Source: Bryobacteraceae bacterium (GTDB lineage Bacteria; Acidobacteriota; Terriglobia; Bryobacterales; Bryobacteraceae). From it: 64,000 nucleotides of DNA. The notes below the pieces were generated by a model. It was not told where the DNA came from, made no database searches, and worked only from the letters and a program-made list of their open reading frames with translations. Below are positions 1-64,000 of this stretch, piece after piece. Position 1 is the stretch's first letter. The number at the start of each line of letters is the position of its first letter. Both the position numbers and the translations under genes were made by a program. The stretch covers positions 186,001 to 250,000 of the forward strand of contig BPGE01000001.1 of assembly GCA_026002875.1 (NCBI GenBank). The letters are read 5' to 3'.

Positions 1-1748
1 TCCAGAAGTTCTACGGCGAGTACGGCTACATCGACGCGGTTCCCGAGCCCGACTTCAATCCTCTGCCCAACGGGCAGATCGACCTCACCATCAACGTCGA
101 CGAGGGCAAGCAGTTCTTCGTCCGCCGCATCGACTTCCAGGGCAACACCACGACCCGCGACAAGGTCATCCGCCGCGAACTGCTGCTCGACGAAGGCGAC
201 ATGTACAACACGCGCCTCTGGGAGCTCAGCATCCTCCGCCTCAACCAGCTTGGCTACTTCGAGGCGCTCAAGGAAGAAGAAGCCGCCACCATCACGCGCG
301 ACACGCGCAACAGCACGGTCGACATCACGCTCAAAGTGAAGGAGCGCGGCCGCAACAGCGTCACCCTCAATGGCGGCGTCTCCGGCATCGCGGGCAGCTT
401 CATCGGCTTCGGCTACGCCACCAACAACTTCCTCGGCCTTGGTGAAACGCTCTCCATCAGCGCCGAGCTTGGCGACCGCCTCCGCAACGTCACGTTCGGC
501 TTCACCGAGCCGTACCTGTTCGACCGTCCCATCTCGGCGGGCTTCACCATCTACACGCAGCGCTTCAACTACGACCAGGCCCGCGAAGTATCGCTGTTCT
601 CGGGGCGCAACCTCATCCCGCTGTATGAGGCCATCGGCCGCGACAACCTGCTCAACTATGTCTCCAACGGCTGGGGCGGCACGGTGTTCCTCAGCTATCC
701 CTTGCGCCGCATCTTCGCGCGGCTCAGCCTGACATACGGCTACGACCGCTCCAACATCCGCGCGTTGAACACATCATCGAACAGCTACTTCCAGTACTCG
801 CAGTTCCTCAACTTCGAGGGTCCCAACTCGCTGTCCGGCATCGTCACCAGCCGCGTCATCCCGGCCTACACATACAACACCGTGGATCATCCCATCACGC
901 CGTCCCGCGGCAAGAGTTTCTTCGCCAGCGTCTCCTTCGCGGGTGGTCCGCTGGGCGGCAACGTGAACATGATCGAGCCGACCATCTCCGCCACCTACTT
1001 CCGCCGCGGCCTTGCGCCCCGCCACGTCATTGGCGGCCGCATCCTCGGCCGGATCATCACCGGTTACGGAGGCAAGGTGGCGCCGCCGTTCAACCGCGTC
1101 TTCATGGGCGGCGAAAACGATGTCCGCGGCTTTGAGATCTGGAGCATCCTGCCCTTCGTCTACATCCCCAGCGAGGGCGTCATCACCGTGCGCAACCCTG
1201 ACGGAAGCGCGCGCCAGCAGAAGATCATCGTCGATGGCAAGGTGCAGACCGTCGACGTGCTCCAGCAGATCCCCATCTATCAGCTCGTTCCCACGGGCGG
1301 CGACACGCAGGGCGTGGCCAATTTCGAGTACCGCATCCCCATCGTCGGACCTCTGACGCTCGCCCTCTTCTTCGACGCGGGCGTCAACCGCATCAGCCTC
1401 CAGAACCAGCTCCGGCTGAACCCGGGACGGATCGCCTCCCTGAATGGCACCTTCCCGCAGGCGGGCTTCGAAAACCGCTCCATCGTCATCGATTCCACGC
1501 AGAAAATCCGCACATCCACGGGTGTTGAGTTCCAGATCATGATGCCCGTCGTCAACGCGCCTTTCCGCCTCTACTGGGCTTACAACCCGACGGTCGTGCA
1601 GCAGTGGTTCATCCCGCCCATCGCCGTCACCCCGTCCATGTTCCCCAACATGGCCACGTTCCAGGCGGCGACGTTCAGCTTCGCCAATCCGGCGCCCTAC
1701 TTCGAGCGCCGCACCATGTTCCGCTTCACCATCAGCCGCACGTTCTAG
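1..1748 (+). CDS. bamA: Outer membrane assembly factor BamA (5' end outside window)
   Basis: Inserts beta-barrel proteins into the outer membrane. The frame is open from the first complete codon at position 3, so the true start lies to the left. The visible part begins in a POTRA domain (motif RRIDFQGNTTT), has a second boundary near LDEGDMYN, and then enters the 16-strand Omp85 barrel. The VRGF signature of the barrel lid loop is present (ENDVRGFEIW). The protein ends in FRFTISRTF, a classic terminal Phe beta-signal. The OmpH/Skp-type chaperone follows 42 bases later, the usual bamA-skp pairing, and both probably share a transcript that ends at the hairpin near 2429. The call rests on the Omp85 architecture plus this neighbour. 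Confidence 0.93.
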   Translation, partial: QKFYGEYGYIDAVPEPDFNPLPNGQIDLTINVDEGKQFFVRRIDFQGNTTTRDKVIRRELLLDEGDMYNTRLWELSILRLNQLGYFEALKEEEAATITRDTRNSTVDITLKVKERGRNSVTLNGGVSGIAGSFIGFGYATNNFLGLGETLSISAELGDRLRNVTFGFTEPYLFDRPISAGFTIYTQRFNYDQAREVSLFSGRNLIPLYEAIGRDNLLNYVSNGWGGTVFLSYPLRRIFARLSLTYGYDRSNIRALNTSSNSYFQYSQFLNFEGPNSLSGIVTSRVIPAYTYNTVDHPITPSRGKSFFASVSFAGGPLGGNVNMIEPTISATYFRRGLAPRHVIGGRILGRIITGYGGKVAPPFNRVFMGGENDVRGFEIWSILPFVYIPSEGVITVRNPDGSARQQKIIVDGKVQTVDVLQQIPIYQLVPTGGDTQGVANFEYRIPIVGPLTLALFFDAGVNRISLQNQLRLNPGRIASLNGTFPQAGFENRSIVIDSTQKIRTSTGVEFQIMMPVVNAPFRLYWAYNPTVVQQWFIPPIAVTPSMFPNMATFQAATFSFANPAPYFERRTMFRFTISRTF

Positions 1749-1790
1749 AAGCGCAATGTTACCATTCAAGTTTTGAGGAGCCCGAAAATC

Positions 1791-2408
1791 GTGACAACCG
1801 TTTGGAAGACACTCCGCGCGGCCGCTCTGATCGCCGCGATTCCCGCTCTCCTTCCGGCGCAGACGCCGACGAAGGTGGCCATCATCAACATCCAGGGCGC
1901 CATCGTCGCCACCAAAGACGGAGCCAGGGCGCGCGAGTCCATCCAGCAGAAGTTCGAACCCCGTTTCAAGCAGCTCGAGTCGATGAACAACGAAGTGCAG
2001 AAGCTGCGCAACCAGCTCACCACGCTGGCCAACACCGCCTCGCAGGAAGTCCGCGACAAGATCAGCCGCGAGATCGACGACAAGCAGAAGAAGCTCCAGT
2101 GGGAGTCCGAAGATCTGCAGAGCGACCTGCAGCAGGAAGAAGGCAAGCTCGTCAACGAAATCGGCCAGCGCATGATGCAGGTCATCGACGAGTACGCCAA
2201 ACAGCAGGGCTTCGCGCTTGTTCTCGACGTCAGCTCGCAGCAGAGCCCGGTGCTCTGGGCGGCCAACGGCATCGACATCACGCAGCAGATCGTCGAGCTC
2301 TATGACAAGCGCTTCGGCGCCAGCGAAGCGCCCGCCGCCAAGCCTGCCGCCGGCGCTCCCGCCGCAGCCCCCGCTGCCGCGCCGAAGAAGCCCGCCGGCG
2401 TGAAGTAG
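1791..2408 (+). CDS. OmpH/Skp-family periplasmic chaperone
   Basis: Holds unfolded outer-membrane proteins in the periplasm for delivery to BamA. I chose the GTG at 1791 because GAGGAG sits ten bases upstream; an in-frame TTG at 1773 would place that Shine-Dalgarno inside the gene. The N-terminus is a signal peptide (basic start, hydrophobic core, cleavage near LLPAQT). A short beta segment (VAIINIQGAI) precedes a long charged coiled coil rich in Gln, Glu and Lys, as in the Skp tentacles. A return strand (FALVLDVSS) follows. The last 25 or so residues are an Ala/Pro/Lys-rich tail of low complexity. The length (205 aa) is slightly above the usual 160-190 because of that tail. It lies directly after bamA. 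Confidence 0.88.
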   Translation: MTTVWKTLRAAALIAAIPALLPAQTPTKVAIINIQGAIVATKDGARARESIQQKFEPRFKQLESMNNEVQKLRNQLTTLANTASQEVRDKISREIDDKQKKLQWESEDLQSDLQQEEGKLVNEIGQRMMQVIDEYAKQQGFALVLDVSSQQSPVLWAANGIDITQQIVELYDKRFGASEAPAAKPAAGAPAAAPAAAPKKPAGVK

Positions 2409-2428
2409 CCGGCCGCGGTCAGTTCATG

Positions 2429-2458
2429 AAAAAGGCCCGCCCCGCGGCGGGCCTTTTT
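2429..2458. terminator. Bidirectional rho-independent terminator
   Basis: A 13-bp perfect stem with a 4-base loop (2442-2445) has A5 on one flank and T5 on the other. It therefore works as an intrinsic terminator on both strands. It closes the bamA-ompH transcript on the plus strand and the aldose epimerase on the minus strand, whose stop codon starts at its edge. Confidence 0.93.
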
Positions 2459-3492
2459 CAATATCCTTCCGGCACGATCCGGAACTCGCCCCGCCAGCGC
2501 CCGCGAGGCTCGATCCACGGCATCTCCCTGTACCAGCCGGCGTGCGTCGCGTTGAACGCATTCGTGATCGCCGTCATCGGTTCAAAGCAGATGAATCCTC
2601 TGCCTGCCGGAGCATACACCACCGCCACTCCGTAGGCTCCGCCATATTCGACCGAAATGCGCTGCCGCCTGCCCTCCACGCGGAACCGCGCCCGTCCGTC
2701 CGCGTCCCGCTCCAGTTCATCCATCACGTCGTCCAGCGTCACTCCCTTCAGGCTCAGCGTTTTCGGATACGGCAGCGGCGCGGTCTCGCCCGTCGGGATC
2801 AGCTTTTCGTTCAGCACATGCCTGCGGCGCGCCGCCAGCGTCACGGTCCACTCGTCGCGCGGCGCATCAGTGATCTGGAAATACGGATGGAAGCCCAGCG
2901 AAACGGGCATCGGCTCGTCGCTCAGGTTTTCGACGGCAGTCTCCACGGACAGCCGTCCTTCCGCCAGCCGGTACGTCATCTCCACCGTATGCGCGAAGGG
3001 AAACTGCGCCATCAGCTCCGGGCGCCGCCAGAATTCGAGCCGCGACGTCACAAAGGCGCCCTTCGCATCCGCCCCGTGGCTCGCCACGCGCCAGAGATTC
3101 GAATACACCAGCAGTCCGTGGATCGGCGTGCGGTTCGGACCCGGGCGCACATTGCCCAGCTCCTCGTTCAGCAGATACTTCTTCCCGCGCACCCAGTACG
3201 CCATGCCGTCGATGCGGTTCGCCCATGGCCAGAGAAACGGATTGCCGAGATGCGCAGGCTTCGCCCGGAACCCGGCCAGCGTCCGGTACGGCGACCAGAA
3301 CACGGGCTGCCCGCGCACCGTCATCTCGTAAGAGTTGTTGCCGAGTTCCGGCGCCACCCGCACCACGGTGTCGCTGGCTGCGTCGCGCAGCACGGCCACT
3401 GTCAGGCCATCCACCGTCTCAAGACGCGACTCGTAGCGTTGCGCCGAGCAGATCATCGCCGAGAGGAAGATCAGCAGAGCTGCTCGTTTCAC
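2458..3492 (-). CDS. Exported aldose 1-epimerase (GalM family)
   Basis: Probably interconverts the alpha and beta anomers of a hexose or related sugar. The protein (344 aa) starts with a signal peptide (MKRAALLIFLSAMICSAQ), so it acts outside the cytoplasm, unlike classical GalM. The beta-sandwich is recognisable, with the catalytic-type His in SLGFHPYFQI and the catalytic-type Glu near the C-terminus in FICFEPMTAITNAF. IHGLLVYSNLW is the usual substrate-side loop. It lies nine bases downstream of the Cys-rich exported protein gene on the same strand, so it may be the last gene of the metal ATPase transcript, although no functional link is obvious. The exact sugar cannot be read from the sequence. 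Confidence 0.85.
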   Translation of the reverse strand: MKRAALLIFLSAMICSAQRYESRLETVDGLTVAVLRDAASDTVVRVAPELGNNSYEMTVRGQPVFWSPYRTLAGFRAKPAHLGNPFLWPWANRIDGMAYWVRGKKYLLNEELGNVRPGPNRTPIHGLLVYSNLWRVASHGADAKGAFVTSRLEFWRRPELMAQFPFAHTVEMTYRLAEGRLSVETAVENLSDEPMPVSLGFHPYFQITDAPRDEWTVTLAARRRHVLNEKLIPTGETAPLPYPKTLSLKGVTLDDVMDELERDADGRARFRVEGRRQRISVEYGGAYGVAVVYAPAGRGFICFEPMTAITNAFNATHAGWYREMPWIEPRGRWRGEFRIVPEGY

Positions 3493-3501
3493 ACGGGCAG
3501 T

Positions 3502-3927
3502 CTACTTCAGATCCATCTCCCGCAGCGACGGGTCGCGCAGGTCCACGCGCATCTCTTCCTGGCAGCACTGGCATTTGCCCGGCGACCACGCGCGGATCGA
3601 GCACACATCGCACCAGTAGGTCACCACCAGCCGCTTGCCCCCGCGCCACACGAACAGCGCACGCTCGTGGATCGGATCCACCACGAACACCGCAGGCGTG
3701 CGGAACCGCCCGAGAACCTCGAAGTCTTCGTCCTTCAGCCGTTCGTCGCGCAGCACGGCCGTGGTCGGCTCGTCGGCTTCCAGCTCCACCGTGCGTCCGT
3801 CTTTCGCCGTGATGGCTGGCGGCAGCGCGGCGTCCTGCCGCAGCCGTCCGCGCAGGCTCTGCTTCTCCTCGCTCCTCAGAAGCAAGGCCGCCACGGGCAG
3901 CAGAAGCCACTGTCTCCGCGAAGTCAT
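3502..3927 (-). CDS. Exported Cys-rich protein coupled to the metal ATPase
   Basis: Unrecognised family, 141 aa. The start is set by an ATGA overlap with the stop codon of the P-type ATPase gene, which implies translational coupling; longer in-frame readings upstream lie inside the ATPase and are shadows. The N-terminus is a signal-like segment (MTSRRQWLLLPVAALLL). A short beta-rich middle follows, with AVFVVDPIHERALFVW. Near the C-terminus a CDVC pair and a CQCC cluster about 12 residues apart form a likely four-cysteine metal site. The position suggests a periplasmic or membrane-anchored metal-binding partner of the ATPase. That role is inferred from the cysteines and the coupling only. Confidence 0.8.
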   Translation of the reverse strand: MTSRRQWLLLPVAALLLRSEEKQSLRGRLRQDAALPPAITAKDGRTVELEADEPTTAVLRDERLKDEDFEVLGRFRTPAVFVVDPIHERALFVWRGGKRLVVTYWCDVCSIRAWSPGKCQCCQEEMRVDLRDPSLREMDLK

Positions 3928-5969
3928 TTCTCTCTGAATGGATGAGCCTCGGCCCTCAGGAGTCGCAGGCCGTTCAGCGTCACGACCAGCGTAGCGCCGG
4001 TATCGGCGGCGACGGCCATCCACAGCGTCGCCCTGCCCGTGGCCGCAGCCGCCAGAAACGCGGCCTTCAGCGCCAGCGCCAGCCCGATGTTCTGCCGGAT
4101 CACGCGCAGCGCCCGCCTTGCATGCGCCACCAGAAACGCCGTCTTTTCGAGCGCGGGGCCCGTCACGATCACGTCGGCGGTCTCCTGCGCCGCCTCCGCG
4201 GATGGCGACGCCACGCTGATGCCCACGGCCGCCCTCTTCATCGCCTCGGCATCGGCCACGCAATCGCCCAGCATTCCGGCTGCGCCTGTCTCCTGCTGGA
4301 GCCGTTCGATCTCCCGTGCCTTCTCTTCGGCCGACAGTTCAGCATGGACCTCCGTGATGCCCGCCGCCCTTGCCGCCGCCTCCGCCGCGGGCGCCGGATC
4401 GGAAGCCAGCAGCACGATGCGCTCCACGCCCAGCCTTCTCAAAGCATCCACCTGACGGCGCGCCGCAGCCAGCGGCGCATCGCACCACGCCTCCAGCACG
4501 CCGCTCTGCCGCGCGGCGACAATGCAGCCCTCTCCCGCCAGAGCGCCGATTCGTTCCGCCATCGCCTGCGTCATGCCGCCCGCCGCCGCCCATTTCGGCG
4601 TCAGCGGAATCCCTCCGCCCTGCCCGGCGCGCCACCGCTGCCACTGTGCGATCTCTTCCCTCTGCTCCTCGCTCAATGTTTCGCTGCGCGCCAGCCGCGG
4701 CTCGCCCTGGGTCAGAATCCCGGCGCGGTCCATCGCCAGCGCCTTCAGCCGCCCCGCCGCTTCCAGAAACGCGCCGCCCTTCACGAGCACTCCGTTCCGC
4801 GCCGCGCTGGCCAGCGCCGCCATCACGGTCACCGGCGTCGAGATGACAAACGCGCACGGACAGGCGATCAGCAGCACCACCATGCCGTGATACAGCCACT
4901 CGCTCCAGCCTCCACGCCCCAGCGCCGGCGGCGCAACCGCAACAGCCAGAGCCAGCAGCAGCACCGCCGGCGTGTAGCGGCGCGCGAAGCGCTCCACCAG
5001 ACGTTCGCTCTCCGCTTTCCGGCTGCCGGACTCCTCCAGCATGCGCAGCATCCTCTGCAGCCGCGTGTCATGCGCCGCCCGCCGCACTTCCACCAGCAGC
5101 GTCCCGCTCTGGTTCAGCGTGCCCGCAAACACCTCGTCTCCCGCGCGCTTTTCCACCGCCACGGACTCGCCCGTCAGCGGCGACTGATCCACCAGCGACT
5201 CGCCTTCCAGTACGGCGCCGTCGCAGGGAACGCGCTCGCCCGGCTTCACCCGCACCCGCGCGCCCGGCTGCAGGGTCTCCGCTTCCACGCGGTGCTCGTG
5301 GTCTCCGTGAACCAGCCACGCCTGCGCCGGCATCAGCTCCAGCAGCCGCGCCACGCTCCGCCGCGCCCTCTCGAGGCTCAGCGACTCCAGCCTCCCGGAC
5401 AGTCCGTAGAGAAACGCAAGTGTCGCCCCTTCCGCCCACTCGCCCAGCACCGCCGCCCTAGCCAGCGACACCGCCACCAGCAGATTCATGTCCGCCCGCG
5501 CGCTCCGCAGCGCCGCCCACGCCTTGCGCCAGAACAGGCTCGCCCCCGCGGCGATCGACGCCGCGTAACAAGCCAGCGCCGCCGCCGGCATGGCGTGATG
5601 ATGCGCCTCGCCGGCGTGGCTGTGCGCCAGCAGCGCGTCCACCACGCCCTCGCCATGCCACACCTGCAGCCCCATCCCGCCCGCCAGCAGCCCGCCGCTC
5701 AGCCAGAGCGCGGTCCCCGCCCAGTCCCGCGCGGAACGCTTCTCCGGACGCGCCGACCATTTCTCGCAGCACATCCCGATGCTCTCCACCGCCGCGCGGA
5801 TCGCTTCCTCGCTTGTCACGCCGGGCGAGTACTCCACTTCCATCAGCCCGCGCGCCACATCGAAATGCAGCTCGCGCACGCCCGCGACGCGGCTCAGCCG
5901 CGCCCGCAGCAGAGACACTTCCTCCCCGCAGTCCATGCCGAGGACGCGAAGCTGGATTCGCCTGTTAAT
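3924..5969 (-). CDS. P1B-type (Zn/Cd/Pb-like) ATPase with degenerate catalytic motifs
   Basis: Built like a ZntA/CadA exporter, 681 aa from the proposed start. Residues 1-70 form one HMA metal-binding fold with an MDCGEE motif and a later MCC. A His-rich loop (HSHAGEAHHH) sits between the first membrane helices. The actuator motif TGES (266-269), the membrane CPC (370-372) and the TM8 Asp of the Zn group (D656) are all present. The phosphorylation motif DKTGT is instead DRAGI (414-418), and the hinge GDGxNDxP is GDCVADAE (from 568). The nucleotide domain is short and has no HP motif. The first ATG (5936) would cut off the first HMA strand and has no Shine-Dalgarno. An ATT at 5969 has GGAGG seven bases upstream and restores the strand. 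It may be a pseudo-pump, a metal sensor or a divergent subfamily. Confidence 0.85.
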   Translation of the reverse strand: MNRRIQLRVLGMDCGEEVSLLRARLSRVAGVRELHFDVARGLMEVEYSPGVTSEEAIRAAVESIGMCCEKWSARPEKRSARDWAGTALWLSGGLLAGGMGLQVWHGEGVVDALLAHSHAGEAHHHAMPAAALACYAASIAAGASLFWRKAWAALRSARADMNLLVAVSLARAAVLGEWAEGATLAFLYGLSGRLESLSLERARRSVARLLELMPAQAWLVHGDHEHRVEAETLQPGARVRVKPGERVPCDGAVLEGESLVDQSPLTGESVAVEKRAGDEVFAGTLNQSGTLLVEVRRAAHDTRLQRMLRMLEESGSRKAESERLVERFARRYTPAVLLLALAVAVAPPALGRGGWSEWLYHGMVVLLIACPCAFVISTPVTVMAALASAARNGVLVKGGAFLEAAGRLKALAMDRAGILTQGEPRLARSETLSEEQREEIAQWQRWRAGQGGGIPLTPKWAAAGGMTQAMAERIGALAGEGCIVAARQSGVLEAWCDAPLAAARRQVDALRRLGVERIVLLASDPAPAAEAAARAAGITEVHAELSAEEKAREIERLQQETGAAGMLGDCVADAEAMKRAAVGISVASPSAEAAQETADVIVTGPALEKTAFLVAHARRALRVIRQNIGLALALKAAFLAAAATGRATLWMAVAADTGATLVVTLNGLRLLRAEAHPFREK

Positions 5970-6034
5970 GAGAACGCCTCCTCAAATATATTCTAGCCTT
6001 CCTTTTGCGATTCAGGTATGACAGAAGTTTGACC
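5970..6034. promoter_or_regulatory. Divergent promoter region between metal ATPase and His-rich protein
   Basis: This 65-base gap is much more AT-rich than its surroundings and must hold both promoters. It contains the 8-base palindrome AATATATT, a -10-like element just upstream of the ATPase Shine-Dalgarno. No convincing -35 box or known Zur/ArsR/MerR operator could be recognised. Metal-responsive control is an inference from the flanking genes. Confidence 0.45.
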
Positions 6035-6400
6035 ATGGCGCAACACAGGATCCATCCGCAGCACGCGCATGTCCACGGCGAAGGCTGCGGTCACACCGCC
6101 ATCCGCCACGGAGGCCACGTGGACTACCTGCACGACGGCTGCCTGCACACCATGCACGGCGATCACGTCGACGAGTGCACGCTGGAAGTTTCCCCCCAGA
6201 ACCCTGATGCCTGCACGCCGGAGCACGTCTGCGAGGGCCACGAACCCGGCCATGTTCACGGTCCGGGCTGCGGTCATGAAGCCGTGCCCCACGCCGATCA
6301 CGTCGACTATCTGGTCGGCGATCACCTCCACCACCCGCACGGGGGCCACTGCGACGACCACGGCCCCGTCGATGTCGTGCGCGTCGAATCCCGGCAGTAA
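6035..6400 (+). CDS. His/Cys-rich metal-binding protein with internal tandem repeat
   Basis: A small soluble protein of 121 aa without a signal peptide, extremely rich in His, Gly, Asp and Cys. It contains two copies of a unit of about 36 residues. Each begins HVHGxGCGH, continues through (G/A)DHVDYL or GGHVDYL, and ends in an HGDHVDE/HGGHCDDH block. An extra segment with three cysteines separates the copies. Histidine-rich cytosolic proteins of this kind are found beside Zn/Cd P-type ATPases and are thought to buffer metal. Here it is divergent from the degenerate ATPase. The ATG at 6035 was preferred to an in-frame TTG at 6005 because the repeat-like composition starts there. Confidence 0.8.
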   Translation: MAQHRIHPQHAHVHGEGCGHTAIRHGGHVDYLHDGCLHTMHGDHVDECTLEVSPQNPDACTPEHVCEGHEPGHVHGPGCGHEAVPHADHVDYLVGDHLHHPHGGHCDDHGPVDVVRVESRQ

Positions 6401-6412
6401 TCGGATTCGCGC

Positions 6413-6988
6413 ATGTCGAGCGACTGGCAGCCGCCGCGCACCCCGCTGTTCGGAATCGCGCTCATTCCGCCGCCGCCCGCGGAAGAAGAGGGCGAAGCGG
6501 AGGACACTTCCCCGTCTGTCCCGCCAGCGTCATGCCAGCCGGCTGTCTCGAACCGTGCTGAGCCTCAGCCTGAGCCGCATGTCTCCCGCGCCGAGTCCGG
6601 CGGCTGGACCGCCGTGGCCGTCTCGCCGTTTGTCCCCGCGGTGATTGCCGCTGCTTCGGAGACGGACGCGGATCTGTGGCCCGAGAAGTGGCTGCATCCG
6701 GCCGAACGGCGGGCGCTGGCGCGCTTCGCCCCTCATCAGCGCCGCCAGGCGCTCGCTCTGCTCACCGCCGCGCGCCGCGCGCTGGTTCAGGCGCTCGCCC
6801 TGCCCGAGCCCGCCGCGGCGCACATGGATCTTTCGCCGCTGCTTGACGGCGTGCAGTCGCTGCGGATCGGCGGCTGGACTCTCCAGCGCATCCCCGCGCC
6901 CTCCGGCCTTCAGGTGGTGGCCGCCGCGCCTGGCTCGGGCTGGAGCTACACCCTCCTGCCCCCGGAAGAGCGCTCCGGCGCCCGCTGA
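6413..6988 (+). CDS. Hypothetical protein, Pro/Glu-rich N-terminus
   Basis: Not recognised, 191 aa. Residues 1-60 are rich in Pro, Glu and Ser and look disordered. The middle (about 85-130) is Ala/Arg-rich and helical. The C-terminus (LRIGGWTLQRIP to GSGWSYTLLPPEE) looks like a small beta-rich domain. There is no signal peptide or membrane helix. It starts 12 bases after the His-rich protein and may share its transcript. It meets tyrA tail to tail three bases beyond its end. A role in metal handling is possible by position only. Coding use is supported by third-position GC and the lack of a better frame. Confidence 0.6.
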   Translation: MSSDWQPPRTPLFGIALIPPPPAEEEGEAEDTSPSVPPASCQPAVSNRAEPQPEPHVSRAESGGWTAVAVSPFVPAVIAAASETDADLWPEKWLHPAERRALARFAPHQRRQALALLTAARRALVQALALPEPAAAHMDLSPLLDGVQSLRIGGWTLQRIPAPSGLQVVAAAPGSGWSYTLLPPEERSGAR

Positions 6989-6991
6989 CTT

Positions 6992-7825
6992 CTACCGGGG
7001 CTCCCGCAGCTTCCGGGCGAACACTGCGCCGCGCTGGAAATCCTCCTCCGGCAGGCCCTGTTCCAGCCGCGCCTTCAGCGCCCGGAGCCGCTCCTCGAAC
7101 AGGCCGATCGCCGCAACAATTTCGTCCCGGTTTGTTTCAAGGATGTCCCGCCAGATGTCCCACCCGCTCAGCGCCAGCCGCGTCATGTCCGCGAGCCCCG
7201 GACCCGCAGCCCGCTCCACGCCGTGCCTCTCTTCAAGCGCCGCCGCCAGCGCCGTCGACAGCATCTGCGGCAGGTGCGAGCTGAGCGCCACCGTCCGGTC
7301 GTGCTCCTCCGGCGTCATCACCCGCGGCTCTGCGCCGATGCGCTCGATCCAGCCAAGGAACTCCCGCGCGGCGGGCGTCTCCAGATCCTCGCGCCGCGAG
7401 GGCGTCAGCAGCCAGGGCCGCCCGCGGAACAGCTCCGCCTCGGCTTCCTCCACGCCTCTCTTTTCCTTGCCTGCCATCGGATGTCCGCCGAGAAACAGCG
7501 CGCCGCTCAGCCGGCTGCCCGCCTCGCAGATGCGCCGCTTCGTGCTGCCCGCGTCCGTCGCCAGCGCGCCCGGCCGCGCCAGTCCGTCCAGCGCCGGGAT
7601 CGTCTCGAGAATCGCATGAATCGGCCCCGCCAGGTAGATCAGATCGGCCTGCGGCACAGCTTTCTCAAGTGTCGCCCCTTCGTCAATCGCGCCCCGCCGC
7701 AGAGCCTTTTCGAGAGTCTGAGGCGAGCTCACGCCGACAATGCGTCCGCGGAAGCCGGCGCTCTTCAGCGCCAGGCCGAACGAGCCTCCGATCAGCCCCA
7801 CGCCGATGATGGCAACCGTCTCCAT
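6992..7825 (-). CDS. tyrA: Prephenate dehydrogenase
   Basis: Oxidatively decarboxylates prephenate to 4-hydroxyphenylpyruvate for tyrosine, using NAD(P). The 277-aa protein opens with a Rossmann fingerprint (AIIGVGLIGGS) and has the family motifs DAGSTK and GGHPMAGKEKRG, with the substrate-binding His. The helical dimer domain includes ALSSHLPQMLSTALA. There is no ACT or chorismate mutase domain; the mutase is a separate gene two positions upstream. It is the last gene of the aromatic operon, seven bases after the DAHP synthase-like gene. Confidence 0.93.
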   Translation of the reverse strand: METVAIIGVGLIGGSFGLALKSAGFRGRIVGVSSPQTLEKALRRGAIDEGATLEKAVPQADLIYLAGPIHAILETIPALDGLARPGALATDAGSTKRRICEAGSRLSGALFLGGHPMAGKEKRGVEEAEAELFRGRPWLLTPSRREDLETPAAREFLGWIERIGAEPRVMTPEEHDRTVALSSHLPQMLSTALAAALEERHGVERAAGPGLADMTRLALSGWDIWRDILETNRDEIVAAIGLFEERLRALKARLEQGLPEEDFQRGAVFARKLREPR

Positions 7826-7832
7826 GAGGCGA

Positions 7833-8861
7833 TCAGAAGCTCCTTCCCATCGCTGCCGCCAGCGCCTTCAACTGTTTCACCAGCTCCACGAACTGCTCGG
7901 GCTCGAGCGACTGCGCGCCCTCGGCCAGCACCTTCGACGGATCCGGATGAACATCCAGCAGCAGACCGTCGGCGCCCGCCGCGACGGAAGCCGCGGCCAG
8001 CGCGGGCGCCAGATCGCGCCGTCCCGCAGCCCGGCACGGATCGGCCAGCACGGGCAGGTGCGAGAGTTTGTGCAGCACCGGGATCGCCGTGACGTCCAGC
8101 GTGTTTTTCGTATACGAGCCGTAAGTCCGCACGCCGCGCTCGCACAGCATGACCGCCTCGTTGCCGCCTTCGAGAATCATGTCTGCGGAAACCAGCAGTT
8201 CCTGCACCGTCGCCGCCGCGCCGCGCTTCAGCAGAACAGGCTTGCGCGCCCTGCCCGCGGCGCGCAGCAGCGGGTAGTTCTGCATGTTGCGCGAGCCGAT
8301 CAGCAGCACGTCGGCGTGCTCTTCGAGCGCCGGCACATCGCCCGCTTCCGTCGCCTCGCCCGCCAGGAACATGCCAAAGGTGTCCGCCGCGCGCCGCATC
8401 AGCGCCAGCGCCCCGGCATCCGGCGCCGTCAGATTCAGCGGCGAAAGATGCGCCCTCAGCCCGCCGGCGCGGAACAGCTTCGCGCCCCCGCGCGCCGCCA
8501 GCTCCGCGCATCGGAACAGTTGCTCTTCACCCTCGACGCTGCCCGGTCCCGCCATGAGCACGAGATTCTGGCCGCCGATTGCCACTTCGCCCGCCCGCGC
8601 GTTCTTCAGCCGGATGACCGTGCGCTCCGCCTTCGCCGCGCGCGCCGCGCGCTGATAGGGCGTCATCACGCGGTGGCACTCCATCACGCCGGGCATCACC
8701 TTGAATTCATCCGGGTCCACCAGCTCAGACGGACCCACCGCGCCCAGCACGGTATGCACTTCGCCGGTCGAGCGGTGCACGTTGAAATCGAGCCCGATGA
8801 GCTTCTCGATCACCGCTTCGATCTGCTCTTCCGTCGCGCCCTTCTCCATGATGATGATCAT
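7833..8861 (-). CDS. DAHP synthase-like protein lacking the metal ligands
   Basis: Has the full length and fold of a type I-beta DAHP synthase (342 aa), including the N-terminal ferredoxin-like regulatory domain (1-70) that binds Tyr or Phe in relatives. Much of the barrel signature is kept: IGSRNMQN, PVLLKRG and CERGVRTY. The four metal ligands of the family are all changed: Cys in AGPC is Gly107, His in DPSH is Arg277, Glu is Asp303 and Asp is Glu314. The KPRTSP phosphate-binding segment is RAHLSP (136-141). It would be annotated as DAHP synthase by similarity, but may be inactive or serve as a regulatory partner, for example of the chorismate mutase encoded just before it (ATGA overlap). 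The family call is sure; the activity is doubtful. Confidence 0.85.
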   Translation of the reverse strand: MIIIMEKGATEEQIEAVIEKLIGLDFNVHRSTGEVHTVLGAVGPSELVDPDEFKVMPGVMECHRVMTPYQRAARAAKAERTVIRLKNARAGEVAIGGQNLVLMAGPGSVEGEEQLFRCAELAARGGAKLFRAGGLRAHLSPLNLTAPDAGALALMRRAADTFGMFLAGEATEAGDVPALEEHADVLLIGSRNMQNYPLLRAAGRARKPVLLKRGAAATVQELLVSADMILEGGNEAVMLCERGVRTYGSYTKNTLDVTAIPVLHKLSHLPVLADPCRAAGRRDLAPALAAASVAAGADGLLLDVHPDPSKVLAEGAQSLEPEQFVELVKQLKALAAAMGRSF

Positions 8862-9187
8862 CGTTCCTGCTCCTTGCGCAGCCGCTCCTTCTGCAGCAGG
8901 CGCATCTCGTCGATGATGCGTTCGAACAGCCGCCGCACGGCGCTCTCCGACAGCGGACCGGGGTTCTTCGACGTCACGTTGTGGAAGACCTCTTCCTCCC
9001 GCTTTGGCTCGTAGACCGGCAGCGCCGCAGCCTTCTTCACGTCTCCGATCTGCGCCGCCACCAGCGCGCGCCGGTTCAGCAGATCGAGGATCTGCAGATC
9101 GAGGACATCGATCTTCCTGCGCAGCTCGTCCAGCGCCGCCTGCGCCTCCTCCGCCGTCAACGGTTGGTTCCGCTCAGCTCCCTGCAC
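8858..9187 (-). CDS. aroQ: Chorismate mutase, AroQ type
   Basis: Rearranges chorismate to prephenate, feeding TyrA in the same operon. The all-helical AroQ core keeps its catalytic residues: LRRKID on helix 1, NRRA, the Lys in IGDVKK, KREEEV and the Gln in MRLLQKE. The start is either GTG at 9187 with GGAG five bases upstream, overlapping trpA by 31 bases, or TTG at 9160, which makes a TTGA overlap with the trpA stop. I list the GTG because of its Shine-Dalgarno. The next gene starts within its stop codon. Its partner may be the DAHP synthase-like protein, since some bacteria link these two activities. Confidence 0.9.
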   Translation of the reverse strand: MQGAERNQPLTAEEAQAALDELRRKIDVLDLQILDLLNRRALVAAQIGDVKKAAALPVYEPKREEEVFHNVTSKNPGPLSESAVRRLFERIIDEMRLLQKERLRKEQER

Positions 9188-9966
9188 AACTGCTCCAGCC
9201 TCGCTTCCAGCTCCTCATCCGCGCTCCCGTCCACCACGCGCATCACCGCGCTGCCCACGATGGCGCCGTCGGCGTAACGTCCGACTTCCTCCACATGGGC
9301 GCGTTTCGAAATGCCGAAGCCCACCGCCAGCGGCAGCGCCGTGCGCGCCCGCAGCCGCCGCGCCAGGTCCTCCACGCTCTGGCTCACCGTGTCGCGCGCG
9401 CCTGTCACGCCGGTGCGCGAGACAACATACACGAAACCGCTCGAGTACTGCGCCACGAGATCGAGTCTCCGGTCCGTGCTCGTCGGCGCAGCCAGGAAGA
9501 TCCGGTCCAGCCCGTGCCGCCGCATCGCCTCCACCGGCTCTTCCGCCTCTTCCACGCTCAGGTCCGTGATCAGCACGCCATCCACGCCCGCCGCGCGCGC
9601 GTCGCGGCACAGCCGGTCGAACCCGTAGCGCATCAGCGGGTTGATGTAGCTGAACAGCACGATCGCCATTTCGCTGCGTCGGCGGATCTCGGCTGCAATC
9701 TCCAGCACGCGCTCCACGGTCGTTCCCGCTTTCAACGCGCGGTCCGAAGCTTCCTGGATGACAGGCCCGTCGGCGATCGGGTCCGAGAACGGGACGCCGA
9801 GCTCGAGAATGTCGGCGCCGCCGCGTTCCAGCGCCAGTGCCAGCGCAGGCGTCCGCTCCGGCCGCGGGTCGCCCGCCGTGAGATACGTGATCAGCGCCGG
9901 GCGTCCCGCCGCGCGCGCCGCCGCGAACCGTTGCGTGATCCGTTCAGTCGACTCCATCGGCAGCAT
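9157..9966 (-). CDS. trpA: Tryptophan synthase alpha chain
   Basis: Cleaves indole-3-glycerol phosphate to indole, which is channelled to TrpB. A TIM barrel of about 269 aa. The catalytic Glu ([11 protein letters not shown]) and Asp ([10 protein letters not shown]) are present, as is the phosphate-binding end (AVGFGISK and GAIVGSA). Two in-frame ATGs lie three codons apart (9966 and 9957) and neither is clearly better. The gene overlaps the end of trpB by 23 bases and the chorismate mutase gene follows without a gap, showing tight operon packing. Confidence 0.96.
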
Positions 9967-11164
9967 CCAGTTCCGGAAAATTCTCGCGATAAATATCGGT
10001 GTCCTTGTCTCCGCGCCCGGAGAGGTTCACGATGAACACCTGCCCCTTCGCTTCCGGCGCGCGGCGGATCGCCTCGGCCACCGCATGCGCGCTTTCGAGC
10101 GCGGGAATGATGCCCTCGGCCCGGGCCAGCCGCCGCGCCGCTTCCAGCGCGTCCCTGTCGGACGCCGCGACATACTCAGCCCGCCCCTGATCGTGCAGCC
10201 ACGCATGCTCCGGCCCCACCAGGGCGTAATCAAGCCCGGCGGACACCGAGTGCGTCAGCAGCACCTGCCCGTCGCCGTTCTGCAGCAGGTAGCTGTAGGC
10301 GCCCTGCAGCACGCCCGGCGAGCCGCCCGCAAATCGAGCTGCATGCTCGCCCGGCTCGAGCGTCCTGCCGCCGGCTTCAACGCCGATCAGGCGTACGCGC
10401 TCGTCGGGGATGAAAGCCGAGAAGATCCCGATGGCGTTCGAGCCGCCGCCCACGCAGGCGATCACCGCGTCCGGCAGCCTGCCGGCGCGCTCCAGAATCT
10501 GCCGCCGCGCCTCCTCTCCCGTCACGCGGTGGAACTCGCGCACCATCAACGGGTACGGGTGCGCGCCCAGCGCGGAGCCCAGCAGGTAATGCGTCGTCTC
10601 GACGTTCGTCACCCAGTCCCGCATCGCCTCGCTCACGGCGTCTTTCAGCGTCCGGCTGCCAGTTTTCACGCCGACCACGCGAGCGCCCAGCAGGCGCATG
10701 CGGAACACGTTGAGCCGCTGCCGCCGCATGTCTTCTTCGCCCATGTAGACGACGCACTCCATGCCGAACAGCGCGCAGACGCTCGCCGTGGCCACGCCGT
10801 GCTGCCCCGCGCCCGTCTCGGCGATGATGCGCCGCTTGCCCATGCGCCGCGCCAGCAGGATCTGCCCCAGGCAGTTGTTGATCTTGTGCGCGCCCGTGTG
10901 CAGCAGATCCTCGCGCTTGAGGAAAATCCGCGCCCCGCCCAGCTCCGCGCTCAGCCTCCCCGCTTCATACAGCGGCGTGGGCCGGCCGGCGTAGGTTTCC
11001 AGCAGCTCCTTCAGCTCCCGCTGAAACTCCGCGTCCTGCCTCGCCTCATGAAAGGCACGCTCCAGTTCCTCGAGCGGCGCCATCAGCGTCTCGGGCACGT
11101 AGCGCCCTCCGTAAGGACCGAAGTGGCCCCGCTCGTCAGGCCCCTGCATCCACTTTTCTGTCAT
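9944..11164 (-). CDS. trpB: Tryptophan synthase beta chain
   Basis: A PLP enzyme joining indole and serine to give tryptophan. The PLP-binding Lys lies in [10 protein letters not shown] and the phosphate loop is GGGSNAIG. The N-terminal [14 protein letters not shown] is typical of the TrpB1 form that pairs with TrpA. The start chosen is the ATG at 11164, which overlaps the trpF stop as ATGA; the open frame continues another 32 codons upstream but that stretch is inside trpF. Length 406 aa, normal for the family. Confidence 0.96.
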
Positions 11165-11751
11165 CCCAGCTCCCGCACCGCGCGCACGAATGCGCGCACT
11201 TTTTCCGCGTCTTTGCGTCCCGGCGCGCTCTCCAGCCGCGAGCAGGCGTCCACGCCCCACGGCCGCGCCGCCCGGATCGCTTCTCCTACATTGTCCGGCC
11301 CCAGCCCCCCGGCGAGCACGATCCTCCCGGGAAGCCCCGCCGCCAGCGCCCAGTCGAACGTACGCCCCGTGCCGCCGCGCTGCGCGCCCGCCGGCGCATC
11401 CAGCAGGAACGCTTCCGCTTCGAAATGTTCCATCATGCGCCGCGCTTCAGGCCCTGCTTCCAGGGCCTTCCACCATCGCAGGCGCGGCACGCCGCAGTCT
11501 CCGTGCAATTGCGCGACTTCAATGCCCGCGGCCGCGGCGGTCTGTTCGATCCGCTCCGCCGTCTCGTCCACGAACACCCCCACGGCCAGCACGTTGCCCG
11601 GAATCCGCTCGATGATCCGCGCGGCGCGCTCCGGTTCGACATAGCGCGGGCTGCGCGGCCAGAAGTTGAACCCCAGCGCATCGGCGCCCGCGTCGCAGGC
11701 GGCCAGTGCATCCTCAAGTTCCGTAATGCCGCAGATCTTGACCAGCGTCAC
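11161..11751 (-). CDS. trpF: Phosphoribosylanthranilate isomerase
   Basis: Amadori rearrangement step of tryptophan synthesis. A small TIM barrel of 196 aa. The catalytic Cys is in VKICGIT and the Asp in FLLDAPAG. Typical segments GGTGRTFDW and [10 protein letters not shown] follow. The start is GTG at 11751, forming a GTGA overlap with the trpC stop. The upstream open frame is a shadow of trpC. It ends in an ATGA overlap with trpB, so all three genes are translationally coupled. Confidence 0.95.
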
Positions 11752-12536
11752 AGGCCGCGCAGCTCCTCGATCGCCCGCTTCGGATCGCCGCTCTTCATCA
11801 GATGCTCGCCCACCAGGAACGCCTGATAGCCGGCCGCCACGAGCCGCTCGACATCCGCTCTTCCATGGATGCCGCTCTCGGCCACGCGCACGGCATCTTT
11901 TGGAAGCCGCGCGGCCAGCCTCTCCGCCGTCTTCAGCGAGACCTCGAACGTCCGGAGGTTGCGGTTGTTGACGCCGATCAGCGCGGCGCCCGCTTCCAGA
12001 GCCTTGTCCAGATCCGCGTCGTCGTGCACTTCCACCAGAGCCGCCATTCCGTAGTGCTCCGCGGCGCGGCGGAACTGTTCGATCTGCTGCGCGGTCAGGA
12101 TCGCCGCGATCAGCAGCACCGCATCGGCGCCCGCGGCTGCCGCTTCCACCACGTCGATTTCGTCCATCGTGAAATCCTTCCGCAGCACGGGCAGCGGCGC
12201 CGTGGCGCGCGCTGTTTTCAGATCGCCCAGCGACCCCTGGAAGTACTCGCGGTCTGTCAGCACGGACAGCGCCGCCGCGCCGCCGGCGAAATACGCGCGC
12301 GCCTGCGCCCCGGGGTTGAAATCCGCGCACAGCACGCCCCGGCTCGGGCTCGCTTTCTTGATCTCCGCGATGATGGCGGGCGTGCGGCGCAGCAGCGCCG
12401 CGCGGAAGTCGCGCCTCTGGCTTTTCTGGAACGCAGCCGTCAGCTCCAGGCTGCGCCTCTGCTCGAGCTTTTCCGCAACTTCCGCCTTCTTGGTTTCGAC
12501 AATACGGGCAAGAATATCGGGCAGCGTCGATTCCAT
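11748..12536 (-). CDS. trpC: Indole-3-glycerol phosphate synthase
   Basis: Closes the indole ring from CdRP. A 262-aa TIM barrel with the catalytic Lys-bearing IAEIKKASPSRG, the second Lys in LRKDF, the family GVNNRNLRTFEV and VAESGIHG. It is the first gene of the trp-aro-tyr operon. TrpE/G/D are not in the window. The gap to the preceding oxidoreductase gene is only 51 bases with no clear terminator, so read-through from the carbohydrate genes upstream is possible. No leader peptide or attenuator was recognised. Confidence 0.96.
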   Translation of the reverse strand: MESTLPDILARIVETKKAEVAEKLEQRRSLELTAAFQKSQRRDFRAALLRRTPAIIAEIKKASPSRGVLCADFNPGAQARAYFAGGAAALSVLTDREYFQGSLGDLKTARATAPLPVLRKDFTMDEIDVVEAAAAGADAVLLIAAILTAQQIEQFRRAAEHYGMAALVEVHDDADLDKALEAGAALIGVNNRNLRTFEVSLKTAERLAARLPKDAVRVAESGIHGRADVERLVAAGYQAFLVGEHLMKSGDPKRAIEELRGL

Positions 12537-12587
12537 CGGGGGAATCTTTCACCTTAGCAGATCCGCTGCGCCGGCTGTCCCGTCCGC

Positions 12588-13838
12588 CTACAGCCGCCGC
12601 ACGTCGAGCCCGGCGTCCCACTTCTCGCCGCTGCGCGCTACTTCCTCGTAGGTCAGCGTCCTGCCCGTGTAGGCGGCGGTGCGGCCGAGAATCGCGCTCA
12701 GCGTGCTCTCGGCGCCCTGCGCGGCTTCGTTGAGGAAACGCCCGCCAGTGATGCTTTCGATCCAGTGCCGCTCCTTCTCCGCATCGGCGTCTTCAATCGC
12801 GCCTTTGAACGCGCCCGTTACCGCCGCCGCCGTTTCCGTCTTCTCCGGTTTGCCGACGCCCGGCGCGTCCCACGGGCGCTTCCCGGTGATGCGCACCGGC
12901 GCGTCGTAGCGGAGTTCTGCGTTGCCTTCTTCGCCGAACAGGCGCACGGCTACGTCCCATTCGCCTTCGATGAACTGCGTGGAGGTCACCGTGACGTGCA
13001 CATCGTTCGGGTACGTGAATGTCACGTTGTAATGGCTGGAACAGTCGCCCTGGTCGCGCCGCCCGCGCCGCCCGCAGGTGCCCTGCGCCGAGACCGGCAA
13101 CGTATCCAGCAGCCAGTTGTTCAGGTCGACAAGATGGATGTTCTGCTCGACAAAGATGTCGCCGCTCAGAACTTTGTCATGGATCCAGTTCCGCAGCCGC
13201 CGCTCCTGCGGCGAGGCGTTGGGCCACTCGGGGCGGCGGATGGCCCCCGCGTAATAGTGCGACAGCCCGCAGACCAGCGCGCCCAGGTCGCCGCGCCGGA
13301 TCCGCTCGCGGATCTGCACGTACGGCGGCGCATGGCGCAGCTGGAATCCGATGGCCAGGCTCAGCCGGCCCTGAGCCTTCCGTCCCGTCTCGATCACCTC
13401 CCGGCAGCCCGCCACGTCCACGGCCACGGGCTTCTCGCAATAGACGTGCTTGCCCGATGCCACCGCCTTCGCGAGATGCTCGGGATGGAAATACGGCGGC
13501 GTGGCGATGATCACCGCATCCACGGCGTTCGAGCCGAGCACGCGTTCCAGCGAGTCCGGTCCGGCGAACAGCTGCGCCCGGTCGATGGCCGGTTTCGACG
13601 CTTTCGCGGACGCCGTGTCCAGACGGTCTTTGGCCCGCGCCAGCTGCGCCTCGAACAGATCGCCCAGCGCGGTCACCACTGCGCCCGTGTTCGTGATGAA
13701 CGATCCGGCCACGCCCGTGCCGCGCCCGCCGCAGCCGAACAGCGCCAGACGCACCGCGGAATTCATTTGCGTGCCGCGCACCCGTTCCGGCTTCACGATT
13801 GTGAAGCCCGCTGCTCCGAGAAACGCTCTCCTGTCCAT
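12588..13838 (-). CDS. Gfo/Idh/MocA family oxidoreductase
   Basis: NAD(P)-dependent sugar or cyclitol oxidoreductase of 416 aa. The N-terminus (MDRRAFLGAAGFTIV) resembles a short Tat signal, as is common for this family in Acidobacteria and Planctomycetes, so export is possible. The Rossmann motif is ALFGCGGRGTG. The catalytic Lys is in YCEKPVAVD. A His in VEQNIHLVDLNNW follows. The start at 13838 has AGGAG six bases upstream. It comes 13 bases after the toroid-like gene and before trpC. The substrate cannot be named. Confidence 0.88.
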   Translation of the reverse strand: MDRRAFLGAAGFTIVKPERVRGTQMNSAVRLALFGCGGRGTGVAGSFITNTGAVVTALGDLFEAQLARAKDRLDTASAKASKPAIDRAQLFAGPDSLERVLGSNAVDAVIIATPPYFHPEHLAKAVASGKHVYCEKPVAVDVAGCREVIETGRKAQGRLSLAIGFQLRHAPPYVQIRERIRRGDLGALVCGLSHYYAGAIRRPEWPNASPQERRLRNWIHDKVLSGDIFVEQNIHLVDLNNWLLDTLPVSAQGTCGRRGRRDQGDCSSHYNVTFTYPNDVHVTVTSTQFIEGEWDVAVRLFGEEGNAELRYDAPVRITGKRPWDAPGVGKPEKTETAAAVTGAFKGAIEDADAEKERHWIESITGGRFLNEAAQGAESTLSAILGRTAAYTGRTLTYEEVARSGEKWDAGLDVRRL

Positions 13839-13851
13839 TCGCAACTCCTTT

Positions 13852-15630
13852 CTACTTCGTCCGCGCGGCACGGCTCTCGCTCACCGTGAGCGTGCCGAAA
13901 TCCAGCACGCGCCGCACCCCGCCGTGCGTCATCACGAGCCGCGGCTCGCCTGCCTTCCCCTGCAGGAACGGCCCGCCGAAGGCCGGCCATCCCGCATAAT
14001 CCAGCGGCTTGCCATCCACGCGCGGCGTCTGCCCGTAGGCGAACTCGATCGTTTTGCCCCGCAGCGTGCGGAACTCGACGCGCGGCGCGGGCTCCAGAGA
14101 GAACTTCACGGGCAGCGCCAGCACGGCTTTCCGGAACGCGTCCAGGTTCGGATACTCGTCCATGCTGGCCGCCTGCACCACCGTTCCGTTCTTCAGGTAC
14201 GGGCTGAACAGCCGGCGCCCGCCTCCCTCGATCGGCTTCCAGACGTAGGGCGCCAGCGGGCGGTAGGCAATCCACGTGCGCCCGCCCCGGCAGAAGATCC
14301 AGCCCGAGGCGTCTTCCACAAACTCCTCGAGATCTTTCGAGAAGAACCCGTTGATGTGCGGGAAGCGCGTGCCCGGCGGAATGTCGTACAGCGCGATCAC
14401 CGCGTCCTCGCTCTGCACGATCTTCTCGTACGGCGAGCCGCCCAGCAGCTTGTCCGGCGAGTCATAGGTCGTCTTGGACCGCCACACCGCTTCCGTGCCG
14501 AAGTCGGGCGAGAACGTGAAATACTCCTCCAGCTCGATCATGCCCGAGTACGGGTGCAGCGAGAACAGCGTGTTGTGCACGCCCTCCGGATCATCCACGC
14601 GCCAGGTGACGTCCCAGGAGTGCTGCTGCACGGGCTGCAGCACGCCGCCCTGATCGGAACTCACCGCGTAGTCCTTCGTCATGTACGTCGTCTTGTAGAC
14701 CTGCCCGTGCAGTTCATCGTTGAAGCGCCAGCGGTTGCGCGTGCGCTTCTTCTCGAGGTGCGTGTACGGGCGGCTCCGGTCTGTGGCGATCGCGCGGATG
14801 ATGGCCGGCGGCTCGGGACCGTCCGCCAGCGCATAGTACAGCGAATAACCTCCGAACGGCGGCGTCTCCTTGCCCTGTCCGAACAGAAGCCAGGCGAAGT
14901 CCGCCGACACCCCGCGCCACTTCTCCACCACCTGCCGGTCGTCGGTGCGCGCGTGCGAGCCCACGTAGATGCCGTCCAGGCTCTCCACGGCGAAATCCGC
15001 CGCGATCCACTCGATCATCATCGAAGCCTGCTTTTTCATCCGCGCGTCTTCCGCCCAGGCGGCGAGGTAGGACAGCGGCAGAAGGTACACGCCGATGTAA
15101 TGCGTGCAGTCGTACTCTCCCTGCCCCTTCGTCGTCGTCAGCTTCACCCAGCTCTCGATCCAGCGCCGCGCCTCTTCCAGGTTCTCCTTCGAGCTCTTCC
15201 CGTTGAACCACCCTTCGCCGTCCATCTCCGGCCACATCTGCGCCATCAGGTACATCGACGTGTAGTACAGCAGCCAGTGGTTCTCCGTGTCGCCGCGGAA
15301 CGGATAATAGGCCTTCCACGATTTCCGCATCAGGGCGCGCGCCGAATCGCTCAGCTGCCCCCGGTCAAGATAGGCGATGGCGGTCATGGGAAACATCCAG
15401 AACATGTCGCCGCTGATGCCGCCCTCCAGCAGCTCGCGCAGCTTCTTCTCCGCGCCCGGGATGCCCTCCCGCAGCCAAAGGCGGGCCGCAATGCTGTGGT
15501 AGTGGAGCTTCTCGTCGTCGACGCGCGCCATCTTCTCGATCAGCCGCCGCCGCCTCTGCTCGTAATCCTGCGCCAGCACGCTCTGCGAAGCGATCACCGC
15601 CGCCAGGGCCATCGTTGCCAGCTTCTTCAT
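13852..15630 (-). CDS. Exported (alpha/alpha)-toroid-like protein, possible polysaccharide lyase relative
   Basis: 592 aa with a clear signal peptide (MKKLATMALAAVIASQSVLAQ). The first half is helical with repeated Trp/Tyr-rich helices (YPFRGDTENHWLLYYTS, WAEDARMKKQASMMIEW). The second half is beta-rich. This layout is seen in heparinase or alginate-lyase-type toroid plus sandwich proteins, but no catalytic motif is certain, so function is left open. The start overlaps the stop of the BNR-propeller gene as ATGA. Neighbours are an exported propeller and a Gfo/Idh oxidoreductase, which fits a carbohydrate-processing set. Open frame upstream of the chosen ATG is shadow sequence. Confidence 0.75.
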   Translation of the reverse strand: MKKLATMALAAVIASQSVLAQDYEQRRRRLIEKMARVDDEKLHYHSIAARLWLREGIPGAEKKLRELLEGGISGDMFWMFPMTAIAYLDRGQLSDSARALMRKSWKAYYPFRGDTENHWLLYYTSMYLMAQMWPEMDGEGWFNGKSSKENLEEARRWIESWVKLTTTKGQGEYDCTHYIGVYLLPLSYLAAWAEDARMKKQASMMIEWIAADFAVESLDGIYVGSHARTDDRQVVEKWRGVSADFAWLLFGQGKETPPFGGYSLYYALADGPEPPAIIRAIATDRSRPYTHLEKKRTRNRWRFNDELHGQVYKTTYMTKDYAVSSDQGGVLQPVQQHSWDVTWRVDDPEGVHNTLFSLHPYSGMIELEEYFTFSPDFGTEAVWRSKTTYDSPDKLLGGSPYEKIVQSEDAVIALYDIPPGTRFPHINGFFSKDLEEFVEDASGWIFCRGGRTWIAYRPLAPYVWKPIEGGGRRLFSPYLKNGTVVQAASMDEYPNLDAFRKAVLALPVKFSLEPAPRVEFRTLRGKTIEFAYGQTPRVDGKPLDYAGWPAFGGPFLQGKAGEPRLVMTHGGVRRVLDFGTLTVSESRAARTK

Positions 15631-16607
15631 CGCGCGCCTCCCGCCGGCACGAAGGCCATCCTCAGGATGATGCTCCCGGGCAGCCCGTCCACGCGCCACG
15701 TCCTGCCCGCATCCTCGGACACATACAGGGCCTCTTCGTGCACGCTCGCGTAGAGCCGCCCCGGCTTGTCCGGATCGAAGGCCACGCTCCAGACATCGGG
15801 CCGCGGCAGCCCCTGATTGCGCGCCTCCCACGTGACGCCGCCGTCCTCGCTCACCAGCACCCCCGGCCCCCAGCCGCAGACGGCGATCCGCCGCGCATCC
15901 GCGGGGTCGAAGGCGATGTCGTAGAGGTTCCGTCCCGCCGCCGGGTCGCGCGGCGTGGCCTCGAACGTCCGCCCCCCGTCCGTGCTGCGGAAGATGCCGC
16001 CCTTCTGCGTCACCGCCAGCCACAGGGACGCCTCGTGCGGAGACTGCTCCACGCGCATCGCCTGGAAGCCCGCCGCTCCGGCCGGCTTCCAGCTTCCGCC
16101 CAGATTGTCTGAAACATAAAAACCGTTTTCTGTACCAATGACCACCCGGCCTCTGTGGAGCCGGTCCAGCCGGATCGCTTTCCCGTAGCGCCTCGGCAGG
16201 CCCGCCGAGATTTCCCGCCACGTCGCGCCGCCGTCTTCCGATACCTGGAATCCCGTGGTGTGCCCGAACGCCAGCAGGCCGCCGGCGCCCGCGCTGATGT
16301 CCTGCAACTCGGTCACCGTTTCATCCGTGAGCACGCGCCACCGCCCCTGGCTGTCGATGCGGATGACGCCGTCGCCCGCGGCAAGAAACAGCGTGTCCGG
16401 CTTGCCCGGCAGCCACGCCATCGCCGTCAGCAGCGGATGCCGGTAGCCCTCGTTCACCCACGCCCCGTCCGCCTTCTTCACGAACACGCCGCTCGGCAGC
16501 AGCGCCGCTCCGACCACCCAGCCCTTCGTCGTCACGCCAAGAGCATGCAGGCGGTGCTCGCCGTATGCGCACAGCGCCGCCGCAGCGATCCACACAAGAA
16601 CCCTCAT
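15627..16607 (-). CDS. Exported BNR/sialidase-type beta-propeller protein
   Basis: 326 aa from ATG at 16607; a GTG three codons earlier is equally open and neither has a good Shine-Dalgarno. A signal peptide (MRVLVWIAAAALCAYG) is followed by repeats of the Asp-box type: VSEDGGATW, VSDNLGGSW, RSTDGGRTF, VSEDGGVTW and VSEDAGRTW. Five such S/T-x-D-x-G-x-T-W/F motifs mark a BNR propeller as in sialidases, xyloglucanases and photosystem-II-stability-like proteins. Catalytic sialidase residues (Arg triad, FRIP) are not seen, so it may only bind. It is coupled to the toroid gene by ATGA. Confidence 0.82.
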   Translation of the reverse strand: MRVLVWIAAAALCAYGEHRLHALGVTTKGWVVGAALLPSGVFVKKADGAWVNEGYRHPLLTAMAWLPGKPDTLFLAAGDGVIRIDSQGRWRVLTDETVTELQDISAGAGGLLAFGHTTGFQVSEDGGATWREISAGLPRRYGKAIRLDRLHRGRVVIGTENGFYVSDNLGGSWKPAGAAGFQAMRVEQSPHEASLWLAVTQKGGIFRSTDGGRTFEATPRDPAAGRNLYDIAFDPADARRIAVCGWGPGVLVSEDGGVTWEARNQGLPRPDVWSVAFDPDKPGRLYASVHEEALYVSEDAGRTWRVDGLPGSIILRMAFVPAGGAR

Positions 16608-16634
16608 GGGGTTCACACTATCAGATCGGGCGGC

Positions 16635-19067
16635 TCAGAAGCCCGTGATCGCGAGCACATGCTCCGCGCCGCCTGCCCGGATGCGGAAGCGGTTCGGGCC
16701 CGCCGCCAGGCCCAGCTCCACAGTCAGGCTGTACAGGCCCGGCGAGATGTCGTCATAGTCCCGGATGGCGGTGGCCGCTCCGCCCTCCAGAATCTCCACG
16801 TCGAACTGCTCGACGCGGACAGGCACGCCGGATTCGTCCACCACGCGGAACAGCAGCGCGTCGCGGACGGTTGAGCCGCGGCGCGCCGAGGACAACGTCC
16901 GCAGGATGGCGAAGCTCTTCGGTTCGTTTCGCGTCACCGCCCGCCAGTAAGGCACGCGCACCTTCTGCCCGCTGGCGGCGCCTTCGAAGACGATAAAGCC
17001 TTCGTATGTTCCGGCGTCTTCGAGCGGCGCGGGCCACTCGACCCGGAGTTCCGCCTCTTCGCCCGGCGCCAGTTCCACCAGGTCGGAAGACAGGCTCGGG
17101 ATCACCGGCCCCCGCCGGTGATGGATGTAGACCCACCACGCCTCCGGCGCATCGCCCTGCTGCCTGATTCTCAGAGTCCGAGGCTCGGCCGCGCTGCCCG
17201 GCGCGCCGGCTCCGAAACTCAGCACACCCTCGGCAACCGACAGTTGCGTCCGCACGGCGGCTTCGAGGTCCAGCAGGCCCGCGCCGTTTTTCTGGATCCA
17301 GTCCGCGGCATCCTCGGCCATGGGCGACGCCGAGTGAATCAGCGCGGAGCGCACGCCCGACGTGTCCATCCCGGGCCGCGCGGATTTCACCACTGCCGCC
17401 GCGCCTGCCACCAGCGGAGCGGAAAAACTGGTGCCGTCCACCAGAGTGTATCCGCCCTCGGAGTACATCGCCCCGCCGGGGTCCAGCGTTTGCGTGGCGA
17501 TCCACATGTCGGTTCCTGTCGCCGTCAGCTCGGGCTTGACTGCGAGATCCACGCTCGGGCCGCGCGCGGAAAAGTCCGCCAGCCGCCCCGCCCTCTGCGG
17601 AACCTTGCCGTAGCGGAAATCCAGCGTCGCTATGGTACGCTCCTGCTCCGCCAGCCACTGCCGCAGCTGCTGCCCGTCGCCGTAGGAGATCATCATCGCC
17701 GGCAGGTCCGCCGTGCCGACGGCCATCGTGATCGGATCCGGCGCGTCTTCGCGGGCCTGCACAAGCGCTGCCACTGCTCCGGCCGCTTTGGCGTTCGTCA
17801 ATTTCGCCTGAAACGTGCATTCGCCGCGCAGAATGAGAGCGATTCTCCCAGACAGGCTTCCCTCCGGAAGCGCGCTGCACGCCAGCCCGCTTTCATCCAG
17901 CCCCCTGACGTCCGCCACTGCGCCGCTCACCGGTTGCGCGGGCGGCGCGCCCGTGCCCGGCACGGCCAGAAAAGGATCATGGCCCTCCACCGCCACGCTG
18001 AAGCCGAAGGTCCGGCTGTTGGTGGACGCGCCCACGCTCAGCGCCGAGGGCGCCGTGGCGGGCGATGAGATCGTCGTCCAGTCCGGTCCGTTGTTGCCCG
18101 CCGCCACCACCACCAGAACGCCTGCTTCGGCTGCATTTTCCAACGCCTGCGCCAGTATGTCATCCTCCAGCCGCTCCGCAATGTCGGAGCCGAGGCTCAG
18201 ATTCAAAATGTCCATCCCATCGGCAATCGCATCGTCGATGGCCAGCAGAAGCGCCGCCTCGGTCGTCGAGCTGTTGAACCCTGGCGTGCCGAAAACCTTG
18301 TAATTGCCGATCCACGCCCGCGGCGCCACGCCGCTCACCCAGCCCATCGGCCCCTCGTGCGGCACTCCCGCTGCGATCATTGCCGCCGCGGTTCCATGCC
18401 CGACGTGGTCTCTGGCTGAAACGTCAGGGTCGAAATTCCGGAGCAGTTTCACGTAGCTCCGCGCCACGATGACCTTGCCCGAAGTGTTCGCCTCGTCCCC
18501 GGCTGACCCGGTCCGCGGATAACCCTCGGGCGCCTTCAGATCCCCAGCGCGGAACGCCGGATGCGTCACCTCCACTCCGCTGTCGATAATGGCGATCTTC
18601 ACGCCCTCGCCCGCGCGGCTCTCGCCTCCGGCCAGTTCCCAGGCCTCGCGGATCCGGTGCAGAGGCCCCGCCGTGTCCATCAGCATCCGAAACTCGCGCG
18701 CGGGCCGCACCCTCTTCACGCCAGCGATGCCGGCCAGAGTCTCGGCCTGCCCGTCGTCGATTTCAACAATCAGCGCATTCGCGGCCAGCCTCACGCCTCC
18801 CAGCACGCGCGCGCCGCGCCGCTCCGCCTCCCGCCGGCCATTCTCCTGCTCGGCCTCCACCGCTGCGGCATGCCTGGCCCAGCCGCGCTCCGCCCGCGCC
18901 GCGCGCGGCCCCCGCGCCTGCCGGGATTCCGTCCTGGCGCGCTTCAAAGCAGGCTCGCCCTGCATCTCGACGATATACAGCCCCGGCGCCGCCAGAACCG
19001 CGGAAGCCCAAAGCAGACTCAAAAACATCAAAGCCGCAAACCGCGTGCCGGATTGGCCCTCGCCCAT
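16635..19067 (-). CDS. Secreted subtilisin-like serine protease (S8) with PA domain
   Basis: 810 aa. After a signal peptide comes an I9-like propeptide (YIVEMQGEPALKR), then the S8 domain. The catalytic triad is Asp162 (AIIDSG), His224 (GHGTAAAM) and Ser547 (GTSFSAP), with oxyanion Asn325 (AAGNNGP). A protease-associated domain (about 375-480, LILRGECTFQAKL) is inserted between His and Ser. The C-terminal 200 residues form Ig/Fn3-like sandwiches ending AGPNRFRIRAGG. The start has GGAG at good spacing. The same architecture recurs in the protease at 58435, so the two are paralogs. It precedes the BNR propeller by 27 bases. Confidence 0.93.
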   Translation of the reverse strand: MGEGQSGTRFAALMFLSLLWASAVLAAPGLYIVEMQGEPALKRARTESRQARGPRAARAERGWARHAAAVEAEQENGRREAERRGARVLGGVRLAANALIVEIDDGQAETLAGIAGVKRVRPAREFRMLMDTAGPLHRIREAWELAGGESRAGEGVKIAIIDSGVEVTHPAFRAGDLKAPEGYPRTGSAGDEANTSGKVIVARSYVKLLRNFDPDVSARDHVGHGTAAAMIAAGVPHEGPMGWVSGVAPRAWIGNYKVFGTPGFNSSTTEAALLLAIDDAIADGMDILNLSLGSDIAERLEDDILAQALENAAEAGVLVVVAAGNNGPDWTTISSPATAPSALSVGASTNSRTFGFSVAVEGHDPFLAVPGTGAPPAQPVSGAVADVRGLDESGLACSALPEGSLSGRIALILRGECTFQAKLTNAKAAGAVAALVQAREDAPDPITMAVGTADLPAMMISYGDGQQLRQWLAEQERTIATLDFRYGKVPQRAGRLADFSARGPSVDLAVKPELTATGTDMWIATQTLDPGGAMYSEGGYTLVDGTSFSAPLVAGAAAVVKSARPGMDTSGVRSALIHSASPMAEDAADWIQKNGAGLLDLEAAVRTQLSVAEGVLSFGAGAPGSAAEPRTLRIRQQGDAPEAWWVYIHHRRGPVIPSLSSDLVELAPGEEAELRVEWPAPLEDAGTYEGFIVFEGAASGQKVRVPYWRAVTRNEPKSFAILRTLSSARRGSTVRDALLFRVVDESGVPVRVEQFDVEILEGGAATAIRDYDDISPGLYSLTVELGLAAGPNRFRIRAGGAEHVLAITGF

Positions 19068-19226
19068 GACTGACTCTCCGCTCTACAGACATTAACGCAG
19101 ATTCCCGCCGCCGCACCCCGGTTTCAGGGGAATTTCCAGGCCGGCCTGATTTAACACTTCTTCACTGTCAAGCCGTTTCCCCGATGGCCTTTTCCGCGTC
19201 TACCGTATCGGGTAACGTTGACATTG
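19068..19226. other. Divergent intergenic region, subtilase / sensor kinase
   Basis: 159 bases between two divergent genes. It should contain both promoters. No consensus -35/-10 pair, strong hairpin or RNA gene was seen. Confidence 0.4.
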
Positions 19227-20978
19227 ATGAAGCGAGCGCGCGCTCTGGGGAGATGGTCCTGGGCGCTTTCCGTCCTGTTCATCTTCCTGTGCGTCAGCCT
19301 CGGTGTGCTCCAGTACCGCTGGATTGATGAAGCGTCCCGCGCGGAGCGCGACCGCCTGCGGGCCGGCCTGCAGGACTCGATCACCCGCCTCGCGATCGCC
19401 GTCAACTCCGACATCACGTCCGCCGTGTCCGCATTCTTTCCGGCAGGCCGGCCGCCGGAAGAGCCTCTCCAGCCGGAGAAGCTGAGCGAGCTCTACTTGC
19501 AATGGCGTGAATCCACTCATCACGATGATCTGTTCGCTTCCATCGGACTGGCCGTGCTGAACGGCCGGCGGCTGGAGCTGTTTCAGATCGATCCTGCCAG
19601 CGGCGCCGCCCGCCCCTCCGTCTGGCCGCCCCACTGGCAGGCCGTCCGCGAACGGCTCGAGATGCGCGCCGCGCAGTTGCTCGGCCTGCCGCCAGATCCG
19701 CGCATGAAGGAGTTCCGCCCCGGCCCGCCCCCGCCTGAGGAAGCGATGCTGTTCGAGGTCGCCCGCTTTGGCCGTGCTGCCGTCGAGCCGCGCCGCAACG
19801 CCGCATGGCTGATCTTCGAACTGGATGAGAACTACCTCAGAAGCGCCCTGATTCCCGATCACCTCCGCCGCTATCTTGGCCAATCGCTGGACGACTACGC
19901 CATCGAGATCGCCTACCGCGCCGATCCTTCCCTGATTTTCTACTCCAGTGAGGCCCAGTCGATGCCGGGACGGCCGGATGCCGAGACCGCTCTGCTGGAG
20001 ATTCAGTACGATCGCCTGTTCCGCCGCATGGCCCCGCCCGGAATGCGGGAGCCGCCCCGCGCCCGCAATGCGGGCGCCGATTTCGGCCGTCTCCTGCTCC
20101 GCGTGCGTCACCGCGCCGGCTCGCTCGACGCCGTCGTGGCCCGCACCCGGATGCGCAACCTGGCCGTCACTTTCTCCGTTCTGCTGCTGATGTTCGGGGC
20201 GCTTGCCGCCATCGTGCTGTCCACGCGCCGGGCGCAGCGCCTGGCCAACCTGCAGATGGACTTCGTCACGGGCGTCTCTCACGAGCTTCGCACGCCGCTC
20301 ACGGTCATCCGCACGGCCGCCTACAACTTGCGCGGCAAGCTCGCCGCCAATCCGGCCATGGTCGAGAAATACGGGGCTCTCATTCAGAAGGAAAGCGAGC
20401 GCCTCACGGAGATCGTCGAACAGGTGCTCGCATTCGCCCGCTCGCGCTCCACCGCGGCCAGGCTCGAAACGGAGCCCGTCCATGTCCGGCAGGCCGCCGA
20501 ACAGGCCCTGAACGCCTGCCAGCCGCTCGTGGAAGCCTCGGGCGTCAAAGTCGAGAACCGCATCCCGCCAGACCTGCCGCCCGTCTCCGCCGAGCCGCGC
20601 GCCCTCGCCCACTGCCTCCAGAACCTCATCTCGAATGCCATCAAGTATGGCGGCGACGGAGGCTGGGTCGGTCTGTCGGCTGCGGTCAAAGGCGAGTTCG
20701 TCGAGATCTGCGTGGCCGACCGCGGACCCGGCATCCCGCCGGACGAGTTGCGCCACGTCTTCGATCCGTTCTTCCGCGGGCGCCGCGCCATCGACGATCA
20801 GATTCACGGCACGGGGCTGGGGCTCTCCCTGGTCAAGAGCGCCATTGAATCCTTCGGCGGACAGGTGGAAGCCCGCAGCCGGCCCGGGAGCGAAACCGAA
20901 TTCCTTCTGCGGCTTCGCGCCGCGCCGCAGAATGCAGAGGCCATCGAGCCCGCTCCCACCGGAGGCCGGCCAGCATGA
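19227..20978 (+). CDS. Membrane sensor histidine kinase
   Basis: 583 aa. TM1 (about 10-30) is followed by an extracytoplasmic sensor of some 280 residues and TM2 (VTFSVLLLMFGALAAIVL). The H-box SHELRTPLTVI puts the phospho-His at 352. The ATPase part has N box NLISNAIKYGG, G1 ADRGPGIPPDE and G2 GTGLGLSLV. No HAMP or PAS signature is obvious. The ATG at 19227 was chosen over a TTG at 19218. Its last codon overlaps the response regulator start (ATGA). The signal is unknown; the periplasmic domain does not resemble one I know. Confidence 0.93.
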   Translation: MKRARALGRWSWALSVLFIFLCVSLGVLQYRWIDEASRAERDRLRAGLQDSITRLAIAVNSDITSAVSAFFPAGRPPEEPLQPEKLSELYLQWRESTHHDDLFASIGLAVLNGRRLELFQIDPASGAARPSVWPPHWQAVRERLEMRAAQLLGLPPDPRMKEFRPGPPPPEEAMLFEVARFGRAAVEPRRNAAWLIFELDENYLRSALIPDHLRRYLGQSLDDYAIEIAYRADPSLIFYSSEAQSMPGRPDAETALLEIQYDRLFRRMAPPGMREPPRARNAGADFGRLLLRVRHRAGSLDAVVARTRMRNLAVTFSVLLLMFGALAAIVLSTRRAQRLANLQMDFVTGVSHELRTPLTVIRTAAYNLRGKLAANPAMVEKYGALIQKESERLTEIVEQVLAFARSRSTAARLETEPVHVRQAAEQALNACQPLVEASGVKVENRIPPDLPPVSAEPRALAHCLQNLISNAIKYGGDGGWVGLSAAVKGEFVEICVADRGPGIPPDELRHVFDPFFRGRRAIDDQIHGTGLGLSLVKSAIESFGGQVEARSRPGSETEFLLRLRAAPQNAEAIEPAPTGGRPA

Positions 20979-21661
20979 GCGCGCGCATTCTGATCATCGA
21001 GGACGAGCCCGGCCTCGTCCTGACCCTGAGCGATCTGCTGGCGGCGGAAGGCTACGAAGTCGATTCCGCTCAGGACGGCATCACCGGGCTGCGCAAGGCG
21101 CTCGAGGGCCAGTACGACCTCATCGTTCTGGATGTCATGCTGCCCGGCAGGAACGGCTTCGATGTCTGCCGCGAGCTGCGCCAGCAGGGACGGGACGCCG
21201 CCGTGCTCATGCTGACCGCCCGCGGACAGGTGGCGGACCGCGTCGTCGGCCTGAAAATCGGCGCGGACGATTACCTGGCCAAGCCGTTTGATCCGGCCGA
21301 ACTGACGGCCCGGATCGAGGCGCTCCTGCGCCGCACCGGCAGGAACACCTACGGGCCGCCTTCGCATTTCGAATTCGGCGACGTCGTCGTCGATTTCGAT
21401 CACGGCGTGGTCACCAAGGGCGGCCAGCCCGTGCAGATGGCCGGCAAGGAACTCCAGCTCCTCCGCTACCTCGTCGAACACCGCGGCCAGACCGTTTCGC
21501 GCGAACAGCTGCTGGAAGCGGTGTGGGAGTATGCGGCCGGCGTCACTTCGCGCACCGTCGACGTCCATATCGCCTGGCTGCGCCAGAAGCTGGAAGATAC
21601 GCCGCAATCACCACGCTGGATTCATACCGTCCGCGGCGTCGGCTATCGCTTCGTTCCGTAA
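20975..21661 (+). CDS. OmpR/PhoB-family response regulator
   Basis: 228 aa. A receiver domain with acidic pocket IIEDEPG, phospho-acceptor Asp53 (VLDVMLPG), switch Thr in LTARG and Lys in AKPFDP. A winged-helix DNA-binding domain follows (GKELQLLRYL, SREQLLEAVW, RTVDVHIAWLRQKL, TVRGVGYRF). It forms a two-component pair with the overlapping kinase gene. It runs convergent with guaA, whose terminator abuts its stop codon. Targets are unknown. Confidence 0.96.
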   Translation: MSARILIIEDEPGLVLTLSDLLAAEGYEVDSAQDGITGLRKALEGQYDLIVLDVMLPGRNGFDVCRELRQQGRDAAVLMLTARGQVADRVVGLKIGADDYLAKPFDPAELTARIEALLRRTGRNTYGPPSHFEFGDVVVDFDHGVVTKGGQPVQMAGKELQLLRYLVEHRGQTVSREQLLEAVWEYAAGVTSRTVDVHIAWLRQKLEDTPQSPRWIHTVRGVGYRFVP

Positions 21662-21681
21662 AAAGGGGTCTTTGGAGCCCC
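21660..21681 (-). terminator. Rho-independent terminator of guaA
   Basis: On the minus strand, a GGGG(C)TC / GACCCC stem with a CAAA loop is followed by T5. It lies 12-33 bases after the guaA stop and touches the response regulator stop codon on the other strand. Confidence 0.75.
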
Positions 21682-21692
21682 GGCTCTCTGCC

Positions 21693-23477
21693 CTACTCCC
21701 ACTCGATCGTCCCTGGCGGCTTGTGCGTCAGATCGAGGAACACCGCGCAGATGCCCTCTTCGGCCAGCAGGCGCGAACACAACTCTTCGCGCAGAGTCTC
21801 CGGCAGCGCCACGGCGCGCGCCGTCATGCCGTCCACGCTGTCGACCGGCCTCAGCACGACGGAGTCCGGCCGCTCCGGCGTCCCCAGCGGCACAAGGATC
21901 ACCGGGAACTGCCACACCTCGCGGTCGAAACCCGTGCGGTGCGCCGCCTCGCGCACCAGCGCATCGGCGCGCCGGAGCCGCTCCAGCCGCGTGCGGCACA
22001 ACGCCGCCGGACTCGTGCCCAGAGACTCGGCGGGAGCGTGCGAACCCAGCAGGGCGATGACGCGGTTGATCTGGCTCAGCCGGTTGATCCGTTCGGCCGC
22101 CAGCTCGTGCAGATCCGGTCCCTGCGCCCCGGCATCCAGAATCAGAACCGGCCGGTAACTGCGGGAATCGCCCTGCACGCCCACCGAGTGCAGCGGGGCC
22201 AGCCAGCCGTCCTCCAGCCGCTCGACCGGCTTCCCCGTCTCTTCGCACAGACAGCGGATGGCGAGCCCGGGACCGGGGAATGGATGGCGTTCCAGCAGTT
22301 CCTCCGGCAGCCCCAGTTCGCGGCCCAGCTCGCGCACTTCGTCCTTGTACAGCGAGTGCAGCGGCTCGACGATGCGGTTCTCCTCGATCAGCCGCTGGAT
22401 GCCGGAAACCCGGTTGTGGTGCGTTTTGATGACGTCCGCCTTCGCCGTGCCGCCGCTTTCGATGGTGTCCGGATAAATGGTGCCCTGGCCGAGAATCCAC
22501 TGGCCTTCCAGATAATGGCCGGACGCCAGAATCTGCTCCTGCACCTCGACGAACAGCTCGCCGATGATGTGCCGTTTGCGTTCCGGGTCGCGCACGCCGT
22601 CCAGAGCCGACAGGAATCGTTCGGAAGCGTCCTCGACGGCGAACACGCCGCGGCCGAGCGAGTCGAAAACATTCCGCACGAATTCCGTTTCGCCCGCCCG
22701 CATCAGGCCCGTGTCGACGTAGAGCGCGCGCACCCGTTCCGGTCCCAGAGCGCGCAGACACAGCGTGAAAGCCACGGTGGAGTCCACGCCTCCGGAGACG
22801 AAGAAGAACACGTTCCGGCCCGCAGCCGTGCGCCGGATCTCCTCCTGAATCCGCTCGGCCTGCCGCCGCGGGTTCCAGTCCTCCACGCACCCGCAGACCC
22901 GGAACAGGAAATTGGCCAGGATCTGCTTGCCGTTGGCCGTGTGCACGACCTCCGGGTGGAACTGCAGACCGTAGATGCGCCGGGCTGCGTCGCCCATGGC
23001 CGCGACGGCGCAGGTGTCGGTCGAACCCAGCACCTCGAATCCCGGCGGCACGCGCGTCACCGAATCGCGGTGGCTCATCCAGATCTGCTGCCGCCCTTCC
23101 GCGCCCTCGAACAGCGCGCTGGGTCCGGCTGTCTCCAGCCACGCCAGCCCGTACTCGCCTTTCTCGCCGCGCCGGACCTCGCCCCCGAGGTGCCAGGCGA
23201 TGGTCTGGTGTCCGTAGCAGAGCCCCAGCACGCCGCAGCCCAGCGAAAAGATTCCCGGATCCACCCGGGGCGCCCCGTCCTCATAAACGCTGGCCGGCCC
23301 GCCCGAGATCACAATGCCCCGGACGCCCTTCAGCTCCGCCGCCGGCGTCTCGCTGGGGCGGATCTCGCTATACACGCCGAGTTCGCGGATCTTGCGGGCA
23401 ATCAGATGGCAATACTGGCCGCCTGTGTCGAGAACGACAACCTGCGGCTGGGGGGACGTCTGAACGGACTGGCTCAA
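21693..23477 (-). CDS. guaA: GMP synthase (glutamine-hydrolysing), long eukaryote-like form
   Basis: Converts XMP to GMP. 594 aa against about 525 in E. coli. The class I amidotransferase has Cys in GLCYGHQ and His/Glu in LQFHPEVVHT. The ATP pyrophosphatase P-loop is SGGVDST. After PFPGPGLAIRCL the sequence goes straight to HSVGVQGDSRSYRPV, then an extra block of about 70-100 residues (INRLSQINRVIALL, LRRADALVREAAHRTGF), before ending KPPGTIEWE. That order matches the inserted dimerisation domain of human-type GMPS, not the short bacterial form. The start is TTG at 23477 in a TTGA overlap with the S41 protease stop. Confidence 0.94.
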   Translation of the reverse strand: MSQSVQTSPQPQVVVLDTGGQYCHLIARKIRELGVYSEIRPSETPAAELKGVRGIVISGGPASVYEDGAPRVDPGIFSLGCGVLGLCYGHQTIAWHLGGEVRRGEKGEYGLAWLETAGPSALFEGAEGRQQIWMSHRDSVTRVPPGFEVLGSTDTCAVAAMGDAARRIYGLQFHPEVVHTANGKQILANFLFRVCGCVEDWNPRRQAERIQEEIRRTAAGRNVFFFVSGGVDSTVAFTLCLRALGPERVRALYVDTGLMRAGETEFVRNVFDSLGRGVFAVEDASERFLSALDGVRDPERKRHIIGELFVEVQEQILASGHYLEGQWILGQGTIYPDTIESGGTAKADVIKTHHNRVSGIQRLIEENRIVEPLHSLYKDEVRELGRELGLPEELLERHPFPGPGLAIRCLCEETGKPVERLEDGWLAPLHSVGVQGDSRSYRPVLILDAGAQGPDLHELAAERINRLSQINRVIALLGSHAPAESLGTSPAALCRTRLERLRRADALVREAAHRTGFDREVWQFPVILVPLGTPERPDSVVLRPVDSVDGMTARAVALPETLREELCSRLLAEEGICAVFLDLTHKPPGTIEWE

Positions 23478-25078
23478 TCGCGGCGGAACCTCTTGTCGGC
23501 CTGGACCATCTGCTTCTTCTGCAAATCTAGCAGCGCCTGCGCCTTGGGCAGCGAATCTACCGCCTTCTGCACCGCCGGGTCCACTTCGACGGCGTACTTC
23601 AGGCTTTCATCGAGTCCGGCCGAAGTCACCAGCGCCTCGCGCTTCAGCTGCTGCTTCACCCAGTCGTTGTTTTCAGCGAATTCCGCTTCCGTGAACGTGT
23701 ATTTGTTGTTCAGCAGGAACGCGTGGAAGTCGTTCAGCATCGCCTGGTCCGGCGTCCAGTCCGCGCTCAGGCGGATGTCGCGGCCCGCGAAATACTTCGG
23801 AATGTAATCCCGGAAGGCGCCCTTGCGCAGCAGCTCCACCTGGAAGCGGTTGTATTTCAACGTGAATTTCTCGTCCGGCTGGATGCCGTTGCCGCCGTAC
23901 ACCGGGCGGCCGGAATCCGTCATCTTCACGTCGACCGTGTCCTTCGGCCCGTCCTTGCGGTTGTAGTAATACTCATAGAACGAGCCGCTGGCGTAATCGC
24001 GTTGTATCAGCCGTCCCGAGGGCGTGTAGTACTTGGCCGTCGTCAGCGCCAGGCCCGTGTTCTCCGACAGCGGAAACACCGTCTGCACCAGGCCCTTGCC
24101 GAATGTGTTGTCGCCGAACACCCAGCCGCGGTCGTGGTCCTGCAGCGCCCCGGCTACGATCTCGGCCGCGGACGCCGAGTAGCGGTCCACCATCACCACG
24201 ATCGGGTAGTTGCCCGCCGTGCCGCCATTGGTGGCGATGTAAGGACGTTCGGGAGAGGTGCGCCCGCGGTGGCTCACCACCACCTGTCCTTTCTTCAGGA
24301 AACGGCCCGCAACGGCGACGCCCTCGCTCAGCAGTCCGCCGGGGTTGCTGCGCAGATCCAGGATCAGCCCCAGGATCTTCGATTCGCCCAGCTTGCGGAA
24401 AGCGGCTTCCAGCTCCTCCGACGTGTTCTCGTTGAACATTTCGATGTCGATGTAAGCGATGCCCGGCTTCAGCCAGAAGGCGGTCTGCACGCTGTAGCGG
24501 GGAATCTCGCCGCGGATGAGCTGGAATGTCAACGGCTTCTCGACGCCTTCGCGGCCGATCGTCACCGTCACCTGGGTGCCCTTCGGCCCCTTCAGCATGT
24601 CGGCGACCTCTTTGCTCGTCAGACCTTCCGTGCGTTTACCGTCCACCTCGAGAATCACGTCGCCCGGGCGGATGCCGGCCTTGTAAGCGGGCGAGCCAGT
24701 GAACGGCGCGACGACGACGATCCGGCTGTCCTTCGGCTGAATGGTCATTCCGACGCCGAAGTACTTGCCGCGCTGCTCCTCGCGCATCTCCTGGAAGTCG
24801 CGGGGGTCGAAGAAGCTGGAGTGCGGATCCAGCGTCCGCAGCATCCCGGGAATGGCGCCTTTATAAATGCCGTTGTCCGGGTTGACCGGCTCGGCGGCGT
24901 TCTCCTCCACCAGCCGGTAGATGGACGTGAACTGCTTGAGCCCGCTGGCCAGGTCCTCCTCGGTCGGGGCGGCGGCGGGCGCGCGCCCGGCTGCCACGCC
25001 CGGTCCATAATGGCCGGCGATCAGCGAGCAGACGGCGATCACCAGCAGAGAGAAGAACAACCCTCGAAATCGGCGCAT
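23474..25078 (-). CDS. C-terminal processing peptidase (S41) with PDZ domain
   Basis: 534 aa, anchored by an N-terminal signal or TM segment (LFFSLLVIAVCSLIAG). A PDZ domain (GVGMTIQPKDSRIVVVAPF to KAGIRPGDVILEVDG) precedes the S41 core. The nucleophile Ser is in DRYSASAAEIVAG and the general base Lys in GDNTFGKGLVQ. The C-terminal 100 residues are helical and charged, a substrate-recognition tail. The ATG at 25078 gives a proper signal peptide; a TTG ten codons upstream was rejected. A -10-like TATACT (minus strand, 25108-25113) lies 29 bases upstream. guaA follows with a 4-base overlap, an unusual pairing. Confidence 0.93.
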   Translation of the reverse strand: MRRFRGLFFSLLVIAVCSLIAGHYGPGVAAGRAPAAAPTEEDLASGLKQFTSIYRLVEENAAEPVNPDNGIYKGAIPGMLRTLDPHSSFFDPRDFQEMREEQRGKYFGVGMTIQPKDSRIVVVAPFTGSPAYKAGIRPGDVILEVDGKRTEGLTSKEVADMLKGPKGTQVTVTIGREGVEKPLTFQLIRGEIPRYSVQTAFWLKPGIAYIDIEMFNENTSEELEAAFRKLGESKILGLILDLRSNPGGLLSEGVAVAGRFLKKGQVVVSHRGRTSPERPYIATNGGTAGNYPIVVMVDRYSASAAEIVAGALQDHDRGWVFGDNTFGKGLVQTVFPLSENTGLALTTAKYYTPSGRLIQRDYASGSFYEYYYNRKDGPKDTVDVKMTDSGRPVYGGNGIQPDEKFTLKYNRFQVELLRKGAFRDYIPKYFAGRDIRLSADWTPDQAMLNDFHAFLLNNKYTFTEAEFAENNDWVKQQLKREALVTSAGLDESLKYAVEVDPAVQKAVDSLPKAQALLDLQKKQMVQADKRFRRD

Positions 25079-25201
25079 ATCGGAATGGGTCCCCCAGACC
25101 TGCCTCAAGTATATCTCAGCATTGCCTGCACTTCTTTGGACGGATTCCGGGGCGGGAGGCTTCGGAAAAAGTGAATGTCCTGCAAGGATGGACGGGAGAT
25201 C

Positions 25202-25228
25202 CGAGCGCCGCGCCCGGCGCGGCGCTCG
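25202..25228. repeat. Perfect 13-bp GC-rich inverted repeat
   Basis: CGAGCGCCGCGCC and its complement meet around a single central base. It lies 22 bases after the MerR-type gene stop and ahead of the S41 gene on the same strand. It would fold very stably in RNA but has no T-tract, so it may be a rho-independent-like pause, a processing site or a protein-binding palindrome. Confidence 0.6.
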
Positions 25229-25250
25229 AGGGATTCCTGATGGCGGCGGG

Positions 25251-25754
25251 CTACTGCGCCTTCGTCCTGCGCGCCGCGGCGCCGGCGGCGGCTTCGCTGC
25301 GCACCGGCTTGCGCGGCGTGCCGGTCAGCTTCTTGTACTGGTCGGAAATGGACAGAAGATACATCGGCTGCCGGGCGTTGCGCAGCAGCTCGATCACGCG
25401 GTCCTTGTCCGACTCCACGTGAACCGACTTCCCGTCAGTCAGAAGATACAGGTCCGTGCCCGCGGCAACCTCCGCGATCCGTTTGCCCAATTCCCGCTGC
25501 AGGGGGCGCAGCACCCGGCGGATCTTCTGCAGGCTGAACCCCTTGTGGCGCAGCTCCGCAATCACGCTCACCGCCGCCACCTCCACCGTGCCGTAGATCC
25601 TCCGGTGGCCTTCATGGCGCGGGGAAACCACTTTCTGCTCGTCCCACCACTGCAGCTGGCGCAGGGACACCCCCGCCAGCCGCGCCACATCGGCGCTCGA
25701 ATACACCCTCTCCCCCGGAAGCGCTGCAGACCCACGCGATTTTGTTTTGAACAT
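25251..25754 (-). CDS. MerR-family transcriptional regulator
   Basis: 167 aa. The N-terminal winged helix-turn-helix is typical (YSSADVARLAGVSLRQLQWW then DEQKVVSP, GHRRIYGTVEV). The dimerisation helix follows (ELRHKGFSLQKIRRVLRPL). The C-terminal 80 residues have no cysteines, so a metal or redox sensor is unlikely; TDLYLLTDGKSVHVESDK looks like a small beta domain. The tail is Ala/Arg/Lys-rich. I chose the ATG at 25754 with AAGG seven bases upstream. A promoter and an inverted repeat lie immediately upstream, suggesting autoregulation. The effector is unknown. Confidence 0.88.
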   Translation of the reverse strand: MFKTKSRGSAALPGERVYSSADVARLAGVSLRQLQWWDEQKVVSPRHEGHRRIYGTVEVAAVSVIAELRHKGFSLQKIRRVLRPLQRELGKRIAEVAAGTDLYLLTDGKSVHVESDKDRVIELLRNARQPMYLLSISDQYKKLTGTPRKPVRSEAAAGAAARRTKAQ

Positions 25755-25768
25755 GATGTTGCCTTTCT

Positions 25769-25786
25769 GTTTGGGAAAATCCAAAC
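25769..25786. promoter_or_regulatory. Inverted repeat, possible MerR-type operator
   Basis: GTTTGG and CCAAAC separated by six A/T-rich bases. It spans the expected transcription start of the MerR-type gene, between its -10 box and start codon. Autoregulatory binding is inferred from position. Confidence 0.5.
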
Positions 25787-25789
25787 CCA

Positions 25790-25817
25790 AGTCTAAACGA
25801 GGCCCGGGGGAAGTCAA
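25790..25817 (-). promoter_or_regulatory. Sigma70-type promoter of the MerR-type gene
   Basis: On the minus strand, TTGACT and TAGACT are separated by 16 bases, 36 bases upstream of the ATG. Both hexamers are close to consensus in an otherwise GC-rich region. Confidence 0.6.
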
Positions 25818-25867
25818 TCCACAAGATATTGAGGCCTTTACGCGCAAGCTACCGCCTGTCCGTGCCC

Positions 25868-25897
25868 GTTTCCGGCGGGGCCTGCCCTGCCGGAAAC
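25868..25897. repeat. 9-bp inverted repeat upstream of AAC(3)-like gene
   Basis: GTTTCCGGC and GCCGGAAAC flank a 12-base loop. It sits directly upstream of a -10-like TACAAT (25912-25917) that precedes the ATG at 25929 by 11 bases, so it overlaps where a -35 box would be. It could be an operator or a hairpin. Confidence 0.5.
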
Positions 25898-25928
25898 GCT
25901 GATCCGGGGGCTACAATTCAGGAAACGC

Positions 25929-26924
25929 ATGCCTCTATCGGCCCTGAAACAGCGGTTGTTTCCCCGTGGCGTCCGCCGTGCCCTTGAACGCTGGCGCCTG
26001 CGGATTTTCCAGAGGGTGCGAAGGGCCGATCTGGTGCGCCTGCTGCGGGATCTTGGCCTGCCTTCTGGCGCGCGCATCTGCATCCACAGCCGCCTCAGCG
26101 GGCTCGGCTACCTCCCTCGAGGCCCGCAGGAGGTGCTCGAGGCGGTCCTGGAAGCCGCGCCCGGCTGCACCATCCTCATGCCCACGTTCCCCTTTCCGGG
26201 CGCCGCCCTCGACTGGGTCCGCAGCGGAGCGGTTTATGATCCTCGCCGCACGCCCTCCGCCTCCGGCGCGCTCAGCGAGGCGCTGCGGCTCTTTCCCGGC
26301 GCCGTCCGCAGCCTGCACCCGACGCACCCCTGCGCCGCCGTGGGGCCCGACGCCCGCCTGCTCATTGACGGCAGCGAAGATTCCATCGAGCCCTTCGGCC
26401 CGCAGTCCGCTTATGGCCGTTACGCCGCCAGCGCAAACGCCTGGCAATTGCTCATCCACACCAACCACACGAGCATCGTGCACTGGTTTCAGGAAGTGGC
26501 GGGCATGCCCAATCTGTTCCTGCCGGACCTGTATGAAGTGAAAGGCCTGGACTGGGAGGGCCGCCAGACCGTCCGGCGCGTCCGCGTGCACCGCCCTGTG
26601 TTGCCCCTGTATCTGGCCCTGCCGGAATACATCTGGCTGCCGGACTTCGCCATCGCGTTCCCGGCGGAGACGCGCCTCGCACTGGAGCGGCGCCTCGGCG
26701 CGCGCGTCATGGCGCCCGTGCTCGGCCGCCAGCAGGAGCTGGAGCGGCAGGGCGTGATCCGTGTCGCGCGCTACCGCGATGCGGAGATCGCCGCCGTCCA
26801 TGTCCCGCCGTGGAGCGAGCGCGTCTGCGCCGAGATGCTCGACAGCTTCGCCCGGTTCCCCGAACGCTACACGATTGAGGCCCTGGAAGCGGCCCGTCAG
26901 CGAGGAGAGCTCGTCAGCAGTTGA
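25929..26924 (+). CDS. AAC(3)-fold N-acetyltransferase family protein
   Basis: 331 aa with the fold of aminoglycoside 3-N-acetyltransferases (antibiotic NAT family). The conserved HP motif appears as SLHPTHPCAAVG, followed by EPFGPQSAYGRY, equivalent to the SP loop, and HTNHTSIVHWFQEV. Family members in environmental bacteria often acetylate sugar amines in surface polysaccharides rather than drugs, so resistance should not be assumed. AGGA lies six bases before the ATG. It is convergent with a toroid protein gene, six bases apart. Confidence 0.78.
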   Translation: MPLSALKQRLFPRGVRRALERWRLRIFQRVRRADLVRLLRDLGLPSGARICIHSRLSGLGYLPRGPQEVLEAVLEAAPGCTILMPTFPFPGAALDWVRSGAVYDPRRTPSASGALSEALRLFPGAVRSLHPTHPCAAVGPDARLLIDGSEDSIEPFGPQSAYGRYAASANAWQLLIHTNHTSIVHWFQEVAGMPNLFLPDLYEVKGLDWEGRQTVRRVRVHRPVLPLYLALPEYIWLPDFAIAFPAETRLALERRLGARVMAPVLGRQQELERQGVIRVARYRDAEIAAVHVPPWSERVCAEMLDSFARFPERYTIEALEAARQRGELVSS

Positions 26925-26930
26925 GCCCCG

Positions 26931-28115
26931 TCACTGCCTGCCCGCGGCATCCAGCTCCATCTGGCAGGCGTCGATCGCGAACTTCGCCGCCCAGTTCAGC
27001 AGCTGAAAACGGCCGTATTCGCCATCCGCCGGCCAGCTTCCCTTCACGCCGCCGGCGATCTCCGGCGGTCCGTCCAGCCGGATCGTGCGGCGCACGAAGC
27101 CCGCGGCCCTGCGCGCCGCCTCCAGCATCTCTCCGCCCCGCGCGGAATGCGGCGCGAGCAGGAACCACACGGCCGCAATCTGCACCGCGCCCGTCAGGCA
27201 CGACCATTCCACGCGCGGACGCCACTCCCGGTCGAGCCGCCCTGGAAGAAAACCATCCTCCCGGATGCAGTCCAGCAGCGCCTCCGCTCCCTTCCGGGCC
27301 GAGGCCAGGATCCACTCCTCCCGCAGCAGCCCATGGCCCTCGCACAGCCCCCGCAGCACATATCCGATCGTGTGCGTCAGCGGGCGGGAGAAATCCGTCA
27401 GGCAGCAGCGCTCGAACCAGCCGTTCGGCCGCTGCAGCCGCACCGTCCATTCCATGTTGCGCCGCACCGCCTGTTCGTATGGCTTCTCGCCCGAGACCCG
27501 CGCCGCCTCGCACAGGCCCCAGCTGATGTGCGTGTCGTAAGCCTTCGCGCCCGGCGAGGCGAAGGGCGACGTGAAGCGGCTCCACGCGCCTTCTCCGTCC
27601 TGCACCTCTGCCAGCCAGCGCGCGGCGCGGTGCATGGCGTCTTCGTAGCGCCCGCCGAATTCGCGCACGCCCGCAGCCAGGCCGATCAGGATCTGTCCGG
27701 TGTTGAACGTCACCGGCGCCACCGGCTGCTGGCCGATCATGCCGCCCGGAAACGCGCCCTCCGGAAGCTGCACGCTCAGCAGCCAGTCCAGAGCCCGGCG
27801 CGCCCGCTCCCGCAGCGCATCGTCCTTCCGGCGGCGCGCCTGATCCAGCACCGTGGGGATGATGTACCCCGTCGTCTCCGGATACGAGCGCGCCCAGCCG
27901 TCCGTCCAGCTCCAGTGGCGCGCGAAGCCTCCATCGCGCGTCGCAGAGCAATCCTGCGCCCGCCCCAGCCACGCGAGCATGGCCTCGATCGCCGCCTCCG
28001 GTCCCGGATCCGGCCCCGGTCCGCGGCGGTCCGCGCGCGCTTCATTCCGCGCCGCTTCGGGCAGTTTTCTGTCCGCCAGCCATTGGGTGATGCGATGCCG
28101 CAAGCCGCCCGCCAT
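26931..28115 (-). CDS. (Alpha/alpha)-toroid protein of the cyclase/glycosidase type
   Basis: 394 aa, no signal peptide. Regularly spaced helices with Trp, Gly and Glu turns (RRALDWLLSVQLPEGAFPG, AARWLAEVQDGEGAWSRF, NMEWTVRLQRPNGWFE) look like the repeats of prenyltransferase/squalene-cyclase or six-hairpin glycosidase folds. No DxDD cyclase motif is present, so terpene cyclisation is unlikely. Similar proteins occur in exopolysaccharide regions. The start at 28115 is well supported by GGAGGAG six to seven bases upstream; the open frame extends further but without support. It lies 78 bases downstream of thiS. Confidence 0.75.
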   Translation of the reverse strand: MAGGLRHRITQWLADRKLPEAARNEARADRRGPGPDPGPEAAIEAMLAWLGRAQDCSATRDGGFARHWSWTDGWARSYPETTGYIIPTVLDQARRRKDDALRERARRALDWLLSVQLPEGAFPGGMIGQQPVAPVTFNTGQILIGLAAGVREFGGRYEDAMHRAARWLAEVQDGEGAWSRFTSPFASPGAKAYDTHISWGLCEAARVSGEKPYEQAVRRNMEWTVRLQRPNGWFERCCLTDFSRPLTHTIGYVLRGLCEGHGLLREEWILASARKGAEALLDCIREDGFLPGRLDREWRPRVEWSCLTGAVQIAAVWFLLAPHSARGGEMLEAARRAAGFVRRTIRLDGPPEIAGGVKGSWPADGEYGRFQLLNWAAKFAIDACQMELDAAGRQ

Positions 28116-28193
28116 GGTGTGCTCCTCCGCTTCCTGATCGTCTCTCCGGAAGATCCGCGGCGCGCCGCAGCCCGTCCGCCGCAAGGCCGTCCG

Positions 28194-28409
28194 CTATCCG
28201 CCCCCGACGAACGTCACGATCTCCAGCGATGCGCCGTCTTCCACCTGCGTGGACTCCCAGTCATGCTTCCGCACCAGGCGCCGGTTCATCTCGACGGCAA
28301 CCCGCGCAGGATCCAGATCCAGGTGGCGGACAAGATTCAGGATATTCAGGCCTGCTGGAACTTGTTTCTCTTCTCCGTTGATCCGTATGGAGATAACGCC
28401 GCCATCCAT
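28194..28409 (-). CDS. thiS: Sulfur carrier protein ThiS
   Basis: 71 aa, ubiquitin-like fold. It ends in TFVGGG, the Gly-Gly tail that is adenylated and thiocarboxylated to donate sulfur in thiazole synthesis. The start sequence (ISIRINGEEKQV) and core (EMNRRLVRKHDW) fit ThiS or MoaD-like carriers, with ThiS favoured by the tail. No thiG, thiF or thiO is nearby. The ATG at 28409 is six bases from the -35 box of the divergent nuo promoter; a longer upstream reading would run through that promoter. Confidence 0.85.
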   Translation of the reverse strand: MDGGVISIRINGEEKQVPAGLNILNLVRHLDLDPARVAVEMNRRLVRKHDWESTQVEDGASLEIVTFVGGG

Positions 28410-28414
28410 CTGGT

Positions 28415-28444
28415 TTGACACGCTCTTCTGCGCCTCATTATAGT
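28415..28444 (+). promoter_or_regulatory. Sigma70-type promoter of the nuo operon
   Basis: A perfect TTGACA (28415-28420) and TATAGT (28439-28444) are 18 bases apart. Transcription should start near 28451, giving a leader of about 35 bases to nuoA. This is the best promoter match in the window. Confidence 0.8.
28437..28442 (-). promoter_or_regulatory. -10 box of divergent thiS promoter
   Basis: A perfect TATAAT read on the minus strand, 27 bases upstream of the thiS ATG and overlapping the nuo -10 box on the other strand. Its -35 region is weak (CTGGCG or nearby). Confidence 0.55.
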
Positions 28445-28485
28445 TGAAGTTTGAACGCCGCCAGGGGCGTTCCTCATCCGCCATC

Positions 28486-28887
28486 ATGCCCACTTCCATC
28501 TACGAGGCTTACTTCCCTGTCCTGGCTCAGGTGCTCCTGGCGTCGGGCCTGGCTGCGGCCCTCATCGCTCTCGGGGTTCTGCTCGGCAAACGGGTGCGCA
28601 ACCGCGTGAAAGACACGCCCTACGAGTGCGGCATCCCGCCTACGGGCGGGGCGCGCGAGCGCTTCAGCGTGAAATTCTATCTCGTGGCGATGTTGTTCAT
28701 CCTGTTTGATATCGAGGCGATCTTTTTCTACCCGTGGGCGGTGGTTTACAAGGACCTCCGGCTCTACGGGTTCATCCTGATGATCATCTTCATCGAGGTG
28801 GTCCTCACCGGCTTCTATTTCATCTGGCGCAAGGGCGTGCTGGACTGGGCCTACGGTGAAGATCATCAGGAGCCTCGCCAGAGCTGA
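28486..28887 (+). CDS. nuoA: NADH-quinone oxidoreductase subunit A
   Basis: 133-aa membrane subunit of respiratory complex I with three helices. The conserved loop TPYECGIPP and the stretch FYLVAMLFILFDIEAIF identify it. The ATG at 28486 was chosen because an upstream in-frame TTG lies in the promoter itself. It is the first gene of the nuo operon. The next gene is nuoC, nine bases on; nuoB, which normally follows nuoA, is missing. Confidence 0.95.
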   Translation: MPTSIYEAYFPVLAQVLLASGLAAALIALGVLLGKRVRNRVKDTPYECGIPPTGGARERFSVKFYLVAMLFILFDIEAIFFYPWAVVYKDLRLYGFILMIIFIEVVLTGFYFIWRKGVLDWAYGEDHQEPRQS

Positions 28888-28895
28888 GTGCCGCC

Positions 28896-29384
28896 ATGCT
28901 GCCTGCCCATCTTGAATCGCTGCCGACGCCCGCGGCTGTTGCCGCCTGGGACGCGTCCGCGCTGACCGGCGGAAGCCACGAGCGCGGCGAACTCGTGCTT
29001 TGGACCGTCCGCGAGAAGCTCGTGGACCTGTGCCGCTTCCTGAAAGAGCAGCGCCAGTTCACGCGCCTTGTGGCTGTCACCTGCATCGACCGGTATCCGT
29101 CCGAGCCGCGCTTCGAAGTCGTCTACCTGCTGCATTCCATCCCGAACAACGAGCGGCTCAGGCTGAAGGTGGCCGTGCACAGCTCCGATGCTTCCGTGCC
29201 CAGCGTGTGCGGCGTCTGGACCGGCGCCAACTGGTACGAGCGGGAAGTGTTCGACATGTTCGGCGTCCGGTTCGAAGGCCATCCGGATCTCCGCCGCATT
29301 CTGATGCCCGACTACTGGCAGGGCCACCCCCTGCGCAAGGACTTTCCGGTGCACGGGCACAAGTACAGCTACAAAGACGAGTGA
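28896..29384 (+). CDS. nuoC: NADH-quinone oxidoreductase subunit C
   Basis: 162-aa peripheral-arm subunit (30-kDa type), separate from NuoD. Signature WYEREVFDMFGVRFEGHPD and RRILMPDYW near the C-terminus. Normal length. It normally contacts NuoB and NuoD; NuoB is not encoded here. Confidence 0.95.
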   Translation: MLPAHLESLPTPAAVAAWDASALTGGSHERGELVLWTVREKLVDLCRFLKEQRQFTRLVAVTCIDRYPSEPRFEVVYLLHSIPNNERLRLKVAVHSSDASVPSVCGVWTGANWYEREVFDMFGVRFEGHPDLRRILMPDYWQGHPLRKDFPVHGHKYSYKDE

Positions 29385-29417
29385 CGCCCGCGCCGCGCCA
29401 GAGAGAAGGAATCAGCG

Positions 29418-30647
29418 ATGAACCCGACAGACACCGTCCTGGATTCCAGACTGCAGGAAATGGCGCCGGAGTCGCCCGGCTCGCCGCGGCGCATGGTGCT
29501 GAACATGGGGCCGCAGCACCCCTCCACGCACGGCGTGCTGCGCGTCATCCTCGAGCTCGACGGCGAAATCGTCACCAAGGCCCAGCCTGACATCGGGTTC
29601 CTCCACACGGGCATCGAGAAGCAGGCGGAAGCCCTGGGCTGGCAGCAGGTGGTCACCATCACGGACCGGATGGACTACCTGGCCAACCTGTCCAACAACC
29701 TGGCCTACGCGCTGCCCGTGGAAAAGCTTCTCGGCATCGAGATCCCGCCCAAAGCCCAATGGATGCGCGTGCTGCTGGCCGAACTGTCGCGCATCAACAG
29801 CCATGTCGTCTGGCTGGGCACGCATGCGCTCGACCTGGGCGCGATGACCGTCTTTTTCTATTGTTTCCGCGAGCGCGAAGACCTGCTGCGCCTGTTCGAG
29901 ATGTTCAGCGGCCAGCGCATGATGACCAGCTACATCCGCATCGGCGGGCTCGCGCTCGAGCCCCCGCGCGGCTGGGACAAGGCGGTGCGCAGGTTCATCC
30001 GCGAGCTGCCGGCCAAGGTGGATGAGTACGAAGCGCTGCTGAAGGAGAACCCCATCTTCCTGCGCCGCACGCAGGGCGTTGCGCACCTTCCCCTGGAGCG
30101 CCTGCTCGATCTGGGCGTCACCGGACCGATGATCCGCGCCGCGGGTCTCGGCTGGGACATCCGCAAGGCGGAGCCTTACTCCAGTTACGACAAGTTCGAC
30201 TTCCAGGTGCCCGTGCGGCAGGAAAGCGACGTCTACGCGCGTTTCCTCGTGCGGCTGGAAGAGATCCGGCAGAGCGCGCGCATCGTCGAGCAGGCGCTCG
30301 ACGGCATGCCGGAAGGCCCCTGGAAGGCGGATGCGCCCCACGTCGTTCTTCCCGACCGGGAAAAGATGAAGACGCAGATGGAGGCGCTGATCTACCACTT
30401 CAAGATCGTCACCGAAGGCATGCGCGTGCCCGCGGGCGAAGCCTACGTGCCCGTGGAGAGCCCGCGCGGCGAGATCGGCTTCTATGTGGTGAGCGACGGC
30501 GGCGCGCAGCCGTGGCGCGTGTTCATGCGCACGCCGAGCTTCGGCAATCTGCAGGCGTTGCCGGAGATGTTCGAAGGGCGGCTGATCGCCGACACGATTG
30601 CCGCGCTGGGCAGCATGGACTTCGTGCTGGGCGACGTGGACCGTTGA
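29418..30647 (+). CDS. nuoD: NADH-quinone oxidoreductase subunit D
   Basis: 409-aa 49-kDa-type subunit lining the quinone site. Family motifs include MGPQHPSTHGVLR with the quinone-site His, and the terminal GSMDFVLGDVDR. The Shine-Dalgarno AAGGAA lies eight bases before the ATG. Sequence looks complete, so the quinone chamber can form if NuoB is supplied from elsewhere. Confidence 0.97.
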   Translation: MNPTDTVLDSRLQEMAPESPGSPRRMVLNMGPQHPSTHGVLRVILELDGEIVTKAQPDIGFLHTGIEKQAEALGWQQVVTITDRMDYLANLSNNLAYALPVEKLLGIEIPPKAQWMRVLLAELSRINSHVVWLGTHALDLGAMTVFFYCFREREDLLRLFEMFSGQRMMTSYIRIGGLALEPPRGWDKAVRRFIRELPAKVDEYEALLKENPIFLRRTQGVAHLPLERLLDLGVTGPMIRAAGLGWDIRKAEPYSSYDKFDFQVPVRQESDVYARFLVRLEEIRQSARIVEQALDGMPEGPWKADAPHVVLPDREKMKTQMEALIYHFKIVTEGMRVPAGEAYVPVESPRGEIGFYVVSDGGAQPWRVFMRTPSFGNLQALPEMFEGRLIADTIAALGSMDFVLGDVDR

Positions 30648-30666
30648 GGCGCCGGGAGCAGAAACG

Positions 30667-31149
30667 ATGACGTTTTCTCCGGAACTGGAAGCGAAGTTCG
30701 CGAAGATGATCGAAAACTATCCGCCGGGGCGGCAGAAGGGCGCGCTGATCCCCATGCTGCTCTACGCGCAGGATGAAGTCGGCGCCGTCACCGGCGAAGT
30801 GATCGACGAGATCGGACGGCGCCTGAACGTGTCGCGCGTCGAGATCGAAGAGGTGCTCGGCTACTATACCATGCTGACGCGCGAGCCGCGCGGCAAGTAT
30901 CATCTTCAGATTTGCACCAACATCAGCTGCATGCTCACCGGAGGCGAGGAGCTCTTCGAGCATGCGTGCAAAAAGCTGGGCGTCGGCAACAAGGGCAAGA
31001 CGCCGGACGGGCGGTTCTCGGTCGAGGAAGTCGAGTGCCTCGGCGCATGTTCCTGGGCGCCCGCCATGCAGGTCAACTACGATTTCCACTACCACATGAC
31101 GCCTGAAAAGCTCGACCAGCTGATCGACAGTCTGAGGAAGTTGCAGTAG
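30667..31149 (+). CDS. nuoE: NADH-quinone oxidoreductase subunit E
   Basis: 160-aa 24-kDa-type thioredoxin-like subunit carrying the N1a [2Fe-2S] cluster. The four ligands are in CTNISC and CLGAC. The ATG at 30667 has GGGAG upstream. Part of the NADH dehydrogenase module E-F-G. Confidence 0.96.
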   Translation: MTFSPELEAKFAKMIENYPPGRQKGALIPMLLYAQDEVGAVTGEVIDEIGRRLNVSRVEIEEVLGYYTMLTREPRGKYHLQICTNISCMLTGGEELFEHACKKLGVGNKGKTPDGRFSVEEVECLGACSWAPAMQVNYDFHYHMTPEKLDQLIDSLRKLQ

Positions 31150-31183
31150 CGGAAGTGACAGACATCCTGACAGGAGACCGACA

Positions 31184-32509
31184 ATGACGCTGCTTGCACC
31201 CCCGCACCCGCTCGAGAAGCGGGTGCTGCTGCGCCGGTTCCCCGAGCCGCGCACGGAGCCGGTGTGGATCGACGAGTACCTCCGCACGGGCGGCTACGAA
31301 GCCCTGCGCAAGGCTCTCTCCATGGAGCCCGAACAGATCGTCGAAGAGGTGAAGAAATCGGCGCTGCGCGGGCGCGGCGGCGCCGGCTTCCCCACGGGCA
31401 TGAAGTGGAGCTTCGTCGACCGCAAGTCGCCGAAGCCGAAATATGTGGTGGTGAACGCCGACGAAGGCGAGCCCGGCACCTGCAAAGACCGCATCCTGAT
31501 GGGCTACGATCCGCACCGCCTCATCGAAGGCGTGCTGATCGGCGGCCGCGCCATCGGCGCCTGCCGCGGCTGGATCTACATCCGCGGCGAGTACCGCGAA
31601 TACATCGACATCATGGACCGCGCCATTGGCGAAGCCTACGAGCGCGGCATGCTCGGCCCGAACGTCATGGGCTCCGGCTGGGAATTCCACCTTTCCACGC
31701 ATACCGGCGCCGGCTCGTACGAATGCGGCGAAGAGACGGCGCTGCTCGAGTCGCTCGAAGGCAAGCGCGGCAACCCGCGCCTCAAGCCTCCGTTTCCGGC
31801 CACCTCGGGCGCATTTCAGTGCCCGACCATCGTCAACAACGTCGAGACCTTCTGCGCCGTGCCCGACATCATCCTGAACGGCGGCGACTGGTACGCCTCG
31901 CTCGGCACCCCGAAGAACGGCGGCACGCGTCTGGTCTGCCTGTCGGGACATATCGCGCGCCCCGGCGTGTACGAAGTCCCGCTCGGCATGAACATGCTGA
32001 CCATCCTCAACGAAATCGGCGGCGGCGTGTGGAAGGGCCGCAAGCTGAAGGCTGTCATCCCGGGCGGAAGTTCTTCGCCGGTCCTCAAAGCCGAGGAGTG
32101 CGACATCCCGGCTGACTACGATTCGCTGGCCAAAATCGGCTCGATGCTCGGCTCGGGCGCCACGGTCGTTCTCGACGAGACCACGGACATGGCGAAGGTG
32201 CTGGCGCGGCTGATGAAGTTCTACGCGCACGAAAGCTGCGGCTGGTGCATCCCGTGCCGCGAAGGCACCACCTGGCTGAAGAAGATCACTGCGCGGCTGG
32301 AAGAAGGCATCGGCAGCGAGCGGGACATCGAAACGATCGACCGCATCTCCCAAAGCATGCTCGGCCGGACGTTCTGCCCGCTGGGCGACGCGGCGGCGAT
32401 GCCGGCGATGGCGATCGTCCGCAAGTTCCGCGATGAGATTCTCGAAAAACTGGGCCACGCGGAGGCGTTCGCCCCGGTTCCGGGCGCGCAGCCGCTGGTG
32501 GTGCTGTAG
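31184..32509 (+). CDS. nuoF: NADH-quinone oxidoreductase subunit F
   Basis: 441-aa 51-kDa-type subunit binding NADH, FMN and the N3 [4Fe-4S] cluster. Visible motifs are GRGGAGFPTGMKW and NADEGEPGTCKDR (nucleotide and FMN), then CGWCIPCREG with a distal Cys in TFCPLGDAA for the cluster. A GGAG precedes the ATG. Complete and normal in length. Confidence 0.97.
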   Translation: MTLLAPPHPLEKRVLLRRFPEPRTEPVWIDEYLRTGGYEALRKALSMEPEQIVEEVKKSALRGRGGAGFPTGMKWSFVDRKSPKPKYVVVNADEGEPGTCKDRILMGYDPHRLIEGVLIGGRAIGACRGWIYIRGEYREYIDIMDRAIGEAYERGMLGPNVMGSGWEFHLSTHTGAGSYECGEETALLESLEGKRGNPRLKPPFPATSGAFQCPTIVNNVETFCAVPDIILNGGDWYASLGTPKNGGTRLVCLSGHIARPGVYEVPLGMNMLTILNEIGGGVWKGRKLKAVIPGGSSSPVLKAEECDIPADYDSLAKIGSMLGSGATVVLDETTDMAKVLARLMKFYAHESCGWCIPCREGTTWLKKITARLEEGIGSERDIETIDRISQSMLGRTFCPLGDAAAMPAMAIVRKFRDEILEKLGHAEAFAPVPGAQPLVVL

Positions 32510-32523
32510 GGGAGCGGAAGGCG

Positions 32524-34608
32524 ATGGCGAACCTGGTGACGCTCACGATCGACGGCCGGCAGGTGACGGTGCCTGCGGGCACGCTGGTGATCGACGCCGC
32601 CAAACAGGCGGGCATCGACATCCCGGCTTTCTGCTATTACGAGGGCTTCAGCGTGCAGGCAGCCTGCCGCATGTGCCTGGTGGAAGTCGAGAAGATGCCC
32701 AAGCTCCAGCCCTCCTGCGCGCTGCCCGCCGCCGAGGGCATGGTGGTGCACACGGAATCGCCCAAGGTGGTCGAGGCGCGCAAGTCCACCATCGAGTTCC
32801 TGCTGACCAACCACCCGCTCGACTGCCCCGTCTGCGACAAGGGCGGCGAGTGCGAACTGCAGGACATGACCTTCCGCTACGGCCTCGGCGAGAGCCGGTT
32901 CCTCGAGATCAAGCACCACGCCGACGAGAAGCAGTGGAGCCCGCTCGTGTTCTACGATCCGGCGCGCTGCATCCTCTGCTACCGCTGCATCCGCGTCTGC
33001 GACGAGGGACTCGGCGTCTCCGCCCTCGGCCTGAGCTTCCGCGGCGTCTCGGCGGAGATCATTCCGAACAAAGGCGACCACCTCGAGTGCGACGAGTGCG
33101 GCTGGTGCATCGACGTCTGCCCCGTGGGCGCGCTCACTTCCGGCACCTACCGCTACAAATCGCGCCCGTGGGAGATGAACTACGTGCCTGCCATCTGCAC
33201 GCACTGCTCCAACGGCTGCAAGACGACCCTCAGCGTGCGCAACGGCGAAATCATCCGCGCCAACAACCGGGACCGCTCCGGCATCAACGGCGAGTTCCTC
33301 TGCGTCAAAGGCCGCTTCGGTTTCGACTTCGTCCACAGCGAGGAGCGTCTGCAGGAGCCGCTCATCCGCAAGGACGGCAAGCTCCAGCCCGCAAGCTGGA
33401 GCGAAGCGCTGAAGCATGTCGCCGCCCGCGTCCGGGAAGCGATCGAACGCAACGGCAAGTTCGCCGTCATCGGCTCCACGCGCACGACCAACGAAGAGAA
33501 CTACTACCTGCAGAAGTTCGCACGGCAGGGGCTCCGCACCAACAACATCGATCATCACCGCTCCGGCGACGTGATCACGCTCATCGACGCCCTGGCCGGC
33601 CGCAAGGACGCTCTGGCCACGGTGAACGATCTCTACACCTGCGACGCCGCCCTGGTGCTGGGCGCGGATCTGGCGCAGCAGCATCCGCTGCTCGCCTGTC
33701 AGTTGCGCGCCAACTGGCGTCACCACCAGGCGCCGGTGTTCGTCATCACGCCCGGACCGGTGCGCGAGGATCAGTACGCCGCGCGCAGCCTCCGCGCTGA
33801 AGCGGGAACGGAGGTCGGGCGGCTCGAAGAGCTGCGCGAGGATCTGAAGACCCGGAAGAACCTCGTGATCCTCTACGGCGCCTCCGTGAAAGGCGAGGCC
33901 GTGCGCCGGCTGGTGCAGTTCGGCGATTCGCTCGGCATCCCGGTCAAGTATGTGTGCCTGGTCGATTATGTCAACTCGCGCGGCGCGGTGGACATGGGCC
34001 TGCTGCCGCATCTTGGCCCCGGCTACCGTCCGGTGGAGATCCCGGGCATGCACCTCGACGCGATGATGGACGCGCCGGATCTGGATGTCATCTGGGTCGT
34101 CGGCGCGAATCCCCTGGAGGGCGGCCGCGAGTTCGCCTCGAAGGACGCCTTCCTCATCGTGCACGAGCTGTTCCTCACCGAGACCGCTCAGCGGGCTGAC
34201 GTCGTGCTGCCCGCCATGAGCCTGTACGAAAAGAACGGCACCGTGACCAACGTCTGCGGCGAAGTGCAGCGGACCAAGGCCGGGCCGAAGGTGATGGGCA
34301 CGAAGTCCGATCTCGACATCCTCGGCCTGCTGGCCGCGCAGCTGGGCTTCGACATCGGCATCCCCTCGCATGAGAAAGTGTTCGACGAGATCCGGCGCAC
34401 CGTGCGCGGCTACAACGTGCCGCTGCCCGTGCTGGCCACGGGCGGCGCGGCCCCGGCGGCCGTCCTCAACGGCAATGTTCCTGTGGACGCGCAGCCGGAT
34501 CTGGTCCGCTCTTCGGGTGATACGCTGTTTACCTCGGGCACCCTTGGCAAGTATTCGAAGCGGCTGACGCAAGTGATGGAAGCGCCGGGCCGGCTGTTCC
34601 AACCGTAG
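32524..34608 (+). CDS. nuoG: NADH-quinone oxidoreductase subunit G
   Basis: 694-aa 75-kDa-type subunit. An N-terminal [2Fe-2S] ferredoxin domain (CYYEGFSVQAACRMC) is followed by the His-Cys3 N5 site, then two CxxCxxC groups for N4 (CILCYRC, CDECGWC). CTHCSNGC with a later Cys could hold the extra N7 cluster known in E. coli and Thermus. The C-terminal two thirds are a molybdopterin-oxidoreductase-like domain without cofactor function. Start ATG with GGAG and GAAGG close upstream. Confidence 0.96.
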   Translation: MANLVTLTIDGRQVTVPAGTLVIDAAKQAGIDIPAFCYYEGFSVQAACRMCLVEVEKMPKLQPSCALPAAEGMVVHTESPKVVEARKSTIEFLLTNHPLDCPVCDKGGECELQDMTFRYGLGESRFLEIKHHADEKQWSPLVFYDPARCILCYRCIRVCDEGLGVSALGLSFRGVSAEIIPNKGDHLECDECGWCIDVCPVGALTSGTYRYKSRPWEMNYVPAICTHCSNGCKTTLSVRNGEIIRANNRDRSGINGEFLCVKGRFGFDFVHSEERLQEPLIRKDGKLQPASWSEALKHVAARVREAIERNGKFAVIGSTRTTNEENYYLQKFARQGLRTNNIDHHRSGDVITLIDALAGRKDALATVNDLYTCDAALVLGADLAQQHPLLACQLRANWRHHQAPVFVITPGPVREDQYAARSLRAEAGTEVGRLEELREDLKTRKNLVILYGASVKGEAVRRLVQFGDSLGIPVKYVCLVDYVNSRGAVDMGLLPHLGPGYRPVEIPGMHLDAMMDAPDLDVIWVVGANPLEGGREFASKDAFLIVHELFLTETAQRADVVLPAMSLYEKNGTVTNVCGEVQRTKAGPKVMGTKSDLDILGLLAAQLGFDIGIPSHEKVFDEIRRTVRGYNVPLPVLATGGAAPAAVLNGNVPVDAQPDLVRSSGDTLFTSGTLGKYSKRLTQVMEAPGRLFQP

Positions 34609-34612
34609 TGCC

Positions 34613-35809
34613 ATGAACTTCTACCTGCTCACGCTGATCAAGATGGCCCTGACGGCCTTCGTGCTGCTCACCTGCTGCGCCTACGCCGTCTGGGTGGAAC
34701 GCAAGGTGCTGGCGCATATCCAGCTCCGCCCCGGTCCCTACCGCGTTGGGCCGCACGGCCTGCTGCAGCCGCTGGCGGACCTGATCAAGCTGCTCACCAA
34801 GGAAGGCATCGTGCCTTCCTACGCCAATCCGTTCTTCTATCTGCTGGCGCCGTTTCTGGCGGTCGCGCTGGCGCTGTCGGCGATCGTCGTCATTCCGTTC
34901 ACGCCCGAGTTCGAGCTGTTCGGCGTGCGCACCGCCATCGGGCTCACGGACCTCAACATCGGCATCCTGTTTCTGCTGGCGCTGAGCTCGCTGGGCGTCT
35001 ACGGCATCGCCATCGGCGGCTGGGCGTCGAACAACAAATACTCGCTGATGGGCAGCCTGCGCTCCTCGGCGCAGATGGTCAGCTACGAGCTGCCGCTGGC
35101 CATGGCCATCGTCAGCCCGCTGCTGATGGTGAACACGCTGAACCTGCGCGAGATCGTCGAGCTGCAGAGCGGCTTTTATTTCGGCGTCCTGCCGAAGTGG
35201 ACCATCTTCGCCGCCCCGGTCCCGCAGGTGCTCGCGTTTCTGATCTTCCTGATCGCCGCGTTTGCGGAAACCAACCGAGTGCCGTTCGACCTGCCGGAAG
35301 CGGAGAGCGAATTGGTGGCGGGCTTCCACACGGAGTACTCGTCGATGATGTTCGCCTCGTTCTTCATGGCCGAGTACGCCAACATCATCACGATCTGCTG
35401 CGTGGCGACGGTGCTGTTCCTGGGCGGCTGGCATCCGCTGTGGCCGTCCCAGTACGGCAGCGACCTGGTTCCCGTGGTGCTGCTCGCAGGCGCCGGTCTG
35501 ATTCTCCTGTTCCACGCCGCGCAGGCGGCGCGCAGGCGCAAGTGGGACCGCTTCACCTTCCCGGTGTTCGGCGTGCTGCTGCTGGCGCTCTCGCCCGTGT
35601 TTCTGGTTCCGATGCTCAAGCCGGTGCTGATTCCGTTCTTCTGGTTCGTGGCCAAAGCCGGCTTCCTGGTGTTCGTCTTCATCTGGATCCGCGGGACGCT
35701 GCCGCGCTACCGCTACGACCAGCTGATGCGGTTCGCGTGGACGTTCCTGTTCCCGCTGTCGCTGGCGAACCTGCTGGTGACGGGGCTGGTGGTGGCGCTG
35801 GCGGGCTGA
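34613..35809 (+). CDS. nuoH: NADH-quinone oxidoreductase subunit H
   Basis: 398-aa membrane subunit (ND1 type) at the junction with the peripheral arm, near the quinone tunnel. Motifs ERKVLAHIQLRPGPYRVG and FAETNRVPFDLPEAESEL are typical. Somewhat longer than the E. coli protein (about 325 aa). It begins four bases after nuoG. nuoI should follow but nuoJ is next, 15 bases on. Confidence 0.96.
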   Translation: MNFYLLTLIKMALTAFVLLTCCAYAVWVERKVLAHIQLRPGPYRVGPHGLLQPLADLIKLLTKEGIVPSYANPFFYLLAPFLAVALALSAIVVIPFTPEFELFGVRTAIGLTDLNIGILFLLALSSLGVYGIAIGGWASNNKYSLMGSLRSSAQMVSYELPLAMAIVSPLLMVNTLNLREIVELQSGFYFGVLPKWTIFAAPVPQVLAFLIFLIAAFAETNRVPFDLPEAESELVAGFHTEYSSMMFASFFMAEYANIITICCVATVLFLGGWHPLWPSQYGSDLVPVVLLAGAGLILLFHAAQAARRRKWDRFTFPVFGVLLLALSPVFLVPMLKPVLIPFFWFVAKAGFLVFVFIWIRGTLPRYRYDQLMRFAWTFLFPLSLANLLVTGLVVALAG

Positions 35810-35824
35810 CGAGGTAACGCAGTC

Positions 35825-36319
35825 ATGGATGTCGTGCTGTTTCTGATCTTCGCGGGCATCGCGGTGGCCTGCGCGCTGAATCTGGTGCTGCAGACGCACC
35901 CGATCTCGAGCGCTCTTTCGCTGATCGGCGTGATGGGCTCGCTCGCCGTTCTGTACCTGCTGCTGGGTGGCGAATTCCTCGCCGCCGTGCAGCTGATCGT
36001 CTACGCGGGCGCCATCATGGTGCTGTTCGTCTTCGTCATCATGCTGCTCAACGCGGGCAGTGAAAAACGGCCTTCGAAAAAGGTCGTGCGCACTGCTGTG
36101 GCCCTGCCGCTGCTGTTCACGCTCGCCGGCGTGGTGGCGTACGTCCTGACGACGCAGGTGCCGCGGACGGAGACGGTCAGGTTCGGCGCGTATGTCGTCG
36201 GGCCGTACGAGATCGGCAAGTCCCTGTTCACGACCTGGCTGCTGCCGTTCGAAGTGACCTCGATCCTGATCCTGATCGCCATCCTGGGGGCGGTCGTTCT
36301 GGCGAGGAAGGAGATCTGA
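35825..36319 (+). CDS. nuoJ: NADH-quinone oxidoreductase subunit J
   Basis: 164-aa membrane subunit (ND6 type) with five predicted helices. The segment LLGGEFLAAVQLIVYAGAIM contains the pi-bulge-type helix of the family. It ends three bases before nuoK. Confidence 0.93.
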   Translation: MDVVLFLIFAGIAVACALNLVLQTHPISSALSLIGVMGSLAVLYLLLGGEFLAAVQLIVYAGAIMVLFVFVIMLLNAGSEKRPSKKVVRTAVALPLLFTLAGVVAYVLTTQVPRTETVRFGAYVVGPYEIGKSLFTTWLLPFEVTSILILIAILGAVVLARKEI

Positions 36320-36322
36320 GCG

Positions 36323-36655
36323 ATGCCGGACCTGGCGCAAATGCTCGCCGCTGAAGTGCCGCTGAGCTGGTATCTGATTCTCAGCGTGATCCTGTTCGTG
36401 ATCGGCGCCGCGGGGTTCCTCATCCGGCGCAACATCATCACCGTGTTCATGTGCATCGAGCTGATGCTGAACGCGGTGAACCTGTCCTTCATCGCCTTCA
36501 GCCACAAGCTGAAGATGGTGGACGGCCACATCTACAGCTTCTTCGTGATGGTCGTGGCGGCGGCCGAGGCGGCCGTCGGCCTCGCCATCATCCTGACGGT
36601 CTTCAAGAACCGCGAGACGCTGGAAATCGACGAAGTCTCTTCGCTGAAGCTCTGA
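36323..36655 (+). CDS. nuoK: NADH-quinone oxidoreductase subunit K
   Basis: 110-aa membrane subunit (ND4L type), three helices with the buried Glu residues in MCIELMLNAVNLSF and AAAEAAVGLAI that take part in proton transfer. GGAG lies nine bases before the ATG. Confidence 0.96.
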   Translation: MPDLAQMLAAEVPLSWYLILSVILFVIGAAGFLIRRNIITVFMCIELMLNAVNLSFIAFSHKLKMVDGHIYSFFVMVVAAAEAAVGLAIILTVFKNRETLEIDEVSSLKL

Positions 36656-36659
36656 TCCG

Positions 36660-38510
36660 ATGCAACACCTCTGGCTTATTCCCGCATTTCCGCTCGCCGG
36701 GTTCCTCGTCAACGGAATCGCCGGGCGGAGGCTCTCGAAGCCGCTGGTCAACGCGTTCGCCGTGGGCAGCGTGCTGCTGTCGTTCCTGTGGGTGCTGAAA
36801 GTGCTCGCCGGGCTGCAGCCGCTCGAGTCGGCCTACACCGAGCGCTACTTCACCTGGATTCAGAGCGGCTACGTCAACATCGGCTTCGACTTCATGGTGG
36901 ACCGCCTCACGGCGGTGATGCTGCTGGTGGTCACCGGCATCGGCACGCTGATCCATATCTATTCAATCGGCTACATGGCCCACGAAGACGGCTACAGCCG
37001 CTTCTTCGCCTACCTGAACCTGTTCATGTTCTTCATGCTGGTGCTGGTGCTGGCGGCCAACTACCTGGTGCTGTTCATCGGCTGGGAAGGCGTCGGGCTG
37101 TGCTCGTACCTGCTGATCGGCTTCTATTACCTGAAGAAGAGCGCGACGGACGCGGGCAAGAAGGCGTTCGTCGTGAACCGCGTCGGCGACCTCGGCTTCT
37201 CGCTCGGCATGTTCCTGACGCTGCTGACGTTCGGCTCGCTGGACTTCGCCACGGTCTTCGGCAGGGCGCAGGCGGACGCAGCGGCGCTGAACCCGCAGAC
37301 GATCACGCTGATCTGCATTCTTCTGCTGGTAGGCGCGACGGGCAAGAGCGCGCAGGTGCCGCTCTACGTCTGGCTGCCGGACGCCATGGAAGGCCCCACT
37401 CCGGTCAGCGCCCTCATCCATGCCGCGACGATGGTCACGGCGGGCGTCTACATGGTGGCGCGCTCGGCGCCGCTCTACAACCTGTCTCCCACGGCGATGG
37501 AAGTGGTGGCGATCGTCGGGCTGCTGACCGCCGTCATGGCGGCGACGATCGGCATGACGCAGTACGACATCAAGAAGGTCTTCGCGTACTCGACGGTCAG
37601 CCAGCTTGGCTACATGTTTCTCGGCCTCGGCGTGGGGGCGTACTCGGCGGGCGTGTTCCATATCATGACGCACGCCTTCTTCAAGGCGCTGCTGTTCCTC
37701 GGCGCGGGCAGCGTGATCCACGCGCTCAACGGCGAGCAGGACCTGCGCATGATGGGCGGGCTGCGCTCGAAGATTCCTGTGACGTTCACCGTGCTGCTGG
37801 CGGCCGCGGTGGCCATCGCGGGCGTGCCTCCGTTTTCGGGATTCCACTCGAAAGACGCGATTCTGCTGGCCGCGCACGCCCACGCGCCCTGGATGTTCTG
37901 GGTGGGCGTCGTGACGGCGGCGATGACGGCCTTCTACGTCTTCCGCGCGATTTTCCTCTGCTTCTTCGGCTCGTACCGCGGAGATGCGCACCCGCACGAG
38001 TCGCCGCTCGTGATGACCTTGCCGCTCGGCGTGCTGGCGCTGCTGAGCCTCGCCGGCGGCTACTTCAACGTGCCGCACTATCTGGAGCCGCTGTTCGGCG
38101 GCGAGCATGCGCCGCATGACGAAACGCTGGTGGCGGCTTCAGTGGCGGCAGGGCTGCTCGGCATCGGGCTGGCATGGCTTTTTTATGTGGCCGCGCCGAG
38201 CCTGCCGGAGCGGATTGCAGAAACGCTCGGCGGGCTGTACCGGCTGGTCTACAACAAGTACTACGTGGACGAAGCCTATGACGCCCTGATCGTGCATCCC
38301 ATCCGCGACGGCTCGCGCGCCCTGCTGTGGGGCGTGATGGACGCTCGCATCGTCGATGGCGCCGTGAATGGCGTGGGAGCGCTGGCGCGGTCCGTGGGCG
38401 CCGGGCTGCGGACCTGGCAGTCCGGCTACATCCGGCGGTACGCGGCGTGGGTGGTTCTGGGCTCGGCTGCGCTGGTAGCCGTGGCCGCGTTCTGGGGAGG
38501 TGCCCGGTGA
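36660..38510 (+). CDS. nuoL: NADH-quinone oxidoreductase subunit L
   Basis: 616-aa antiporter-like subunit at the distal end of the membrane arm, with the long lateral helix at the C-terminus. Core motifs include FIGWEGVGLCSYLLIGF (Glu in TM5), LPDAMEGPTPVSALIHAATM (Lys/His region) and HAFFKALLFLGAG. Its stop codon overlaps nuoM as GTGA. Confidence 0.97.
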   Translation: MQHLWLIPAFPLAGFLVNGIAGRRLSKPLVNAFAVGSVLLSFLWVLKVLAGLQPLESAYTERYFTWIQSGYVNIGFDFMVDRLTAVMLLVVTGIGTLIHIYSIGYMAHEDGYSRFFAYLNLFMFFMLVLVLAANYLVLFIGWEGVGLCSYLLIGFYYLKKSATDAGKKAFVVNRVGDLGFSLGMFLTLLTFGSLDFATVFGRAQADAAALNPQTITLICILLLVGATGKSAQVPLYVWLPDAMEGPTPVSALIHAATMVTAGVYMVARSAPLYNLSPTAMEVVAIVGLLTAVMAATIGMTQYDIKKVFAYSTVSQLGYMFLGLGVGAYSAGVFHIMTHAFFKALLFLGAGSVIHALNGEQDLRMMGGLRSKIPVTFTVLLAAAVAIAGVPPFSGFHSKDAILLAAHAHAPWMFWVGVVTAAMTAFYVFRAIFLCFFGSYRGDAHPHESPLVMTLPLGVLALLSLAGGYFNVPHYLEPLFGGEHAPHDETLVAASVAAGLLGIGLAWLFYVAAPSLPERIAETLGGLYRLVYNKYYVDEAYDALIVHPIRDGSRALLWGVMDARIVDGAVNGVGALARSVGAGLRTWQSGYIRRYAAWVVLGSAALVAVAAFWGGAR

Positions 38511-40027
38511 ATCTGCTGGACATTCTTCTGCTGATCCCTGCTGCGGGCGCGCTGATCACCGCCGCCTTGCCTTCGAGCAATCCGGGGCTGCTGCGCAAGT
38601 TCACGCTGTTTGTTTCGCTGATCGCCTTTCTGCTGTCGCTGGCGCTGATCGCGCCCGTCAACGCCGCGCCGGACCGTTATGCCATCGAGACCAACGTGGT
38701 CTGGATCGAACATCCGGCCATCCGCTATCACGTCGGCGTCGACGGGCTCAGCCTGTGGCTCATCATCCTGTCCACGTTCCTGACGCCGATCTGCGTGCTG
38801 GTCAGCTGGAAGCACATCGAGGACCGGGTCAAGGAGTTTCACGTCTTTCTGCTCTTCCTGCTGTTCGGCGTCATCGGCGTGTTCGTGGCGCTGGATCTGT
38901 TCCTGTTCTTCGTGTTCTGGGAAGTCTCGCTGGTTCCGATGTATTTCCTCATCGGCATCTGGGGACACGACCGGCGCATTTACGCCGCGGTGAAGTTCTT
39001 CCTCTACACGATGGCCGGCTCGGCGCTGATGCTGGCGGCGATGATCTGGATCTACAACCGCACGGGCACGTTCGACCTGCCTCTGCTGCTGGACATGCTG
39101 GCCACGCGGCAGCTCGTCTTCGGCGCATCCGAGGCGTTCTGGCTGTTCCTGGCCTTCTTTATCGCCTTCGCGATCAAGGTGCCGCTGTTCCCGCTGCATA
39201 CATGGCTGCCGGACGCGCACGGCGAAGCGCCGACTGCCGGCTCGGTGATGCTGGCGAGCGTCCTGCTGAAACTGGGCACCTACGGTCTGGTGCGCATCTC
39301 GCTGCCGATGTTTCCCGACGCCGCGCGGGAGAACGCTCCGTGGATCATCGCGCTGGCGATCGCGGGCATCATTTACGGCGCGCTGGTGGCGATGGTGCAG
39401 CCGAACATGAAGCGGCTGGTGGCGTACAGCTCCGTGAGCCACCTCGGCTTCGTCGTGCTCGGCATCTTCACCTTCACGCAGGTGGGCCTCGACGGCGCGG
39501 TGTACCAGATGCTCAACCATGGCATCTCCACGGGCGCGCTCTTCATCCTTGTCGGGCTGCTGTACGAGCGGCGCCACTCGCTCGAGATCGCCGATTACGG
39601 CGGCGTGGGCGGCGTTGCGCCGTGGCTCTCGACCGCGTTCGTCATCACTTCGCTGGCCAGCATCGGGCTGCCGCTGTTGAACAATTTCGTCGGCGAGTTC
39701 CTGGTGTTGCAGGGTGCGGCGCAGGCGAAGTTCCTCTACGCCGTGCTGGCCGGGACGGGCGTCATCCTGTCGGCCGTGTACATGTTGTGGCTGGTGCAGC
39801 GCGCCTTCTACGGTCCCGCCCCCGACGCCGTGAAACACCATGTGACCGACATGAACGGCCGGGAGTGGGCGCTGGTGCTGCCCCTCGTGGTCATGATGGT
39901 GTGGATGGGCGTGGGGCCGCAGTCGTTCCTGCCCGCCATCAGCGCGCAGAACCGGCAGGTGCTGGAACTGGTTTCCGGCGAGCCGCAGATCGAGAAATCC
40001 GCTCAGGAAGTTGCTCATGTCCGTTAG
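38507..40027 (+). CDS. nuoM: NADH-quinone oxidoreductase subunit M
   Basis: 506-aa antiporter-like subunit. Motifs FFVFWEVSLVPMYFLIGIWG (key Glu), VPLFPLHTWLPDAHGEAPT and YSSVSHLGFVVLG. The start is GTG at 38507 overlapping the nuoL stop; the open frame upstream is inside nuoL. It overlaps nuoN by 11 bases. Confidence 0.97.
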   Translation: MNLLDILLLIPAAGALITAALPSSNPGLLRKFTLFVSLIAFLLSLALIAPVNAAPDRYAIETNVVWIEHPAIRYHVGVDGLSLWLIILSTFLTPICVLVSWKHIEDRVKEFHVFLLFLLFGVIGVFVALDLFLFFVFWEVSLVPMYFLIGIWGHDRRIYAAVKFFLYTMAGSALMLAAMIWIYNRTGTFDLPLLLDMLATRQLVFGASEAFWLFLAFFIAFAIKVPLFPLHTWLPDAHGEAPTAGSVMLASVLLKLGTYGLVRISLPMFPDAARENAPWIIALAIAGIIYGALVAMVQPNMKRLVAYSSVSHLGFVVLGIFTFTQVGLDGAVYQMLNHGISTGALFILVGLLYERRHSLEIADYGGVGGVAPWLSTAFVITSLASIGLPLLNNFVGEFLVLQGAAQAKFLYAVLAGTGVILSAVYMLWLVQRAFYGPAPDAVKHHVTDMNGREWALVLPLVVMMVWMGVGPQSFLPAISAQNRQVLELVSGEPQIEKSAQEVAHVR

Positions 40028-41483
40028 TTCCATCCCCTCCGTGCAGGAGATCTTGCGATTCGCGCCGGAGATTGCGCTGTCTCTGGGCGGCACGGTCGTC
40101 ATGCTGGGCGAGGCAGGCATCAGAAACGGCAGCCGCGCCCGGCTGGCGGTGATCACGTTCCTGACGCTGCTGGCGGCGGCTGTGCTGTCCGTCGCCGTGG
40201 GCGCCGATCCCGGACCGGCGTTTTCGAATCTCCTCGCCGTGGACGGCTTCGCCACGTTCTTCCGCGTGCTTGTATGCGCCGCGGGCATGCTTGTCGTGCT
40301 GATCTCGACGAACTACCTGCGGCAGGAAGGGCATGATTCGGGCGAATACTACGCGCTGATTCTCTTCTCTGTCGCCGGCCAGTGCCTGATGGCGGCGTCC
40401 AACGAGCTGATCATGCTTTTCATCGGGCTCGAGTGTTCTTCGATTGCGAGCTACGTTCTGGCGGGCTATCTGCGCGACGACAGACGCAACAACGAAGCCG
40501 CGCTGAAGTATTTCCTGCTCGGCTCGTTCGCCTCGGCGTTCTTCCTCTACGGCGCCGCGTGGCTGTGGGGCGCCACGGGAACGACGAATCTGAGCGAAGT
40601 CCGGCGGCTGCTGCTGGACCCTGCAGCGGGCGTCAGCAGCACGATGGTTGCTGGCGCGGCGGCGCTGCTGCTGGTAGGGCTGGCCTTCAAGGTTTCGGCG
40701 GCGCCCTTCCAGATGTGGGCGCCGGACGTCTATCAGGGCGCGCCCGCTCCGGTGGCTGCCTTCCTGAGCGTCGGACCGAAGGCCGCTGCGTTCGCCATGT
40801 TCCTGCGGATTCTGATGACCGCGTTCGTGCCGCTGCGCGAGCGCTGGGAGCCCGTGCTGTGGGTGGTGGCGCTGGCCACGATGATAATCGGCAACTTCGC
40901 GGCGCTGTGGCAGACCAACGTGAAGCGTCTTCTCGCCTACAGCTCGATCGCGCACGCCGGCTACATTCTGGTGGCGCTGACGGCGATGTCCGACACGGGC
41001 GCGGCGGCGGCGATGTTCTACCTCGCGGCCTACACGTTCATGAACATCGGCGCGTTCGCCGTGGTGACCTTTGTGTCGGGACGCGGCGAAAAGCACGTGG
41101 AGCTGATGGACCTGGCCGGGCTGAGCCGGCGCTCGCCGGCGATGGCCGCCGTGCTGTCCATCTTCCTGCTCTCGCTGACGGGCGTGCCGCTGACCGCAGG
41201 CTTCTTCGGCAAGTTCTACATCTTCAAGGCGGCGCTCGACGCGGACCTTGTCTGGCTGGCGGTGCTTGGCCTGCTGAACAGCGCCGTGGCCGCGTATTAC
41301 TACCTGCGCATCATCGTGATGATGTACATGCATGAGCCTTCCATCGGCGCCGAGCCGCTGCCCGCGCCCGCGCCCGGCATCCGCTGGGCTCTGGCGGCAA
41401 GCGTGGCGGGCACGTTCGTGCTCGGCGTGGCGCCGTCGCTCGTGCTGGACTACGCAACCGCCAGCGCGCCGCTGCTGCGGTGA
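40017..41483 (+). CDS. nuoN: NADH-quinone oxidoreductase subunit N
   Basis: 488-aa antiporter-like subunit (ND2 type). Motifs LFIGLECSSIASYVLAGY (key Glu), FQMWAPDVYQGAPAPVAAF and YSSIAHAGYILV. The ATG at 40017 has AGGAAG seven bases upstream; an in-frame TTG two codons earlier is less likely. Last gene of the operon. Confidence 0.96.
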   Translation: MSVSSIPSVQEILRFAPEIALSLGGTVVMLGEAGIRNGSRARLAVITFLTLLAAAVLSVAVGADPGPAFSNLLAVDGFATFFRVLVCAAGMLVVLISTNYLRQEGHDSGEYYALILFSVAGQCLMAASNELIMLFIGLECSSIASYVLAGYLRDDRRNNEAALKYFLLGSFASAFFLYGAAWLWGATGTTNLSEVRRLLLDPAAGVSSTMVAGAAALLLVGLAFKVSAAPFQMWAPDVYQGAPAPVAAFLSVGPKAAAFAMFLRILMTAFVPLRERWEPVLWVVALATMIIGNFAALWQTNVKRLLAYSSIAHAGYILVALTAMSDTGAAAAMFYLAAYTFMNIGAFAVVTFVSGRGEKHVELMDLAGLSRRSPAMAAVLSIFLLSLTGVPLTAGFFGKFYIFKAALDADLVWLAVLGLLNSAVAAYYYLRIIVMMYMHEPSIGAEPLPAPAPGIRWALAASVAGTFVLGVAPSLVLDYATASAPLLR

Positions 41484-41562
41484 ACAGGCCGTTCTTGACC
41501 GCCCCTTGCAAGGGAGCGCCGGTCAGCCGCGTGCGCAGGATTCGCAACGACAGCCCGCAGAA

Positions 41563-41592
41563 AAAAGGGTAATTGTGTTCCTGTCCCCTTTT
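41563..41592. terminator. Bidirectional terminator with REP-like flavour
   Basis: AAAAGGG and CCCTTTT form a 7-bp stem around a 16-base loop, with A- and T-runs on both sides. It ends the nuo operon on the plus strand and queA on the minus strand. The minus-strand wording AAAAGGGGACAGG resembles the ends of REP elements linked to REP-associated transposases in other bacteria (from memory, not searched). Upstream, a 12-base palindrome (CCCTTGCAAGGG) within a TGACCG/CGGTCA pair adds more structure. Confidence 0.65.
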
Positions 41593-42612
41593 CTAGAGGA
41601 TCAGCATGCAGTCGCCATAGCTGAAGAAGCGGTAGCGCTGTTCGACGGCATGGCGGTAGGCGCCGAGGATCAGGTCTTTGCCGCCGAAGGCGCACACCAG
41701 AAGCAGCAGGCTGGACTTCGGCAGGTGGAAGTTGGTCAACATTGCGTCCACGGCGCGGAACGCATATCCCGGATAGACGAACAGGTCCGTCTCGCCCTCG
41801 CAAGCGCTCAGCCCGCCGTTCCGGGCGGCGGACTCCAGCGTCCGCACGACGGTCGTCCCCACGGCGATGCGCCGGCTGGCCGAGGCGAGCATCGCCGCCG
41901 ACTCCGGCGGGATCGAGTAGCGCTCCGAGTGCAGCCGGTTCTCTTCAACCGTATCGTTCAGCAGCGGCTGGAACGTCCCCAAACCGACGTGCAGGGTGAC
42001 GGGCGCGATCTCCGCGCCCGCGGCGCGGCAGGCCTCCAGCACCTCGGGCGTGAAGTGCAGCCCGGCCGTGGGCGCTGCGGCCGATCCCGGGTGGCGGGCG
42101 TAAACCGTCTGATATCTTTCGCGGTCCCCCGCCTGATCCGGCCGGTGAATGTAAGGCGGCAGCGGCACGTGGCCGCTCCGCTCCATTTCCGCGTCCAGAT
42201 CTCCTTCGCAATCCACACGCACCAGCCGCTCGCCGCGGACACGCGTCTCCAGAATCTCGACAGACAACCGTTCCGAAATCTGCACGCGCGCGCCCTCATG
42301 CAGATGCCTGCCCGGGCGCACCAGCGCCGTCCAGAGCGTGCGCTCCGGGTTCTGCGGGGTCAGCAGGAAGATCTCGACATCCCGCGAATAGCCTTCCTTC
42401 CGCCCGAACAGCCGGCAGGGGACCACGCGCGTGTCGTTGATGACAAGGCAATCGCCCGCGCGCAGGAACTGCGGCAGGTCGCGGAAGCGGCGGTCTTCCA
42501 GCCGCCCGGTGGCGCGGTCCACCACCAGCATCCGCGAGGCCGCCCTGTCCTCCAGCGGCGCCTGAGCAATCAATTCATCTGGAAGGCGATAATCGAATTC
42601 AGAGAGGTTCAT
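41593..42612 (-). CDS. queA: S-adenosylmethionine:tRNA ribosyltransferase-isomerase
   Basis: Transfers and isomerises ribose from SAM to preQ1 in tRNA, the epoxyqueuosine step of queuosine synthesis. 339 aa with the family start MNLSEFDYRLPDELIAQ-P, then NDTRVVPCRLFG, GSAAAPTAGLHFT and NFHLPKSSLLLLV. Complete. It is divergent from tsaD, another tRNA modification gene, with 63 bases between them. Confidence 0.96.
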   Translation of the reverse strand: MNLSEFDYRLPDELIAQAPLEDRAASRMLVVDRATGRLEDRRFRDLPQFLRAGDCLVINDTRVVPCRLFGRKEGYSRDVEIFLLTPQNPERTLWTALVRPGRHLHEGARVQISERLSVEILETRVRGERLVRVDCEGDLDAEMERSGHVPLPPYIHRPDQAGDRERYQTVYARHPGSAAAPTAGLHFTPEVLEACRAAGAEIAPVTLHVGLGTFQPLLNDTVEENRLHSERYSIPPESAAMLASASRRIAVGTTVVRTLESAARNGGLSACEGETDLFVYPGYAFRAVDAMLTNFHLPKSSLLLLVCAFGGKDLILGAYRHAVEQRYRFFSYGDCMLIL

Positions 42613-42626
42613 TCGGTGGTACTACA

Positions 42627-42646
42627 CGGCCCGTCTCCACGGGCCG
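42627..42646. repeat. 8-bp inverted repeat between queA and tsaD
   Basis: CGGCCCGT and ACGGGCCG around a CTCC loop, in the short gap between two divergent tRNA modification genes. It may be an operator or a 5' hairpin of the queA transcript. A -10-like TACTAT (42654-42659) for tsaD lies next to it. Confidence 0.5.
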
Positions 42647-42675
42647 CAACGTCTACTATACCCATTTGAGGACGC

Positions 42676-43758
42676 ATGCCGTACATCCTGGGCATTGAGA
42701 CCTCGTGCGATGAAACCGCCGCCGCCATTGTCGCGCGCGACGGAGAGGTGCTGTCCAGCGTCGTGGCGAGCCAGACGGCGACGCACGGCAAATATGGCGG
42801 CGTCGTGCCCGAGCTGGCCTCGCGCGAGCATCTCCGTGCCATCGTACCCGTCGTCCGCCAGGCGATGGAAGAGGCGCACGCCTCCTGGGCTGACCTGGCT
42901 GCCGTGGCTGCCACCGCGGGACCGGGCCTGGTGGGCTCGCTTCTTGTCGGTCTGACCTTCGCCAAAGGCATCTGCGCCGTGCGCCGCCTGCCTCTGATCG
43001 GGGTCAACCACCTCGAAGGGCACATTCATGCTGTCGTCTTGGATGCACGAAGGTCGGGCGAGGAGATTGAAATGCCGTCTCTCGCGCTGGTGGCCAGCGG
43101 CGGGCATACGCACCTGTTTCTGTGGCCCGGGGGGAATCACTACCGCCTGTTGGGAAAGACGCGCGACGACGCCGCAGGTGAGGCTTACGACAAGGTGGCC
43201 AAACTGCTGGGCTTCGGCTATCCCGGCGGACCCGTTCTGGATCAGCTCGCCGTGCACGGCAACCCTGACGCCATCGCGCTGCCCATGGCGAAGATGAAAG
43301 GCAACGCCCTGGACTTCAGCTTCAGCGGGCTGAAAACCGCCGTCCTGCGCTGGGTGCAGTCGCACGAGATGGCGGACGAAATCGCGGCGCGGCGCGAGCT
43401 GCTCAAGCGCAATCCGCACCCCTCCGCGCAGGAGTGGCTGGAGGTGACGCCGCAGGCGACGCTGGACGTCATTGCCGCATTTCAGCGGGTCGTCGTCGAA
43501 GAACTCCTGAAGCGCGTCGAACGCGCCGCCGAAGACACCGGCGCCCGCTCCGTCATCATCTCCGGCGGCGTCGCCTGCAACGCGGGACTCCGGCGCGCGG
43601 CTCGCAGCGGGCGGCTTCCCTGCAGGGCTTACTTCCCGACGCCGCATCTGTCCACCGACAACGCCGCCATGATTGCCGCGGCGGCGTGGCCGAAGTTCGA
43701 GCGCGGCGAGTTCGACGATCTGTCGCTGAAAGCCCAGGCCAATCTCGCCCTCGCCTGA
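42676..43758 (+). CDS. tsaD: tRNA N6-adenosine threonylcarbamoyltransferase
   Basis: Makes t6A37 in ANN-decoding tRNAs. 360 aa of the ASKHA fold. Metal-binding His pair in HLEGHIHA, nucleotide motifs [38 protein letters not shown] and SGGVACN. GAGGA precedes the ATG. Its partners TsaB/C/E are not in the window. Confidence 0.96.
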
Positions 43759-43784
43759 TCCGCGGCCGGGCATACAATCGACCC

Positions 43785-45722
43785 ATGAGACCTGCCCTCC
43801 GCCTGATCTGCGTCCTTGCCAGCCTTCTCGGGCTGGCCGAGGCCCGGGTCGTCCGAATCGAAGTCCTGGAGAGGGCGGCTGTGCTCGAGGGCCGCACTTT
43901 TGCGGCGGGTCCGTACGAGCGCGTCATGGCGCGCGTGCACTTCGAGCTCGATCCCCGGCAGGCGGCCAACCGGAACCTGGTCGACCTCGACATCGCGCCC
44001 CGCGGCAAAAGCGGGCTGGTCGAGTTCGCCGCCGACCTGTACGTGCTTCAGCCCTCGGATCCGAAGCGTTCCAACGGCACGCTGCTCGTCGAGATCCCCA
44101 ACCGCGGCGGCAAGGGAATGCTGGCGCGCTTCTGCTATGCGCGCAGCTCGCTCGATCCGCGCGCCCCGGAGGATTTCGGCGACGCGTGGCTGCTCGACGA
44201 AGGCTACACGCTGGCCTGGATCGGCTGGCAGTGGGACGTGCCCGCGGACAACCCGCTGCTGCTTCGGCTTCATGCGCCTGCCATCGCTGGAGTGAAAGGC
44301 ATCGTGCGCTCCGAGTTCCTCCCCGCGGAGAAAACCACGCGCATGCCCCTGGCCGACCGCAACCACGTCGCCTATCCGGCGCTGAACGAGCCGGCTGCGC
44401 TCACCGTCCGCGACGCCGTGCTCGGCCGCAGGCGGAAGATCGGCTCCTCGCGGTGGCGCTTCACCGAAGACCGCACGGCCATCGAGATGCCCGCCGGTTT
44501 CGAACCGGGCCGGCTCTACGAACTCGTCTACAGCGCGGCGGATCCCCGGCTGTCCAGCGCCGGCCTTGCAGCCGTGCGCGACGCCGTGTCTTTCCTCAAA
44601 CATCCCCCCGGCGCAGGCGCTTTCCCGGCGCCCTCGCCGCGCGCGCAGCGCGCCATCGCGTTCGGCATCTCGCAGAGCGGCCGCTATCTCCGCTCGTTGC
44701 TCTACGCCGGCATGAACGAAGACGAGGCAGGCCGCGTCGTCTTCGACGGCGTGTGGGCGGACGTGGCCGGCGCGGGCCGGGCGTTTCTCAATCACCGTTT
44801 CGCGCAGCCCTCGCGCGACGGCTACGCCTACTGGAACACGCTCTACCCCGTCGATCTCTTCCCGTTCTCCGACACGCCGCAGCCGGCCTGGAATGCTGCG
44901 GGCAGCGACGGGCTGCTCATGCGCCTCAGCCCGAAGGCCGTGCCGAAGCTGTTTCTGACGAACGGAAGCTGGGAATACTGGAACCGTTGCGCCGCGCTGA
45001 TCCACACGGACGTGGCGGGCGCGATCGACGTGCCGCTGCACGCAAACACGCGCCTCTATGTTCTCGCCGGCGCCCAGCACGGGCCAGGCCGTCTGCCGGA
45101 GACGCGTCCCGAGCTGCAGTATCCGGTGAACCCGAACGACACCCGCCCGTTCTTCCGCGCCCTGCTCGCCGCCCTGCACGAATGGGTGAAGGACGGCCGC
45201 CAGCCGCCGCCGTCGCAGTTCCCGACGCTCGCCGACGCTCAGCTCGTGCGGCTGCACAATGTCCGCTGGCCGAAAAAGTCGCCCGCCGCCCTCCCGCAAT
45301 TTCCGAGACAGGCCTACCAGCTCGATTTCGGCGAGGAGTTCGCTTCCAGAGGCATCATCACCGTGGAGCCGCCCCGCGTCCTCGCGCGCTACCCCGTGCT
45401 CGTGCCGCAAGTGGACGACGACGGCATCGATCTCGGCGGCATCCGCCTGCCCGTTGTGGCCGTGCCGCTCGGCGCGTTCACGGGCTGGAATCTCCGCCAC
45501 CCGAAAACCGGCGCGCCGCAGCAGATCGGCGGCACCTCGGGCGCGTTCTTCGCATTCGATGCATCGGAGATCGCCCGCCGGTATTCGAATAAACAGGAGT
45601 ACCTGAGGCGCGTCGAAGCCGCCGCGCGCGAACTGGTCCGGAAGCGGTTTCTGCTCGAATCGGACCTCGATCGCGTCGCGCAGCACGCTGGCGATCTCTG
45701 GGACTTCGTTATGAAACGCTAG
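43785..45722 (+). CDS. Large exported alpha/beta-hydrolase-domain protein
   Basis: 645 aa with a signal peptide (MRPALRLICVLASLLGLAEA). After a beta-rich N-terminal part, the nucleophile elbow appears as FGISQSGRYLRSLL, followed by RVVFDGVWADVAGAGR and a late His candidate in AGAQHGPGRL. This matches the alpha/beta hydrolase domain family of unknown substrate (Abhydrolase_10-like), common in soil Acidobacteria and Proteobacteria. The start has no Shine-Dalgarno, but a TACAAT six bases upstream suggests a leaderless mRNA. Long open frame before this ATG is shadow of tsaD. Confidence 0.82.
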   Translation: MRPALRLICVLASLLGLAEARVVRIEVLERAAVLEGRTFAAGPYERVMARVHFELDPRQAANRNLVDLDIAPRGKSGLVEFAADLYVLQPSDPKRSNGTLLVEIPNRGGKGMLARFCYARSSLDPRAPEDFGDAWLLDEGYTLAWIGWQWDVPADNPLLLRLHAPAIAGVKGIVRSEFLPAEKTTRMPLADRNHVAYPALNEPAALTVRDAVLGRRRKIGSSRWRFTEDRTAIEMPAGFEPGRLYELVYSAADPRLSSAGLAAVRDAVSFLKHPPGAGAFPAPSPRAQRAIAFGISQSGRYLRSLLYAGMNEDEAGRVVFDGVWADVAGAGRAFLNHRFAQPSRDGYAYWNTLYPVDLFPFSDTPQPAWNAAGSDGLLMRLSPKAVPKLFLTNGSWEYWNRCAALIHTDVAGAIDVPLHANTRLYVLAGAQHGPGRLPETRPELQYPVNPNDTRPFFRALLAALHEWVKDGRQPPPSQFPTLADAQLVRLHNVRWPKKSPAALPQFPRQAYQLDFGEEFASRGIITVEPPRVLARYPVLVPQVDDDGIDLGGIRLPVVAVPLGAFTGWNLRHPKTGAPQQIGGTSGAFFAFDASEIARRYSNKQEYLRRVEAAARELVRKRFLLESDLDRVAQHAGDLWDFVMKR

Positions 45723-45733
45723 ACTGGAAGTTT

Positions 45734-46564
45734 ATGGGCGCACCTCCGCAGGCAGAGATGCCGAAACAGCCGATCGACGGCGTCAGGAACCTCATCACCA
45801 TCGGTTCGGGCAAAGGCGGCGTGGGCAAGACCACCGTCGCCGTCAACCTCGCCATCGCCATGGCGAAGCTCGGCCGGAAGGTGGGGCTGCTTGACGCCGA
45901 CGTCTACGGGCCCAACGTGCCGCTGATGATGGGCATCTGCGAAGCGCCCTACGCCATCGGCAACCGCATCCAGCCGCTCGAGCAGCACGGAATCCGGCTC
46001 ATGTCGATGGGCTTCCTCAACCCCGGCGACAAGCCGCTCATCTGGCGCGGACCCATGCTGCACAGCGTCATGCAGTCCTTCATCCGCCAGGTGGACTGGG
46101 GCGAGCTGGACTACCTCCTGGTGGACCTGCCTCCGGGCACCGGCGACGTGGCGCTGAGCCTGATCCAGACGGCGCCGATCACGGGCGCCATCGTCGTCTC
46201 GACCCCTTCCGAAGTGGCGCTGGAGGACGGACGCAAGGCGGTGCTGATGTTCCAGCAGGTGAAGGTGGAGCTGCTCGGCATCGTCGAAAACATGAGCTAC
46301 CTGATCGTGCCTGAAACGGGGCAGAAGGTCGACATCTTCGGCGAGGGCGGCGGGCGCCGCACAGCCGAGGCCATGGGCGTGCCCTTCCTGGGCGAACTGC
46401 CGCTGAATCCCCGGATCCGCGTCGGCGGAGACACCGGCCGCCCGGTGGCGCTGCTCGGCGAAAGCGATCCGCACGCCGCGCCTTTCTATGACCTCGCCCG
46501 CAGGGTGATCGAGCGCACCGAATCCCTGGTGCGCAAGGCGCCCACCATGACCGTGGAGGACTGA
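45734..46564 (+). CDS. Mrp/ApbC/NBP35-family P-loop ATPase lacking the CxxC motif
   Basis: 276 aa. The deviant Walker A is GSGKGGVGKTT. LLDADVYGPNVPLMMG, DYLLVDLPPGTGD and VSTPSEVALEDGRKAV are all typical of the Fe-S cluster carriers ApbC/Mrp. The N-terminal MIP18-like domain of long Mrp proteins is absent. The cluster-binding CxxC that usually follows ENMSYF is replaced by VPET (ENMSYLIVPETG), so this protein has no obvious place to hold the bridging cluster. It follows the hydrolase gene by 11 bases. Fe-S carriage is therefore uncertain. Confidence 0.9.
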   Translation: MGAPPQAEMPKQPIDGVRNLITIGSGKGGVGKTTVAVNLAIAMAKLGRKVGLLDADVYGPNVPLMMGICEAPYAIGNRIQPLEQHGIRLMSMGFLNPGDKPLIWRGPMLHSVMQSFIRQVDWGELDYLLVDLPPGTGDVALSLIQTAPITGAIVVSTPSEVALEDGRKAVLMFQQVKVELLGIVENMSYLIVPETGQKVDIFGEGGGRRTAEAMGVPFLGELPLNPRIRVGGDTGRPVALLGESDPHAAPFYDLARRVIERTESLVRKAPTMTVED

Positions 46565-46608
46565 AGCGGAAGAAACGGCGCTGCACGGGCCAGCGTCCAG
46601 AGGGTCGT

Positions 46609-47253
46609 ATGAAGCGCGCAATTCTGATTCTCACCGGGCTGGCGCTGGCCGGGCTGCCCGCCGCAGCGCAGTGGGGAAACGCCTGGTTCCCCAAACATCA
46701 CCTGGAAACGGGCCTCGGCTTCGCCGTGCCTGGAAAGGATCTGACGACCTTCTATCAGAGCGCCTTCGCCTGGGGCTTTGGCTACGGCTACCGCCCGGTC
46801 AGATTCCTCCAGATCGACATCGCCTATCAGGGCGCCTACAATGCCGCCCGCGTGCGCGATTTCATCTTCAATCCCTCGGCGGGCTACCTCAGGATCCGCG
46901 ACTTCCAGACCTACCTGCCTCTGGGCGGCCGCGTCGTCGCGCCGCTGGCCGGCGGGCGCATCGAGTTCTACGGAGGCGGCGGCGGATCCTATGTCCGCAC
47001 CGCCGAGTCGCTCCGGCAACCCAACCAGTGGGTCCGCTTCGAGTGCCCTGACTGCGTCGCCCGCGACGGCTGGGGCTATTATGCGTTGCTGGGCGCCGGC
47101 ATCGCCCTCAACGCCTCGCAGACCGTCCGGCTGACGGCCATCTCCCGCGTCTACCGCGCCGAGACCTCCGGTCCGCCCATCGGCGCCAACCCCGCCATCT
47201 TCACCCGCGAGCAGTGGGTGAATACGACCTTCGGCTTCACCTTCAGCTTCTGA
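46609..47253 (+). CDS. Small outer-membrane beta-barrel protein
   Basis: 214 aa with a signal peptide (MKRAILILTGLALAGLPAAAQ). The rest alternates polar and aromatic residues in strands of 8-12 residues separated by short turns, ending NTTFGFTFSF with a terminal Phe, the outer-membrane signal. One Cys pair (CPDC) lies in a likely external loop. Probably an 8- to 10-strand barrel of the OmpA/OprF N-domain type. Function unknown. AGAGG lies upstream of the ATG. Confidence 0.75.
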   Translation: MKRAILILTGLALAGLPAAAQWGNAWFPKHHLETGLGFAVPGKDLTTFYQSAFAWGFGYGYRPVRFLQIDIAYQGAYNAARVRDFIFNPSAGYLRIRDFQTYLPLGGRVVAPLAGGRIEFYGGGGGSYVRTAESLRQPNQWVRFECPDCVARDGWGYYALLGAGIALNASQTVRLTAISRVYRAETSGPPIGANPAIFTREQWVNTTFGFTFSF

Positions 47254-47366
47254 CCCGGCCGCGGCCCTGAAGCCGGCATCTCTTTCAATTCAGACAGGAT
47301 AACCTCCCTCTCCGTCCCTGCCCGCCGCGGCGGCCCGGTTGGCTGCCGAATTGCATACAGTTTGGT

Positions 47367-48482
47367 ATGAACATGACGGCCCCAGTGCAGGAATACCGCC
47401 CGCGGCTGGTCTTCTGGGAACTCACAACCGGCTGCAATCTCAGGTGCATCCACTGCCGCGCCAGCGCTACGGAGCTGATGAGCCCGGACGATCTGAACAC
47501 GGCCGAGTGCCTGCGGATTGTCGATCAGCTTGCGCCATTTGCCCCATTCATCCTCGTCCTGAGCGGCGGCGAGCCGCTCTGGCGCCGGGATGTCTTCGAC
47601 ATTGCAAAACGCGCCGTGGGGCATGGCATCCGCGTGGCTCTGGCAACCAACGGAACCCTCGTGGACGAAGCCATGGCGGAACGCATCCGCGACGCCGGCA
47701 TCGTCCGTGTTTCCATCAGCCTGGACGGCGCCGACGCCTCCACGCACGACTCCTTCCGCGGCCATCCCGGCTCGTTTGACTCCGCCATCCGCGGCATCCG
47801 CTGCCTGCAGCAGGTGGGGATTTCCACCCAGATCAATACAACCGTTTCCCGCCACAACGCCCATCAGCTGCCGGAGATGCTGGAGCTGGCCAAACGGCTG
47901 AAGGTCGACGCCTTCCACCTGTTCCTGCTGGTTCCCGTCGGCTGCGGCTTGACGATCGCCGAGGACCAGTCCGTCGACGGCGCGGAAGCGGAGCGCATCC
48001 TGAACTGGTTCTACGACCGCAGCCTCGATTCAGGCATGGAGCTGAAGGCGACCTGCGCGCCCCAGTATTACCGCATTGCGCGCCAGCGGCGCGCCGAAGC
48101 GCGGCGGGCGGGAGAAGCGGTGCCGGAGCAGATGCCGCACCCGAACCACTCCGGTCATCCGGCTGCCCTGCACCAGATGACGCGCGGCTGCCTGGCGGCG
48201 TCCGCCGTCTGCTTCATTTCGCATCAGGGTAAGGTTCAGCCCTGCGGCTACCTGCCGCTGGAGGCGGGCGACCTGCGCAAACAGCCGTTCGAGGAGGTCT
48301 GGCGCTATTCGCCTCTGTTCGAGGACATGAGGAACCTCGACAATCTCCAGGGCAAGTGCGGCATTTGCGAGTTCAAACGGGTGTGCATGGGTTGCCGGGC
48401 GAGAGCCTACGGCTTCACCGGCGACTATCACGATGAGGAGCCGTTCTGCATTTACGAACCGCGGACGGCCCACGCGAACTGA
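47367..48482 (+). CDS. Radical SAM/SPASM protein, NirJ/AhbC/AhbD-like
   Basis: 371 aa. The radical SAM cluster site is CNLRCIHC in the context TTGCNLRCIHCRAS, the form seen in heme d1 and alternative-heme enzymes. LSGGEPLWR and TNGTLVDEAMA follow. The C-terminal SPASM part has GKVQPCGYLPLEAGDLR and a Cys group CGICEFKRVCMGC with a final Cys, able to bind auxiliary clusters. A decarboxylating heme-pathway role (siroheme branch) is the best guess; a peptide-modifying role is the alternative, but no precursor peptide was found nearby. A small Trx-like ferredoxin gene follows. TACAGT lies five bases before the ATG, with no Shine-Dalgarno. Confidence 0.82.
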   Translation: MNMTAPVQEYRPRLVFWELTTGCNLRCIHCRASATELMSPDDLNTAECLRIVDQLAPFAPFILVLSGGEPLWRRDVFDIAKRAVGHGIRVALATNGTLVDEAMAERIRDAGIVRVSISLDGADASTHDSFRGHPGSFDSAIRGIRCLQQVGISTQINTTVSRHNAHQLPEMLELAKRLKVDAFHLFLLVPVGCGLTIAEDQSVDGAEAERILNWFYDRSLDSGMELKATCAPQYYRIARQRRAEARRAGEAVPEQMPHPNHSGHPAALHQMTRGCLAASAVCFISHQGKVQPCGYLPLEAGDLRKQPFEEVWRYSPLFEDMRNLDNLQGKCGICEFKRVCMGCRARAYGFTGDYHDEEPFCIYEPRTAHAN

Positions 48483-48521
48483 GGTTTCAGGAAGAATTGC
48501 TCATTCTGAGGGGAATGATCA

Positions 48522-48809
48522 ATGGCTACAACCGCCGCAAGGCCCAAGGCGGAGCGCTGCCAGTGCGACCGCCATGTGTTCGTCGTCTGCACGGGCGAGG
48601 AATGCCGCCGCAGGGGATCACTGGATCTGCTGCGCGAACTCGAGTCTGCGCTTGAACACAGCGAAGCCGACGTCCGCATTGCGCCGGCGCGCTGTCTGGG
48701 CCACTGCGGCCTGGCGCCGGCCATGATCGAAGACGGAGAATTGTTGGGCGCAGTCTCCGGACGCCGCCTGCGCGTGGAGCTGGCCCGCCTGGGGCTCACG
48801 GCGCACTGA
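48522..48809 (+). CDS. Thioredoxin-like [2Fe-2S] ferredoxin
   Basis: 95 aa. After a short N-terminal extension (with CQC), VFVVCTGEECRRRG and a distal ARCLGHCGLAP give the four-cysteine pattern of Trx-fold [2Fe-2S] proteins such as NuoE C-domains and Clostridial shethna-type ferredoxins. GAGGGG lies eight bases before the ATG. It follows the radical SAM gene by 39 bases and could serve as its electron donor; this is inferred from position. Confidence 0.82.
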   Translation: MATTAARPKAERCQCDRHVFVVCTGEECRRRGSLDLLRELESALEHSEADVRIAPARCLGHCGLAPAMIEDGELLGAVSGRRLRVELARLGLTAH

Positions 48810-48869
48810 TCCCTTCAACGCCGGACGCATCTGCTGCTGCGCCGGAGCCGGGAGGCTGCGCTCTGCCGC

Positions 48870-49319
48870 TTACGCCTGCGCCGCGAGATCCATCATCTCG
48901 ATCCGCGGAGCCACTTCCACGCGCATCGGCATGCCGTTCTCGCGCGCCTGCGGCCTGCGCCGGTCCACGCGTGCGGCAGGCACGCTGACCAGCCGCGTGG
49001 CGTCGCCGTACGGTTCCGGATACAGCTCCATGTCGAACGGCTCGCCGCCCTTCTCGAAGCGCTCGTAGTCGCTCTCGCGGACGTACCCGATCCACGCCAC
49101 CTCGCCGCCGGCGAGCTTGTGGACCTCGAACGCCCCGTAAATGGGCTTCGAAAACAGCGGGATTTCGTCGCTCGATGCGGCGGATGAAAAGCCGTACACG
49201 CCCTCGGGCAGACGGCGGATGCCAAGCCCTTCTTCCTCCGCCTGAATGAGCCGGACCTGAGCCCGGGCGCGAAGAGCCTGCCGCTCGGGCGACAGGGTCA
49301 CATTCTGATCCTGAGCCAT
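48870..49319 (-). CDS. Hypothetical protein, 149 aa
   Basis: Not recognised. The first 40 residues are charged and helical (PERQALRARAQVRLIQAEEE). The middle contains LFSKPIYGAFEVHKLAGGE and VAWIGYVRESDYERFEKG, which look like a compact beta-rich domain. No cysteines, signal peptide or membrane helix. The ATG at 49319 has an AAGGAAAG ten bases upstream; an extra 25 codons of open frame before it lack support. A possible promoter lies at 49365-49394. It is convergent with the ferredoxin gene. Confidence 0.65.
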   Translation of the reverse strand: MAQDQNVTLSPERQALRARAQVRLIQAEEEGLGIRRLPEGVYGFSSAASSDEIPLFSKPIYGAFEVHKLAGGEVAWIGYVRESDYERFEKGGEPFDMELYPEPYGDATRLVSVPAARVDRRRPQARENGMPMRVEVAPRIEMMDLAAQA

Positions 49320-49364
49320 AGCAACTTGCTTTCCTTGCCTAGGATTTGGAGGGGGTGTAATTCC

Positions 49365-49394
49365 AGTATCCAGCTTCCGGCGGGGCTCAGACAA
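49365..49394 (-). promoter_or_regulatory. Possible promoter of the 149-aa hypothetical gene
   Basis: On the minus strand TTGTCT and GATACT are 18 bases apart, ending about 45 bases upstream of the ATG at 49319. Moderate match only. Confidence 0.35.
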
Positions 49395-49447
49395 GTCGGC
49401 AACCCGCTGAGATCCGGACCCGGTCAGGTGGCGCCCGACTCCGCTGG

Positions 49448-50479
49448 CTACAGGATATGATCGATGGCCTGCTGGAATGCCCGGACCAGGGGCTTGAAGT
49501 AACCGAGCGACGGAATCGACTCGCGCGATTCTTCGCTGCAGGGAGATTCGTCGCCCGCCAGCGCGCCCATCGTAGTCACTTCGAACCGGTCGGGGTTTGC
49601 AACCAGGTAATCCAGCAGCGAAGTGAAGCGGCGCATGACGATCCGGTCAGGACGGATGTCCCTGTATTGCACGTCCCGCGCTTTGACGCACGCGAAGCTG
49701 TGGTGGACGATCACCACATCCCCCACGCCGGCATCGTGGAGCTGATCCAGCGAGCTGCGCATTTCCGAATCAGACAGGGCGCAGACTTCCAGATGCACCA
49801 GCCCGCCAGGCTTGCGCGGTGCAGGAAGCTGTTGCCGGACCACGGTGACAGGAAGCTCCAGCACCCCCTCCAGGACAACGGGACGGTTGTACGGAAGCGC
49901 TTCGCCCGGGAAAGACCCTGAGGCGCGGTACACGGGGTTGTAGCTGCTGTCGATCCGGAGACCAAGCTGCGACAGAATTGCCAGCGTCACCGCACTGGCC
50001 TGGTAATTGCCCGCCCGGAACGCGGCCGGAGGTCGGCCAGTCAGGTACTCGAAGATTTCGACGGCCGTGCGCAGAATTGTGGCCTGCTCCTCGGAAGAGA
50101 GCGAGGAAAGCGCGTCAGGCTGGCGCGGCGGACAATACGCAAAACCCTGGGATTGGGCCCACAACTTCTCGGCGAAGAAATAGAAGTTCGGGTGGACATG
50201 AAGCTGAACGTCCTGCTCCTGCTCGAGCAGGAACTCCAGATAAGACCGCGCATCCTCCTCGCCGAGCACCAGGGCGGACAGGACTTCGCAGAAAAAGGTG
50301 GCTTTCAATCCGCGTTCCCGGAGCTGCCCGCACTGCCAGCCGATGCCGTGGTCACGGCCCTGGACACGGCAGAAGATCCGTCTTTCCGCCGGCACGGGCC
50401 TCAGGGTAAGATCCTGCCACGCGCCGCCCATGCTGCTCTCTGTGTCAATGGTCAGGTAAACCCGCGTCGCCTTGGCCAC
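49448..50479 (-). CDS. Polysaccharide deacetylase-like (NodB-fold) protein
   Basis: 343 aa. The first catalytic-type Asp appears in YLTIDTESSMGG and the zinc-ligand-type pair in QLHVHPNFYF. GRPPAAFRAGNYQAS supplies the catalytic Arg/groove motif and VVIVHHSFACV a late His. This is close to the WalW-type branch of the family, often found in surface polysaccharide loci. The start is GTG at 50479 with AGGAG six bases upstream; longer readings (ATG 50515 or earlier) have no Shine-Dalgarno and odd composition. Together with the two acyltransferases on the other side of the gap it suggests a surface-glycan set. Confidence 0.8.
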   Translation of the reverse strand: MAKATRVYLTIDTESSMGGAWQDLTLRPVPAERRIFCRVQGRDHGIGWQCGQLRERGLKATFFCEVLSALVLGEEDARSYLEFLLEQEQDVQLHVHPNFYFFAEKLWAQSQGFAYCPPRQPDALSSLSSEEQATILRTAVEIFEYLTGRPPAAFRAGNYQASAVTLAILSQLGLRIDSSYNPVYRASGSFPGEALPYNRPVVLEGVLELPVTVVRQQLPAPRKPGGLVHLEVCALSDSEMRSSLDQLHDAGVGDVVIVHHSFACVKARDVQYRDIRPDRIVMRRFTSLLDYLVANPDRFEVTTMGALAGDESPCSEESRESIPSLGYFKPLVRAFQQAIDHIL

Positions 50480-51030
50480 GCGCTTCTCCTGGAGACGAAT
50501 GATCTGCCATAGCATAAACAGCGGACAGTCGGCGTGGATGAGAAGACGGTTCCAGTACTGCCTCGGCCGTGATTCAGGACTATGGAGTTCCGCAGCGATC
50601 GCGCCAGCCCTCGGTTCCGTTCCCGGAAGGAGTTCTGGCCTGGCACTCCCGGAAACGGGCAGGCAAGGCAGACCGCAAGACGCCGGCCATGGTTGCAAAA
50701 ACGCCCGGCGGACAACCGGGTGCCGGTTTACAATCAAAGATCGGCGCGCAGGCCGGGACCTCGATCGGGGCTGTCAAAAATGAAGACCTGCCATTCCCGC
50801 AGCAGGGAGCAACCCAATCGCCCGGAAGCTGGCTTCTCCGTTGCAGGCGTCGGGCGTCCAGCGAGCGAGGGCAGCGGCCTGCAAGCGTGGCGCTGCCAGA
50901 GCGGAAATCGGACAGCGCGGCTGCGTCGCGGCCGCAGCGATTTCAGGCCGCTTTCATCGGTGGTTGCAGGTGCCAGCCTGGGTGGATCCAGCGGAGGCAG
51001 ATCTCCCGGCTGGGGAAGGAGAGTGCAGGG
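50480..51030. other. 551-base non-coding stretch
   Basis: Between the divergent deacetylase and GNAT genes. Several open frames cross it (for example 50582-51034) but they are rich in Arg, Ser, Pro and Gly with no recognisable domain. A -10-like TACAAT lies near the middle. It may hold long upstream regions, a small RNA or decayed coding sequence; nothing can be supported further. Confidence 0.4.
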
Positions 51031-51660
51031 ATGAATCAGCTCCGGCGGTATTGGCGGCGCATGGCGATCGTCCTGCGCTCCCGGGGTTGGCGTGGCGCTG
51101 CGCGATTCCTTTGGGAACGGCTGGTATGCCGTCGCTGGCGAAGCATCGTCTACGACGATCCGCTGGGGGCGCAACGGACGCCGAGCGAGTTCCCCCCGGG
51201 ATATCAGTTCCTGCTCTGGTTGCGCCATGCGCAGGCTCTGCCGGAAATCCCCATGCGCATTCAGCAGGCAGGCGGTGGCGAATTCCTTGCTGAGCTGGAA
51301 ACTCAGGACGGCATCTGGACGATTCTTGCCCCGGACGGCCGGGTCGCAGCATGGGGAGGCGTCTATTTCGCCAGCCGCCAGGCCAGGAATCTGCGGTTGC
51401 CACGGGGGGCGGTTCTGCTCGGCGGCGATTTTGTCCATCCGGAGTTCAGGCGGCGCGGCCTGCACACGCTGGCCCTCAACGAGGCAGCCCGCCTGCTGGC
51501 CCTCCAGGGTCATGCTCATGTCTGCCTCGAAGTTCACCCGTCGAATACCGCCTCGATCGGCGGCATCGAAAAGGCCCGGTTCAGGAGACTGCGCGAAGTG
51601 TCGCTGCTGATCCTCTTCCGCTATCTCTGCCTGGATCTGTCCCGGGGCAGCAGGACCTGA
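51031..51660 (+). CDS. GNAT-family N-acetyltransferase
   Basis: 209 aa. After a basic N-terminal helix, the acetyl-CoA motif A appears as GGDFVHPEFRRRGLHTLAL and motif B as CLEVHPSNTASIGGIEKARF. The substrate is unknown. The ATG at 51031 has GGAGAG upstream; the longer open frame to 50569 is unlikely to be translated. It precedes the CelD-type gene by two bases and is probably co-translated with it. Confidence 0.78.
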   Translation: MNQLRRYWRRMAIVLRSRGWRGAARFLWERLVCRRWRSIVYDDPLGAQRTPSEFPPGYQFLLWLRHAQALPEIPMRIQQAGGGEFLAELETQDGIWTILAPDGRVAAWGGVYFASRQARNLRLPRGAVLLGGDFVHPEFRRRGLHTLALNEAARLLALQGHAHVCLEVHPSNTASIGGIEKARFRRLREVSLLILFRYLCLDLSRGSRT

Positions 51661-51662
51661 AA

Positions 51663-52610
51663 GTGGCCGGTATCGCGATGGATGCAAGATTAGGCCGCGT
51701 CCCGATCCGGTTCCAGATCGGCGAGAAAAGCCTGTGGATCTGGCGCCCTGCCCTGGCTGCCGTCGAAGCTGCCGGGCTGGACGAAGCCTCGAAGAACCTG
51801 CCCGGAACCCGCGAGCTGCCGGACGGGGCGGAAGGGTGGCTCTGGCGGCGCCTGCCGAAGGACCGCTTCCCTCTGGGCGTCAGCCGCGCCGGACCCTGGC
51901 TCGTCTATGTCCGTCGCGTTGAGAAGCTGTTCTACGTGGATCTGGAAGGCAGCTTCGACCAGTACCTGGAACGTTTCTCGGCCAAGCGCCGCCACAATCT
52001 GAAGCGCAGCGTGCGCTGGTTCCACGAGCGCAGCGGCGGCGCCCCCCTGACCACGGCCATCGCCCCGGAGGAGATGGAAGAATTCCAGCGCCGCGCCGTC
52101 GAGATCTCCCGCCAGACCTATCAGGACAGGCTCATCGGCGCCGGAATGCCCGCCACCGCGGAGTTCCTGCAGGCAATGCGCGATGCTGCAGCCAAAGGCT
52201 TGGCCCGCGGCTTCCTCCTCTGGTGCGAAGGCAGGCCAGCCGCCTTCGCGTGGTGCTCCGGGCAGGGCGACCGCCTCACCTACAGCGTCATCGGCTATCT
52301 GCCCGAGTATGCAAAATGGTCTCCGGGCACCACGCTGCTCTACCTGATCCTGGAGCAGCTCTTCCACGAGCAGCGCTTCCGCAAGTTCGACTTCGGGGTG
52401 GGCGAGGGGTGGTACAAGGAATCCTTCAGCACCGGGTACGACGAATTTCTCGACGCTCTACTGTTCCGCAACACCTGGCGCAACCGGGCGCTCGTGTGGA
52501 CGCACTGGAGTCTCGAACGCCTGAACAGCGCCGCGGGCGCGCTGCTGGAACGGTGGGGCCTGAAAAAGGCCGTCAAGAAGTGGATGCGGACACTGGCAGG
52601 GGCGCGGTAG
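51663..52610 (+). CDS. CelD/FemAB-type acyltransferase (Acetyltransf_6-like)
   Basis: 315 aa. The core KRRHNLKRSVRWF, then GRPAAFAWCSGQGDRLTYS, GYLPEYAKWSPGTTLLYL and FDFGVGEGWYKESFSTGYDE are the hallmark of the GNAT-like family linked to cellulose and exopolysaccharide synthesis. I chose GTG 51663, with AGGA seven bases upstream and two bases after the preceding stop; ATG 51678 is the alternative. Likely acylates a surface glycan or its precursor in the cytoplasm. Confidence 0.82.
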   Translation: MAGIAMDARLGRVPIRFQIGEKSLWIWRPALAAVEAAGLDEASKNLPGTRELPDGAEGWLWRRLPKDRFPLGVSRAGPWLVYVRRVEKLFYVDLEGSFDQYLERFSAKRRHNLKRSVRWFHERSGGAPLTTAIAPEEMEEFQRRAVEISRQTYQDRLIGAGMPATAEFLQAMRDAAAKGLARGFLLWCEGRPAAFAWCSGQGDRLTYSVIGYLPEYAKWSPGTTLLYLILEQLFHEQRFRKFDFGVGEGWYKESFSTGYDEFLDALLFRNTWRNRALVWTHWSLERLNSAAGALLERWGLKKAVKKWMRTLAGAR

Positions 52611-52618
52611 CAGCCCGG

Positions 52619-53440
52619 TCAGTGCGCGGCGGCGGCCGCTTTGCCGCCGTTTTCCCCGCCTTTGGCCGGTGCGGTCTCCGGGGTCTTCGCCGGCATGGGC
52701 GCCTCCTGCGGCTCGCGGTATTGCACCAGCACGGAGACGCGCCGGTTGGCCGGGTCGAACGGATCTTTCCGGTTGCGCAGCTTCTGGTCCGCGAAGCCGC
52801 GGATCTGCGCGATGTGAGCCGCCGGCACGCCGCTCTCCTCCAGCAGGCGGCGGGCGCTGTTGGCCCGGTCGGCGGAGAGCTCCCAGTTCGTATAGCCCCG
52901 GTCGGACGAATACGGCTTCGCGTCCGTATGGCCCTCCACCAGCAGCTTGTTCGGAATTGACTTCAGCTGCTCGCCGAGCATCCGGATCAGCTCGGCGCCT
53001 TTCTGCGTGGGCCTCGCGTTGCCGCTCTCGAAAAACATTCCGCCCTCTTTTTCAAGCAGCTCGATCCGCAGCCCTTCGCTGGTCACCGTCACCTCGATGT
53101 TCTGCTTGATCTGATCGAACTGCGGCATCTCTTTCATCGCCTGCTCGAGCTTCTCCTTCAGCTTGCTCATGTCGTCCTGCGACAGCAGCAGCCCTTCGCC
53201 GGCGCCGTTCATGGTGGTGCCCATCAGATTGCCCTTGCCCGTCGGATCCTGGAAGTAGCCTCCGACGGCCTTGCGCACCTTCTCGTCGCTCGACAGCAGC
53301 CAGAGCACGATGAACAGCGCCATCATCGCCGTCACGAAGTCCGCGTAGGCCACTTTCCACGCGCCTCCGTGGTGGCCCCCGTGGCCGCCCTTCTTCTTCC
53401 GGATGACGATGACCGGAGCGGGATTGGGCTGCGTGGCCAT
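52619..53440 (-). CDS. motB: Flagellar motor stator protein MotB
   Basis: 273 aa. A basic, Gly/His-rich cytoplasmic start leads to the single TM helix WKVAYADFVTAMMALFIVL, where the Asp is the proton-binding residue. A plug/linker follows, then the OmpA-like peptidoglycan-binding domain (VEGHTDAKPY, LSADRANSARRLLEESGV, NRRVSVLV). The tail is Pro/Ala/Lys-rich. GGGAG precedes the ATG. It follows motA by 13 bases. No other flagellar genes are in the window. Confidence 0.95.
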   Translation of the reverse strand: MATQPNPAPVIVIRKKKGGHGGHHGGAWKVAYADFVTAMMALFIVLWLLSSDEKVRKAVGGYFQDPTGKGNLMGTTMNGAGEGLLLSQDDMSKLKEKLEQAMKEMPQFDQIKQNIEVTVTSEGLRIELLEKEGGMFFESGNARPTQKGAELIRMLGEQLKSIPNKLLVEGHTDAKPYSSDRGYTNWELSADRANSARRLLEESGVPAAHIAQIRGFADQKLRNRKDPFDPANRRVSVLVQYREPQEAPMPAKTPETAPAKGGENGGKAAAAAH

Positions 53441-53453
53441 GGCGTGCGCTCCC

Positions 53454-54320
53454 TCAGGCGGCCGCCTTGGCCGCGCCCTTCAGCGTGGCCTCGGTGTCTT
53501 TGAACGACGGCCGCAGATGCGGCGGAATCGAGCGGCGCGCGAACTCCACCGCCAGCGAGGGCGGCATCCCCTTGATGAACGCCAGCACGCCCATGCGCAG
53601 CATGTTCAGGTATTGCCCGTGCGCCTCGTTGATCTTGTTCATGTTCGCCGCCAGCGGTCCGAACAGCCCGTAGCAAAGCAGAATGCCCAGGAACGTCCCC
53701 ACCAGCGCCGCCGCCACCTTGTGGCCCACCTCCTCGGGAGGTCCGCCGATCGAGCCCATCGTGATCACCACGCCCAGCACCGCCGCCACGATGCCCAGAC
53801 CGGGCAGCGAATCGGCCACCGTCGTCAGCGCTGACACCGGCTCGGCGCTCTCGTGGTGGTGCACTTCAATGTCGAGCTCCATCAGCTGGTCCAGCTCCAG
53901 ATGGCCCACGCCGCCCGAGATCGCCATGCGCACCGTGTCGCAGAAGAAATGCAGCGCGTGATGGTCGGCCAGAAACTTCGGATACTTGCTGAACACCTGG
54001 CTCTTCTCCGGCTCGTCCAGGTCGCTTTCCAGCTTCGCCATGCCGTGCTTGCGCGCATAGACGAACACGTCGTTCAGCATCTTCAGCTGCTCCAGATAGA
54101 ACGCCGCGTTGTAGGGCGAGCCCTTCAGCGCCGCGATCAGCCCCTTGAAGATCGCAATGATCGTGTGCAGCGGGTTGGCGATGAAGACCGTGCCCAGAGC
54201 CGCGCCGCCGATGATCACCAGCTCGGCAGGCTGGAACAGCACGCGCAGGTTCCCGTGCTCCAGCAGATAGCCGCCGATGATCGATCCGAAAACGATGACG
54301 ATGCCGATGAGAATGTACAT
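53454..54320 (-). CDS. motA: Flagellar motor stator protein MotA
   Basis: 288 aa, four TM helices. The LPGLGIVAAVLGVVITMG segment contains the conserved channel Pro, and the cytoplasmic loop carries charged residues that contact FliG. The start MYILIGIVIVFGSIIGGYL is typical. With MotB it forms the proton-driven stator. It is the first gene of the pair, divergent from the M20 peptidase gene. Confidence 0.95.
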   Translation of the reverse strand: MYILIGIVIVFGSIIGGYLLEHGNLRVLFQPAELVIIGGAALGTVFIANPLHTIIAIFKGLIAALKGSPYNAAFYLEQLKMLNDVFVYARKHGMAKLESDLDEPEKSQVFSKYPKFLADHHALHFFCDTVRMAISGGVGHLELDQLMELDIEVHHHESAEPVSALTTVADSLPGLGIVAAVLGVVITMGSIGGPPEEVGHKVAAALVGTFLGILLCYGLFGPLAANMNKINEAHGQYLNMLRMGVLAFIKGMPPSLAVEFARRSIPPHLRPSFKDTEATLKGAAKAAA

Positions 54321-54432
54321 GCGATCCGCCGCCCGCCGGCGCGGGCCTCGGTTAGCGTATCGGCGGGGCCTGAGGCGGTTTTAGGGGGATTCCGGGGCTT
54401 GCGGCGGCAAGGCGCTACACTGAGAAGGACGC

Positions 54433-55704
54433 ATGCCCGGGCCTTTCGATCTGGCCTCGAGACGGAAACCCCCTTCCGCCGCGCCGCCTGAGGGCGTCGC
54501 GCGCGTGGAGGAGCTCGCCTCCCGTCCCGCCATGTCGGAGCTGCTGGCCTGGTTCGCCCGGCGGCGGCAGTGGATCGACGAGCAGCACCTGACGCTGTGC
54601 CGCATCCCCGCGCCCACGTTCCAGGAAGGCCCGCGCGCCGAAGCCATGGCGGCGCTGCTCGCCTCCCTCGGCTGGCTGGCCAAGATCGACCGCGCCGGCA
54701 ACGTGCTGGCCCAGTGGCCTTCGGCCAGACCCGGCCCTCTGGTGGCGCTGACGGCCCACCTCGACACCGTCCTCGCTCCCCGCCGGCCCGAGGACGTGCG
54801 CCTGGAAAACTCCGGCATGATGCTCGGGCCGGGCGTCAGCGACAACGGCGCCGGGCTGGCCGCCCTCGCCGCCCTGGCGCGCGCCTGCGCCGAGATCCCC
54901 GAAGCCTTCCCCTTCGGCCAGCTCCTGCTGGTGGCCAACGTCTGCGAAGAAGGGGAAGGCAACCTCAGCGGCATGCGCTATCTCTGCCAGCAGTCCCCCC
55001 TCGCCGGCCGCCTCCACACGCTCATCGTGCTCGACGGGCCCGACGTCGGCCATGTCACCGCCCAGGCGCTCGCCTGCCGGCGCTTCGAGATCTCCCTGTC
55101 CGGCCCCGGCGGCCACTCCTGGTCCGACCGCGGCATGGCGAACCCCGTCCATGCGCTGGCCCGCGCCGTGGCCTGGTTCTGCGAAGAGCGCTCCGCGGCG
55201 CCGCCGGAAGCCGCCAGCTCGTGGAACTTCGGCGTCATCGAGGGCGGCGCCACGGTCAACGCCATCCCTTCCTCGGCGCGCGTGAAGGTCGACCTCCGCA
55301 GCCAGAGCGGCGCGGCGCTCGACGAGCTGGCCGCCGAGCTGGCCGCCGTGTTCGAGCGTTCCGCCCGGCTCGAAAACGAACAGGCCCGCGCCGGCCGCGT
55401 CTCGGTGCGCGTGCGGGAAACCGGTTCCCGCCCCGGCGGCGAACTCCCTGCTGGCAGCCCCCTGCTGGCCGCCGTCCGCAGCGTCGACGCATGGCTCGGC
55501 ATCCGCGCCGAAATGGACTGCGCCTCCACAGACGCCAACGTCCCGCTCTCGATGGGCATGCCCGCCGTCTCCATCGGCGCCGGCGGCACCGGCGGCGGCG
55601 CGCACACGCCCAACGAGTGGTACTCGCCCGAGGGCCGCGAACTCGGACTGCGCCGCATCGCCCTGCTGCTGGCTCTCATTCTGGAAAGCCTGCCGAGGTC
55701 ATGA
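54433..55704 (+). CDS. M20-family metallopeptidase
   Basis: 423 aa, cytosolic. All metal ligands are visible: His/Asp in [10 protein letters not shown], Asp in [10 protein letters not shown], Glu-Glu in VCEEGEGN, Asp in VLDGPD and a final His in [10 protein letters not shown]. The dimerisation domain between carries [11 protein letters not shown]. Closest in layout to peptidase T or di/tripeptidase types; the substrate is unknown. A -10-like TACACT lies 11 bases before the ATG, with GAGAAGGA as Shine-Dalgarno. Its stop overlaps the EamA gene as ATGA. Confidence 0.88.
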
Positions 55705-56591
55705 GCCGGCCTCCCGCCGCCATGCGCGCCGAACTGGCCCTGGCCGCCGTGGCCTTCATCTGGGGCGCCACCTTCGTCATCGTCAAGGAGGCGCTTGCGG
55801 ACGTCTCCACTTTCCTCTTTCTGGCGCTCCGCTTCACCCTCGCCACCGCCCTGCTCGCCTTCTGGCTGCGCGGGCGGCTTGTGCGGCGCGCGCCCGTGGC
55901 CTGGGGCGGGGGAGCGTTGTGCGGCGTGCTGCTCTTTCTCGGATACGCTCTCCAGACGGCCGGCCTGCGCTGGACCACCGCCTCCAACTCCGCCTTCATC
56001 ACCGGCCTCTACGTCGTGCTGGTACCTTTGCTCGGCTCGCTCGTCTACAGAACCGGGCCCCGCGCGGCGGACCTGGCCGGCGCGGCCCTCGCGGCCGCCG
56101 GCACGGCCCTGCTCAGCGGCGGCCTGCCCACCGGATGGAACCGCGGCGACCTGTTGACGGCCGGCTGCGCGGTGGCCTTCGCCGGGCACATTCTGGCAGT
56201 GGAGCGGTATTCGCGGCGGATGGACTTCGAGCGGCTCAGCCTGATGCAGATCGCGGCGGTCGCGCTCCTGTCCTGGGCCGCAGCCGCCTGGATGGAGCCC
56301 GCGCGCATCGTCTGGTCGCCGCGGCTCTGGACGGCCCTGCTGATGACCAGCGTCCTGGCGACGGCCGTTTCCTTCGTGCTCTATACTTGGGCTCAGGGAC
56401 AGACCTCGGCCGCGCGCGCCGCGCTGATCTTCGCCCTCGAGCCCGTCTTCGCCGGACTCGTCGCCTGGGCGGCGGGGGGGGAGCGCTGGACGGCCGCCTC
56501 GCTCGGCGGCGCCGCGCTCATCCTGGCAGCCATCGTCCTGGTGGAGCTGAAACCCGCGGCCGCCGCGCGACATCCAGAAAGTGGGCCCTGA
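55701..56591 (+). CDS. EamA/DMT-family transporter
   Basis: 296 aa with ten hydrophobic helices in two EamA repeats. The start of repeat one is [18 protein letters not shown], and [21 protein letters not shown] ends it. The second repeat holds [20 protein letters not shown]. Members export amino acids, nucleosides or other small solutes. The gene begins in the stop codon of the M20 peptidase, so a link between peptide breakdown and product export is possible. Confidence 0.9.
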
Positions 56592-56621
56592 CCTGCTAGG
56601 ACAGAGGAGTTGGATTTTTCC

Positions 56622-58244
56622 ATGAAAAAGCAAGAGATTCTGTTTTGGCTGCGGAGGCTGGCCGCCGACAGGCGGCTCGCGCTCTCGGCCGGATTGTTCG
56701 CCGCGGCGCTGGTGATCGTCCTCGGCGCCGCTCTTACCACCAGCGTCACCTCGGCGCGCGCCCAGGCTGTGGCGCCCGACGCCACGCCGCTCGCCATCCC
56801 CCCTGCCGTCAAGTCCAGCAACGAATTCACGCGCATCGCCGAGATGCTGGAGCCCTCGGTCGTCTACATCACCTCCGAGTACCGCATCCGTCCCACCACC
56901 CAGCGCCGCGCGCCCCGCCAGGAGGAAGGCGAGCTGGATCAGGACGAAAACATCATCCCGGGGCCCTTCCGCCGCTTCTTTGAATCTCCGTTCGGCCAGA
57001 TGCCGCAGCCGCCGCGCCGCCGCGAGGGCACCGGCAGCGGCTTCATCGTCGACCGCAACGGCTACATCATCACCAACCTGCACGTCGTCGACCGCGCCAC
57101 CGCCATCAAGGTCCGCCTCACCGGCGACCGCACCGAGTACAAGGCGAAGATGATCGGCTCCGACCCCGAGCTCGACATCGCCGTCATCAAGGTCGACGCC
57201 GGCCGCCCCCTGCAGCCCGTCAGGATCGCCAACTCCGACGGCGTGCAGGTGGGCGAATGGGCCATCGCCATCGGCGCGCCGTTCGAGCTCGAAAAAACAG
57301 TCACCGTCGGAATTGTTTCGGCCCTCGGCCGCGACCTCGGCACCCGCCAGCAGTTCCAGCGCTTCATCCAGACCGACGCCGCCATCAACCCCGGCAACTC
57401 CGGCGGTCCGCTCGTCAACATCCGCGGCGAGGTGATCGGCGTCAACACGATGATCGCCACCAGCTCCGGCGGCTACGAGGGCATCGGCTTCGCCCTGCCC
57501 ATCAACACCGTGGTCAAGTCCTACAACCAGATCATCCGCAGCGGGCGCGTCGTGCGCGGCTCCATCGGCATCCGCTTCCCGCGCGACGAGGGCCAGATCG
57601 AGAATACCCTCAAGGCCCTCGGCTTCGATCACGGCATCATCGTCGAAAGCGTCGCCCCGGGCGGACCGGCGGAAAAGGCCGGCCTGCAGCCCGACGATGT
57701 GATCCTCACCCTCAACGGCAGGCCCGTCAAGGACGGCAACGACCTCGTCAGCAGGATTTCGGAGATGCCCATCGGCGCCGAGGCCGTGCTCGAAATCGAC
57801 CGCGGCGGCAAGCGGATCACCAAAAAGGTGATCATCGAGGAGCGCGACAAGGTCTTCAAAGAGGACCTCGAGGCCCTCAGCGGCCGCCGGGAGATGGTGG
57901 ATCCGGACGCCGGCAAGGCCGACGAGAGCTCGGCCCGCTTCGGCATCGGCATCCGCCCGCTCAGCGAAGAACGCCGCAAGCAGCTCGGCTTCACGCAGGA
58001 GGGCGGCGTCGAGGTGACGGTCGTCGAGGAAGACTCCTTCGCCGAAGAGATCGGCATGCGGACCGGCGACATCATCGTCAGCATCAACCGCCAGCCCGTG
58101 TCATCCTTCGAGGACGTCAAGCGGATCCAGTCGTCGCTCAAACGCGGCGACGCCGTGGCATTCAAGGTCATGCGCCCCGCCCCAGGTCCGCGCGGCCAGA
58201 GGCAGTGGACCGGCGTCTACCTGTCGGGCGTGCTGCCGAAGTGA
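56622..58244 (+). CDS. HtrA/DegP-type periplasmic serine protease
   Basis: 540 aa. An N-terminal signal anchor ([19 protein letters not shown]) leads to the trypsin-like domain with triad His154 (ITNLHVVD), Asp185 (ELDIAVIK) and Ser260 (NPGNSGGP). Two PDZ domains follow ([18 protein letters not shown] and [15 protein letters not shown]). A proline/arginine-rich loop sits before the His. The ATG at 56622 was chosen; an in-frame TTG at 56610 abuts the Shine-Dalgarno AGGAG. Protein quality control in the envelope. The gene is closed by a strong terminator. Confidence 0.94.
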
Positions 58245-58262
58245 CCGGACCCGATTCTCGTC

Positions 58263-58296
58263 GCAGGGGCGGCGCCAGCCGCCCCTGCCGCGTTTT
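58263..58296 (+). terminator. Rho-independent terminator after htrA-type gene
   Basis: An 11-bp perfect GC-rich stem (58263-58273 with 58278-58288) with a GCCA loop, followed by CGCG and T4. It lies 19 bases after the stop codon. Confidence 0.85.
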
Positions 58297-58434
58297 GCGG
58301 ACCGCGCGCGCCGCGGATCCGGATTTCGCTGTTTCTGCTTTTTGGGAGTATGCTGAAGGCAGGCTTTCCCGCCGATGGGAGTGGATGAAAGCGCCCGCCC
58401 GCCGCGGCGGGACGTTTCATGCCGGAGCGGATGG

Positions 58435-61047
58435 ATGACGAGATCCCGATTTTTCCTGATTGTTCTTGCGGCGCTCTTCCTGCCCCTGTTCGGGCAGGAT
58501 GCCGTGCCGGGCCGCTACATCGTCGAGTTCAGCGGCGAACCGGCCATCCGGCATCCCCAGCCGGAGCGGCGCCGCGCCGAGATCCGCGAGCAGCAGCGCT
58601 CGGCTGAAGCGCTCCTGCGTTTGCGGGGCGCACGGCTCCGCGCCCGCCTCGACACGGTGCTCAATGCAGCCGTCGTGGAAGCCGCCGACGAGTCCATGCT
58701 GCGCCGCCTGCCGGGCGTGCGCCGCGTCACTCCCGTCCGCGTCTACGAACTGTTCCTGAACCGCGCGCTCGTCAACCACAAGGCGGCCGAGGCATGGGAT
58801 CTGAGCGGCGGAATGGAACTGGCGGGCAAGGGCGCGAAAATCGCCATTCTCGACACGGGCATCGACACCCGTCATCCGGGCTTCCAGCCCCCGCCCGGCT
58901 GGCAGATGCCGGAAGGCTATCCGCGCGCCAGCGCTCCGGAAGGCGTTCCGGAACTGGCCGAGGAGAACCGCGCCCTGACCAACGCCAAGGTGATCGTCGT
59001 GCGCAGTTACGATAAGCTCCGGTCGGCGCGCGACACCGACGGGCACGGCACCGCCGTGGCCATGGTGGCCGCCGGCTTGCGGCACGAGAGTCCGCGCGGC
59101 GTGATCTCCGGCATCGCCCCGGCTGCCTGGATCGGCGCCTACCGCGTCAGCAACCCCAACGACGGCCTGATTTACAGCGATGTCGTCCTGCAGGCTCTCG
59201 AGGACGCTGTCAAGGACGGCATGGACGTCATCAACATGAGCTTCGGCTCCGTGGGAGCGGCTTCTTCGGACAATGATCTTCTGGCCGATGCCGTCCGCAA
59301 CGCCGTCGCCGCCGGCATCGTCGTGGTCAACGCCGCCGGCAACACCGCCGGTCCGATGACCGTCGACGATACTGCGGGTTCCGAAAAGGTGATCGGCGCG
59401 GGCTCCAACGACGCCGCGCCGGAAAACGTCACCCAGGTCATCCCCTCGCGGGGGCTGCCCGCTCCCGGACAGGCGTCCAGCAATGTCCAGTCGCACCCGC
59501 CCGTCATGGGACCGCTGGTTGATGCCGCCCGCTTCGGCGACCGGCTCGGATGCCGCCCCTATCCCGAGGATGCGCTCAAGAATCAGATCCCGCTCATCGA
59601 GCGCGGCGGCTGCTTCTTCCATGAAAAGCTCGCCAACGCCGCCGCCGCCGGCGCCCCTGCCGCCATCGTCTTCAACTCCGCCACCCCCGCCAGCGGCACG
59701 CCCGAGGATCTGATCGTGATGAACGTCGATGACAATCCCACGATCCCCGGCATCTTCATCCGCAATAGCGACGGAACCCGGCTGAAGGAGTACCTGACGT
59801 TTTTCGACGACATCGAGGTCACGCTCCGCTTCCCCACGCCGGACGCCCTGCCGAACCGGATTTCTTCTTTCTCCAGCCGCGGTCCCTCCGTCGATCTGCG
59901 CATCAAGCCGGACCTGCTCGCCACCGGCTCGCCGGTCTACACGGCCGCGTTGCGGGAAATTACGGCCGACTGCGATATCTGCGATCCCTCCGGCTACAGA
60001 AGCGTCTCCGGTACCAGCTTCTCCGCGCCGCTGGTGGCCGGCGCGGCGGCGGTGCTCAAAGCCGCCCGCCCTGACCTCGGCCTCGATGCCTACCGTTCGC
60101 TCCTGATCAATGCGGCCCAGCCGTTCCAGTTTTCCAATGGTGAGACGGCGCCGGTGCAATCGGCCGGCGCCGGCATGCTCGACCTGCTGCGGGCCATGCG
60201 CTCCGTCCTCGCCGCCGATCCCGTCTCCATCAGCTTCGGCGCCGGGGGCGGCAACGTGGAGGCGGAAAGAGAGCTCCGCCTGCGGAATCTCTCCGATGAG
60301 CCCGTCACTCTGTCTCTCGAGATCGACTCTGCGGATGCCGCGAAGCCTCAGGTCGAGCCGGCGGAACTGACCATCGAACCGCGCCAGACCGCTTCCGTCA
60401 AAGTGCGCTTCAGCGAATCCGGTCTCGAGCCCGGCACCTATCAGGGCTTCATTCTCGTCAAGCCCGTGGAGAAGACGCCCGAGTCGGACGGAGACGGCGG
60501 CGAGCCCGGTGGCGGCCCTGACGGAGAGACCGGCGCCGGCAAGACGGTAGAAGGCAGAACTGCCGCCATGATCCGCGCCAGCGCTGCCGCCGGGACCGGA
60601 ACCGAAGGCGAGGGCGAAGGCGAAGGCGAGGGCGAAGGCGAAGGCGAGGGCGAGGGCGGGGAAGAGGGCGATCCCGGGGAAGACCCCGGCCCCGTAGCGA
60701 AACCGCTTCCGCCCGAAATCCGCGTGCCCTACTGGTACGGCGTCCGCGGCACCGGACCCGACGCCATGGTCGTCGTGCGCCGTCCGTCCAGTCCCCGGCC
60801 CGGCAGCAGGGTGCAGGTCATCCTCCGCATCCACGACCGCGCCGGACTCCCGATTCCCGACCTGACGCCCCGCGTGGCCCCCGTCTCCGGCGGCGGCACG
60901 GTCAGCCGGGTCGTGCGCGCGGATCCGCGCTCGTTCCCCGATTGCTGGGAGGTCTCTATCACTACGGGGCCCTTTGCCGGCCCGAACGTCTTCCAGGTGG
61001 AAGTGGAAGGCCGCCTGTTCACCTTCCAGATCACCACGTCGAACTGA
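58435..61047 (+). CDS. Secreted subtilisin-like serine protease with Gly-Glu repeat insert
   Basis: 870 aa and a paralog of the protease at 16635, with the same order of parts: signal peptide, I9-like propeptide (YIVEFSGEPAIRH), S8 domain with PA insert, Ig-like C-terminus. The triad is Asp140 (AILDTG), His204 (GHGTAVAM) and Ser528 (GTSFSAP), oxyanion Asn303. The PA region is IPLIERGGCFFHEKL. In the C-terminal sandwich, where the paralog has a short loop between GFIVFEG and VRVPYW, this protein has about 80 low-complexity residues with eight Gly-Glu repeats. GGAG lies seven bases before the ATG. Confidence 0.92.
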   Translation: MTRSRFFLIVLAALFLPLFGQDAVPGRYIVEFSGEPAIRHPQPERRRAEIREQQRSAEALLRLRGARLRARLDTVLNAAVVEAADESMLRRLPGVRRVTPVRVYELFLNRALVNHKAAEAWDLSGGMELAGKGAKIAILDTGIDTRHPGFQPPPGWQMPEGYPRASAPEGVPELAEENRALTNAKVIVVRSYDKLRSARDTDGHGTAVAMVAAGLRHESPRGVISGIAPAAWIGAYRVSNPNDGLIYSDVVLQALEDAVKDGMDVINMSFGSVGAASSDNDLLADAVRNAVAAGIVVVNAAGNTAGPMTVDDTAGSEKVIGAGSNDAAPENVTQVIPSRGLPAPGQASSNVQSHPPVMGPLVDAARFGDRLGCRPYPEDALKNQIPLIERGGCFFHEKLANAAAAGAPAAIVFNSATPASGTPEDLIVMNVDDNPTIPGIFIRNSDGTRLKEYLTFFDDIEVTLRFPTPDALPNRISSFSSRGPSVDLRIKPDLLATGSPVYTAALREITADCDICDPSGYRSVSGTSFSAPLVAGAAAVLKAARPDLGLDAYRSLLINAAQPFQFSNGETAPVQSAGAGMLDLLRAMRSVLAADPVSISFGAGGGNVEAERELRLRNLSDEPVTLSLEIDSADAAKPQVEPAELTIEPRQTASVKVRFSESGLEPGTYQGFILVKPVEKTPESDGDGGEPGGGPDGETGAGKTVEGRTAAMIRASAAAGTGTEGEGEGEGEGEGEGEGEGGEEGDPGEDPGPVAKPLPPEIRVPYWYGVRGTGPDAMVVVRRPSSPRPGSRVQVILRIHDRAGLPIPDLTPRVAPVSGGGTVSRVVRADPRSFPDCWEVSITTGPFAGPNVFQVEVEGRLFTFQITTSN
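60607..60654 (+). repeat. Gly-Glu hexamer microsatellite within subtilase gene
   Basis: Eight in-frame GGCGAG/GGCGAA hexamers. The Glu codons run gag, gaa, gaa twice and then gag, gag, so an 18-base unit has been duplicated. It encodes an acidic flexible linker and is a likely slippage hot spot that leaves the frame intact. Confidence 0.9.
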
Positions 61048-61122
61048 ATCCCGCTGCGCGCCGTCCCCGGCCCTGCGGCCGGCCGTCGGATTCCGCCGCA
61101 GTGTGCTACGCTTGGCTCAAGT

Positions 61123-61587
61123 ATGGCCAACCGCAGCGTCAACAAGGTCATCCTCATCGGGCACCTCGGCCGCGACGCCGAAACCCGTTACACCACATCC
61201 GGCGTGCCTGTCACCCGCTTCACTCTCGCCACCAACCGCCGCGTGAAAGACCCCGCCACCGGCGAGTGGAAGGACGAAACCGATTGGCACAACGTCACCG
61301 TCTGGCGCCAGGAGAATCTCGGCCAGTACCTCACCAAGGGCAAGCAGGTTTACGTCGAGGGGCGCCTGCAGACGCGCAGCTACGACGACCGCGACTCCGG
61401 GCAGAAGCGCTACTTCACCGAGGTCGTGGCCGAAGAGATCTTCCTCCTCGGTTCCCGCGGTGAAGGAGCAGGCGAGCCCTACGAGGGAGCCCCGCGCGCC
61501 ACAGGCGCTCCAAAGCCGCGTCCGGAGCCTTCCGCCGACGAGCCCGACCTCTCCGGTCCCATCACCGACGACGACGTCCCGTTCTGA
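61123..61587 (+). CDS. ssb: Single-stranded DNA-binding protein
   Basis: 154 aa. The OB fold starts with NKVILIGHLGRDAETRY, includes FTLATNRR and TDWHNVTVW, and is followed by a Pro/Glu-rich linker. The acidic tip DDDVPF is the partner-docking tail. No Shine-Dalgarno is visible, but a TACGCT ten bases before the ATG suggests a very short leader. It has its own terminator downstream, so it is probably monocistronic. Confidence 0.96.
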   Translation: MANRSVNKVILIGHLGRDAETRYTTSGVPVTRFTLATNRRVKDPATGEWKDETDWHNVTVWRQENLGQYLTKGKQVYVEGRLQTRSYDDRDSGQKRYFTEVVAEEIFLLGSRGEGAGEPYEGAPRATGAPKPRPEPSADEPDLSGPITDDDVPF

Positions 61588-61600
61588 CGGACAGGTTCTC

Positions 61601-61643
61601 TGCGGACTTCAGCCCGCGGAATCTCCGGGCGTCCGCATCTTTT
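61601..61643 (+). terminator. Nested-stem terminator after ssb
   Basis: TGCGGAC and GTCCGCA form an outer 7-bp stem, enclosing an inner GCCCG/CGGGC stem, followed by TCTTTT. It lies 14 bases after the ssb stop. Confidence 0.82.
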
Positions 61644-61758
61644 GACCGATTGGAAACCGTTCTGTCATTGCCAGGACACCCGTTCCTTCTAGGCTGAAGG
61701 GTCGTCGGCCTGCTGCCCGCCGGCCGGCAACGATCCAATCCTGTCTGGGAGGAATTCC

Positions 61759-64000
61759 TTGCTCTTTGTCAGATTGTCTTTCCTGGCTGCGGCCGTTCTC
61801 GCGGTGCCCTGCGTCATGGCGCAAAGCACCCTGGGCGTCATCCTCGGAACCGTCACCGATCCGAGCGGCGCTGCCGTCCAGAATGCCGAGGTCAAGATCC
61901 GGAACCTGGCTGAAAACCTCGAGCTGACCGCGCGCACCAACGGCTCCGGCGATTACGAGGTCCTCGACCTGAAACCGGGTTCGTACTCCGTCACCATCGC
62001 TGCGCCAGGCTTCCGGCAGTTCCGCGCCACGGAACTCACGCTGCAGGCGCGCGCCCGCCTGCGCGTCGACGCCCGCCTCGATGTCGGCGAGATCTCGCAG
62101 ACCGTCGAAGTCGTCTCCTCGGCGGGCGTCATCGCCACCGATACTCCCGCCATCGCCTCCTACCTCACCGCCAACAAAGTCCTCGACCTGCCCTCCAACG
62201 TCCGCGGCGCCGGCAGCACCAGCCCCTACGCGCTGCTGCAGACCCTGCCCGGCGTGCAGGCTGACAACGGCCTCGGTCTCTCCGTCCAGGGCGGCCTTCC
62301 CGCGCAGAGCGAATCGAGCGTCGACGGCATCTCCATCACGCAGGTCACCGGCAACAGCCCCAACCGCAACCAGTTCCTGTCCGTCGAATCGATCAACGAG
62401 ATCCGCGTCCAGGGCGTGGGCAACACGGCCGAATTCGGCCAGCCCGGCGACATCACCGTCATCTCCAAGAGCGGTTCGAACGACTACCACGGCGCGCTGT
62501 TCTGGTATCACCAGAACAAGGCCTTCGACGCGCGCTCCTTCGGTCAGAACGTGCTGCCCGCCAAGATCGGCAACACCTTCGGCGCCACCGCCGGCGGCCC
62601 CCTGTCCATCCCCGGCCTCTACAACGGAAAGGACCGCACGTTCTTCTACTTCACCTGGGAGTCGCTCCGCTTCCCGCGCCAGAGCACGATCCAGAACACC
62701 GTGCCCACCGCCTTCCTCAAGCAGGGCGACTTCAGCCGCGAGGGCGTCAACATCCGCGACCCGCTCACGGGCCAGCCGTTCCCGAACAACGTCATTCCCT
62801 CCTCCCGCATCAACCCCGTCGCGCGGGCCATCCTGCCTGTCTACCCTGACCCCAACACCGGACCCACGGACCGCCGCTCCGTCGCCAACTACCGCGACAA
62901 CCGCTCCACCACCATCGAGTCGGACCAGTTCGAGTTCCGCGGCGACCAGAACCTCGGCCAGAACCACCGCGTCTTCGGCCGCTTCTTCTACAAGAGCATC
63001 CCCTCTTCCGCCCCCAACAACCTGACGCTGCCCTCGGACACGATCCAGGAAAAATACTGGCAGGGCACGGGCAGCTGGTCCTACACCATCACCCCCTCGG
63101 TCCTCAACGAGCTGCGCATGGGCTTCGTCCGGTCCGACGCCTCGCGCATCTTCAACTTCGATGGCCGCGCCTTCACCAACAGCCTGAACCTCAGGGACAT
63201 CCAGCGCGACATCTTCTTCAACGGCCTCCCGAATTTCAGCATCGACCTCTACACGGCCTTCAGCAAGGGCCGCCCCGGCTACAGCATCTCGGACAATTTC
63301 CAGATCATCGACAACCTCACGTGGACCCGCGGACGCCACACCTTCAAGTACGGCGGCGACATCCGCAACCTCCGCGCCCGCTCCGACCTTGGCTTCACCA
63401 CGGGCAACAACTACGGCGATTTCGCCTTCGGCCCCACCTTCACCGGCTACGGTTTCGCCGATTTCCTCCTTGGCATCCCCGCCCAGAGCGCCATCGCCGT
63501 TGTCAGCCGCGACAACGACGGCCAGGCGTGGCATTACAAGTTCTACGCCCAGGACACGTGGCGCGCCACCAGCCGCCTCACCATCGACCTCGGCGTGCGC
63601 TACGAGCTGCACCCCGGCTACAAGGACAATGGCCTGAACATCGCGAACTTCGACCGCTCGATCCCCGTCACTGGCCGCGTCCTCATCATGTCGGACCCCA
63701 AGGCGCGCGAGTTCGTCGCGCCCGGCGCCGCGCTCTCCTTCAACGCCTGCCCCGCGCCGGCCATCAACGGCGTTCCCTGCACGCCCATCGTCACCGCCAA
63801 GGAAGCCGGACTTCCGGAAGCTCTCCGCAAGACGTACAAGACGCAGTTCCTCCCGCGGCTCGGCTTCGCCTACCGCCTCAATGACCGCACCACGCTGCGC
63901 GGCAGCGGCGGCTTCTACAACATGATCATCCTCGGCTCGGTGTTCTACTCGCTCACCGGCACCGTGCAGAGCGACGTGCGCAACTTCAACAACGTCGGCG
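61759..64000 (+). CDS. Oar-type TonB-dependent receptor (3' end outside window)
   Basis: Open from TTG 61759 to the window end, 747 codons, no stop. GGAGG lies six bases before the TTG. A signal peptide (FLAAAVLAVPCVMAQ) is followed by a carboxypeptidase-regulatory-like domain (GVILGTVTDPSGAAVQNAEV to YSVTIAAPGF). The plug domain follows (LLQTLPGVQADNGLGLSVQG, SVDGISITQV, GDITVISKSGSNDYHG). Barrel strands with Arg/Tyr/Phe-rich loops then run to the edge (SIPGLYNGKDRTFFYFTWE, YAQDTWRATSRLTIDLGVRY). Large expanded families of such receptors are typical of Acidobacteria and probably import or bind polymers. No TonB box was identified. The nearby frames on both strands are shadows. Confidence 0.92.
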   Translation, partial: MLFVRLSFLAAAVLAVPCVMAQSTLGVILGTVTDPSGAAVQNAEVKIRNLAENLELTARTNGSGDYEVLDLKPGSYSVTIAAPGFRQFRATELTLQARARLRVDARLDVGEISQTVEVVSSAGVIATDTPAIASYLTANKVLDLPSNVRGAGSTSPYALLQTLPGVQADNGLGLSVQGGLPAQSESSVDGISITQVTGNSPNRNQFLSVESINEIRVQGVGNTAEFGQPGDITVISKSGSNDYHGALFWYHQNKAFDARSFGQNVLPAKIGNTFGATAGGPLSIPGLYNGKDRTFFYFTWESLRFPRQSTIQNTVPTAFLKQGDFSREGVNIRDPLTGQPFPNNVIPSSRINPVARAILPVYPDPNTGPTDRRSVANYRDNRSTTIESDQFEFRGDQNLGQNHRVFGRFFYKSIPSSAPNNLTLPSDTIQEKYWQGTGSWSYTITPSVLNELRMGFVRSDASRIFNFDGRAFTNSLNLRDIQRDIFFNGLPNFSIDLYTAFSKGRPGYSISDNFQIIDNLTWTRGRHTFKYGGDIRNLRARSDLGFTTGNNYGDFAFGPTFTGYGFADFLLGIPAQSAIAVVSRDNDGQAWHYKFYAQDTWRATSRLTIDLGVRYELHPGYKDNGLNIANFDRSIPVTGRVLIMSDPKAREFVAPGAALSFNACPAPAINGVPCTPIVTAKEAGLPEALRKTYKTQFLPRLGFAYRLNDRTTLRGSGGFYNMIILGSVFYSLTGTVQSDVRNFNNVG

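Follow-up and report, generated by a model that had tools for sequence, protein, structure and literature searches.

P-type ATPases owe their name to the phosphorylation of a single aspartate. A pump put to another use has a precedent in CFTR and SUR, ABC proteins that have turned into a channel or a regulator; these belong to another superfamily and still bind ATP. The nearest published parallel that we found to the gene described here is the disputed human protein TMEM94/ERMA. According to one report, the aspartate of ERMA (DKQGI) is needed for ATP-dependent Mg2+ uptake in liposomes (PMC13322241), while TMEM94 had no ATPase activity in detergent, autoinhibition being left open (PMC12134183). 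In these papers the human protein has a P-type fold with ten transmembrane helices, a relaxed motif, an occluded nucleotide pocket and GSSANL for GDGVND, and it is without TGES. A P-type body with degenerated signatures is also found in the P4-ATPase-like domains of apicomplexan guanylate cyclases, as described for PfGC-beta (PMC6592433); those domains are fused to a cyclase and belong to the lipid-flippase lineage, whereas the protein described here is stand-alone and of the metal type. The literature matches listed (titles and starts of abstracts, with subscription papers mostly outside) contained none on an inactive, pseudo or degenerate P-type ATPase of bacteria.

The window, i.e. the whole stretch of 64,000 nucleotides that was analysed, contains a gene that we regard, with good confidence, as a conserved pseudo-P-type ATPase. 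It lies at 3924..5969 on the minus strand (the coordinates of its parts, below, are on the same strand) and is open throughout its 681 codons in the ORF reading of the window. The 670-residue part from 5936 scores 418.4 with TIGR01525 (cut-off 346.25) and 391.1 with TIGR01512 (cut-off 313.5; both NCBIfam), and the Pfam domains of the protein are E1-E2_ATPase, HAD and HMA. Going by its sequence, the protein is by descent a zinc/cadmium-type P1B ATPase; going by the motifs tested, it is not a working P-type ATPase.

The comparison with the ZntA-type P1B pumps (4umv, TIGR01512) gives many common features: full-length homology, HMA, an A domain with TGE, CPC, equivalents of K693 and D714, and a locus equal to that of a canonical orthologue in genome G218. 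The differences are that DKTG, GDGxND and HP are lost, that the N domain is cut or absent, and that the Asp is lost in 5/14 orthologues. TMEM94/ERMA differs in other respects. Its family is marked by the absence of TGES and by GSSANL, as opposed to the TGE and the GDxxxD Asp pair found here in 14/14 members each; CPC is kept as well, and the Asp is absent in five members. The nucleotide pocket, occluded in the human protein, is cut away in the pseudo-pumps, whose likely ancestral state is provided by the canonical orthologue found at their locus. The relaxed motif itself is similar, DKQGI there and DRQG[I/V/L] in four members here.

Distribution and graded loss of the catalytic motifs

An orthologue of the altered type is present in all 5 genomes examined of the window's genus and in all 9 examined of a second genus of the same family. 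The 14 genes are unbroken frames in 14/14 genomes, among them the single-contig genomes G000 (the window's own) and G002. Since the altered state recurs in 14/14 genomes of two genera it is more than chance, and a sequencing error in one genome, which the earlier note on this DNA had named as a way to refute its reading, is contradicted. The family-wide search covered 237 genomes, 83 of them with a match at E 1e-30, the best 10 candidates per genome being scored. Among the matches listed, a profile of the altered P/N region had a full-length match in 12 genomes only; the match of two 571-residue forms is confined to its last part, and none of the remaining ones starts before model position 35. 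A sample of 396 genomes from the phylum (limit E 1e-45, best 6 candidates per genome) yielded a sole full-length match, that of the window's own genome. A branch with support 100/99 separates the pseudo clade from the rest, and the clade is nested among canonical pumps in midpoint-rooted trees, the first of which left out 13/59 rows (G009 among them) while a later one took in 22/35 canonical rows. The scan of named genomes returned a sole relative, DYJN01000002.1 (L042), which is labelled Arcobacter sp. Its pump protein is identical to that on contig C69 of G003, a member of the window's genus, and its stretch has 68% G+C, so that the label looks wrong. Structure prediction for the window protein plus L042 gave a mean pLDDT of 36.

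Motifs were counted on an alignment of 14 pseudo and 35 canonical proteins, without 7 near-duplicates, 2 short rows and 3 outgroups (L001, L051, L052). By motif reading and alignment, DRAGI (4716..4730) replaces DKTG[V/T] in the window protein, and GDCVAD (4251..4268) replaces GDGxND with both Asp kept. The catalytic Asp is present in 9/14 pseudo-pumps as opposed to 35/35 canonical relatives; the DKTG Lys, the middle Thr and the GDGxND Asn are each present in 0/14 vs 35/35, and the HP motif in 0/14 vs 34/35. The earlier note had taken the Lys and both Thr as lost. All three are indeed absent, but the last Thr is nothing special, as the canonical relatives have V in 29, T in 5 and I in 1 of 35 proteins at its position: DKTGV is the usual form in this lineage, so the loss is no sign of decay. 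More telling are the change of K to R, the replaced middle T and the altered GDGxND. The other features that the note had read, namely TGES, CPC, the TM8 Asp, DRAGI, GDCVAD, an intact 681-codon frame with no stop and a short nucleotide-binding domain without HP, are all confirmed, the motifs at the same positions.

The loss is graded. The five members of the window's genus have DR[A/S/H]GI, and G050, G254, G255 and G251 have DRQG[V/I/L]; G250, G253 and G256 read GRAGV and so have lost the aspartate, which is likewise missing from G252 and G257, along with the N domain and a large part of the P domain. Across the clade the middle T of DKTG has become A/S/H/Q/E, and GDGxND is replaced by GDCVAD, ADCVAD, GDTAAD, GDCSAD or [G/A]DGLTD. 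The stretch from D to GDG has 154 residues in the window protein, 154-157 in 12 members and 44 in two, as opposed to 189-200 in the 35 canonical relatives; the window's nucleotide domain is about 40-45 residues short and the HP segment is absent. Where that segment was, the alignment of the 12 long members has a rebuilt N-domain remnant common to them, WxxWxxxxGxxxxLTP (4596..4643 in the window), in which W443, W446, G451, T457 and P458 are invariant and L456 nearly so. The Mg site is partly preserved, as both Asp of GDxxxD are kept in 14/14 orthologues; the Lys of the EEK segment is kept in 12/14 and gapped in 2.

A pump with loosened motifs, still driven by ATP or another phosphate, could be argued from these remnants, i.e. 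from the Asp in 9/14, the GDxxxD Asp pair and TGE in 14/14 and the EEK Lys in 12/14, and from ERMA, whose DKQGI protein is reported to depend on the Asp for ATP-dependent Mg2+ uptake (PMC13322241). We consider it improbable, since the Asp is missing in 5/14, HP and the middle Thr are missing in 14/14, and the membrane part is still constrained; TMEM94, moreover, was without ATPase activity in detergent (PMC12134183). A subfamily with another nucleotide chemistry, as the earlier note had suggested, is weakened by the five orthologues without Asp, in two of which the N domain and a large part of the P domain are missing too, and because the members without the aspartate stay constrained it is unlikely.

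G009 has kept its N domain and HP motif, yet its motifs are DKTAA and GDSVHD. As it clusters with the pseudo clade (15 rows, 100/99), the motif change may precede, or be separate from, the deletion in the N domain. In the tree it pairs with G252/G257 (94/90, below the tool's star), a pairing that, if true, would mean more than one deletion event. Within the stretches examined, a natural series is found at one locus: an intact pump (G218), a form with altered motifs that still has its N domain (G009), forms with the Asp but a truncated N domain (the window's genus and four others), forms without the Asp (G250, G253, G256), and finally forms with no N and little P domain (G252, G257). From the series one can see which parts of a P-type pump persist after the loss of ATP coupling, and it is relevant to the continuing controversy over TMEM94/ERMA. 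Note that curated annotation models miss the loss of the engine. L089 and L090, members of 571 residues, have no N domain and little of the P domain; L090 still passes the metal-translocating ATPase model TIGR01512 (332.7, cut-off 313.5) and is just under the cut-off of TIGR01525 (341.3 vs 346.25).

Selection and the retained transport path

The pseudo-pump is under purifying selection. Whole-gene dN/dS (Nei-Gojobori) is 0.061-0.236 in 10 within-clade pairs and 0.020-0.260 in nine canonical pairs, and 0.020 for the A domain of the aspartate-less pair G250/G253; for some of these values dS is saturated, and three of those for single domains were not computable. A slowly decaying gene or an assembly error might be suspected from the motif letters that vary between species and from the two kinds of deletion, but with an open frame in 14/14 genomes (single-contig G000 and G002 included) and with this range of dN/dS it is hardly credible. 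The earlier note had proposed a pseudo-pump instead of a decaying gene, together with a search for homologues of the altered motifs and a dN/dS analysis. Both have now been run, with altered motifs in 14/14 genomes and the within-clade values given above, and its reading is borne out by the 14 orthologues, the conserved synteny and the purifying selection.

The conservation is unevenly distributed along the protein. Of the columns invariant in the 35 canonical proteins, 43/46 in the membrane part are invariant in the pseudo clade too, as opposed to 7/29 in the P/N part (domain borders, also those for dN/dS, were set by hand); the Fisher p of 4.6e-10 is too small because of the shared ancestry of the sequences. 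By region, 10/12 are kept in M1-M4, 19/20 in M5-6, 14/14 in M7-8, 13/19 in the A domain and 2/2 in the HMA part, and 2/8 in P1, 0/5 in N and 5/16 in P2.

The same pattern is seen in individual residues. E202, K693 and D714 of ZntA are residues that we take to lie on the transport path, K693 and D714 forming the zinc site with CPC. Mapped by alignment and counting, they correspond to E180 (5430..5432), K635 (4065..4067) and the last-helix Asp D656 (4002..4004); these three, CPC (4854..4862) and the TGE of the actuator-domain TGES (5163..5174; TGES itself in 13/14) are each present in 14/14 members of the pseudo clade. The actuator domain also carries HGDHEHR (5289..5309), whose three His (H221, H224, H226) are found in 14/14 pseudo-pumps and in 26-30/35 canonical relatives. 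It is a possible extra metal site.

Locus, neighbours and possible function

The gene order is OmpH - aldose epimerase - CxxC gene - pump - (divergent) His-rich gene - prephenate dehydrogenase - DAHP synthase, and it is common to the pseudo-pumps, within the stretches examined, and to the canonical G218 of another genus. In the canonical G016 the shared part is pump - epimerase - OmpH, and in G009 it is pump - CxxC gene - epimerase - OmpH; five other canonical loci are without these neighbours, save the His-rich gene in two (G015, G046), and so is a second pump copy in G002. As the locus is shared with G218, the simplest reading is that the pseudo-pump descends in place from a normal pump. Downstream lies a gene with CxxC and CxCC motifs (3502..3927, minus strand), which is found at 14/14 pseudo-pump loci and overlaps the stop of the pump by 4 bases. 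The divergent gene (6035..6400, plus strand) encodes a small His-rich, Cys-containing protein with no Pfam or NCBIfam match at E 0.1. Its family occurs in 25/101 related genomes, in several of them divergent from a zinc-type P1B pump, and it stands beside 12/14 pseudo-pumps.

Taken together, the data suggest a pump turned into something else, e.g. a passive metal gate or a sensor; metal sensing or facilitated transport, which the earlier note had proposed, is plausible. Our best guess is that in the lineage of the two genera a zinc-type P1B pump, at a fixed chromosomal site, ceased to run its ATP-driven phosphorylation cycle and that the ex-pump persisted as a membrane protein whose new function does not depend on ATP. 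The unphosphorylated protein would still bind a Zn2+-like metal at the CPC/Lys/Asp site and let it pass downhill, acting as a slow carrier or gate, and the A domain would keep the remains of the P domain in place, TGE having a structural role instead of that of a phosphatase. Cytosolic free zinc is normally kept very low; the flow would therefore be mostly inward, and the zinc would enter a buffer formed by the neighbouring His-rich protein. In our judgement the chances of an ATP-independent metal pathway or gate, the pseudo-pump claim included, are evenly balanced. The more specific proposal, a passive metal gate or uniporter evolved in place, with the His-rich protein as a cytosolic metal trap and hence the sink that makes downhill uptake useful, is tentative; if true, it would be a pump-to-channel conversion within the P-type superfamily.

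Several observations count against a gate. Firstly, TGE and the GDxxxD Asp pair in 14/14 members are what one would expect if the cycle worked, and are surprising if it is dead. Secondly, the His-rich gene also adjoins canonical pumps and is missing at 2/14 pseudo loci (G251, G255). Thirdly, no zinc-import deficit sets the pseudo-pump genomes apart: ZnuA (PF01297) was found in 0/25 genomes (14 pseudo, G009 and 10 canonical) and ZIP (PF02535) in 2/14 pseudo-pump genomes vs 0/11 others. Importer loss does not track the pseudo-pump, and we rejected it as support for an uptake role.

The main rival is a metal sensor or regulatory scaffold, which would bind zinc and report on or control another transporter while moving no metal. 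A P-type body can persist without its signatures, as in malarial GC-beta, whose P4-ATPase-like domain is called degenerated (PMC6592433), and a new invariant stretch replaces the HP part in the 12 long members. We nevertheless find a sensor rather doubtful: no signalling domain appeared in the Pfam scan of six window genes (the pump and those around it), every transport-path residue tested is kept, and two members are wholly without the rebuilt N remnant.

A protein that works in a complex and is energised in trans by another P-type ATPase would need a partner, and G000 has three other P-type ATPases. The nearest is about 120 kb away, however, and the P and N domains of P-type ATPases act in cis, which makes such an arrangement very improbable. 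Of these, L001 has copper TIGR01511 as its best model (591.7 vs 397) and also passes the TIGR01512 cut-off, and L004 passes the general P1B cut-off only, with the copper model scoring above the cadmium model; by this typing of two of the three (L002 being the third) no normal zinc-type copy is seen in G000, which also has three cation-diffusion facilitators. G002 has a normal zinc-type pump elsewhere (DKTGT, GDGVND), and G251 and G253 have longer homologues of 735-807 codons.

Translation start of the pump gene

The first ATG in frame lies inside the metal-binding motif GMDC, and there is none before it. The start is probably the ATT at 5967-5969, behind a GAGGAGG box, and an in-frame TGA stands 5 codons upstream. 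ATT starts are known from infC and pcnB. The start block TTGAGGANNNRTTCTCATTAA (5965..5985), comprising the ribosome-binding site and the ATT, is conserved in the orthologues: the start codon is ATT in 15/16 orthologues read (13 pseudo, G009 and G218), G004 alone having ATG at exactly the same position, and the block is present with at most one mismatch at the pump gene in 15/16 genomes. A regulon built on this block was considered and rejected, as the block is nearly confined to the pump gene. G000 and G002 have one extra site each, both with a single mismatch, and G009 has a second copy, on a contig that also carries the His-rich gene and is probably an overlapping one.
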